Shown piece after piece: positions 1 through 37,676 of a stretch of DNA of 37,676 bases (positions are counted from its first letter, which is position 1; each line of letters begins with the position of its first letter). The notes under the pieces are model-generated. The model saw only the letters and a list, made by a program, of their open reading frames with translations, was not told the origin of the DNA and ran no database searches. The position numbers and the translations under genes are program-made. The DNA is from an uncultured Ferrovum sp. (lineage in GTDB: Bacteria; Pseudomonadota; Gammaproteobacteria; Burkholderiales; Ferrovaceae). The stretch covers positions 1-37,676 of the forward strand of contig CAIPBT010000056.1 of the NCBI GenBank assembly GCA_903863375.1, given 5' to 3'.

Positions 1-4
1 CCGC

Positions 5-1189
5 TCAGAACTGCAGGGGTTTCCAGTAGCCGGTCAGCTCCAGGTAGCCGTGCGCGCGGCTCTTGCCATCGGCATCCTGGGCCTGCACGGCACCCTCCCA
101 ATAAGCCGTGCCTGTACTGTTACGTGTGTCCATTTCCTGGTTGTCGAGCAGGGGCTGCAGGTGCACCTCGTGACCCGGCCAGCGCAGCGTCCACGTGACC
201 GGATAGCGTGCGCCGGTCACCGGCGACAGCCAGGGGCGGCCGGGCGTGAATTGCACGTCGCCCGGGGCCAGACGGTGGGCCAGGCCGCTGGCGTCCCGCC
301 AGGTACCGCCGGCCCAGACCGCGCTGCCATCGGCCCGGCGCATGCGAAACGCCATCAGGGCGCTGCCATCGTCAAAGTTCAGGCCAGTCCAGTCCCAGCC
401 GACCGCCCCGGGGCTGACATAGGCATCCGACCATTCATGGTCAAGCCAGGCCTCGCCGGTCACGGCTTGTGGCGCGGCAGCCCCTGTGCCGACGGAGGCG
501 GCGAGCGCCAAGGTGCCGCTCACGGTCAGATGGGGCAGGCTGTAATACCAGCTGAACGCTCGGGCATCCGGGCCCTTCTGGCTGCGTCCCTGCTCGCCCT
601 GCAACAGGGGGGCCTGCGTGTCGTGCAGCACCAGGCGCAGGGCAAAGCGCTGGGCAGCGGCCTCCGCTTCCAGGGTATGGGCATCGCGGCGCTGCAGGCG
701 CCAGTCGCGCAGGTGGACATTCAGATGCCCGGCGTCGGCGCCCGCCAGGTCGAAACTGGCTCGTGCCACCCGTTCGTCGTGCTGAAGCGCGCCCGTCGCA
801 GGATCGGACAGGGCGACGTGCGCCACCATCAGCTGGCGGGGCGCGAACGCGCTCAGACTCGATGCCGGGGCCGGGCCGAGGTTTCGGAAAAACGTGATCT
901 GGAAACCGCGCGCCTGCCCATCGTCGCCACGCAGCCATCCGGTCACGTACCACCATTCGGTCTTCCAGGCGGGATGGGCGCCTTCATCCTGCGGAAACTG
1001 CGGCTGTGCCTGGGCAGCATGCGCCGGTACGGGGGATGTCGATCCACCCGGTGCCTGTGGCGGTGCCTGCGCGCTGGCCACCGCCGGCCCGAACGCCGGC
1101 AGGCCCAGAAAGACCAGCAAGACCCGCAAGATCAGCAGACCCGGCGGGCCCAGCGGGACGGTGGTGCGTCTGGTGGATCCGTTTGTCAT
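5..1189 (-). CDS. AttH/CrtC-like secreted lipocalin-type protein
   Basis: A 394-residue exported protein of the AttH / carotenoid 1,2-hydratase-like family. The N-terminus has arginines, a hydrophobic stretch (LLILRVLLVFLGL) and an AVASA-QA cleavage site. Family marks follow: HPAWKTEWWYVTGWL, GFQITFFRN, FSWYYSLPHLTVSG, GEAWLDHEWS and GWDWTGLNFDDGSALMAF. I chose the ATG at 1189 because AGGAGG lies 5 nt before it; longer in-frame starts would overlap the permease gene. The permease stop is 10 nt upstream and the ABC ATPase lies beyond it, the usual AttH context. Proteins of this class are predicted periplasmic or secreted hydrolase/lipocalin proteins working with a LolCDE/MacB-like transporter. 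The substrate is unknown, and a carotenoid role is unlikely because no carotenoid genes are nearby. Confidence 0.85.
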   Translation of the reverse strand: MTNGSTRRTTVPLGPPGLLILRVLLVFLGLPAFGPAVASAQAPPQAPGGSTSPVPAHAAQAQPQFPQDEGAHPAWKTEWWYVTGWLRGDDGQARGFQITFFRNLGPAPASSLSAFAPRQLMVAHVALSDPATGALQHDERVARASFDLAGADAGHLNVHLRDWRLQRRDAHTLEAEAAAQRFALRLVLHDTQAPLLQGEQGRSQKGPDARAFSWYYSLPHLTVSGTLALAASVGTGAAAPQAVTGEAWLDHEWSDAYVSPGAVGWDWTGLNFDDGSALMAFRMRRADGSAVWAGGTWRDASGLAHRLAPGDVQFTPGRPWLSPVTGARYPVTWTLRWPGHEVHLQPLLDNQEMDTRNSTGTAYWEGAVQAQDADGKSRAHGYLELTGYWKPLQF

Positions 1190-1199
1190 CCAGGCCTCC

Positions 1200-3740
1200 T
1201 CAGGCGTCGTCGCGAACAGCCAGCAGGGCTTCCGGACCGGTCCCCTCGCGGGCACTCAGCACGGCAGCGAGCGACGCGGCGACCTGCATCAGCAGGCCCA
1301 AGGCCGCCAGCGAGGTCCATGGCAGGTGGGTTTCCATGCTCCAGTGAAAGGATTGCCGGTTGATCACATGGATCAGGATCAGACCGATGCCGATGCCGCT
1401 CGCCACGCCGATGCCGATCCCGATCGCGCTCACCAGCGCGCCCTCCCACAACACCAGGTAACGGATCTGTTGACGGGTCGCCCCCAGATGCACCAGCACG
1501 CCGAATTCCCGTCGGCGCGCCAGGATCTGCGCACCAAATCCGGCACTGATGCCCAGCAGGCCGATCAGCAGGGCCACCCCTTCCAGGGCGTAGGTCACCG
1601 TGAAGCTGCGGTCAAACACCTGCAGGCTGACGGTCTTGATCCGCGTCGGTTCGGCCACCTCAAAGCGGTCTTCGCCCAGGGTGCGCTGCACCGCGGCTGC
1701 CACGGCGGCAGCGTCGACGCCAGGGGCCAGATACACCGATGCATCGTCCGCGAGCGGATCGGCCGTGATCCGCTGATAGTCGGCACGGTCGATCACCACC
1801 GCCCCGAACTGGCGGGCGTAATCGCGCCAGACGCCGGCCACCTGCAAGTCCAGCCAATGTCCGTCCAGGGGCAGGCGCAGTGCGCTGCCCGGATGCAGGC
1901 CGTACAGGTCGACCATCGCCTCCGAGATCCAGGCGCAGGGTTTCGCGCAGGTCGGCGCGCTGCCCTGCCCGGCGGGATTGGCGCCCTCAACGACCGCGAT
2001 GGCGTGATGCTGCCAGGCGATCGCGAGATTGCGGCTGATCAGGCTCACGGCCGGCAGGTCGGCGCGCAGCAGCACCGGGCGGCTGCGCAACGTATCCACC
2101 GCTGCCACACCGGGAATCGCGGCGAGGCGGTCGCTGGCCGCTGGGGTCAGTTGCCCGGCAAGTCCGCCGCTGCCGCGCAGATACAGGTCGGCCGGCAAGA
2201 CCTGGTCGAGCCATTGCGCCAGCGACAGCCGGAACGAGCCAATCATCACGAGCATGGCGGCAACCAGGCTGACGGCGACGACGATGGTGGCGAGGCTCAG
2301 CGCCGCGTCCCGGCTGCGCGCCCGCAGGCCAGCCAGCGCCAGACCCGGCAGGACGCCGGCCGGCGTCGGCAGCCGCCGCAGGATGCTGCCGGTCAGCTGC
2401 GGCAGCAGGGTGAGCAGGCCGACCAGCAGCAGGGCGATGGCGAGGTAGCCCGGCAGCGGCAGCCCCAGCACTGGAGGCGCCTGACAGAGCAGGGCACCGG
2501 CCAGCAGCATGACACCACCCAGCCACAGGCCGACCGAGCGGCCCTGACGTTCGGTGCGGCCACCATGCAGGGCCAGCGCCGGATCGGTCTGCGCCGCCTG
2601 CCACGCTGGCAACAGGCAGCCGGCCAGGGCGCAACCGGTGCCGAGCAGCAGGAAGGCGAGCAGCACCAGGGGATCGAGCTGGAAGTGGGCGCGGCTGCCG
2701 CTGAAGTAGCCGGCACCCAGATCGCCGCCAAAGCGGGCCAGCGCCCAGGCCGCCACGGCTGTCCCAAGGGCGATGCCCAGGATCGAACCGGCCAGACCCA
2801 CCTGGCCGCCCTCCAGCGCGATGGCCAGCAGCACCTGCCGTCGCTCCACGCCCAGGGCACGCATCAGGCCGATCCGGCCATGACGGCGGGCAACGGCCAG
2901 GGTCTGTGTGGTGAACACCAGAAAACCGCCGGTGAACAGGGCAATCAGCGCGAGAACGGTGAGATTGGCGCGATAGGCACGCGAGAGTGTGGCGGTACGG
3001 GTGCCCGTGGCACCCGGCGGTGTGACCTGGACCCCGGCCGGCAGGGCAGTGCGCAGGGCCGCCTGCACTGCCCCCGGGGTGACCCCGGCGCGCAGGCGCA
3101 CATCGATGCGCTGCAGGCGACCGGTCATGCCAGCCATCTCCTGGGCATTGCCGATATCGAGCAACAGGAAGCTGCGGCCACTGCCGTCATCAGGTAGCAG
3201 ACCGGCGATCGTCACGATCTGGGTCTGGTCGGCCGTCTGCAGGGTCAGCCGATCGCCAGTGGTACAGGCGAGGGCGGCGGCCGCCGCCTGGCTGATGGCC
3301 GCCTGACCTGGATTGAGGAGAGCCCGGGCGAGCGCCGCCGGTGGTTGTGCCGTCGGGTCGATCCGGCCGGCCTGCAGCACATCCAGTCCGAGCAGCCGGG
3401 TGCCCTGGGCTTTGCCCGGATGGCAGCGCATCAGCACCGTGACATCGACCACCGGATTGGCAACCTCGACGCTCGGCAGGGCTGCCACCAGGGGATAGAC
3501 TGCATCGGTGAACCCATCCCGACCGGCGCTGACGGAGAGATCGGCGGCGCCGCCGAACTGGTTGGCAGCAGCGGCGAATTCGTCGACCGCCGCGCCGTTG
3601 ATCAGGTTCACCGCCACGCCCAGCGCGGTGCCCAGCGCGATGGCAAGCACCGCCATCAGCTGGCGTCCCCACTGACCCTGGCCGCCGGCCAGGGCAACAC
3701 GCAGGGGACGCAGATGGGCCAGACCCTCTCGGGTCGTCAT
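1200..3740 (-). CDS. FtsX-type ABC transporter permease (AttH-associated)
   Basis: An 846-residue inner-membrane permease with two FtsX units. A first helix (residues about 28-50, LMAVLAIALGTALGVAV) is followed by a periplasmic MacB-like core. A three-helix FtsX block then begins near NLTVLALIALFTGGFLVF and contains the cytoplasmic coupling text IGLMRALGVERRQVLLA. A middle hydrophobic section and a second periplasmic domain follow, and a second FtsX block at the C-terminus has EFGVLVHLGATRQQIRYL. The ATG at 3740 overlaps the ATPase stop as ATGA and is preceded by GGGGAAGG. The ATP-binding subunit is immediately upstream and the AttH-like protein downstream. By family it should be a mechanotransducing lipid or lipoprotein transporter rather than an importer, but the cargo cannot be read from sequence. 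Confidence 0.88.
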   Translation of the reverse strand: MTTREGLAHLRPLRVALAGGQGQWGRQLMAVLAIALGTALGVAVNLINGAAVDEFAAAANQFGGAADLSVSAGRDGFTDAVYPLVAALPSVEVANPVVDVTVLMRCHPGKAQGTRLLGLDVLQAGRIDPTAQPPAALARALLNPGQAAISQAAAAALACTTGDRLTLQTADQTQIVTIAGLLPDDGSGRSFLLLDIGNAQEMAGMTGRLQRIDVRLRAGVTPGAVQAALRTALPAGVQVTPPGATGTRTATLSRAYRANLTVLALIALFTGGFLVFTTQTLAVARRHGRIGLMRALGVERRQVLLAIALEGGQVGLAGSILGIALGTAVAAWALARFGGDLGAGYFSGSRAHFQLDPLVLLAFLLLGTGCALAGCLLPAWQAAQTDPALALHGGRTERQGRSVGLWLGGVMLLAGALLCQAPPVLGLPLPGYLAIALLLVGLLTLLPQLTGSILRRLPTPAGVLPGLALAGLRARSRDAALSLATIVVAVSLVAAMLVMIGSFRLSLAQWLDQVLPADLYLRGSGGLAGQLTPAASDRLAAIPGVAAVDTLRSRPVLLRADLPAVSLISRNLAIAWQHHAIAVVEGANPAGQGSAPTCAKPCAWISEAMVDLYGLHPGSALRLPLDGHWLDLQVAGVWRDYARQFGAVVIDRADYQRITADPLADDASVYLAPGVDAAAVAAAVQRTLGEDRFEVAEPTRIKTVSLQVFDRSFTVTYALEGVALLIGLLGISAGFGAQILARRREFGVLVHLGATRQQIRYLVLWEGALVSAIGIGIGVASGIGIGLILIHVINRQSFHWSMETHLPWTSLAALGLLMQVAASLAAVLSAREGTGPEALLAVRDDA

Positions 3741-4450
3741 CCGCCTTCCCCGTCCCAGGGCCACAGACGGCCATCCCGCAACATCAGGATCCGGTCCGCC
3801 GTGCGGGCGGCTTCGAGGGAATGGGTCACCAGCAGGCCGCTGCCACCTGCCTCGCCCAGCTGTTCGCGCAGCAAGGCCAGCACGCGCAGGCCGATGCCAT
3901 GGTCAAGGTTGCCGGTTGGTTCATCAGCCAGCACCAGGGCCGGGCGATGCGCCAGCGCGCGCGCCACGGCGACGCGCTGCACCTCGCCACCGGAGAGCTC
4001 GCCGGGCAGCGCATCGCGGCGTCCGCCCAGGCCGACCTGTTCGAGCAGCTGTGCGGCGCGTTGCAGGGCCTGCGGTCGGGGCACACCATCGAGTTGCAGC
4101 GGCAGCGCGATATTGTGCGCCGCGCTCAGATGGGGCAACAGGTGGAAGGCCTGAAAGACAAAGCCGATACGACGACGACGCAGGCGGGTGAGGGCAGCAT
4201 CCGGCAGGGTGGCCAGGTCGGTACCCTCCAGGCGCACCACGCCGGCATCCGGTCGTAACAGTCCTCCCAGCACATTGAGCAGGGTCGATTTGCCACTGCC
4301 CGACGGACCCATGATTGCCACGTACTCGCCGGCGGCCAGGCTCAGGTCAAGGTCGGCCAGTACCGCCCGGCCCTGCGGGCCCTCGAAGCGTCGGCACAGT
4401 CCGTCGACCTGGAGCAAGGGGCCGGTCGGCGGCCGTGGGGAGGAACTCAT
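3737..4450 (-). CDS. ABC transporter ATP-binding protein, LolD/MacB type
   Basis: A 237-residue ATPase that energises the FtsX-type permease encoded next to it. All nucleotide-binding elements are present: Walker A GPSGSGKST (48-56), Q-loop Gln100 in FVFQAFHLLPHLS, signature LSGGE (152-156), Walker B ALVLADEPTG (171-180) and the switch His210 in LLVTH. The FVFQ-x-F-x-LLP text is typical of the LolD/MacB group that pairs with FtsX permeases. The stop overlaps the permease start by 4 nt (ATGA), so translation is probably coupled. No strong Shine-Dalgarno sequence precedes the ATG. MurD2 ends 32 nt upstream on the same strand, so cotranscription with the murL-murD2 pair is likely. Confidence 0.92.
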   Translation of the reverse strand: MSSSPRPPTGPLLQVDGLCRRFEGPQGRAVLADLDLSLAAGEYVAIMGPSGSGKSTLLNVLGGLLRPDAGVVRLEGTDLATLPDAALTRLRRRRIGFVFQAFHLLPHLSAAHNIALPLQLDGVPRPQALQRAAQLLEQVGLGGRRDALPGELSGGEVQRVAVARALAHRPALVLADEPTGNLDHGIGLRVLALLREQLGEAGGSGLLVTHSLEAARTADRILMLRDGRLWPWDGEGG

Positions 4451-4482
4451 GCGTCGGAATGTCCAGGCGGTTGCGGTCGAAA

Positions 4483-5949
4483 TCAGGCCGATGGATTGGG
4501 TGGCAGCTCGGTCAGCCAGCGCCGGAACTCGGCACCCCGCGCCTCAAAGCCCGACCACAGGTGGTAGGACGGCGCTGCCGGAGAAAACAGGCACAGGCCC
4601 CCGGGTGGGGTTAGCCGGTATGAGAGCTGCACGGCCTCCTGCAGGTTCCCGGCGGCATGGAACTGGGGGGTGGCCGTGGCCTCTGCTGCCGGCTGGCCTG
4701 CGAGCGCCTGACCAGCCACTCCTGAACCAGCGACTCCAGGATTCACCACTCTTGGATCAGCCAAGGCCTGCGCCGCCAGGACCCGCGCCCCGCTGTCCGG
4801 CAGCGTCACCACATGCCGTACCCGCCACCGGCGGATAGCTGCCAACAGGGGCTGATAGTCGTAGCCGCGATCCTGTCCACCGACCACCAAGGTATCGACC
4901 TGGCCCTGGCAGGCCTCCAGGGCAGCGCAGGCAGCCTCCGGCGCGGTCGAGATGCTGTCGTTGATCCAGCGCCGACCACCGTGCATGCCCTCATCCTGCA
5001 GCCGGTAGGGCAGGCCGGCGAAGCCTTGCAGCATCGCGTGCAGGCCGGCCACGTCGGCACCGGCATGGCGGGCCGCCGCAAACGCCAGGCAGGCGTTTTC
5101 GCGGTTGTGCTGACCCGGCAGACGGATTGCGACCGAGTCGATGATCCGCTCACCATCCCGCCAGATGCCAGCGGCGTCGGCGAACAGCCCTTGTCCGGGG
5201 GCTGCCTGTACCCATTCCACCTGCAGGTCTGGCCGCGACAGCACGCCATCGAGCGCGAAGGCTTCCAGCACCGGGCGCGCCGAGGCATGGACCACGAGCC
5301 GGCCACCGGCGGGGACCGCCTGCAGCAGGCGCACCTTGGCGGCGTAATAGGCTTCCAGGCTGCCGTGCCAGTCCAGGTGTTCGGGAAACAGGGGGCCCAG
5401 CACCGCTTGGCTGGGGCCTTCGCCGGCCTGCAGGTCGTCGCACTGGTAACTCGAGAGTTCCAGCACCACCTGGGGCCGTTCGGCAAGCACTGTATCCAGC
5501 GCCGCCAGGGCAGGCGCGCCGATGTTGCCGAGCAGCCTTGCCGTCACGCCGCTGGCGGCAAGACAGCCCTGCAGCAGCGTGCTGGTGGTGCTCTTGCCCT
5601 TAGAGGCGGTGATTGCGGTGGTGGCAATGCCGGCATGCTGCAGCTCGGCCAGCATGATGCGGGTGCCGGTAGTCTGTTCGATGTTCTTGGCCTGCAAGGC
5701 CTGGCGCAGCGGATGGTGGGGGGCGAAACCCGGCGAGCGCACCGCCACCGGCCGATCGGCCCGCAGTGCGGCCAGTTCGGCGACCCCCAGGCTGCGCACG
5801 CCGGTCGGCAGGTCAGGTGGCAGCTGGTCGGCGAGCGCGAAACAGGGCGCCCGATGGCCGCGTGCGCGCAGCAGGCTGGCCGCCGCCAGCCCCTCCCGGC
5901 CCAGGCCGAGCAGGATCACCGGCCGGTCAAGCAGTGCCGAGATACGCAT
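4483..5949 (-). CDS. murD2: MurD2: UDP-MurNAc-L-alanine--L-glutamate ligase
   Basis: A 488-residue Mur ligase of the MurD fold. It has an N-terminal Rossmann-like domain (VILLGLGREGLAAASLL), an ATP loop TASKGKSTTSTLLQ, LGNIGAPAL, LELSSYQCDDL, the central-domain text FPEHLDWHGSLEAYYAAK, NRENACLAFAAARHAGAD, WINDSISTAPEA and the C-terminal FSPAAPSYHLWSGFE where MurD has LSPGCASxDxFxNFE. The neighbour is a MurL epimerase, so this is read as MurD2, which adds L-Glu rather than D-Glu to UDP-MurNAc-L-Ala in the cytoplasm. The ATG at 5949 overlaps the murL end by 23 nt and has GGAGAG 9 nt upstream; an in-frame start at 6018 would intrude 92 nt into murL. A short low-complexity linker rich in GVAG/ALAG (about 4680-4750) interrupts the C-terminal domain. 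An ordinary MurD remains possible without biochemical proof. Confidence 0.85.
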   Translation of the reverse strand: MRISALLDRPVILLGLGREGLAAASLLRARGHRAPCFALADQLPPDLPTGVRSLGVAELAALRADRPVAVRSPGFAPHHPLRQALQAKNIEQTTGTRIMLAELQHAGIATTAITASKGKSTTSTLLQGCLAASGVTARLLGNIGAPALAALDTVLAERPQVVLELSSYQCDDLQAGEGPSQAVLGPLFPEHLDWHGSLEAYYAAKVRLLQAVPAGGRLVVHASARPVLEAFALDGVLSRPDLQVEWVQAAPGQGLFADAAGIWRDGERIIDSVAIRLPGQHNRENACLAFAAARHAGADVAGLHAMLQGFAGLPYRLQDEGMHGGRRWINDSISTAPEAACAALEACQGQVDTLVVGGQDRGYDYQPLLAAIRRWRVRHVVTLPDSGARVLAAQALADPRVVNPGVAGSGVAGQALAGQPAAEATATPQFHAAGNLQEAVQLSYRLTPPGGLCLFSPAAPSYHLWSGFEARGAEFRRWLTELPPNPSA

Positions 5950-7351
5950 CGAGGCGGGCTCTCCAGGCAGGGGACAGATCGGGGCTGGGCTGACTGGCCC
6001 ATTCGGCGGCCCAGGCACGGTCGAAGCCGTTGCCGAGCAGCGTGGCAGGGGCCTGGGCGGCCAGCGCGGCCAGCTCGGCCGGCAGGCGTCCCTGGCGCTG
6101 CAGGGCCAGCAGCGACAGCCAGCATTCCTGCGCGGTGCCCACGCAGTCCCACGGCTTGACGTCGGCCAGTCCCAGCAGCGCCAGCAGGTGTGGCCGGTTC
6201 TCCGGGTTGGTCAGGATGCCCGTGTCGAAGATGGTTGCGGTGCGCGCTGCATCCAGGTGCGGTGCCAGGATCAGGGCAACGAAGACGCACTTCGCACAGA
6301 CACCGCACCACCGGGCAGGTCGCGCGCCCGGCGACTGGCGGAAATTGCGGTTGCACGAGGTGAAGTGCGCATGTTGGGCAGGACACTGGGCGAAGGCCGC
6401 CGCGATGCGGATCTCGGACAGCGGGCGCAGCACGCTGGCATAGCGCGGCCAGGGGCCGACAGCATAGTGGGACCAGTGCTGGAAGGCCTGCTCGAAACGG
6501 CTGGATTTGCTCCATTGGTGATTGATTGGGCGACCTTGCCAGACCACGTTGGCATCATTGGCACCCCGTTCGTTGCCCACCAGCACATCCGTAAAGCCGC
6601 CCGTCCGTGCCACCAGACAGGCCACGGCAGCGATGCAGGCGGAAATCGGCACATGACCGTTCCAGGCACCCTGCGCGTTCAGCGTCAGCAGGGCCGGATC
6701 GATCTGCCGGCCGATGCGGTGCAGGGTCATGCCCGCCGCCGCCGCCGAACGTGCCATCCAGGGACTGTCGCCGAGCGACAAGGCAGCGGCAGCAACCCCG
6801 CTGGTCTGCACCATGTCCGCCACCAGGCCGCTGTCTTTGCCGCCGCCAATCAGTACCAGGGCCCGTTCGGTGGGGGCTTCTGCCCGGTTTGCACTGGCGT
6901 CGTTGGCAGCAGGGTCCCTGGCGGCGGCGGGCCGCGCCTGGCGCAGGAAGCCGACATCCGCCGGCACCGGCAGGCCGTTGCGGAAATAGAATTCGCCGAG
7001 GCCGTCGCTGTAGAGCAGGTCCCAGAAGGCCAGTTCCTGGAGGGTGAGCCGGTCATAGCCCGGCGCTGACAGCACCACCTGGGGTGGCAGGGCGGCCTTG
7101 TAGTACGAAACACCAAAGGCGAGATGACAGGCGCGCACCAGGGCCTGGATCGCGGGATCCTGGCGGTTGGGTGGCGGCAGCCCGGCGGGCAGGGTCAGCC
7201 GTTCGCAGAATGACTGATCCGGATCCGGGCCACCGCGCAGGGCGTAGTGCAGTTGCAGGGTGTGACCCTGCAGGGCGCTGGAAAGAAAGTGAAACTCGGC
7301 GTGGCGGGGCCGGCGCTCAGGTGCCGCGGATGTACTGTTCCAGTTGTTCAA
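5927..7351 (-). CDS. murL: MurL: UDP-MurNAc-L-Ala-L-Glu epimerase
   Basis: A protein of about 474 residues resembling MurL, the ATP-dependent epimerase that converts the terminal L-Glu of UDP-MurNAc-L-Ala-L-Glu to D-Glu (AMP and PPi released, from work on Xanthomonas). Visible marks are FHFLSS near the N-terminus, YDRLTLQELAFWDLLYSDGL, the PP-loop-like VLIGGGKDSGL (about 166-176), VGNERGANDANVVWQG, INHQWSKSSRFE and a CGVCAKCVF cysteine motif. It sits directly before murD2 and overlaps it, as expected for the pathway. The only plausible start before the conserved FHFL block is a TTG at 7351, overlapping the CBS gene by 35 nt. GAGGAG lies about 13 nt upstream, longer than ideal, so the exact N-terminus is uncertain. 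Confidence 0.82.
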   Translation of the reverse strand: MNNWNSTSAAPERRPRHAEFHFLSSALQGHTLQLHYALRGGPDPDQSFCERLTLPAGLPPPNRQDPAIQALVRACHLAFGVSYYKAALPPQVVLSAPGYDRLTLQELAFWDLLYSDGLGEFYFRNGLPVPADVGFLRQARPAAARDPAANDASANRAEAPTERALVLIGGGKDSGLVADMVQTSGVAAAALSLGDSPWMARSAAAAGMTLHRIGRQIDPALLTLNAQGAWNGHVPISACIAAVACLVARTGGFTDVLVGNERGANDANVVWQGRPINHQWSKSSRFEQAFQHWSHYAVGPWPRYASVLRPLSEIRIAAAFAQCPAQHAHFTSCNRNFRQSPGARPARWCGVCAKCVFVALILAPHLDAARTATIFDTGILTNPENRPHLLALLGLADVKPWDCVGTAQECWLSLLALQRQGRLPAELAALAAQAPATLLGNGFDRAWAAEWASQPSPDLSPAWRARLDAYLGTA

Positions 7352-7748
7352 TGGTGTTCTTTTGCTCCTCGAGCAGGTTCTTGACCAGATCGCCGATCGA
7401 GAGCATGCCGACCACCCGGCCCTGGTCCACCACGGGCAGGTGGCGGATGCGGCGGCTGCTCATCAGGGCCATGCATTCATCGGTATTGTGGTCTGGCGTC
7501 ACATACAGCACGTCTTCGACCATGATTTCGGCCACCTGGGTGTCGAGCGACGACTTGCCACGCAGCGCCACCTTGCGGGCGTAATCGCGCTCGGACAGGA
7601 TGCCCACCAGCGTGCTGCCGTCCATCACCACCAGGGCACCTACACCGCGCGCTGCCAGCACTTCCAGGGCATGCAGGACGCTGGCATCCGGTCGCACACT
7701 CCAGACGGCCTGGGTCTTGCTCTCTAGCAGTTGCTTGACTTTTTTCAT
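7317..7748 (-). CDS. CBS-pair domain protein
   Basis: A 143-residue stand-alone Bateman module. Two CBS motifs are visible: an N-terminal one (VWSVRPDASVLHALEVLAAR ... GALVVMDGSTLVGILSERDY) and a C-terminal one (VLYVTPDHNTDECMALMSSR, then IRHLPVVDQGRVVGMLSIGD). A charged helical tail LLEEQKNTIEQLEQYI follows. Such proteins bind adenine nucleotides or related ligands and act as energy or redox sensors; the partner is not known. The ATG at 7748 is supported by GGGAGG 4 nt upstream; the longer frame to 7937 would run into the ETF-QO gene. It lies 34 nt after ETF-QO and overlaps murL, so it is likely cotranscribed with both. Confidence 0.88.
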   Translation of the reverse strand: MKKVKQLLESKTQAVWSVRPDASVLHALEVLAARGVGALVVMDGSTLVGILSERDYARKVALRGKSSLDTQVAEIMVEDVLYVTPDHNTDECMALMSSRRIRHLPVVDQGRVVGMLSIGDLVKNLLEEQKNTIEQLEQYIRGT

Positions 7749-7782
7749 CCTGCCTCCCGTTCTTATGGTGTGCCGGGCCAGC

Positions 7783-9426
7783 TCACATATTGGGGTAGTT
7801 CGGCCCTCCGCCACCTTCGGGCACCACCCAATGGATGTTCTGGGTGGGGTCCTTGATGTCGCATGTCTTGCAGTGTACGCAGTTCTGGGCGTTGATTTGT
7901 AGGCGCGGTGCAGCATGCTCAACGCGTACGATTTCATAGACTCCGGCCGGGCAGTAGCGCTGTTCCGGCGCGTCGTAGAGGGCCAGGTTGTGGGTTACTG
8001 GCACCTCACTGTCGCGCAGGCGCAGATGGGCCGGCTGGTTTTCCTCGTGGTTGGTGTTGGACAGAAACACCGAGGATAAGCGGTCAAAGCTCACCACGCC
8101 ATCCGGACGGGGGTAGTCGATCCTGGGCTGGGTGGCCGCCGGCCGGAGTTGCAGGTGGTCGGCGTGGTGATGCAGCGTCCACGGCGCCTTGCCGCGCAAC
8201 AGGTAGGTATCCACGGCGGCGTAGGCGATGCCGCCCAGCAGGCCCCAGCGGAAAGCTGGCCGGATGTTGCGTACCCGATAGAGCTCATCCCACAGCCAGC
8301 TGGCTTCCAGACGCGGACGGTAGCTGGTGGCTTCGCGTGCCCCATCTGCCGAGGCGTCGCAGAGCAGCGCGTGCAGGGCCCCGGCCGCCTCGATGCCGGA
8401 CTTCATGGCCGTGTGCGTACCCTTGATCTTGGCCACATTCAGGAAGCCGGCGGTGTCGCCCACCAGCAGACCACCCGGAAAGGTCAGCCGTGGCAGGGAC
8501 TGCAGGCCACCTTCTGACAGGGCTCTGGCGCCATAGGAAATCCGGCGGCCGCCGACAAACAGGTTGCGGATGGCCGGGTGCTGCTTGAAGCGCTGGAATT
8601 CCTCGAACGGCGAGAGGTGCGGATTGCGGTAATCCAGTCCCACCACAAAGCCGACCGACACCTGGTTGTCCTTCAGGTGGTACAGCCAGCTGCCGCCATA
8701 AGTGTCGTGCGGCAGGGGCCAGCCGACGGTGTGCAGGATGGTGCCAGGCGCGCTCTTGCCCGGTTCGATTTCCCACAGTTCCTTGATGCCGAGACCATAG
8801 GTTTGCGGGTCGACGCCGTCGCGCAACTGGAAGCGGGTGAACAGTTCCCCGGTCAGCGAGCCCCGGCAGCCCTCGGCAAACACCGTCTGCCGGGCCCGCA
8901 GCTCCATGCCGCGCTGGAACTGTGTGGTGGGTGTGCCGTCCTTGCCCACGCCGAGGTCGCCGGTAGCCACGCCACACACGGCGCCGCTGGGGTCGTACAG
9001 CACTTCAGCGACCGCAAAACCGGCATAGATTTCGACGCCAGCCGCTTCTGCCTGCGTTGCCAGCCAGCGGCACAGATTGCCCAGGCTGATCACATAATTG
9101 CCCTGGTTGTGCATCTGCGGCGGCGTTGGCAATGGCACCGCATGCCGTTGCGTGAGCCAGAGAAAGCGGTCCTGCGTGGCAGGTGTGTCGAGCGGCGCGC
9201 CGAGCGCGCGCCAGTCTGGCAGCAGCTCGTCGAGCGCCCTGGTTTCGATCACCGCACCCGACAGGATGTGGGCACCGACCTCGGAGCCTTTGTCGACCAC
9301 GCAGATGCTGATTTCCTGGCCGCCCGCCGCCGCGAGCTGTTTCAGGCGCAGCGCGCAGCTCAGGCCCGCCGGGCCGGCGCCAACCACCACTACATCGTAT
9401 TCCATGAATTCGCGTTCGGACGTCAT
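7783..9426 (-). CDS. Electron transfer flavoprotein-ubiquinone oxidoreductase
   Basis: A 547-residue ETF-QO, the membrane-associated FAD and 4Fe-4S enzyme that passes electrons from ETF (acyl-CoA and related dehydrogenases) to the quinone pool. The FAD Rossmann motif GAGPAG is at residues 16-21. Further family text includes GAHILSGAVIETRALDEL, VFAEGCRGSLTGEL, GIKELWEI, TVGWPLPHDTYGGSWLYH, LVGDTAGFLNVAKIKGTHTA and LSNTNHEENQPAHL. The C-terminal iron-sulfur ligands are seen as Cys492, Cys516, Cys519 and Cys522 (CVHCKTCDIKDP). The ATG at 9426 has AGGAG about 11 nt and AAAGG 3 nt upstream; a second ATG at 9405 is possible. It is the first gene of the minus-strand run and diverges from rpoE. The etfAB genes are not in the window. 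Confidence 0.95.
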   Translation of the reverse strand: MTSEREFMEYDVVVVGAGPAGLSCALRLKQLAAAGGQEISICVVDKGSEVGAHILSGAVIETRALDELLPDWRALGAPLDTPATQDRFLWLTQRHAVPLPTPPQMHNQGNYVISLGNLCRWLATQAEAAGVEIYAGFAVAEVLYDPSGAVCGVATGDLGVGKDGTPTTQFQRGMELRARQTVFAEGCRGSLTGELFTRFQLRDGVDPQTYGLGIKELWEIEPGKSAPGTILHTVGWPLPHDTYGGSWLYHLKDNQVSVGFVVGLDYRNPHLSPFEEFQRFKQHPAIRNLFVGGRRISYGARALSEGGLQSLPRLTFPGGLLVGDTAGFLNVAKIKGTHTAMKSGIEAAGALHALLCDASADGAREATSYRPRLEASWLWDELYRVRNIRPAFRWGLLGGIAYAAVDTYLLRGKAPWTLHHHADHLQLRPAATQPRIDYPRPDGVVSFDRLSSVFLSNTNHEENQPAHLRLRDSEVPVTHNLALYDAPEQRYCPAGVYEIVRVEHAAPRLQINAQNCVHCKTCDIKDPTQNIHWVVPEGGGGPNYPNM

Positions 9427-9728
9427 CAGCCTTTGGGCTCCTGCAGGATCATCGGTTTGCGGATGTGTGGCGGCGGGTGTCAGGCTGCTGGTGGTTCATG
9501 CCAGTGCGAGTGTCAGATGGCGGCCGCCCGCTGCCGTCGCAGCGTTCCGCAAAGCCCTTCAGTATAAGGCCAAGCCGACCCACGCGGCGGCCAGACCAAC
9601 GGCGGCGCCCGGCGGCAAATCCCCGGGCGCGAACCCATGCCGTGTTTCGGCGAACCGCGGCGCATTCAGGGAACCAAGCCAGCGCTGGTCCGGTCTGTCC
9701 TTCCGGAACACCCTTAGGGAGTCGGCCT
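9427..9728. other. Divergent intergenic region, ETF-QO / rpoE
   Basis: A 302-base spacer between the divergent ETF-QO and rpoE genes. It must hold promoters for both. The only candidate I can point to is an AlgU-like promoter next to rpoE, listed separately. I looked for a sigma-54 promoter or TGTC-N10-GACA dyads here, because GlrR controls rpoE in E. coli, and saw none. Confidence 0.6.
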
Positions 9729-9732
9729 ATGA
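9706..9732 (+). promoter_or_regulatory. Possible RpoE/AlgU-type autoregulatory promoter
   Basis: GAACAC, then 16 nt, then TATGA, compared with the GAACTT-N16/17-TCTGA pattern of AlgU/RpoE promoters: 4 of 6 and 4 of 5 bases match. This family normally autoregulates from such a site. If it is used, transcription would start near 9738, downstream of the ATG at 9729, and the protein would have to begin at 9759 or 9783. The match is imperfect, so confidence is low. Confidence 0.25.
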
Positions 9733-10442
9733 CCAGCTTATACTACGGATCCCTCGACATGCCCGGAGCTCCTCTGGTCGCGATGGGTCAGGAAGCGCGC
9801 AAGCAATTGAACGATCAGACAAGCCTTACCGTGGCGCTTCCGCCGACAGACCGGGAGCTGGACCAGGTGCTGGTCGAGCGGGCCCAGCGGGGTGACAAGC
9901 GTGCATTCGAGCTGTTGGTCATCAAATACCAGCGCAAGCTTGGGCGACTGCTCAGCCGGCTGATCCGCGATCCCGCCGAGGTCGAGGATGTCACCCAGGA
10001 AGCCTTCGTCAAGGCGTACCGGGCGCTGGGTTCCTTCCGCGGCGAAAGCGCGTTTTATACCTGGCTGTACCGGATCGGCATCAACACGGCAAAGAATTAC
10101 CTGGTGGCGCTGGGGCGCCGTGCCCCCACGTCCACGCCCTTTGACAGCGAAGAAGCGGAAACCTTCGACGATGGCGACCAGCTACGGGATATGAATACCC
10201 CGGAAGCCGAGCTGATGAGCAAGCAGATTGCCCGCACGGTGAACGAAAGTATGGAAAGCCTGCCGGAGGAATTGCGCACCGCCATCACCCTGCGCGAGAT
10301 CGACGGGCTCAGTTACGAGGAAATCGCCACCGTGATGGCCTGCCCGATCGGAACGGTGCGTTCGCGCATCTTCCGGGCCCGTGAGGCGATTGCCGAACGG
10401 TTGCGGCCGCAGCTTGGCACTTCGAAAGACAGGAGATGGTAA
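9729..10442 (+). CDS. rpoE: RNA polymerase sigma factor RpoE (AlgU)
   Basis: An ECF sigma factor for the envelope stress response. Region 2 is clear (DQVLVERAQRGDKRAFELLV, VEDVTQEAFVKAYRALGSF, SAFYTWLYRIGINTAKNYLV). Region 4 is also clear (LPEELRTAITLREIDGLSYE, IATVMACPIGTVRSRIFRAR). The family is normally about 190-200 residues, and only the N-terminus is in doubt. The ATG at 9729 (237 aa) has AGGGAG 7 nt upstream; ATGs at 9759 and 9783 give 227 and 219 aa and fit family length better but have poor ribosome binding sites. The gene is followed by its anti-sigma factor with a one-base TAATG overlap, so the complex is made in step. Activity is expected to be held in check by RseA and released by regulated proteolysis. 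Confidence 0.95.
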   Translation: MTSLYYGSLDMPGAPLVAMGQEARKQLNDQTSLTVALPPTDRELDQVLVERAQRGDKRAFELLVIKYQRKLGRLLSRLIRDPAEVEDVTQEAFVKAYRALGSFRGESAFYTWLYRIGINTAKNYLVALGRRAPTSTPFDSEEAETFDDGDQLRDMNTPEAELMSKQIARTVNESMESLPEELRTAITLREIDGLSYEEIATVMACPIGTVRSRIFRAREAIAERLRPQLGTSKDRRW

Positions 10443-11008
10443 TGAACCACGAACAACTCTCAGCCCTGCTGGATGGCGAACTGGACGAACTGGCCACGGC
10501 CCGCCTGCTGAAAACCCTGGAAGCCGAGGCCGCCGAAGACTGGAGCGCCGACTGGGAAACCTACAGCCTGATCGGCGACGCCTTGCGTGAGGGTGACCGG
10601 ATGGTCACCACGGGCAGTGCCGGTGCGCAGCGTGCGTTGGCGCAGATTGCCCAGGAGCCGGCACCAGAGCGTGGCTCACGCCTTTCCGTGTCGGCTGGCC
10701 TTGCGGCCATGCCTGCCCTGACCGGGCGCTGGATACCTTGGGCGATTGCGGCCTCGGCGGCACTGGTTGTTTTTCAGCTCAACCAGATTCCGCTGGTGGG
10801 GGATGCGGTGACCGCGTCGGCCGGCAGTATGCGACAGGCTGCCCATGCTATGTTGGCCAGCACCGGTTTGGGTGAGGCGGAGGTGCAGCTCGCAGACCCG
10901 GCCGAAATGGATCGGTTCATCGACCTGCACCGCGAGATCGCCACGACCGGCTTCCAGCGCACCAGTCTGGAGGCGGTCAGCAGCAGCGGAGGCGCGCGCG
11001 GACAATGA
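10442..11008 (+). CDS. rseA: Anti-sigma factor RseA (MucA)
   Basis: A 188-residue membrane-spanning anti-sigma factor that sequesters RpoE. The N-terminal cytoplasmic domain begins EQLSALLDGELDE and includes WSADWETYSLIGDALREGD, the pattern of the RseA/MucA sigma-binding domain. One transmembrane helix lies near residues 98-115 (WIPWAIAASAALVVFQL) and a periplasmic tail follows. I chose the ATG at 10442 over that at 10436 because AGGAG at 10431-10435 is 6 nt from the former and touches the latter. It overlaps the rpoE stop (TAATG) and its own stop overlaps rseB (ATGA). By family, stress-activated proteolysis would destroy it and free RpoE. Confidence 0.9.
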   Translation: MNHEQLSALLDGELDELATARLLKTLEAEAAEDWSADWETYSLIGDALREGDRMVTTGSAGAQRALAQIAQEPAPERGSRLSVSAGLAAMPALTGRWIPWAIAASAALVVFQLNQIPLVGDAVTASAGSMRQAAHAMLASTGLGEAEVQLADPAEMDRFIDLHREIATTGFQRTSLEAVSSSGGARGQ

Positions 11009-11979
11009 AGCGCCTGCAGTGGCTGTTGATGTTGGCCGGGTTGCTGGTGGCTGGATCGGCGTGTGCCGACGCCCCAGGACGTGGCAGCGATGCACTGGAC
11101 TGGCTGTTGCGGATGTCGCGCTCGTCCCAGGCGATGAATTATGGCGGCGTGTTCACGTTCACCCATGACGGCCGGTCGGAAACCTCCCGCATCCTGCATG
11201 TCAATGACGGCGGCAGTGAACGGGGCAAGGTCGAGGCGCTGGATGGGCCGCCGCGCGAGCTGATCCGGGAGAACAGTCAGATTGCGGTATATCAACCGGA
11301 CAATCGGGTGGTGAAGCTGGATCGCGTCGAGGGGCGGCATTTCTTCCCCTCCCTGCTGACCGGCAGTCCGACCCAGCTGCGCGATTGGTACAACGTTTCC
11401 CTGGCTGGCATTGACCGGGTGGCGGGTCGGGAATGCCAGCTGATCCGGCTGGAGCCGCGCGATGCCCTGCGCTTCGGCTACCGGCTTTGCGCAGACAACG
11501 AAACCGGACTGATGCTGCGGGCGGCGGTGGAAGACGGTGCCCGGGGCGTGTTGCAGCAGTTTGTGTTCACCGAGTTCGAGATGGTGCCGGCTCCCGCGCC
11601 GGAGCGCTTGCGCCCCTCCTGGAGCGGTGACGGCTGGCTTTGGGACCGCAGCGGACTGGTTCAGGATGTGGATGGTGGCTGGCAGATCGGCAGTCCTCCC
11701 GCCGGCTTCCGCAAGGTGCTGGACCTGCGCCGGCCGGTGGATGCCCGGGGCGGCATGATGATCCAGCAGGTTTACTCGGACGGTATTGCGGCGGTTTCGG
11801 TGTTCATCGAACCTGCCCGTAGCCCGGCCGGCGGTGCCCCCAGTGAGTCGCGCCGTGGTGCGCTCAGTCTGTATTCGTGGCGAATTGGTGAGCAGCAGGT
11901 GACGGCTATCGGAGAAGTTCCGCCGGCCGCTGTCGCACAAATGGTGCGGTCTGCCGTCTCCGTCAAGAACAAACCCTGA
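11005..11979 (+). CDS. rseB: Sigma-E regulatory protein RseB (MucB)
   Basis: A 324-residue periplasmic regulator. The signal peptide LQWLLMLAGLLVAGSACA ends before DAPGRG. The mature part has the MucB/RseB lipoprotein-like domain (MNYGGVFTFTHDGRSE, SRILHVNDGG, REVIREN-type text as RELIREN, VAGRECQLIRLEPRD, FGYRLCADNETGLMLRA) and a C-terminal domain (GGMMIQQVYSDGIAAVSVFI). The family binds the RseA periplasmic tail, shields it from the site-1 protease and senses mislocalised envelope lipids. The ATG at 11005 overlaps the rseA stop. No rseC/mucC follows; mucD comes next after 14 nt, so the operon is shorter than in Pseudomonas. Confidence 0.9.
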   Translation: MKRLQWLLMLAGLLVAGSACADAPGRGSDALDWLLRMSRSSQAMNYGGVFTFTHDGRSETSRILHVNDGGSERGKVEALDGPPRELIRENSQIAVYQPDNRVVKLDRVEGRHFFPSLLTGSPTQLRDWYNVSLAGIDRVAGRECQLIRLEPRDALRFGYRLCADNETGLMLRAAVEDGARGVLQQFVFTEFEMVPAPAPERLRPSWSGDGWLWDRSGLVQDVDGGWQIGSPPAGFRKVLDLRRPVDARGGMMIQQVYSDGIAAVSVFIEPARSPAGGAPSESRRGALSLYSWRIGEQQVTAIGEVPPAAVAQMVRSAVSVKNKP

Positions 11980-11993
11980 ACGGGAGGTTTACT

Positions 11994-13433
11994 ATGCGTC
12001 GTCTCTGGTTGTGTCTGGTTTTCATGCTGCTGCCCTGGTTTGCCCGCGCCGAGGGGTTGCCGGATTTCACCGATCTGGTCGAAAAGCAGTCCGCATCGGT
12101 TGTCAACATCAGCACCACCCAAGTCCCCAAGGCAGGTGTCGATGGTGGCGATGATGCCATGCAGGAGTTCTTTCGCCGTTACGGCATTCCGGTGCCGCCG
12201 GGCGGGTCTCCACATGGCCCCGGTGGACCGGGCAATGGGGGCAATGGTGGAGGGCCGCGCGACGGGGGTGGTGAGCAGCATTCGCTCGGCTCTGGTTTTG
12301 TCATCAGTGCCGACGGTTATATCCTGACCAACGCGCACGTGGTGCAGGGCGCTGACGAGATCGTGGTCGCGTTGACCGACAAGCGGGAGTTCAAGGCCAA
12401 GGTGATTGGCAGTGATCGCAAGACCGATGTGGCGCTGATCAAGGTCGAGGCTACCGGTCTGGTGCCGGTCAAGACCGGTGACATCGACAAGCTGAAGGTT
12501 GGGGAGTGGGTGGTGGCGATCGGGTCGCCCTTCGGTTTTGAGAGCACCGTGACCAAGGGCATCGTCAGTGCCAAAGGCCGTTCGTTGCCACAGGAAACCC
12601 TGGTGCCTTTCATTCAGACAGACGTGCCGATCAACCCAGGCAACTCGGGCGGTCCCCTGTTCAACCTGAAGGGGGAAGTGGTCGGCATCAATTCGCAGAT
12701 CTACAGTCGCACGGGCGGCTTCATGGGCCTGTCGTTTGCGATCCCGATCGACGTCGCCCTGGATGTGTCGAAGCAGTTGCGCGACAGTGGCAAGGTGACG
12801 CGCGGCTGGCTGGGCGTGGTGATCCAGGATGTGACGACCGATATCGCCGAATCGTTTGGCCTTGCGAAGGCGCAGGGTGCCCTGGTGGCGAGCCTGGAGA
12901 AAGGTGGGCCGGCTGACACCAGCGGCCTGCAGGTCAGCGACGTGATCACCCGGTTCGACGGCAAGCCGATCAAGTCGCGGGAAGACCTGCCGCGCGCGGT
13001 CGGAGCGACGCGCCCGGGCAGCAGTGTGAAAGTCAGTGTGTGGCGTAAGGGTCAGAATCAGGACCTGACTGTGGCGGTGGGCGAAATGCCGGGAGAAGAA
13101 GGCGGCGGTCTGCGTCCTGCCTCGCGCCGTACCGGCGGAGAAAATCCGGCTTCCAAGATCGGCCTGTCACTGGGCACCCTGAAGGACGAGCAGCGCAAGG
13201 AACTCGATCTGAAGGGCGGGGTTCTGGTCCAGGATGTGAGCGGCGCTGCCGCCAAGGCCGGTCTGCAGCCCGGCGACGTGATCATCTCGGTCAACACGGC
13301 TGATGTTTCGAGCGTGGAAGAATTCAACAAGGCGCTGACCGCAACCGCAGACCGCAAGGCCGTGGCCCTGCTGGTGCGGCGCGGTGACTCATCGCGCTAC
13401 ATCACCTTGAAGAAGGACGGCGGTGCCGGCTGA
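11994..13433 (+). CDS. mucD: DegP-family periplasmic serine protease MucD
   Basis: A 479-residue HtrA/DegP protease-chaperone for damaged envelope proteins. A signal peptide (LWLCLVFMLLPWFARA) is followed by a Gly/Pro-rich LA-loop-like insert (about 68-93). The catalytic triad is visible as His115 (TNAHVV), Asp145 (KTDVALIKV) and Ser218 (NPGNSGGPL). Two PDZ domains follow, one near 260-350 (TRGWLGVVIQDVT, LQVSDVITRFDGKPI) and one near 380-475 (GVLVQDVSGAAAKAGLQPGD). The ATG at 11994 has GGGAGG 7 nt upstream. As last protein of the rpoE operon it fits the usual feedback arrangement: the sigma factor makes the protease that clears the stress signal. Confidence 0.95.
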   Translation: MRRLWLCLVFMLLPWFARAEGLPDFTDLVEKQSASVVNISTTQVPKAGVDGGDDAMQEFFRRYGIPVPPGGSPHGPGGPGNGGNGGGPRDGGGEQHSLGSGFVISADGYILTNAHVVQGADEIVVALTDKREFKAKVIGSDRKTDVALIKVEATGLVPVKTGDIDKLKVGEWVVAIGSPFGFESTVTKGIVSAKGRSLPQETLVPFIQTDVPINPGNSGGPLFNLKGEVVGINSQIYSRTGGFMGLSFAIPIDVALDVSKQLRDSGKVTRGWLGVVIQDVTTDIAESFGLAKAQGALVASLEKGGPADTSGLQVSDVITRFDGKPIKSREDLPRAVGATRPGSSVKVSVWRKGQNQDLTVAVGEMPGEEGGGLRPASRRTGGENPASKIGLSLGTLKDEQRKELDLKGGVLVQDVSGAAAKAGLQPGDVIISVNTADVSSVEEFNKALTATADRKAVALLVRRGDSSRYITLKKDGGAG

Positions 13434-13719
13434 CCACGCCGCTGTGCCGCCCACCCGACGGCGGCTGGTGCTGTTGGGTCGCTCATATTGCCATTTGTGC
13501 ACCGAGCTCGCCGAGGCCCTGCAGGCCCACCTTCAGGGGCGTCCGATTCAGGTCGACTGGCTCGACCTGGACGAGGCCGAGCACCTGGAGGAGCGCTTCG
13601 GGGAGCACATTCCCGTACTCTTTGGAGACGCGGCGCCTTCCCAGCCGGGCAGCGTCGAGATCTGCCGTCACCGGTTCGACCCCGTCGCGCTGGATGCGTT
13701 TATGGCCCGCATCGGCTAG
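13423..13719 (+). CDS. Glutaredoxin/thioredoxin-fold protein (DUF836-like)
   Basis: A 98-residue small thioredoxin-fold protein. It starts at a GTG that overlaps the mucD end by 11 nt, with AAGGA 5 nt upstream. LVLLGRSYCHLCTELAEAL carries a CxxC pair (Cys23, Cys26) at the head of the first helix, followed by VDWLDLDEAEHLEERFGEHI and the cis-Pro-type turn HIPVLFG. This is the glutaredoxin-like DUF836 pattern; the redox partner is unknown. Neither a signal peptide nor a membrane segment is visible, so it should be cytoplasmic. A gene of this type between mucD and lepA is a known arrangement in Proteobacteria. Confidence 0.85.
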   Translation: MPADHAAVPPTRRRLVLLGRSYCHLCTELAEALQAHLQGRPIQVDWLDLDEAEHLEERFGEHIPVLFGDAAPSQPGSVEICRHRFDPVALDAFMARIG

Positions 13720-13803
13720 ACTTCTCCCTTCAGCCTTCAGGCTCGGCACCTCCTGCCCGGCAACGCGCTGGCGGATTCCTGTCGGCCTTCCTCTCCGGAC
13801 TCC

Positions 13804-15596
<1,793 letters not shown>

Positions 15597-15597
<1 letters not shown>

Positions 15598-16625
15598 TGG
15601 ATCTGCAGTGGATTGCAATTGCCGTGATCGTGGTGTGCCTGCCCGGTGCCATCTGGGACCTGGTGTCGCCGCGCGCCTCGGCGCAGCGCGAGGATCTTCA
15701 GTCCTGGCTGCAACTGGCGTGGCTGGGTCTGCTGGTTGGCCTGCTGGCGCTGGGGGTGGTGCTGAAGTGGTTTGGGTTTTCCGAGGCACTGCTGATTGCC
15801 ACCTTGGTGACCGGAGCTGTCATGCTGGCCGAGCGGGTGCTGTTCCGCCGCGACAATTCCCAGCCCCTGTTCCTGGATTCGATGGACGCGACCGGTACGC
15901 CCGGCGCGGCAGTGGTTCCGGAAAGTGAGCCAGCCTGGCTCGATCTGGGGCGCAGTTTCTTTCCGGTGATCTTTGTCGTGTTCTTCGTGCGCTCGTTTGT
16001 GGCCGAGCCCTTCAAGATTCCGTCCGGATCGATGATCCCCACGCTGCAGATCGGGGATTTCATCCTGGTCAACAAGTATGCGTATGGCCTGCGGTTGCCG
16101 GTGACCAACCAGCCGCTGCTGGCGGTTGGCCAACCGCAGCGTGGTGACGTGATGGTGTTCCGGTATCCTGAAGATCCGTCTGTGGACTACATCAAGCGCG
16201 TGGTAGGTCTGCCGGGGGACGTGATCAGCTATGCCCACAAGCAGATCAGCGTGAACGGCCAGCCGCTGACCGCGACGGCGTCCGAAGGGGCTGCCCTGAA
16301 CGGCATCGCCGAGTTTCCGAACGCCCAACGCATGGAAGAGCAGTTGGGCGAGCATCTGCACACCATTCAGATCCGGCTTGACCAGCCCAGCGTGTTCACG
16401 TCCCGGGTGCACGATTTTCCGCACCGCGACGCGTGCCAGTACAAGGAAGACAGCTTCACCTGCACCGTGCCGGCCGGCAATTACTTCATGATGGGTGACA
16501 ATCGCGACAGCAGTTCCGACAGCCGCTACTGGGGCTTCGTGCCAGACCGCAACATCGTGGGTCGCGCGTTCATCATCTGGTGGAATTTCGGCGAGCTGTC
16601 GCGCATCGGACGGAGCATTCCCTGA
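15597..16625 (+). CDS. lepB: Signal peptidase I (LepB)
   Basis: A 342-residue inner-membrane leader peptidase that removes signal peptides from exported proteins. Three hydrophobic segments lie near residues 4-20, 40-58 and 62-78, then a helix (FFPVIFVVFFVRSFV) leads into the catalytic region. Catalytic Ser145 is in PSGSMIPTL and general base Lys200 in YIKRVVGLPGD. The C-terminal box GNYFMMGDNRDSSSDSRYWG is intact. The ATG at 15597 overlaps the lepA stop by one base; a TTG at 15594 is less likely. GGAG lies about 8 nt upstream. The protein is longer than minimal signal peptidases because of the N-terminal membrane part, as in other Gammaproteobacteria. Confidence 0.96.
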
Positions 16626-17068
16626 TGCTGGATTGCCCGATGCACACCAGCTGGCGACCGGACGCCACGCGGCCCGCCTGCGCTGGGATTCACCGCGGGC
16701 GCGGTGAGCGCGGGCTTAGCCTGGTCGGCCTGCTGGCGGTGCTGATCCCGCTGGTGCTGGTGCTGATCCTGGGGCTGCGCATCGCGCCTGCCTATTACGA
16801 ACATCAGCGTGTGGTGAGCATCCTCGCCGGCCTCGAGGAATCGGGCCAGACGCACGATGCGTCCGATCTTGAATTGCGCGCCGCCTTTCAGCGCCGGGCC
16901 GACATTGAAGATGTGACCAGCGTGAAAAGTAGCGACCTGGTCATCGAGAAGTCACCGGATCAGAAGCGCATCAGCGTGGAATACACCGCCCGCATTCCGG
17001 TGGTGCAGCACGTGTTTCTGTTGATCGAGTTTTCTGCCAGCAGCCGCCCGGTAAACGGGAAGCCCTGA
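16625..17068 (+). CDS. DUF4845 membrane protein
   Basis: A 147-residue protein of unknown function conserved between lepB and rnc. The segment RGLSLVGLLAVLIPLVLVL is a single N-terminal transmembrane helix, preceded by a short basic region, and it resembles a pilin-like N-terminus. A soluble domain of about 90 residues follows (APAYYEHQRVVSILAG, DLELRAAFQRRADIEDV, ISVEYTARIPVVQHVFLLIE). The ATG at 16625 overlaps the lepB stop by one base with GGAG 9 nt upstream; an ATG at 16640 would also keep the domain. It is placed between signal peptidase and RNase III genes; nothing in the sequence reveals a reaction. Confidence 0.8.
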   Translation: MLDCPMHTSWRPDATRPACAGIHRGRGERGLSLVGLLAVLIPLVLVLILGLRIAPAYYEHQRVVSILAGLEESGQTHDASDLELRAAFQRRADIEDVTSVKSSDLVIEKSPDQKRISVEYTARIPVVQHVFLLIEFSASSRPVNGKP

Positions 17069-17071
17069 TCC

Positions 17072-17785
17072 GTGCCTGTCTCGGCGGATCCCGCAGCCCT
17101 GCAGCGCCTGCAGCAGCAACTGGATCACGTCTTTCGTACTGAAACCCTGCTGACGCAGGCGCTCACCCACAGCGCCGAGCAGGGCACCAACAACCAGCGC
17201 CTGGAATTTCTGGGCGATGCGGTGCTGGGCACGGCAATTTCTGCGTTGCTGATGCAGGCCCACCCGGCCTGGGATGAAGGCGCCCTGAGCGTGGCGCGCA
17301 CGGCACTGGTCCGCAAGGAGGCGCTGGCCGACATCGCGCAGGTGCTCTGCCTGGGCGATCTGCTGCTGGTCAGCCGAGCGGTGGCGCGCAGTGGCGCAGT
17401 GCATGCGCAGCCCGCCGTGCTGGCCGATGCCGTCGAGGCCCTGATTGGTGCCGTCTTTCTGGACGGCGGTTATCCGGCGGCAGAGCGCGTGGTAGGGCAT
17501 CTGTTTGCCGGACGGCTGGCGGCGACCGACGGTGCCGCGCCACCGCTCCATGACAAGGATGCCAAGACCCGGCTGCAGGAGCTGATGCAGGCACGCGGAT
17601 GGCCTCTGCCAGCGTATCAGTTGCAGGACCCCGCCACGCCGGTGCACGCCGCCACCTTTGTTGTCGAGGCGCATCTGCCCCGCAACGGTTTGCGTGCCAC
17701 TGGCACCGGCACCAGTCGCAAACGGGCCGAGCAGGATGCCGCCCGCCAACTCCTCCAACAACTCGAACAGGCCTCCCGCCCATGA
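17072..17785 (+). CDS. rnc: Ribonuclease III
   Basis: A 237-residue double-strand-specific endoribonuclease for rRNA and mRNA processing. The nuclease signature is NQRLEFLGDAVLG (41-53). Metal-binding acids are present: Glu45, Asp49, Asp119 and Glu122 (LADAVEALIGAVFLD). The dsRNA-binding domain spans about 163-235 (DAKTRLQELMQARGWPLPAY, GTGTSRKRAEQDAARQLLQQL). Two otherwise conserved spots differ: Gln42 replaces the usual Glu of NERLEFLGD, and the GG-x-RR-E/D-S segment before the second acidic pair reads SGAVHAQPAV. The start is a GTG at 17072, 3 nt after the DUF4845 stop. The stop overlaps era (ATGA), the usual rnc-era operon. Confidence 0.95.
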   Translation: MPVSADPAALQRLQQQLDHVFRTETLLTQALTHSAEQGTNNQRLEFLGDAVLGTAISALLMQAHPAWDEGALSVARTALVRKEALADIAQVLCLGDLLLVSRAVARSGAVHAQPAVLADAVEALIGAVFLDGGYPAAERVVGHLFAGRLAATDGAAPPLHDKDAKTRLQELMQARGWPLPAYQLQDPATPVHAATFVVEAHLPRNGLRATGTGTSRKRAEQDAARQLLQQLEQASRP

Positions 17786-18681
17786 GTGCTTCCGGTCCGA
17801 ACTTTCGTTGCGGCACCATTGCCATTGTCGGTCGACCCAATGTGGGCAAGTCCACCCTGGTCAATCACCTGGTTGGGCAGAAACTCAGCATCACGTCGCG
17901 CAAGCCGCAGACCACGCGCCACCGTATCCGCGGCATCCTGACCCGCGACGATGCCCAGTACGTGTTCGTCGATACCCCCGGCGTGCAGGTCAAGCATGGC
18001 AATGCCCTGCACCGGGCCATGAACCGGTCGGTACTGAGCACGCTGGCCGAAACCGATGTGGTGGTGATGGTGATCGAAGCCCTCAAGTTCGGGCCTGACG
18101 ACCGTCTCGTGCTCGACCGCCTGCCGCCGAATGTGCGGCCAATCCTTGCCATCAACAAGGTCGATCGCGTGCATCCGCGCGAGCGGCTGCTGCCCTTCCT
18201 GGGGGAATTGGGCGCCCTCGACCGTTTCGCAGCCCTGGTGCCGATCAGCGCCCAGAAGGAAACCCAGCTGGAGGCGTTGCTGGGTGAAATCCGGCAGCGG
18301 CTGCCGGAAGGGGAACCGATCTATGCCGCAGATGACGTGACGGATGCCAACGAGCGGTTTTTTGCGGCGGAATTCATCCGTGAGCAGCTGTTTCGCCTGC
18401 TGGGCGACGAGTTGCCCTACGCCACCACGGTAGCCATCGAGCACTTCGCCCTGGAAGGCACCCTGCGTCACATCCAGGCCGTGATCCTTGTCGACCAGGA
18501 CAACCAGAAGGCGATCGTGATCGGCCATCAGGGCAGCAAGCTGAAGGAGATCGGTCAGCGCGCCAGGACCGATCTCGAGAAACTGTTCGATGGCAAGGTT
18601 TTCCTGGAGCTGTTCGTCAAGGTAAAGGGTGGCTGGGCGGATGACGAGCGCACCCTGAAGAGCCTGGGGCATGAGTTCTGA
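17782..18681 (+). CDS. era: GTPase Era
   Basis: A 299-residue ribosome-assembly GTPase that binds 16S rRNA near its 3' end. GTPase motifs: G1 GRPNVGKS (17-24), G2 TTRHRIRG, G3 VDTPG, G4 NKVD and G5 ISAQ. The C-terminal KH domain is clear (QKAIVIGHQGSKLKEIGQRA and FLELFVKVKGGWADD). Length is normal. The ATG at 17782 overlaps the rnc stop (ATGA) and has no good Shine-Dalgarno sequence, consistent with coupled translation. The recO gene begins 11 nt before the era stop. Confidence 0.97.
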   Translation: MSASGPNFRCGTIAIVGRPNVGKSTLVNHLVGQKLSITSRKPQTTRHRIRGILTRDDAQYVFVDTPGVQVKHGNALHRAMNRSVLSTLAETDVVVMVIEALKFGPDDRLVLDRLPPNVRPILAINKVDRVHPRERLLPFLGELGALDRFAALVPISAQKETQLEALLGEIRQRLPEGEPIYAADDVTDANERFFAAEFIREQLFRLLGDELPYATTVAIEHFALEGTLRHIQAVILVDQDNQKAIVIGHQGSKLKEIGQRARTDLEKLFDGKVFLELFVKVKGGWADDERTLKSLGHEF

Positions 18682-19393
18682 GCGAGGGGGAAAACTGCGC
18701 GGCGGCGCGTATGTTCTGCATACGCTGCCTTGGCGCGAGACTAGCCTGCTGGTCGAGGTACTGACCCGTGATCACGGCCGACTGGCGCTGATGGCACGTG
18801 GTGCGCGGCGCCCGCGGTCTCCAGTGCGGGGCTTGCTGCGCGCTTTCCAGCCCCTGCAGCTGGAGTGGTTTGGCAAGGGTGAGTTGCGCACCCTGTCGCA
18901 GGCCGATTGGGGCGCCTTCCAGCCGCTGCTCGCCGGGCAAGCCCTCTACTGTGGCCTGTATCTGAACGAATTGATGCTGCGCCTGCTGGCGCGCGATGAT
19001 CCCCATCCGCGACTGTACGATGCCTATGGCCAGACCCTGGCCACGCTTGCCGCGTTGGGCGGGGAAGGGGTGGTGTTGCGCCGGTTCGAACTCTGCCTGC
19101 TGCGGGAACTGGGCTATGCCCTGCCGCTCGATCACGACCCGGATTCGGGGGCTGCGCTGGACCCGGAGCGCTGGTATGCGTTTGACCCCGATCACGGGCC
19201 GCGCATCGCAGAGCGGCGGCCGAATGCAGTACAATTTTCGGGTCGTGCATTGCTGGCAATCGCCGCAGACGACTGGTCAGACCCCGCCACGGCGGTACAG
19301 GCAAAGTCGCTGATGCGTCAGGTGCTGGCCTTCCACCTGGGACACCAGGACCTTCACACCCGCAAGCTGTTCAAGGAGATCACGCTGCCGTGA
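18671..19393 (+). CDS. recO: DNA repair protein RecO
   Basis: A 240-residue recombination mediator of the RecFOR pathway, which helps load RecA on SSB-coated single-stranded DNA. The N-terminal OB fold shows [20 protein letters not shown] and [15 protein letters not shown]. The helical C-terminal region shows [31 protein letters not shown] and the end [20 protein letters not shown]. No four-cysteine zinc motif is present, as usual for proteobacterial RecO. The ATG at 18671 overlaps era by 11 nt; its stop overlaps the pdxJ GTG (GTGA). Gene order era-recO-pdxJ supports the call. Confidence 0.95.
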
Positions 19394-20130
19394 TTCAATT
19401 TGGCGTCAACATCGATCACATTGCCACCTTGCGTCAGGCGCGCGGCACCCGCTATCCCAGTCCGGTGCAGGCAGCCCTGCTGGCCGAATATGCCGGCGCA
19501 GATGCCATCACGCTGCATTTGCGCGAAGACCGCCGGCATATCCAGGACCGCGACCTGGAAATCCTGCGCGAGGTGCTCACCACCCGCATGAACCTGGAAT
19601 GCGCGGTCACCGATGAGATGCTGGCGATCGCCGGGCGGATCAAGCCGCACGATGCGTGCCTGGTGCCGGAGCGGCGCGCCGAGATCACCACCGAGGGCGG
19701 CCTGGATGTGGTGGGACACTTCGACCGCGTGAAGGACGCCTGCCAGCGACTCGCCGGCGAAGGCATTCGCGTGTCACTGTTCATCAATGCCGACCGCCGC
19801 CAGATCGAGGCTGCCGTGGCGGCCGGCGCCCCGGTGATCGAGCTGCACACGGGGCGCTACGCCGAGCTGGAAAGCGAGGCTGCCCAGCAGGAAGAGCTGC
19901 GCCATCTCGCCGAGGCGGCGGCGTTTGGCGCCAGCCTGGGCCTGCGGGTGAATGCCGGGCACGGCCTCAATTATCACAACACGCGGCCGGTGGCAGCCCT
20001 GCGCGACATTCGGGAGCTGAACATCGGGCACGCGATTGTGGCGCACGCCCTGTTCGTCGGCTGGGAAAACGCGGTGCGAGAAATGAAGGCCCTGATCCTG
20101 TCGGCCGCAAGCACGGGCACCCCGGCGTGA
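19390..20130 (+). CDS. pdxJ: Pyridoxine 5'-phosphate synthase
   Basis: A 246-residue TIM-barrel enzyme that condenses 1-deoxy-D-xylulose 5-phosphate with 3-amino-2-oxopropyl phosphate to give pyridoxine 5'-phosphate, the last ring-forming step of DXP-dependent vitamin B6 synthesis. [17 protein letters not shown] is the N-terminal signature. Active-site residues are His43 (TLHLRED), Glu70 (MNLECAVT) and His191 ([11 protein letters not shown]). [16 protein letters not shown] is the phosphate-binding end. The start is GTG at 19390, overlapping the recO stop; the acpS GTG likewise overlaps its stop. Confidence 0.97.
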
Positions 20131-20510
20131 TTGTCGGCATTGGCACCGATCTGGTCGCCATTCCACGCATGGCCGACATCTGGCAGCGCCACGGCGAGCG
20201 CCTGGCGCGGCGCATCCTGAGCGCCCAGGAATGGCCGGAGCTGGTCGCCAGCCGGCGGCCGGAGCGCCTGCTGGCAAAGCGCTTTGCGGCCAAGGAGGCG
20301 CTTGGCAAAGCCCTGGGAACCGGCATGCGGCATCCGGTGGTGTTCGAGGCGATCAGCGTGACGCATGATCTGCTCGGTGCCCCCGGACTTGCCTTGCACG
20401 CCGAGCTGCAGGCCTTCGTGCAGGCCCGTGGCATCACCCGGTTGCATCTGTCCCTGTCCGATGAACGGGAAGCGGCGCTGGCTTTCGTGGTGCTGGAGGC
20501 CGCCGGTTGA
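20127..20510 (+). CDS. acpS: Holo-[acyl-carrier-protein] synthase
   Basis: A 127-residue 4'-phosphopantetheinyl transferase that activates acyl carrier protein using CoA. The N-terminal motif [14 protein letters not shown] holds the metal-binding Asp8; the second motif [15 protein letters not shown] holds Glu57. The ending [19 protein letters not shown] is typical. The start is a GTG at 20127 overlapping the pdxJ stop; the frame stays open far upstream but the family begins at this point. Length matches the usual 126 or so. The pdxJ-acpS pairing is a classic proteobacterial arrangement. Confidence 0.95.
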
Positions 20511-20647
20511 TGGGCAGCCGGCTGATGGACAGCCGGTGGATGAACAATAGCGCCGCGCATCCGGACGCGATCGGCGGGATCGCGCATGGGCGTGGCAACG
20601 CAAACTGGACCAAGGGAGCAGTGGTCATGACGGGATACCGCGGATGA
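20510..20647 (+). CDS. Possible 45-codon small ORF bridging acpS and nagZ
   Basis: An open frame of 45 codons fills the whole acpS-nagZ spacer. Its ATG overlaps the acpS stop by one base (TGATG), and its TGA overlaps the nagZ ATG by four (ATGA), the same coupling used between the other genes here. The product would start [11 protein letters not shown] and end AVVMTGYRG, is polar, and belongs to no family I know. The first codons contain a near-duplicated segment (AGCCGGCTGATGGAC, then AGCCGGTGGATGAAC). No Shine-Dalgarno sequence of its own is needed if coupled. It may instead be a translated spacer or decayed gene. Confidence 0.3.
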   Translation: MGSRLMDSRWMNNSAAHPDAIGGIAHGRGNANWTKGAVVMTGYRG

Positions 20648-21675
20648 CGGAAATTGGCAGTGTGATGATCGACCTGGAAGGGACCACCCTGCAGGCCGCC
20701 GACCGGCGGCGGCTGGAAGATATCCGGGTTGGTGGGGTAATCCTGTTTTCCCGCAATTTCCAGGATCGCCGTCAGCTGCGCGCCCTGGTGGCCGAGGTTC
20801 GGGCAGTGCGGCCGGCGCCGTTGCTGATCGCGGTCGACCATGAAGGCGGACGGGTGCAGCGGTTTCGCGATGGGTTCTCGAAGTTGCCGGCCATGGCAAC
20901 GCTGGGGGCACTGCATGCCAGTCAGCCGAGTCTGGCGCGGCAGGCCGCCGAGGACCTCGGCTTTGTGTTGGCGTGGGAACTGCGTACCTGTGGCATTGAC
21001 TTCAGTTTCACCCCCGTCCTCGACCTTGATTTTGGCCAGAGCAGCGTGATCGGTGATCGTGCCTTTACCCGTGACCCCGAAAGCGCCGCCGAGCTCGCGG
21101 CTGCGCTGGTGCGTGGCCTGGAGGCGGCTGGCAGCAGTGGCATCGGCAAACATTTTCCTGGCCATGGCTATCCGCAGGCGGATTCCCATCTCGATCTGCC
21201 GGTCGATCCCCGCCCGCTGGCCGCGCTTGCGGCTGACGACCTGGTCCCGTTCCGGCAACTGGCGGCCAGTTTGCGCGGCATCATGCCTGCACACGTGCTG
21301 TATCCCGCCTGCGCGCCCGAGCCCGCCGGGTATTCGCCGTTCTGGCTGCAACAGGTGCTGCGCGGCAAGCTAGGGTTTGCCGGTGCCGTGTTCAGTGATG
21401 ATCTTGCAATGGTGGGTGCCTTGGGGGCCGGTACACCGGTAGCGCGTGCGCAGGCGGCTTTTGCGGCCGGATGCGACATGGTGTTGTTGTGCAACGATGC
21501 CCCGGCGGTGGATACCCTGCTGGCCGAGTTGGGTGACGTTCAGCGCGCCGATGGCGCTGGAAAACGGTTGGCCGCCCTGCAGGGGCGCATCCTGCCGGAG
21601 CGCGGGGCCATGCAGCATCTGGCTGCCGTGCTGCGGCTCGACCAGGTGGCCTTGCCCGGCTGGGAGAGCGCATGA
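20644..21675 (+). CDS. nagZ: Beta-N-acetylhexosaminidase NagZ
   Basis: A 343-residue cytoplasmic glycoside hydrolase family 3 enzyme that removes GlcNAc from anhydro-muropeptides during peptidoglycan recycling. Family marks: GSVMIDLEGT, LLIAVDHEGGRVQRF, FTPVLDLDFG, GIGKHFPGHG, then the acid/base-type Asp180-x-His182 in ADSHLDLPV, and FSDDLAMVGAL with the likely nucleophile Asp252. Length is normal. The ATG at 20644 fits the family start (short leader before VMIDLEG). Its stop overlaps the CDF transporter ATG (ATGA). In many Gammaproteobacteria NagZ products feed AmpR-type beta-lactamase control; no ampR is present here. Confidence 0.95.
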   Translation: MTEIGSVMIDLEGTTLQAADRRRLEDIRVGGVILFSRNFQDRRQLRALVAEVRAVRPAPLLIAVDHEGGRVQRFRDGFSKLPAMATLGALHASQPSLARQAAEDLGFVLAWELRTCGIDFSFTPVLDLDFGQSSVIGDRAFTRDPESAAELAAALVRGLEAAGSSGIGKHFPGHGYPQADSHLDLPVDPRPLAALAADDLVPFRQLAASLRGIMPAHVLYPACAPEPAGYSPFWLQQVLRGKLGFAGAVFSDDLAMVGALGAGTPVARAQAAFAAGCDMVLLCNDAPAVDTLLAELGDVQRADGAGKRLAALQGRILPERGAMQHLAAVLRLDQVALPGWESA

Positions 21676-22760
21676 GTGGACACGCCCACGGGCGTACCGA
21701 TCACGAGCGCCACGACCATGCGGACCCTGAGCATTGCCCTGCGGACCACGACCACGGCAACGCGGATCACGACCATGCAGACCACGACCATGCAGACCAC
21801 GGTCATGCCCATGGCAGCAGTGGCAGCCATGGCGGACACGATCATCACGGCCACGCGCATGCGTTTCGTCCCACCAACCGGCGACAGCAGCAGGCCCTGA
21901 CGATCGCCCTGCTGCTCACCGCCGGTTTCTCCCTGGTGGAGGCTCTTGGCGGATGGTGGTCGGGTTCGCTGGCCCTGCTGTCGGATGCTGGTCACATGCT
22001 GTCGGATGCCCTTGCGCTGGGGATGGCCGCCCTGGCAGCGCATCTGGCGCAGCGCCCGCCCAGTGCTCGTCATTCCTACGGACTGGTCCGTGCCGAAGTG
22101 CTTGCCGCAGCGTTCAACGGCCTGCTGATGCTGGCCGTGATCATCGCCATCGCGGTCGAATCCGTGCAGCGCCTGCTCAAACCGGAACCCGTGGCGGGCG
22201 AGGCCGTCATGCTGATCGCCTTCATTGGCCTGATCGTGAATGTGATTGCCGCGGTGGTGCTGGCGCGCGCTGGGGAAGGTCTGAATGTGAAGGCGGCCCT
22301 GATCCATGTCCTCGGTGATCTGCTCGGTTCCGTCGCAGCCATCACGGCTGGCGCCATCATCTGGTTCACGGGTTGGCTGCCTGCGGATGCCCTGTTGTCC
22401 CTGCTGGTTGCCCTGGCGATCCTGCTGTCCACGGTGCGACTGCTGGCCGAGGCGGTCCATGTGCTGATGGAAGGTGTGCCATCCAGTCTCAACCTGCAGG
22501 ATGTGGGTCTGGACATGGCCAGACTGCCGGGGGTGCTTGCCATCCATGATCTGCATATCTGGACCTTGGCTTCCGGTCAGGCCGCGCTTTCTGCTCATGT
22601 CGAAATCGAGCAGCTGGCCCTGTGGCCCCGGGTGCTGCAGCGCCTGAGGCTGCACCTCAAGGCGCGCTTTGACATCGAGCATGTCACGCTGCAACCGGAG
22701 GCTCGCCTGCCAGGGCCCCGGCCAGACCAGTTGCATATTCCGATTCACGCCAGACATTGA
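21672..22760 (+). CDS. Cation diffusion facilitator, ZitB/CzcD-type, His-rich N-terminus
   Basis: A 362-residue metal/proton antiporter, probably zinc-exporting, in the inner membrane. Six helices begin near residue 74. Site-A residues are His108/Asp112 (SDAGHMLSD) and His212/Asp216 (HVLGD), the HxxxD pairing linked to Zn preference. A cytoplasmic metallochaperone-like domain ends the protein (LAIHDLHIWTLASGQAALSAH, then FDIEHVTLQ). The first 64 residues are unusual: 21 His and 11 Asp, partly encoded by a perfect tandem 15-bp repeat (GACCATGCAGACCAC, twice, near 21769-21798). The ATG overlaps the nagZ stop. The tail is presumably a metal-buffering or sensing extension. Confidence 0.92.
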   Translation: MSGHAHGRTDHERHDHADPEHCPADHDHGNADHDHADHDHADHGHAHGSSGSHGGHDHHGHAHAFRPTNRRQQQALTIALLLTAGFSLVEALGGWWSGSLALLSDAGHMLSDALALGMAALAAHLAQRPPSARHSYGLVRAEVLAAAFNGLLMLAVIIAIAVESVQRLLKPEPVAGEAVMLIAFIGLIVNVIAAVVLARAGEGLNVKAALIHVLGDLLGSVAAITAGAIIWFTGWLPADALLSLLVALAILLSTVRLLAEAVHVLMEGVPSSLNLQDVGLDMARLPGVLAIHDLHIWTLASGQAALSAHVEIEQLALWPRVLQRLRLHLKARFDIEHVTLQPEARLPGPRPDQLHIPIHARH

Positions 22761-22790
22761 TTTGCAGGCGCTGTCGCTGAGGATGACCGC

Positions 22791-23771
22791 ATGATCTGGA
22801 AAACCTTGGTCCTCGCGCCACTGCTGACGGTGCTGGTGCTGATGCTGGCGTTGGTCTTCGGGGGGCCCGGTGCGCCCCCTCCGCCCGAACCCGGCAAGGG
22901 ACCGATGGATGCGGTGGATTTCCGCGACCTGCCTGCGCTACTGCATTATCCGGCCGATGACGGTTCAGCACTGGCGTATCGCCATTATCCGCCGGCCAAT
23001 GCAGCGGCCAAGGGCAGTGTGGTGGTCCTGCATGGATCGACGTCGCACGGCAAGACCATGCATGTGCTGTGCAAGGCGCTCGCGGCCGCCGCCTATCATT
23101 GTTATGCGCTGGATATCCGCGGCCATGGCAGTTCCGGCCCGCTCGGCACCGTCGCTTATGTCGGTCAACTCGAAGACGACCTGGCCGCGTTCGTCAAAAC
23201 GGTCCCGTTGCTTCGGCCGCTGACCCTGGCCGGGTTTTCCTTAGGCGGCGGGCTGGCGTTGCGCTTTGCCGGAAGCCAGCGTCAGGACCTGTTCCAACAA
23301 TATCTGCTGCTCTCGCCGTTTTTCAGCCGCACTGCGCCGAACTACCGCAAGGCGCTGAATGGGTGGGCGCCATTCGGCTACGCGCGCAATCATGTGCTCA
23401 GGCTGTTGAACTGGGTTGGGGTGACGCGCTTCAATGATCTGCCCGTCGTGCGCTTCGGGATCAGTCCGCAGCCAGGGGAAGTGGTCACGGCGTCGTACTC
23501 CTACGCGCTGGCGGCCAACTTTCGGCCATGGGAGGATTACCAGACCAATATCCGGGCAGTGCATCAGCCGGTGGCGGTGGTGGTGGGGACAGCCGACGAG
23601 GCTTTTTATGCCGATCAGGTCGAGCCGGTGTTGCGGCAACAGGGAAAATCCTGGCCCGTGACGCTGCTGCCGGGCATCGGTCATCTCGGTCTTACCCTCG
23701 ACCCACGCGCCACCGGGGCTGTCGTGTCGGTGTTGGACCAGCTGTCCACCCTTGGCCGGCCTGCGCCCTGA
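22791..23771 (+). CDS. Membrane-anchored alpha/beta hydrolase
   Basis: A 326-residue serine hydrolase of the alpha/beta fold, lysophospholipase-like. An N-terminal hydrophobic segment (LVLAPLLTVLVLMLALVFG) is a signal anchor or uncleaved signal. The oxyanion text VVVLHGSTSHG comes next, then CYALDIRGHGSSG, the nucleophile elbow AGFSLGGG (Ser150), an acid candidate in VVVGTADEAFYADQ and His in LLPGIGHLGLT. A cap region lies between. The substrate is unknown; lysophospholipids or esters are reasonable by family. The ATG at 22791 has GAGGA about 8 nt upstream; it lies 30 nt after the CDF gene. A strong terminator follows its stop by 34 nt, closing the long plus-strand block. Confidence 0.85.
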   Translation: MIWKTLVLAPLLTVLVLMLALVFGGPGAPPPPEPGKGPMDAVDFRDLPALLHYPADDGSALAYRHYPPANAAAKGSVVVLHGSTSHGKTMHVLCKALAAAAYHCYALDIRGHGSSGPLGTVAYVGQLEDDLAAFVKTVPLLRPLTLAGFSLGGGLALRFAGSQRQDLFQQYLLLSPFFSRTAPNYRKALNGWAPFGYARNHVLRLLNWVGVTRFNDLPVVRFGISPQPGEVVTASYSYALAANFRPWEDYQTNIRAVHQPVAVVVGTADEAFYADQVEPVLRQQGKSWPVTLLPGIGHLGLTLDPRATGAVVSVLDQLSTLGRPAP

Positions 23772-23805
23772 TCGACACGAATCTGCGATGTGCCGGGCAC
23801 CAAGC

Positions 23806-23833
23806 AAACTGCCCCGCAGAGCGGGGCAGTTTT
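23806..23833 (+). terminator. Strong, probably bidirectional, intrinsic terminator
   Basis: A perfect 12-bp stem (AAACTGCCCCGC, loop AGA, GCGGGGCAGTTT) followed by T, giving a TTTT run at 23830-23833. It ends the plus-strand operon after the alpha/beta hydrolase. Read from the minus strand the same hairpin ends in TTT and then GCTT, so it could also stop the opposing short transcript. Confidence 0.88.
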
Positions 23834-23892
23834 CGGAAAGGGTGTGGCTCCGACCCAGTCAGCAGGCCGGAACCACGGGGGGGACGGTTGCC

Positions 23893-23964
23893 TTACAGGG
23901 CGGCACCAGTGCCGCCGAAGCCGCCAGCGAAGGAAACGGCACGATGGGTCAGGGTGGTCAGCAT
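23893..23964 (-). CDS. Possible 23-residue small protein in the sigma-54 transcript
   Basis: A 23-codon ORF with an ATG at 23964 and GGAGAG 8 nt upstream. The product begins MLTTLTHRAVSF and continues AGGFGGTGAAL, so it is glycine/alanine-rich, mildly hydrophobic, with one His and one Arg. It lies inside the predicted GlrR/sigma-54-dependent transcript. I recognise no family. The good ribosome binding site and the dedicated promoter make it more credible than a random ORF of this size, but it could equally be chance coding within a regulatory RNA. Its stop is followed by TAAGGCAAC and a C-rich hairpin also seen in similar form at 34101-34130. Confidence 0.4.
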   Translation of the reverse strand: MLTTLTHRAVSFAGGFGGTGAAL

Positions 23965-24026
23965 GGTGTTGGCTCTCCAGGACTTACTGCAGGGTAAATG
24001 TGGTGATTGAACGGTTTGACAGGGGG

Positions 24027-24067
24027 ACCGGATGGACGTCGGGGGGGGGGGATAACGCCCATCCGGT
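24027..24067 (-). repeat. Inverted repeat with a homopolymeric G11/C11 loop
   Basis: ACCGGATGG at 24027-24035 and CCATCCGGT at 24059-24067 are perfect inverted arms, with CGT/ACG pairing further inside. The loop holds 11 G on the plus strand (24041-24051), so 11 C in the predicted minus-strand RNA. It lies just downstream of the sigma-54 start site, in the 5' leader of the small transcript. An 11-base homopolymer could vary in length by slippage. Confidence 0.75.
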
Positions 24068-24092
24068 TGTGCTGCTCTCGAGCTAACTGGTT

Positions 24093-24109
24093 AGCAAGCC
24101 GTGTGCCAA
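24093..24109 (-). promoter_or_regulatory. Sigma-54 (-24/-12) promoter
   Basis: Minus-strand sequence TTGGCACACGGCTTGCT matches the YTGGCACGRNNNTTGCW consensus at all fixed positions except G (A here) and R (C here). GG and GC have the invariant spacing. The predicted start is near 24082. It reads away from glrR toward the short transcript. Confidence 0.75.
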
Positions 24110-24114
24110 CTATT

Positions 24115-24127
24115 TAAATATTTGATT
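24115..24127 (-). promoter_or_regulatory. IHF-binding consensus match
   Basis: The minus strand reads AATCAAATATTTA, an exact match to WATCAANNNNTTR, inside an AT-rich island (24111-24145) that stands out from the GC-rich surroundings. It sits between the sigma-54 promoter and the two GlrR-type dyads, where IHF bending is needed to bring an enhancer-bound activator to the polymerase. Confidence 0.6.
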
Positions 24128-24192
24128 TATATGATTTAATTTTGGCGTAACGGCGTCGGTGTGACGGTGGTGGTCGCATTTCACAGCCGACT

Positions 24193-24210
24193 TGTCGTCA
24201 AATCCCGACA
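24193..24210. promoter_or_regulatory. GlrR-type enhancer dyad 1 (TGTC-N10-GACA)
   Basis: TGTCGTCAAATCCCGACA: five-base arms TGTCG/CGACA around 8 bases, which is TGTC-N10-GACA. This is the site known for E. coli GlrR upstream of glmY. Its centre is about 120 bp upstream of the predicted sigma-54 start. Confidence 0.65.
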
Positions 24211-24258
24211 GCTATCCGTTGGAATGGCTCAAGAGTCTGATTTATATAGGGAAATGTC

Positions 24259-24276
24259 TGTCGGCGATTGGCGACA
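24259..24276. promoter_or_regulatory. GlrR-type enhancer dyad 2 (TGTC-N10-GACA)
   Basis: TGTCGGCGATTGGCGACA, with flanking C and G extending the arms to six bases. It has the same arms and spacing as dyad 1; the centres are 66 bp apart, and this one is about 185 bp upstream of the predicted start. It lies 63 bp beyond the glrR stop, so the enhancer sits next to the gene for its presumed activator. Confidence 0.65.
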
Positions 24277-24339
24277 GTCGGGGCGGGGCAGGGACACCCC
24301 GGCGCGGTGCGGGGCCGCGCGGTGTTGGCGTGGTCCGGC

Positions 24340-25728
24340 TCAGCTTTCGCCAGACTTGAAGCTGTTGGGCTCCAGTTCGTGTTTCTGCAGCAGCTTGTAG
24401 AATTCGGTCCGGTTGCGCTTGGCGAGGCGGGCGGCCTGCGACACGTTGCCCTCGGCCATTTTCAGCACCTGGACCAGATAGGCCCGCTCAAAGCCGCGCC
24501 GCGCCTCGTCGAAGGAAGGCACGTCGCTGGCCTCGCCCTGCAGGGCCGCCTGGACCAGGTGATCGGGGATCACGTCGGTGGTCGCCAGGGCAAGGCTGCG
24601 CTCCACGACATTGAACAGCTGCCGCACATTGCCAGGCCAGTTGCTGGCCAGCAACCGCTGCAGGGCATCCGGCGCAAAGCTGCGGGCGTGTTTGCCATAA
24701 CTGTCGCCCAGCGTGCGCAGGAAGTGCAGGGCGAGCAGGGCGATGTCTTCGCGCCGCTCACGCAGCGGCGGGACCTCCAGTTTCACGACGTTCAGCCGGT
24801 AGTAGAGGTCCTCACGGAAACTGCCCTCCTTCACTCGTTGCTGCAGGTCGCGGTGGGTGGCCGAAATCACCCGCACGTTGATCCGCCGCGACTGCGTCGC
24901 GCCGACTGGTCGCACTTCGCGTTCCTGCAGCACGCGCAGCAGTTTCACCTGCAGGCTGGCCGGCATGTCACCAATTTCATCCAGGAACAGTGTCCCGTTG
25001 TCTGCGGCCATGAACAGCCCCTGATGGTCGCGGGTCGCGCCGGTGAAGGAGCCTTTGACGTGTCCGAACAGTTCCGATTCGAGCAGGTTTTCCGGGATCG
25101 CGCCGCAGTTGACGGCGATGAACGGGCCCTCGGCGCGCCGGCTGGCGAGGTGCATCGCCTGCGCCAGCAATTCCTTGCCTGTGCCGCTTTCGCCCTGGAT
25201 GAAAATGGCTGCCTCCGATTCCGCCGCGAGGCGGGCCTGCGAGAGCAGGCTTTCCATCCGCTGGCTACGCGTCAGCAGGCCACGTCGCCAGTCGCCTTGG
25301 GCGCGTGCCGACTCCGCCGCCGGCGTTGTGCTGATTCCTGCGGGCGCGGCGGCGGTGGCGCCGGACAGCGCCAGGGCGCGCTCCACCTGCATCATCAAGG
25401 TGCGGGCATCGTAGGGTTTGGTCAGATAGCCGAATACCCCACGATGCACCGCCTCGACCGCGTCTGGCACGGTTGCGTGAGCGGTCAGGATGATCACCGG
25501 CAGCGAGGGGTCCTGGTTGCGGATGGCTTCGAACAGCGCCATGCCATCCATGCCACCCATGCGCAGATCGGTGATCACCAGATCCGGCCGGTCGCGCTCC
25601 ACCAAGGTCAGGGCACGTTCGCCACTTTCCACGGCGCTGACCCGAAAGCCCTTGCCAGACAGGCGGATCGACAGCAGCTTGAGCAACTCTGCGTCATCGT
25701 CCGCCAACACAATATGGGCCACGGTCAT
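24340..25728 (-). CDS. glrR: Sigma-54-dependent response regulator GlrR (QseF)
   Basis: A 462-residue NtrC-family activator. The receiver domain has acid pocket Asp10-12, phosphoacceptor Asp54 (LVITDLRM) and Lys104 (LTKPYD). The AAA+ domain has Walker A GESGTGKE (179-186), the sigma-54-contact loop as GSFTGA (226-231) where GAFTGA is usual, and LFLDEIGDMP. The C-terminal helix-turn-helix is GNVSQAARLAKRNRTEFYKL followed by LQKHELEPNSF, typical of GlrR. The ATG overlaps the qseG stop. In Enterobacteria GlrR is phosphorylated by GlrK and drives glmY and rpoE from sigma-54 promoters. Here two matching sites and a sigma-54 promoter lie directly downstream of its stop. Confidence 0.93.
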   Translation of the reverse strand: MTVAHIVLADDDAELLKLLSIRLSGKGFRVSAVESGERALTLVERDRPDLVITDLRMGGMDGMALFEAIRNQDPSLPVIILTAHATVPDAVEAVHRGVFGYLTKPYDARTLMMQVERALALSGATAAAPAGISTTPAAESARAQGDWRRGLLTRSQRMESLLSQARLAAESEAAIFIQGESGTGKELLAQAMHLASRRAEGPFIAVNCGAIPENLLESELFGHVKGSFTGATRDHQGLFMAADNGTLFLDEIGDMPASLQVKLLRVLQEREVRPVGATQSRRINVRVISATHRDLQQRVKEGSFREDLYYRLNVVKLEVPPLRERREDIALLALHFLRTLGDSYGKHARSFAPDALQRLLASNWPGNVRQLFNVVERSLALATTDVIPDHLVQAALQGEASDVPSFDEARRGFERAYLVQVLKMAEGNVSQAARLAKRNRTEFYKLLQKHELEPNSFKSGES

Positions 25729-26441
25729 GGTCGTGTGTCTGGCCTGGCGGCCTTGCGGTCAGCCAGACTCTTTTCCAGATTGAGCAGGGCATCCAGTTTC
25801 TGCTGCAAACCGTCCGCGCGCGCCTTCTCTTCCCGTAGCCGTTGCGTCAGGGTATCGACCTGGGCTTCGTTGCGTTTCAGATCGGCGCGCAGGCGCTGGG
25901 CAAGGCTGGTCAGGGTGGCGGCCGTGTCGATCGCGGCAGCTGCTGTCACTGCCACCGCTGGACTGGTTTGGGCACTGGCCTGGTGCTCAGGCTGCAGCAG
26001 GCCCTGCAGGGTTTCTTCCTCTTTCGCCTGCCATGCCAGTAGCACTTCGAGATAGTTCAGCATGGCACTGGCCGGCGCCCCAATCTGCGGGTTGTCGCGC
26101 GGAACCTCGGTCAGCGCCAGCATGGCATGCAGGGTGTCGCGCTGGTTCTGGCTCGGCAGGGCAAGCGCCAACGCAAGTTTGGCGCGATCCAGCGGAAGGT
26201 GCTGTTCCAGCACCCGCGCACGACGCTGCTGGATTTCCTGCGTCAGATCGTCGCGCCGCAAGGCCAGCAGATGCTGGGTGTAGGCGAAGGCATCGTCGGC
26301 ATCGAGGGTTGATCGGTCCTGCACCGGGGCCGGTGCCACGCCGTTCGGAATGCGCCAGGTTGCCGGCACCATGGTCTGGCAGCCCCCCAGCCACGCTGTC
26401 GCGATGAGGATGGGCCAAGCCCGGTGCTGCCATGTCCTCAT
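25725..26441 (-). CDS. qseG: QseG-like lipoprotein
   Basis: A 238-residue lipoprotein encoded between the kinase and regulator genes. The lipobox LGGC puts the acylated Cys at residue 21; the next residues QT have no Asp at +2, which favours the outer membrane. A helical domain follows (FAYTQHLLALRRDDLTQEIQ, PLDRAKLALALALPSQNQ). After an Ala/Thr/Gln-rich linker (about 150-175) comes a C-terminal coiled coil (LKRNEAQVDTLTQRLREEKA). In E. coli QseG interacts with the kinase QseE/GlrK and is needed for its signalling. The ATG overlaps the glrK stop by 4 nt. Sequence is poorly conserved in this family; context and architecture carry the call. Confidence 0.8.
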   Translation of the reverse strand: MRTWQHRAWPILIATAWLGGCQTMVPATWRIPNGVAPAPVQDRSTLDADDAFAYTQHLLALRRDDLTQEIQQRRARVLEQHLPLDRAKLALALALPSQNQRDTLHAMLALTEVPRDNPQIGAPASAMLNYLEVLLAWQAKEEETLQGLLQPEHQASAQTSPAVAVTAAAAIDTAATLTSLAQRLRADLKRNEAQVDTLTQRLREEKARADGLQQKLDALLNLEKSLADRKAARPDTRP

Positions 26442-27922
26442 GCCGTCCCCCGTTGGTTGTTGGCTTCGGTCGCGGCTGGTCCCGAATTTGGCAGGTTGAT
26501 GCGGAAACTGGCTCCGCGTGGCCGGTTCTCGGCCACCCGGACACTGCCGCCATGGGCCAGCACGAATTCGCGCATGATGGCGAGCCCCAGACCGGTTCCT
26601 TTGACGGGCCCATGCTGGGGGGTACGGGTACGGTAAAAGGGGTCGAAAATCCGCTCACGGTCTTCCGGGACAATACCCGGGCCCTCATCATCGATCTGGA
26701 TCAGGGCGAGCGGGCCCTCGGCCGTTGCGGATGCGCGGACGAGCCCGGCTTCGGGAGAAAACTTGATCGCGTTCGAGATGACGTTGTCGAACACGATGCG
26801 CAGTTTCTCGGCATCCGCCTGGACAATCACGTCCTGGCCGGCCAATTGCAAGCGCAAGCCTTTGCCCTGCGCCACCAGGCGATGGTCTTCGAACACACTC
26901 GCCAGCAGCTGGCGGACGCTCACGGCCTGCACGTGCAACAGGCTGCGGTTGTAGCGGGCAGCATCACCGGCGCTGAAATTCAGCAAATTCTCGATCATCC
27001 GCTGCAACTGCAGGCTTTTGTTGCGCAGGATGGTGGTGATCTCGCGCTGCTGGTCCGACAGCTGCCCGCCGACCTCGTCGGCCAGCAGATCGCTGCCCTC
27101 CCGCAGGGCGGCCAGGGGCGTTTTCAGTTCATGCGAAACGTGCTGCAGAAAGCGTTTCTTGCCTTCCTCCAGTTCCAGCAGCCGCTTGCGCAGCCAGTCC
27201 AGCTGCCGGCCCAGATCAACCAGATCGCTGGGGCCACTCACCTGTACTGCCTGGCTCAGGTTGCCTTTGCCCATCACCCGGATGGCGGAGTTGATCTGTT
27301 CAAATGGCCGGGTGATGAAGACGGTGAATGCAATGGCGAGCAGGATCGCTAGAGGGATCAAGCCCCCCAGCTGCAGCACCATGCTGCGTTCGGCATCCAG
27401 GGCGGCCGCGTGCATGTTGTCGACCTCAAGATGGATGTGGATATCACTGTCCCGGTAGAGCGCCATGGCCAGATCATTGAGTTGCGGAAATCGCTCGGCG
27501 ATGCCGGCCAGCGCGTCCGGGGTACTTTCGGCCTTGATCACATCGTCGTACAGCCCCGCTTCGACCCGCTGCAAGCGCTCGAGGTTCGGGCCGGTTGCAG
27601 TATTGTTGGTCGCCCCTTGCAGACTGACAACGGTGGCCTGGAACAGACGGTGCGTTTCCGTGAACTGCGCAAGGCTCTCGGGCTTGCCGAGGATCAGGTA
27701 CTGCTGGAAGCTGCGTTCGATATCGGTGGCCAGCTCGGAAAGCTTGCGGCAACCGGTGGTGATCTTGACCGCCTGATATACCGCTTCCTGTGAGCGGGTG
27801 GCGAGCCGTTCCAGGTGCCGCGCCGTACTGTAGAACGCAAAACAGATCGGCAACATCACCAGCAGCAGTCCGAGCAGGATCAGCTTGAAGAACGACTTGG
27901 GGTAGTAGCTCTTGGCTGTCAT
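26438..27922 (-). CDS. glrK: Sensor histidine kinase GlrK (QseE)
   Basis: A 494-residue inner-membrane kinase. Transmembrane helix 1 is about 11-31 (FFKLILLGLLLVMLPICFAF), the periplasmic helical sensor about 32-182, helix 2 about 183-203. A HAMP linker follows (RPFEQINSAIRVMGKGNLSQ). The phosphoacceptor is His264 in HVSHELKTPL. The ATP domain shows N-box NVISNAIKFSP, G1 DDEGPGI, F-box FDPFYR and G2 GTGLGLAI. It starts 11 nt after the VWA-protein stop without a clear Shine-Dalgarno sequence, so it is probably expressed with the moxR-VWA genes upstream. The periplasmic signal is not known; the E. coli homologue answers to cell-envelope state. Confidence 0.93.
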   Translation of the reverse strand: MTAKSYYPKSFFKLILLGLLLVMLPICFAFYSTARHLERLATRSQEAVYQAVKITTGCRKLSELATDIERSFQQYLILGKPESLAQFTETHRLFQATVVSLQGATNNTATGPNLERLQRVEAGLYDDVIKAESTPDALAGIAERFPQLNDLAMALYRDSDIHIHLEVDNMHAAALDAERSMVLQLGGLIPLAILLAIAFTVFITRPFEQINSAIRVMGKGNLSQAVQVSGPSDLVDLGRQLDWLRKRLLELEEGKKRFLQHVSHELKTPLAALREGSDLLADEVGGQLSDQQREITTILRNKSLQLQRMIENLLNFSAGDAARYNRSLLHVQAVSVRQLLASVFEDHRLVAQGKGLRLQLAGQDVIVQADAEKLRIVFDNVISNAIKFSPEAGLVRASATAEGPLALIQIDDEGPGIVPEDRERIFDPFYRTRTPQHGPVKGTGLGLAIMREFVLAHGGSVRVAENRPRGASFRINLPNSGPAATEANNQRGTA

Positions 27923-27933
27923 GATTGCACTGG

Positions 27934-29136
27934 TCAGTCCGTGCGGGCGTCAGGTGGTGCGCCGCTGCGGCGACCGGCAGGCACCACCGCTTGATGTACC
28001 ATCGGCAGACCTTGCAGCAGTGAGGCCTGCAAGCGGGCAAGGGTGTGCTCCAGGCCAGGAAACTGCTGTGCCAACCGGGATACCGGCAGATGCTGCCAGG
28101 GCCGCCACCCCAGATGGCTGATCAGCAGGGCGACCAGGGCAAACAGGGCGAGCGGCCAGCGGCCATCGCCTGCCACGGTATGACGGGCGGCGGCCCGATT
28201 GGCCCGCAGCGCTGCATGCAGTTCTCCCGGTGCCGCCAGCCTCAGATAACCCAGCCCGGTCTCGCTGGCCAGGGTCTGCAGATATGTTTCGTGCAGCGAC
28301 GACAGATGCTCCTGCCCCGCTTTCGGTTTGCTGGCGTCGGCCGACTTCGCGCTGTCCGGGGCAGTTGCCGGCTGGAGTTTCTCCTTGGCGGCATCGGCGG
28401 GATCTTCCACGTACTGCTCACCGGCAACGCTGCCTTCGCGCCCCTGGTTGTAGATGTCGACCTGGGCCACCTCATCGGCCTGCCAGAAGCCGATTCGATT
28501 ACCTTGAGGATCATATTTGGGGATCTGCTGCGGACGGGTGCTGCCGGTACCCACCAGCACGCCGGCAAATTCGCCGGGCGTGGCGTTGATCTTCGGACGA
28601 TGCTTCATGCTGATCGGTGGTGCTTCATGGCCGTCCGTAAACATCACGAAGGCCGGCTTGTCCGGCAGATCCCGCACGGATTGCAGTCCCGAGTTGACAC
28701 CTTTGGCGATTTCGCTCGCGCCAGCCCAGGACATGCGGTTGCCGATGGTGTCGAGGGTGGCCTGCAGTTCGCGGAAATTGCCGCAAACTTCCACAGGCGC
28801 CAGCAGCACGAAGGTGCGGTATTCGTTGAAGATGCCAAGTCCGATGCGCGAGCCGCAAGGCACCTCGCGCAACAGTTCTCCAATAGCGCGACGGGCCAGT
28901 TCGATGCGTGGCAGCGTTTCGCGGCGCCACTGTGTGTCGGGTACATTCATGCTCTGCGTGATGTCGACCACCAGCAGGGCATGCACCAGATCTTCCTGCA
29001 CGGGTAGCGGCGGCCGCAGCAGACAGGCCGCCAGGCCAAGCGCAGCGATGCCCAGCAGCCAGCCATCCGGATGCTGCTGCCAGCGATGGTGCAGGCTCTG
29101 CCAGGCGTCCGTCAGCAGGGAGGGGAGGGCTGCCAT
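27934..29136 (-). CDS. VWA-domain membrane protein, MxaL/BatA-like
   Basis: A 400-residue protein: N-terminal helix (GWLLGIAALGLAACLL), then a periplasmic von Willebrand factor A domain with MIDAS DITQSM (the DxSxS position has Thr for the first Ser), MFTDGHEAPP, a charged Lys/Ala/Asp-rich insertion (about 300-345), and a C-terminal helix (WPLALFALVALLISHLG). The ATG at 29136 is one base after the TPR gene stop; the frame continues upstream through that gene but the protein family starts here. As the last member of the moxR-DUF58-MxaA-VWA-TPR-VWA set it matches the place of MxaL. Such proteins act with MoxR AAA+ chaperones on maturation of a periplasmic partner. Confidence 0.75.
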   Translation of the reverse strand: MAALPSLLTDAWQSLHHRWQQHPDGWLLGIAALGLAACLLRPPLPVQEDLVHALLVVDITQSMNVPDTQWRRETLPRIELARRAIGELLREVPCGSRIGLGIFNEYRTFVLLAPVEVCGNFRELQATLDTIGNRMSWAGASEIAKGVNSGLQSVRDLPDKPAFVMFTDGHEAPPISMKHRPKINATPGEFAGVLVGTGSTRPQQIPKYDPQGNRIGFWQADEVAQVDIYNQGREGSVAGEQYVEDPADAAKEKLQPATAPDSAKSADASKPKAGQEHLSSLHETYLQTLASETGLGYLRLAAPGELHAALRANRAAARHTVAGDGRWPLALFALVALLISHLGWRPWQHLPVSRLAQQFPGLEHTLARLQASLLQGLPMVHQAVVPAGRRSGAPPDARTD

Positions 29137-29137
29137 C

Positions 29138-29692
29138 TCAGGGCAGACCCAGGGTGAAACCGCGCATGGTGGTAGGGGCGCGCTCAGCCCCGATGGGGGG
29201 ATTGCCGCCCCCGCTGTCCTCGTCTTCCTCTTCCGGGATGACGCGCAGGGCACGGTCAAGGTTGTACCGGGCATCCCAGTCCTGTGGGTATTGACGCAGC
29301 AGGTTGCGGTAACCCTCTTTCGCCAGTTCCACCAGTGGGATGGTCTGCGGGTCGGCCGCCGGTCCGCCCGCCTGGACCGCGCGGCGCAGGTACAGTGTCG
29401 CGGCATTGTAGGCCGCTACCGCGCCATACTGACTGCCCGTCTGCTCTTCCACCCGCTTGTACAGGTTCAGCGCGCCTTCCACGTCGCCCTTTTCATCCAG
29501 GGCAGTGGCTTTCGCCAATAGGGCTTCGGGCGGCATGCCCTGTTCCGGCATGCCTTGCAGCTGGTGCTGGGCGATGCGCTGGTTCCAGCTGGCAGCCTCC
29601 TGTTGCCGAAGCCAGGCATCTCCGGCGGGAATGCCCAAGGCCAGCAGCAGCGTGCCGGGGACCCAGGGATTCAGCAGCAGTTTCACTGCCAT
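29138..29692 (-). CDS. TPR-containing protein, MxaK-like
   Basis: A 184-residue protein with one N-terminal hydrophobic segment (NPWVPGTLLLALGIPAGDAW) and a helical repeat region resembling TPRs (LLAKATALDEKGDVEGALNL, then YNAATLYLRRAV; the second unit AKEGYRNLLRQYPQDWDARY with NLDRALRVI). The acidic tail EEEDEDSGGG ends it. The ATG at 29692 has GGAGAG 5 nt upstream and overlaps the preceding VWA gene by 10 nt. Position between two VWA genes corresponds to MxaK in methanol dehydrogenase maturation clusters, or to the TPR part of BatB/BatC in Bat operons. It was identified by architecture and position rather than strong sequence likeness. Confidence 0.7.
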   Translation of the reverse strand: MAVKLLLNPWVPGTLLLALGIPAGDAWLRQQEAASWNQRIAQHQLQGMPEQGMPPEALLAKATALDEKGDVEGALNLYKRVEEQTGSQYGAVAAYNAATLYLRRAVQAGGPAADPQTIPLVELAKEGYRNLLRQYPQDWDARYNLDRALRVIPEEEDEDSGGGNPPIGAERAPTTMRGFTLGLP

Positions 29693-30750
29693 GTTCGTCT
29701 CTCCATGCCTTTCGCCCAGGCCAGCAAGGCCGTCAACAGTGCAGCAATCACAAACAGGGGTGGTGACAGGTCGCGGCGTGGACTGACTTCTGTCAGGGTG
29801 ATGGGGTGGGCTTCCAGCCGGCCAACGTCATCAATGGCATTTTTCAACGCCTGTGGATTTTGCGCCTCGTAGGCATGATAAGGAATGCCGATGCCAGAGA
29901 AAAACTTGTTCAGGAAGCGTTCCGGGATGGATTCGTCCGCCGCATCCTGCGCTGCCTTCAGTTCTTCCGCCGTCGGCGCTGCTGCGCCGGGGCCCGGTGT
30001 GGGCGTGCCGGCCGGCGCATCCACCGGCCCGGTCAGCGGCGGGCTGTAGTACGAGCGGATGTAGATCCAGTACAGCGCGATGCGGTTGCGCTTATACAAC
30101 TGGGTCAGATATTTGCGCAGGTCTGGTTCGATCTGGCCACCACCATCCGAGACCAGCAGCACGATGCGCGAGCCGGTGTAGACCCGATCGGAAAACCGTT
30201 CCCCCGCCGCCTGCAGCGCATGGCCGATATCGGTGTCGGCCAGCCCGCGGCCCACGTCGGCCGCGCGGATGGCGGCCTGCACGGCCGCCTGTTTCTGGGT
30301 GAAGTCGAGCGTCGGAATCGCGACATTGGTGAAATCTATCATCGAAAAGACATCATTCGGCCGGCCGGCCGAGAATTCGGCGATCAGGCGTTTGGCGATT
30401 TTCGCTTTTGAGTCATCGATCCGTTCATCGCCCGAGCGCAGCGTATTGGTTTCGGGACCAAACTTCTGGTCCATGCTGCGCGAGCGGTCCAGCAGCAGGA
30501 CAATTTCGGCACCTCGGCCGATGCGCGTGCTGGTGGCCTCCGGCAGATAGGGCCCGGCCAAGGCCAGTGTCACCGCAATCCAGGCCAGCATGGCGGCCAG
30601 TTGCAGCAGCCGGGCGAGCCGGTCTGACGCGGGGTCTGCGGGCAACAGCCCCAGATGACTCCAGAGTACCGGCTGCCGCGCCGGCACCAGCCAGGGAACG
30701 GCCGCCAGCAACAACAGCAGCAGCGCCCACGGGTGTGCAAAGGCCAGCAT
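29683..30750 (-). CDS. VWA-domain membrane protein, MxaC/BatB-like
   Basis: A 355-residue protein with two N-terminal helices (PWALLLLLLAAVPWLVPA and LLQLAAMLAWIAVTLALAG), a VWA domain with a complete MIDAS (LLLDRSRSM; later VGRGLADTDIGHAL and LLVSDGGGQ), a Pro/Gly/Ala-rich loop (about 245-265), and a C-terminal helix (LFVIAALLTALLAWAKG). The ATG at 30750 overlaps the MxaA-like stop by one base. The metal site and topology place the VWA domain in the periplasm, where it should engage other components of the MoxR-linked complex. MxaC is the closest positional equivalent; BatA/BatB are alternatives. Confidence 0.8.
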   Translation of the reverse strand: MLAFAHPWALLLLLLAAVPWLVPARQPVLWSHLGLLPADPASDRLARLLQLAAMLAWIAVTLALAGPYLPEATSTRIGRGAEIVLLLDRSRSMDQKFGPETNTLRSGDERIDDSKAKIAKRLIAEFSAGRPNDVFSMIDFTNVAIPTLDFTQKQAAVQAAIRAADVGRGLADTDIGHALQAAGERFSDRVYTGSRIVLLVSDGGGQIEPDLRKYLTQLYKRNRIALYWIYIRSYYSPPLTGPVDAPAGTPTPGPGAAAPTAEELKAAQDAADESIPERFLNKFFSGIGIPYHAYEAQNPQALKNAIDDVGRLEAHPITLTEVSPRRDLSPPLFVIAALLTALLAWAKGMERRTWQ

Positions 30751-31691
30751 CAGGGATGACGCCGCTCGAACTGCTGCCAGGCCCTGGCCAGCGAGCGCAA
30801 CTCGTCGCGCAAGCCTGCCGGTACGCCGTTTTGTTCCGGTTCAAAAAACAGGGTCCGGCTGCGGGCAAAAAACTGTACGGTCTGCGCGTGCAAGGCGGCG
30901 TCGGCACCAAGCCGGTGACACCAGTCTGATACCGCTTCGGCGAACAGCCGCTGGCCTGCGGCCTCGTCGAACGCGCGGTGCATGCGTTGCATGGCGGTAC
31001 GGGCACCGTCTGGTTGATCCATCGCTTTCAGCAGGCGCCGCAGCTCGCGGGCGGCGTGCGCAAACGGACGCAGCCGCCGCGGGCGCAACAGCTGCACGGC
31101 CAGGGCCAGCAGCAGCCAGGCCGTCAGACCGGCGCCGGCCATTCCAACCAGATGCAGGCGCTCACGGGCGGCGCTGTCATCCACCAACGGGGCCGGCCGC
31201 AGTCCGCGCATGTCTGGCAGATCGGAGCGCACCTGACCGGTTCCTAGCGGTACCACATCCACCGTCAGGCTCGGCACGATCTCGGTGTAGGGCGTCGGGC
31301 CACCTTTGAAACGCAAAGCAATCGGCGGCACGTTGATGATCTGGGGCACTTTCGGCGCATTAACCAGCTGCACTTCAATGTCAAGGTGCAGACGGGTGCC
31401 GCCCTGCGCGTCCGGCGCGCTTTGGCTGCGCACATTGCGCAGGGTCCACCAGCCTGCACGCTTGCCGGCGCGCGGCAGTGAGGATGGGTCGAGGCTGTAG
31501 CCCGGTGCCAGCACCAGATCGATGGGTTCGACGATCACGTCGCCCAGCTGGTAACCGAAAAGACGGATGTCAGGTCGTTGCAGCTGGACCGGAACGACGG
31601 CCAGGGCCGGCAAGGCGGTGAGCGCCAGCAGGGCTGCCGTGCAACAGGGCGCGATGGCCCGGCGGAACAGGAGGGGATCAGGCGGCAGCAT
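30750..31691 (-). CDS. MxaA-like membrane protein
   Basis: A protein of 313 residues from the ATG at 31691, or 325 from an ATG at 31727; neither has a good Shine-Dalgarno sequence. The shorter form gives a normal signal peptide (RRAIAPCCTAALLALTALPALA-VVP). A beta-rich periplasmic domain follows (VQLQRPDIRLFGYQLGDVIV, TRLHLDIEVQLVN, TPYTEIVPSLTVDVVPLG), then one helix (GMAGAGLTAWLLLALAVQLL) and a cytoplasmic helical tail of about 110 residues. This layout and the position between DUF58 and VWA genes match MxaA, needed for calcium-dependent maturation of methanol dehydrogenase in methylotrophs. No dehydrogenase gene is in the window, so the client is unknown. Confidence 0.65.
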   Translation of the reverse strand: MLPPDPLLFRRAIAPCCTAALLALTALPALAVVPVQLQRPDIRLFGYQLGDVIVEPIDLVLAPGYSLDPSSLPRAGKRAGWWTLRNVRSQSAPDAQGGTRLHLDIEVQLVNAPKVPQIINVPPIALRFKGGPTPYTEIVPSLTVDVVPLGTGQVRSDLPDMRGLRPAPLVDDSAARERLHLVGMAGAGLTAWLLLALAVQLLRPRRLRPFAHAARELRRLLKAMDQPDGARTAMQRMHRAFDEAAGQRLFAEAVSDWCHRLGADAALHAQTVQFFARSRTLFFEPEQNGVPAGLRDELRSLARAWQQFERRHP

Positions 31692-32523
31692 GAAAGTAGC
31701 GGGTGATCTGGTCAGGATGGAAAGCATCTTCGATGATCAGTGGCGGGCGGCCGAGCCGTTCGCATTGGCGAAGCAGCATCGCCCGGCGTTCGGTCAAGGC
31801 AGCGCGCCACGCAGCCTGCAGAGCAGGGCGCAGCCACACCAACCGGTGCTGCCCGGTCTCGCTGTCCTGCAGGCGCAGCAAACCACGACCTTTCGGAACC
31901 TGGGTTTCCACAGGATCCCACAGAACGACGGGTACCACGTCGTGCCCCTGCAGGGCTGCGAGCAGCTGCTCAATGAACGCCACCGGGTGGTGGAAGTCAC
32001 TGACCAGGAACACCAGGGACCGCCGCTGTGGCAACCAGTTGGCCGCCTGCAGCAGCCCCTGCGCAGCGGGCCTGCCCATCGGACGCGACTGCAGCAGTCG
32101 GTCCGCTACCGCCAAGGTGGCGGCCCGTCGTTGTGTGGGTGGCACGAACAGATCCTGCCGCACCTGCTCGTCGCAACCGATGAAACTGAACAGGTCCCCA
32201 TTGCGGCTGACCGACCAGGCCAGCGACCGCGTCAGATCAACCAGGCTCTGCCACTTGTCATGCTGACCCTGCACTGCCATCGAGGCGGACAGGTCGGCCA
32301 GCAGCACTACCGGAATGGCGCTGCGCTGGGCGAACACCCGCACCTGCCAGCGGCCGAAGGGATCGCGCAGGCTTGCCCGGATGTCCAGGCGCCGCGGATC
32401 GCCGCCTTCGGCCAGGGCCCGGTGTCCGGTGAACTCGAAACCGGCACCCGACTGGGTGCCCCGGTGTGCACCAGTCACATGACCACGGGACCGCCAGTGA
32501 ATGCGGTAATGAAACTCATCCAT
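31678..32523 (-). CDS. DUF58 protein, MxaS-like
   Basis: A 281-residue cytoplasmic protein without visible transmembrane helices. The DUF58 core is seen at GGDPRRLDIRASLRDPFGRW, followed by a degenerate VWA-like fold: VVLLADLSASMAVQG (DxSxS-type), FSFIGCDEQVRQDLFVPP, RRSLVFLVSDFHHP and VVPVVLWDP. DUF58 proteins pair with MoxR ATPases and VWA proteins. The ATG at 32523 lies 29 nt after the moxR stop. In methylotrophs the equivalent is MxaS; in other bacteria it is the second gene of Bat/MoxR operons. Its stop overlaps the start of the MxaA-like gene. Confidence 0.82.
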   Translation of the reverse strand: MDEFHYRIHWRSRGHVTGAHRGTQSGAGFEFTGHRALAEGGDPRRLDIRASLRDPFGRWQVRVFAQRSAIPVVLLADLSASMAVQGQHDKWQSLVDLTRSLAWSVSRNGDLFSFIGCDEQVRQDLFVPPTQRRAATLAVADRLLQSRPMGRPAAQGLLQAANWLPQRRSLVFLVSDFHHPVAFIEQLLAALQGHDVVPVVLWDPVETQVPKGRGLLRLQDSETGQHRLVWLRPALQAAWRAALTERRAMLLRQCERLGRPPLIIEDAFHPDQITRYFHAAA

Positions 32524-32552
32524 ACGTCGAGAGCCGTCTGGCGGGACCCCGG

Positions 32553-33584
32553 TCAGGGTGCCGCAACCCGGTCGAGGATGGCCCGGGTCAGATCCCGTGC
32601 CAGGCTGGCACGCCGCATTTCATAGACTGGGGTGAAGAAGATGCGATGCGCCATCGCTTCGTGGAACACGGCATGCAGGTCTTCCGGCACCAGGTAGCTG
32701 CGCTGGTCAAGCCAGGCAACCACCCGTGCTGCCTTCAGCAGCATGGCGATGCCGCGCGGACTGGCACCGGCCAACACCAGGGCCTGCATGTCGACGCCGG
32801 GAAGCGCCACGCCGAAATCGGCCGGGCGGTGGGTCGCTTCCCACACGGTCATGGCGTAATCGCGGATCGCCGTGCTGGCCACGACCGAATCCTGGATCAG
32901 TCGTCCGACCTCGTTCAGGTTCTCATAGGGCAACACACCCAGTGCCACGCGTTCGATCAGGGCGTCGGTGTCGTGGAACATCGGATCGAAGGCCAGCGCC
33001 TGGCGTAGATCGCGATCCTTGGGCGCTTCAATGGCCAGCTCGAACATGAAACGGTCGCGGGCAGCCGAGGGAATCTCGAAGGTTTCCTCGCGTTCCACCC
33101 GGTTGCGGTCGGCAAACACCTGCAGGTGTGGGAAGCGGTATTCGCGGTTGAAGGCGCTCACGCTGCGCTCCGCCATCGCGCGCAGCAGCAGGGCATGCAC
33201 CTGTGGCCGGGCCCGGTTGATCTCATTGAAGAAGAATGTCGACAGGCCCTCGCCATGACGTAGCAGTGGGCCGGGATCAACCCGCGGCTTGCCGTTCTCG
33301 TCGACATAGGTGTAGTAAAGCAGGTCGTTCGGCATCAGGTCGACCGTGCCTTCGACGCGCTCGTAGGAGCCCCCCAGGGTGCGGGTGATGGCACGCAGCA
33401 GGGTGGTCTTGCCCACACCCACATCCCCTTCCAGCAGGGCGTGACCCCGCGCAAACAAGGCAATGGTGATCAGGCGTATGGCGCGGTCCTGGCCAACAAC
33501 GGCCTTGCGCACTTCGGTTTCGGCCTGCAGGGCGCGCTCACGCCACTCATTCAGCAAGGGATGGACAGTACCGGCGTCATTCAT
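32553..33584 (-). CDS. moxR: MoxR-family AAA+ ATPase
   Basis: A 343-residue AAA+ chaperone-type ATPase. Walker A is GDVGVGKTT (53-61), Walker B TFFFNEINRARPQVHALLL, sensor-type text EFPS-like as ETFEIPSAARDRFMFELAI, and a C-terminal lid with GASPRGIAMLLKAARVVAWL followed by VPEDLHAVFHEAMAHRI. The ATG at 33584 is preceded by AAGGAAGGG, the best ribosome binding site of the operon, and it is the first gene of the nine-gene minus-strand run. MoxR proteins work with VWA-domain partners to insert cofactors or metals or to mature envelope proteins; the following genes supply the partners. Confidence 0.92.
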   Translation of the reverse strand: MNDAGTVHPLLNEWRERALQAETEVRKAVVGQDRAIRLITIALFARGHALLEGDVGVGKTTLLRAITRTLGGSYERVEGTVDLMPNDLLYYTYVDENGKPRVDPGPLLRHGEGLSTFFFNEINRARPQVHALLLRAMAERSVSAFNREYRFPHLQVFADRNRVEREETFEIPSAARDRFMFELAIEAPKDRDLRQALAFDPMFHDTDALIERVALGVLPYENLNEVGRLIQDSVVASTAIRDYAMTVWEATHRPADFGVALPGVDMQALVLAGASPRGIAMLLKAARVVAWLDQRSYLVPEDLHAVFHEAMAHRIFFTPVYEMRRASLARDLTRAILDRVAAP

Positions 33585-33927
33585 TCAGCAACCCTTCCTT
33601 GAAGAGGGATTTCGCCGCGTGGGCGGTAGATGGAGGTCCGGTTTACGGTCTGGAGACAACATTCCGGGCCAATCAGCGGTGGTGGGCGCGACGGAGGCTC
33701 GACGTCCGTTCGGCCGGTTTCCGCTGACACGGCACCCTGTTTTTATGTGCCGGGAAGTCTACCTGAGTTTTTTTTTGAAACCTATATGACAGCTGCAGGA
33801 GGACAGCCGCGGGCGGGGTCTCAATTCTGGCCACGGCGCGCCGATGGGTCGGAGAAACAAGGTACTGGTGGACATCGGTGACGCCCGTCATGACTGGATC
33901 GCCCCCTTCGTTCCCGGAGCCTGCTGC
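33585..33927. other. Intergenic region upstream of moxR
   Basis: No credible gene. It must contain the moxR promoter on the minus strand. Visible features are an inverted repeat CGGCAC (33730-33735) / GTGCCG (33747-33752) and a run of nine T (33768-33776), which stands out in this GC-rich DNA but follows the repeat by 15 bases, too far for a classical terminator. I could not identify a convincing -35/-10 pair in either direction. Confidence 0.5.
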
Positions 33928-34103
33928 ATGAAAACCTGTCCTGCTGTTTTGGGCTGACCGCTGGCACCACGCTGGCGACGGGGGGCAGCGTCGCGCTCGT
34001 CTATGCCGCGTCCGTCGCGTTGGACGCCAACGGTGACACGCCCTGCGCGACCGGCCTGCAGTGCGGCTTTGCACGCATTTCCACGATCATGGCGGTGCAA
34101 TAA
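33928..34103 (+). pseudogene. Frameshifted small ORF (about 58 codons if restored)
   Basis: An ATG at 33928 with GGAG 8 nt upstream opens MKTCPAVLG and stops at a TGA at 33955. One base back, the neighbouring frame is open from 33894 to a TAA at 34101 but has no ATG, GTG or TTG before 33948. Joining them by a -1 shift at GTTTTGGG (33946-33953) would give MKTCPAV followed by FGLTAGTTLATGGSVALVYA, a plausible hydrophobic segment, then a tail with two close cysteines (TPCATGLQCGF). A hairpin begins 4 nt after the stop. It may be a decayed gene, a sequencing error in a real small gene, or programmed frameshifting. I recognise no family. Confidence 0.35.
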
Positions 34104-34107
34104 GGCA

Positions 34108-34128
34108 ACGGGGGGGCATTCCCCCCGT
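34108..34128 (+). terminator. GC-rich hairpin after the small ORF
   Basis: ACGGGGGG (34108-34115) pairs with CCCCCCGT (34121-34128) around a GCATT loop. It begins 4 nt after the TAA at 34101-34103. No T-run follows, so if it terminates transcription it does so weakly. The sequence from the stop codon onward resembles that after the 23-codon ORF at 23893. Confidence 0.4.
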
Positions 34129-34320
34129 GGCAGTACTATGACGCGATGCGTCTGAGGGCCCTGGCAGGCCGGACCACTGGTGACTACCCTGTGCCTTATT
34201 GGTCAGCCGGCTGTCAGGGCGGGGGCCGACTGCGCCATAATGAAGTGTAGTCGACTGATGGCTGCAGCATTCTGCCGCGCCGGAGCCGGTCGGCCTCCTG
34301 TTGTCCGTCACGAAGGTCCG

Positions 34321-34992
34321 ATGTCCCGTTCCACCCCAGCCTCACCCAGTTTCGATCCCGCCTGCGCGGATTGTCCGCGCCTGGCAGGCTTCCTGCGCGA
34401 CGTGCAGGCACGGCACCCGTGCTACCACTGCGCGCCAGTAGCGCCCTTTGGCAGCCGGTCGGCCCGCCTGTTGGTGGTGGGTCTGGCCCCCGGCATGCAT
34501 GGTGCCAACCGCACGGGACGGCCATTCACCGGGGACTACGCCGGAGTGTTGCTCTACGAGACCTTGCATCGCCATCACTTTGCCAGCCAGCCCAAGGGGG
34601 AGGATCCCGCTGATGGCCTGCAGTTGCTGGATTGCCGGATCAGCAATGCCGTGAAGTGCCTGCCGCCCGACAACAAGCCTAGCCCGCTCGAGATTCAGAC
34701 CTGTAACCGGTATCTGGCGGCAGAGCTCGCCCAACCCGATGGGCCAAGGGTATTGCTGACCCTGGGCAAAATTGCCCACGATGCGGTGCTGCGCGCCCTG
34801 GATCTGCGCACCCTGGGCCTGCGCGCATCGGCATTTCCGTTCGGCCATGGCCGGGAATTTGCCCTGCCGGACGGCAGGGTGGTGCTCGCCAGTTACCACT
34901 GCAGCCGCTACAACACCAACACGCGGCGGCTGACGCCGGAGATGTTCGATGCGGTGGTGGCGCGCGCGCGCGCGCTGGTGGAGGTGGCATGA
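34321..34992 (+). CDS. Uracil-DNA glycosylase, family 5 (UdgB-like)
   Basis: A 223-residue iron-sulfur uracil-DNA glycosylase that excises uracil and related deaminated bases. The motif GLAPGMHGANRTGRPFTGDY is the family-5 form of the catalytic motif A (no acidic residue as in family 1). Motif B-type ASYHCSRYNTNT replaces the usual HPS text. Likely cluster ligands are Cys15, Cys18 (CADCPRL), Cys113 (VKCLPP) and Cys128 (QTCNR); Cys34 and Cys37 are extra. The ATG at 34321 has GAAGG 5 nt upstream; the longer frame to 34180 is not supported. Its stop overlaps the uvrC ATG (ATGA), so base and nucleotide excision repair genes are coupled. Confidence 0.88.
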   Translation: MSRSTPASPSFDPACADCPRLAGFLRDVQARHPCYHCAPVAPFGSRSARLLVVGLAPGMHGANRTGRPFTGDYAGVLLYETLHRHHFASQPKGEDPADGLQLLDCRISNAVKCLPPDNKPSPLEIQTCNRYLAAELAQPDGPRVLLTLGKIAHDAVLRALDLRTLGLRASAFPFGHGREFALPDGRVVLASYHCSRYNTNTRRLTPEMFDAVVARARALVEVA

Positions 34993-36863
34993 CCCAGGAA
35001 GGATCGCCGTCGACCGGGCCAGCCGCCGATCTCGCGGCAGACAGCAATGCCGCCCGCAACGAAGCCTTCGACCTGAAGGCGTTTCTCAGCACGTTGCCCG
35101 GTCTGCCGGGCGTGTACCGCATGATCCGCGATGACGGCGTGGTGATCTATGTCGGCAAGGCACGTGACCTGAAGCGCCGGGTGTCTTCCTATTTCCAGAA
35201 GCAACACAGCAGTCCGCGCACCAGCATGATGGTGAGCCAGGTGGCGCGGGTGGAAATCACCCTGACCCGGTCCGAGGCCGAGGCCCTGTTGCTGGAAAGC
35301 AACCTGATCAAGAGCCTGTCGCCGCGCTACAACGTGCTGTTCAAGGATGACAAGAGTTATCCCTACATCATGGTGACTGGTCAGACCTATCCGCAAATCC
35401 GCTTTTATCGCGGCACGTTCGACACCCGGCACGCGTATTTCGGACCCTATCCGAATGCCTGGGCGGTGCGCGAGACGATTGGCCAGTTGCAGAAGGTGTT
35501 CCGCCTGCGTACCTGCGAAGACAGCGTTTTCCGCAACCGGTCGCGTCCGTGTCTGTTGCATCAGATCGCGCGTTGCTCGGGTCCTTGCGTTGGCCTGGTC
35601 TCGCCAGAGGATTACGCCAAGGATGTGCGGCACGCCACCTTGTTCCTGGAAGGCAAGGAAACCGAGGTGATCGAGGACCTGACCCGGCGCATGCAGGCGG
35701 CGAGCGACGCCCTTGAGTTCGAGCAGGCGGCCCATTTCCGCAATGAGATCGGCTCGTTGCGGCGCATCCTGTCCAAGCAGTTTGTCGAGAGTACTGGCGG
35801 ACGCGATGTCGACGTGATCGCGGTGCACATCGACGGCGCCATTCCCTGCGTCAACCTGGTGATGGTGCGCGGTGGACGGCATCTGGGGGACAAGAGCTTC
35901 TTTCCTTCGAACGCCGACGGGGCCGACCTGCATGCCATCGGCGAGGCCTTCATCGCCCAGCACTACGCCGACAAGACCGTGCCGGCCGTCGTTGTGTGCA
36001 GCGCCGTCGAGGACGGTGAGGCCGTGGGACAGTTGCTTGCGGAGAAGGCAGGCCGCTCCGTGCTGGTGGTCACGCAGCCGATCGGCGAGCGCCGCACCTG
36101 GCTGGATATGGCCACCAAGAACGCCCGCCTGGCGCTGGCCCAGCGTGCTGCCCAGCAGACCGCCCAAGGGGTGCGTCTGAGCGCGATGCAGGAGGCGCTA
36201 GGCCTGCCGCCAGGGCCTACCCGCATGGAGTGCTTCGACATTTCGCACACGATGGGCGAGGCCACCGTGGCGTCGTGCGTAGTGTTCGAAGAAGGCGTTG
36301 CCGTGAAAGGCGATTACCGCCGCTACAACATCACCGGCATCACGCCCGGCGACGATTATGCGGCCATGCGCGACGTGCTCACCCGGCGCTACCAGAAGAT
36401 TGCCGCGGGCGAGGGTAAGATGCCCGATCTGGTGTTCATCGATGGCGGACGGGGTCAACTCAACATCGCGGTGGCGGTGATGCAGGAACTCGGGCTCGAC
36501 ACCTTGCCGCTGGTCGGGATCGCCAAGGGAGAGGAGCGCAAGCCCGGCCTCGAGGAACTGGTGTTTCCGGGGCGGGAGGAGGGCGTCCATCTGCCGGCCG
36601 ATCATCCTGGTCTGCACCTGATCCAGCAGATTCGCGACGAGGCGCACCGCTTCGCCATCACGGGTCACCGCGCCCGGCGCGACAAGATCCGCACCCACTC
36701 CACCCTGGAAGACATTGCCGGGGTGGGCGCGAAGCGTCGGCAAAAACTGATCAACCGGTTTGGCGGACTGCGCGGCGTGCTGGCCGCCAGCGTGGAGGAT
36801 CTGGCGACTGTCGATGGCATCAGCCGGGAGCTGGCCGAGAAGATCTATCGCGAGCTGCATTGA
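34989..36863 (+). CDS. uvrC: UvrABC system protein C
   Basis: A 624-residue excinuclease subunit that makes both incisions around bulky DNA lesions. Domains in order: GIY-YIG nuclease (LPGVYRMIRDDG, VIYVGKARDLKRRVSSYF, residues about 37-115), four-cysteine-type region near CLLHQIARCSGPCVG, UVR domain for UvrB contact (ALEFEQAAHFRNEIGSLRRI), RNase H-like nuclease (MECFDISHTMGEATVASCVV, DLVFIDGGRGQLN), and two helix-hairpin-helix motifs at the end (LEDIAGVGAKRRQKLINRFG, LATVDGISRELAEKIY). Length is normal. The ATG overlaps the udg stop with GGAGG just upstream. The pgsA gene follows, as in Pseudomonas. Confidence 0.97.
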   Translation: MTQEGSPSTGPAADLAADSNAARNEAFDLKAFLSTLPGLPGVYRMIRDDGVVIYVGKARDLKRRVSSYFQKQHSSPRTSMMVSQVARVEITLTRSEAEALLLESNLIKSLSPRYNVLFKDDKSYPYIMVTGQTYPQIRFYRGTFDTRHAYFGPYPNAWAVRETIGQLQKVFRLRTCEDSVFRNRSRPCLLHQIARCSGPCVGLVSPEDYAKDVRHATLFLEGKETEVIEDLTRRMQAASDALEFEQAAHFRNEIGSLRRILSKQFVESTGGRDVDVIAVHIDGAIPCVNLVMVRGGRHLGDKSFFPSNADGADLHAIGEAFIAQHYADKTVPAVVVCSAVEDGEAVGQLLAEKAGRSVLVVTQPIGERRTWLDMATKNARLALAQRAAQQTAQGVRLSAMQEALGLPPGPTRMECFDISHTMGEATVASCVVFEEGVAVKGDYRRYNITGITPGDDYAAMRDVLTRRYQKIAAGEGKMPDLVFIDGGRGQLNIAVAVMQELGLDTLPLVGIAKGEERKPGLEELVFPGREEGVHLPADHPGLHLIQQIRDEAHRFAITGHRARRDKIRTHSTLEDIAGVGAKRRQKLINRFGGLRGVLAASVEDLATVDGISRELAEKIYRELH

Positions 36864-36883
36864 GCCTGCGTCATAATCGCGCC

Positions 36884-37459
36884 ATGCCTCTGAACCTGCC
36901 GATTGCGCTCACCTGGCTGCGCATCCTGTTGATTCCGATTTTTGTCGGGGTGTTTTATCTGCCGTCCAGCTGGATCAGCGCCAGCGAGGCGAACGTTCTC
37001 GCCATGGCCTTGTTTGTCCTGGGAGCCGCCACCGATTGGCTGGATGGTTATCTCGCCCGGGCCATGAACCAGACGTCTGCCTTCGGGGCGTTTCTCGATC
37101 CCGTGGCAGACAAGCTGATGGTGGCTGCCGCCCTGATCGTTCTGGTGCAGTTGGGGCGGGTACACGCGGCGGTCGCGATGGTGATCATCGGACGCGAGAT
37201 CACCATTTCAGCGCTACGTGAGTGGATGGCCCAGATGGGGCGCAGTCGGCATGTGGCGGTGTCCATGATCGGCAAGGTGAAGACGGCAGCGCAGATGACG
37301 GCCATTCCTTTCCTGCTGTTTGACGCCGTGCTACCCGGCGTAGGTGTTCAGTCCGGCGTGGTCGGCCGCCCGCTGATCATCCTCGCGGCGTTGCTAACGC
37401 TGGTATCGATGGTTTATTATCTGCGCGTCGCCGCAAACGCCATTCGCGATCTGACGTGA
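36884..37459 (+). CDS. pgsA: CDP-diacylglycerol--glycerol-3-phosphate 3-phosphatidyltransferase
   Basis: A 191-residue inner-membrane enzyme making phosphatidylglycerophosphate, the committed step to phosphatidylglycerol and cardiolipin. The CDP-alcohol phosphotransferase signature D-x2-DG-x2-AR-x8-G-x3-D-x3-D is complete (DWLDGYLARAM, then SAFGAFLDPVADK). Further text: VMVIIGREITISALREWMA and SMIGKVKTAAQM. Several hydrophobic helices span the protein. I chose ATG 36884 because the family begins MPLNLPIALTWLRI; a TTG at 36860 overlapping the uvrC stop would add eight unlikely residues. There is no Shine-Dalgarno sequence at 36884. Confidence 0.96.
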   Translation: MPLNLPIALTWLRILLIPIFVGVFYLPSSWISASEANVLAMALFVLGAATDWLDGYLARAMNQTSAFGAFLDPVADKLMVAAALIVLVQLGRVHAAVAMVIIGREITISALREWMAQMGRSRHVAVSMIGKVKTAAQMTAIPFLLFDAVLPGVGVQSGVVGRPLIILAALLTLVSMVYYLRVAANAIRDLT

Positions 37460-37518
37460 GGATGATGTCAGCATCAGTGTTTACCGATCGATCTTTGCAG
37501 ATATGTTGCAGGCGGCAG

Positions 37519-37547
37519 TTGACGGCAGCGTGGATGATCGTTAATAT
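37519..37547 (+). promoter_or_regulatory. Sigma-70 promoter for tRNA-Gly
   Basis: TTGACG (37519-37524), a 17-base spacer and TAATAT (37542-37547). Transcription would start near 37554, about 8 bases before the mature tRNA 5' end. Each hexamer is close to consensus and the spacing is optimal. Confidence 0.8.
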
Positions 37548-37561
37548 CGTCGTCTTTCCAA

Positions 37562-37636
37562 GCGGGAATAGCTCAGTGGTAGAGCACAACCTTGCCAAGG
37601 TTGGGGTCGCGAGTTCGAACCTCGTTTCCCGCTCCA
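37562..37636 (+). tRNA. tRNA-Gly (GCC)
   Basis: A complete tRNA with encoded CCA (37634-37636). Acceptor arms GCGGGAA/TTCCCGC, D stem GCTC/GAGC, anticodon stem CAACC/GGTTG with loop TTGCCAA (anticodon GCC at 37594-37596), and T stem GCGAG/CTCGT (one G-T pair at its end) with loop TTCGAAC. The discriminator base is T. It reads GGC and GGT codons. It follows pgsA, as in Pseudomonas and relatives, where tRNA-Cys and tRNA-Leu come next; the window ends before they could be seen. Confidence 0.97.
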
Positions 37637-37676
37637 GTATTCAAGATCATCAGTACTAAGGTGGTCGAATGAAGAG

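Follow-up and report, generated by a model that had tools for sequence, protein, structure and literature searches.

A MurL-MurD2 pair as the probable sole route to peptidoglycan D-glutamate in a Ferrovum-group betaproteobacterium, and a predicted QueC/QatC-like build of MurL

The MurD2-MurL pathway has been known since 2017. In the accounts of it given in PMC8788868 and PMC5808125, the Xanthomonas orthologues were shown to catalyse both reactions, with a need for ATP and with AMP as a product, and XOO_1319 (MurL) is described as an ATP-dependent enzyme that produces AMP. X. oryzae MurD2 carries E197 and R358 at the positions that D182 and K348 take in E. coli MurD; according to PMC8788868, the double substitution E197D/R358K turns X. 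oryzae MurD2 to D-Glu, and K319T makes E. coli MurD accept L-Glu. Reviews from 2018 and 2021 (PMC5808125, PMC8788868) state that MurL lacks known domains and propose an acyl-adenylate in its reaction; the later one records the pathway from gammaproteobacteria, alphaproteobacteria and a few rare actinobacteria only (PMC8788868). To this our analysis adds a new lineage outside those groups, a clean replacement within one family, the missing murD of the dcw cluster and a predicted fold for MurL.

The pair described here lies in a 37,676-nucleotide stretch of DNA (the window) from an uncultured Ferrovum sp., whose genus is betaproteobacterial and belongs to the Ferrovum group. On the minus strand, murL occupies 5927-7351 (474 aa, TTG start, GAGGAG just before the start) and murD2 occupies 4483-5949 (488 aa, ATG start, beginning MRIS). 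For murD2 we preferred the ATG at 5949 over a 511-aa GTG open reading frame (4483-6018), because this start is common to relatives and the GTG frame begins upstream of it. The 3′ end of murL and the 5′ end of murD2 overlap by 23 nt (5927-5949, minus strand). Also on the minus strand, a gene for a CBS-pair protein (PF00571; 7317-7937) lies upstream of murL, and genes for an ABC transporter ATPase of the LolD/MacB type (PF00005; 3737-4450), an FtsX/MacB-type permease (1200-3764) and a CrtC/AttH-type lipocalin (5-1255) lie downstream of murD2. The overlap and the flanks are thus as a sequence-only reading of this DNA had given them, and the span 4483-7351 that it marked takes in both genes. Elsewhere in the window, a sigma-E type operon on the plus strand (9465-13433) encodes a sigma factor, a small anti-sigma-like protein, RseB and a DegP/MucD-type protease, and is followed by LepA (13804-15597).

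The window MurL matched NCBIfam NF041275 over residues 17-419 with 302 bits (E 3.8e-90), a score below the cut-off of 700 set for this model, a value tuned to Xanthomonadales. MurLs from other proteobacterial classes likewise fall short of this value; in our phylum sample, it was reached only by members of two families, both in the class to which the window organism belongs. MurD2 scored 242 bits against TIGR01087 (murD), exceeding the cut-off of 212. Both matches are far stronger than chance would give. Identity between the window MurL and those of the four other genus members is 62-67%. The protein contains the PP-loop GGGKDS at residues 169-174 (6830-6847, minus strand) and the motif CGVCAKC at residues 349-355, both of which had been picked out in the sequence-only reading. 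The four-cysteine site C333...C349-C352-C355 (6287-6355, minus strand) aligns with the cysteines of QueC. GGGKDS and the four cysteines are invariant in an alignment of 40 diverse MurLs. Pfam and PADLOC did not recognise MurL.

The specificity residues of MurD2 were then compared with those of E. coli MurD. E190 and R361 of the window MurD2 occupy the positions of D182 and K348, I333 replaces K319, and P460 and Y462 replace A414 and L416. In the first alignment, each of the other 23 MurD2s linked to murL had E and R; D and K were present in E. coli MurD and in all 25 dcw-encoded MurDs of relatives. In a wider set, 71 of 78 MurD2s had E at the first specificity position, and in the tree a branch with support 100 divided the murL-linked MurD2s from the canonical MurDs. 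Judged by these residues, the window MurD2 is of the L-Glu-selecting type. The assignment to a MurD2-MurL pair as in Xanthomonas, proposed from the letters, thus agrees with both profile matches and with the MurD2-type residues.

If the pair supplies the D-Glu of the cell wall, MurI need not be present, and the earlier proposal had treated it as dispensable. The window genome is a 226-contig assembly with 97% completeness. No MurI was found in it with the profiles PF01177 and TIGR00067, and none in the five genus genomes, two of which are 99% complete. A PF01063 search of the window genome revealed no D-amino-acid transaminase (Dat): the two PF01063 genes were rejected as Dat, being IlvE and a PabB-PabC fusion. 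Nor was a second MurD present, murD2 alone being above the TIGR01087 cut-off; the other matches to this model were MurE, MurF and MurC in the dcw cluster, and the remainder fell under the cut-off. The dcw order is murF-mraY-ftsW-murG, with murD cleanly gone and the cluster otherwise intact; mraY runs straight into ftsW with an overlap, at the place where murD separates the two genes in E. coli. The mraY-ftsW junction is without murD in all five genus genomes. We examined 25 sister and outgroup genomes, 15 belonging to the same family, and each has murD at the dcw site. This genome, then, contains neither murI nor a dcw murD, nor Dat, nor any MurD other than MurD2. Free D-Glu might conceivably come from a side activity of the DapF type (PMC5885031), but no canonical MurD would be there to use it. 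It is very likely that the MurL-MurD2 pair is the sole source of peptidoglycan D-Glu in this Ferrovum-group host, its activity being taken by analogy from the orthologues.

This arrangement shares with X. oryzae MurD2-MurL (XOO_1320/XOO_1319, PMC8788868) the two families, the adjacency of the pair, the specificity residues and the lack of murI, and with Xanthomonas the loss of murD from dcw, which we checked in X. arboricola and found as the same gap. It differs in its Ferrovum-group betaproteobacterial host, in its CBS and ABC neighbours, in having its closest kin in a proteobacterium, Magnetococcales and Myxococcota, and in a MurL identity to Xanthomonadales of ~36-40%. Unlike the canonical MurI and MurD route, it has no MurI, its ligase residues differ, and inversion would come after ligation.

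Two other accounts of the pair have to be considered. MurI and the dcw murD might have been lost in binning from what is a fragmented assembly, and the pair might be accessory, serving for example a modified peptidoglycan or a second pathway; a second MurD does occur alongside MurL-MurD2 in some Patescibacteria and in one proteobacterium. However, mraY adjoins ftsW in all five genus genomes, which indicates that the dcw murD was excised rather than left unsequenced, and MurI is missing from all five, including the two that are 99% complete. An assembly gap is an unlikely cause of the absences because four more genomes agree with the window genome and the mraY-ftsW junction is intact; this account is largely refuted, and we give it very little credence. 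Even less probable is that MurL acts as a free glutamate racemase whose D-Glu a relaxed MurD would use. According to PMC8788868, the pair rescues a D-Glu auxotroph, which a racemase would also do, but recombinant XOO_1319 showed no Glu racemase activity; the window MurD2 has L-Glu residues.

Weak PF01177 matches of ~265 aa in relatives were rejected as MurI, as they resemble PanB by eye; those of L169 and L170, also rejected, match no NCBIfam model. L229 encodes a 220-aa protein of the racemase superfamily, and its genome has no TIGR00067 match. The sister genera g2-g5 (G005, G006, G007, G008 and congeners) have the canonical murD and neither MurI (TIGR00067) nor MurL; Dat or DapF-type racemisation are candidate sources of their D-Glu.

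All five genus members have MurL and keep the murL-murD2 pair; MurL was found in none of 27 further genomes from the family. The MurL tree and the MurD2 tree agree in placing the genus with a proteobacterium, Magnetococcales and a Myxococcota bin, at a distance from Xanthomonadales; the closest kin in Magnetococcales and Myxococcota suggest that the pair was acquired horizontally. Since the rest of the family is without the pair, the simplest reading is that it was transferred into the ancestor of the genus and that murD was then lost. The order ETF-QO, CBS, murL, murD2, ABC is kept in genus members (G001, G002, G003 and L075), and the event is therefore not recent. The pair does not stand out as foreign by its base composition: the G+C of murL (68%) and murD2 (70%) is similar to that of the downstream genes. 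The nearest relative outside the genus (G486, the genome of L076) keeps a dcw murD (L207:4584-5855), in which a residue other than K stands at the K348 position, together with murL-murD2, and has no MurI; it is possibly a half-way stage of murD replacement. In another family of the order, L023 (G033:C35:34577-34918) holds a MurL-like stretch of ~115 codons with three stops, a possible relic or a chance likeness.

We also modelled MurL, for which a sequence search found no structure in the PDB. AlphaFold2 gave models of the window MurL (pLDDT 92.4, pTM 0.93) and of X. arboricola MurL (pLDDT 94.9, pTM 0.94), and the best PDB match of both was QatC, with Z 18.0 over 322 residues and 18.9 over 320, respectively. 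QueC (Z 14.3 and 14.4) and Cap9 (Z 13.6 and 14.5) came next, and all remaining PP-loop families stayed at Z 10.9 or below. In QatC, a QueC core is extended by a four-stranded sheet at the N terminus and by helices at the C terminus, and zinc is bound through C334, C354, C357 and C360 (PMC13279940); the MurL models are predicted to have the same three-part order. When hhalign compared the MurL alignment with nine QueC sequences, GGGKDS came to lie opposite SGGQDS and the four cysteines opposite the four of E. coli QueC, although the statistics of this match (P 0.003, probability 10%) are weak on their own. As this profile-profile support alone is weak, the fold assignment rests on the predicted structures, in which both models show the QueC-type core fold with Z 14-19 to QueC, Cap9 and QatC. 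Set against the SGGxDS and C(x)nCxxCxxC zinc motifs, MurL has GGGKDS, with G in first place rather than S, and C-x15-C-x2-C-x2-C, a predicted zinc site. The earlier description as PP-loop-like was correct and can be sharpened to a PP-loop ATPase of the QueC/QatC type with a four-cysteine, probably zinc, site.

MurL thus appears, from its models, to be built like QueC, yet it is not a QueC. With QueC/Cap9 and with QatC (of the qatABCD defence system) it shares the PP-loop ATPase core and a four-cysteine site after the core, and with QatC only the N-terminal beta-sheet and C-terminal helical extensions. The Pfam QueC model matched none of 16 MurLs, and the QueC catalytic motifs YxQxHxxE, VPxRN and YPDC (PMC13329287) were not seen in the MurL alignment; MurL has invariant residues of its own, for example K85, R215, N231-G-H233, N277-H278-Q279, S281-K282 and E287, and no 7-deazaguanine chemistry is expected of it. 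The likeness might instead reflect a general Rossmann/HUP fold only, with tRNA thiolases such as TtuA as the true nearest kin, since the sequence profile picks up TtuA (E 5e-5) and not QueC. That match, however, spans only ~40-50 residues around the PP-loop. QatC gives Z 18-19 over ~320 residues, including the N-terminal extension, as compared with Z 9 for TtuA, and the four-cysteine site fits QueC/QatC. We therefore consider thiolase kinship unlikely, though less so than either account of the pair rejected above, and retain kinship with QueC and QatC.

This predicted kinship bears on the chemistry. QueC uses ATP on a carboxylate (PMC13329287), and since the modelled fold of MurL is of the QueC/QatC type, adenylation presents itself as the mechanism of MurL. 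ATP-dependent carboxylate chemistry, shown for QueC, would then be common to both. In what is the best-supported mechanism, MurL would invert the newly added residue in place and in one direction, using ATP and forming AMP: it would adenylate the alpha-carboxylate of the L-Glu residue, after which deprotonation and reprotonation would be followed by hydrolysis. The acyl-adenylate step and a QueC-like active site are what we infer for MurL, and a QueC-like build would explain its use of ATP.

To place the window pair in its wider family, we scanned GTDB contigs and obtained at least 586 MurL-encoding stretches, of which 80 were kept. Among these 80 of at least 586 were many Patescibacteria and several Actinomycetota. 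Both genes were found at 77 of the kept loci, and at 75 of these murD2 comes directly after murL or is joined to it in a fusion. Eight Patescibacteria loci encode a single fused protein of 814-870 aa, with MurL N-terminal and MurD2 C-terminal (L083:447-2966, L085:5995-8436, L087:5989-8508, L096:5935-8481, L113:2626-5094, L121:5944-8532, L142:1836-4445 and L150:5998-8508). No MurI above the family cut-off was found in 30 genomes with MurL-MurD2. MurL was rare on plasmids and among phage records.

Several loci depart from the common pattern. In Saccharibacteria, L102:4399-7028 has the reversed order, murD2 before murL, with D, not E, at the first specificity position. Two Moranbacteria (G491, G494) encode a stand-alone second MurD with D and K beside the fusion (L211:2885-4243, L210:5056-6414); MurI was not found in these genomes despite the second MurD. 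The dcw murD appears decayed in Rhodobacteraceae NBU2976 (L208:7389-8405, shortened to 339 aa), and seems so in Microbacterium nanhaiense (L209, ~5325-6401), where it is without the carbamylated lysine and the C-terminal domain; both organisms have murL-murD2. On Pseudonocardia plasmids, MurL relatives (H32-H34) are annotated as hypothetical proteins.

Taken together, it is likely that MurL represents a branch of the QueC superfamily that has gone unrecognised, with the three-part build of QatC and QueC-like carboxylate adenylation, and that the cassette is far wider than reviews report, with the dcw murD displaced more than once. The wider distribution refers to Ferrovum-group betaproteobacteria, Magnetococcales, Myxococcota and Patescibacteria, in the last often as one fused protein. 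In a literature search that was thin on subscription journals, we found no paper placing MurL in the QueC family and no report of MurL in Ferrovum or Patescibacteria; MurL-MurD2 fusion proteins were not mentioned in the literature searched.

Almost all bacterial cell walls contain D-Glu, and MurI is commonly regarded as essential and as a drug target. The swap within one family, in which sister genera keep the dcw murD and the Ferrovum-group genus does not, amounts to a natural experiment in which an essential pathway is replaced. The predicted QueC-type fold would make the MurL reaction, which was reported without a mechanism, testable residue by residue, and would connect an enzyme of the cell wall with a family whose known roles lie in tRNA modification and phage defence.
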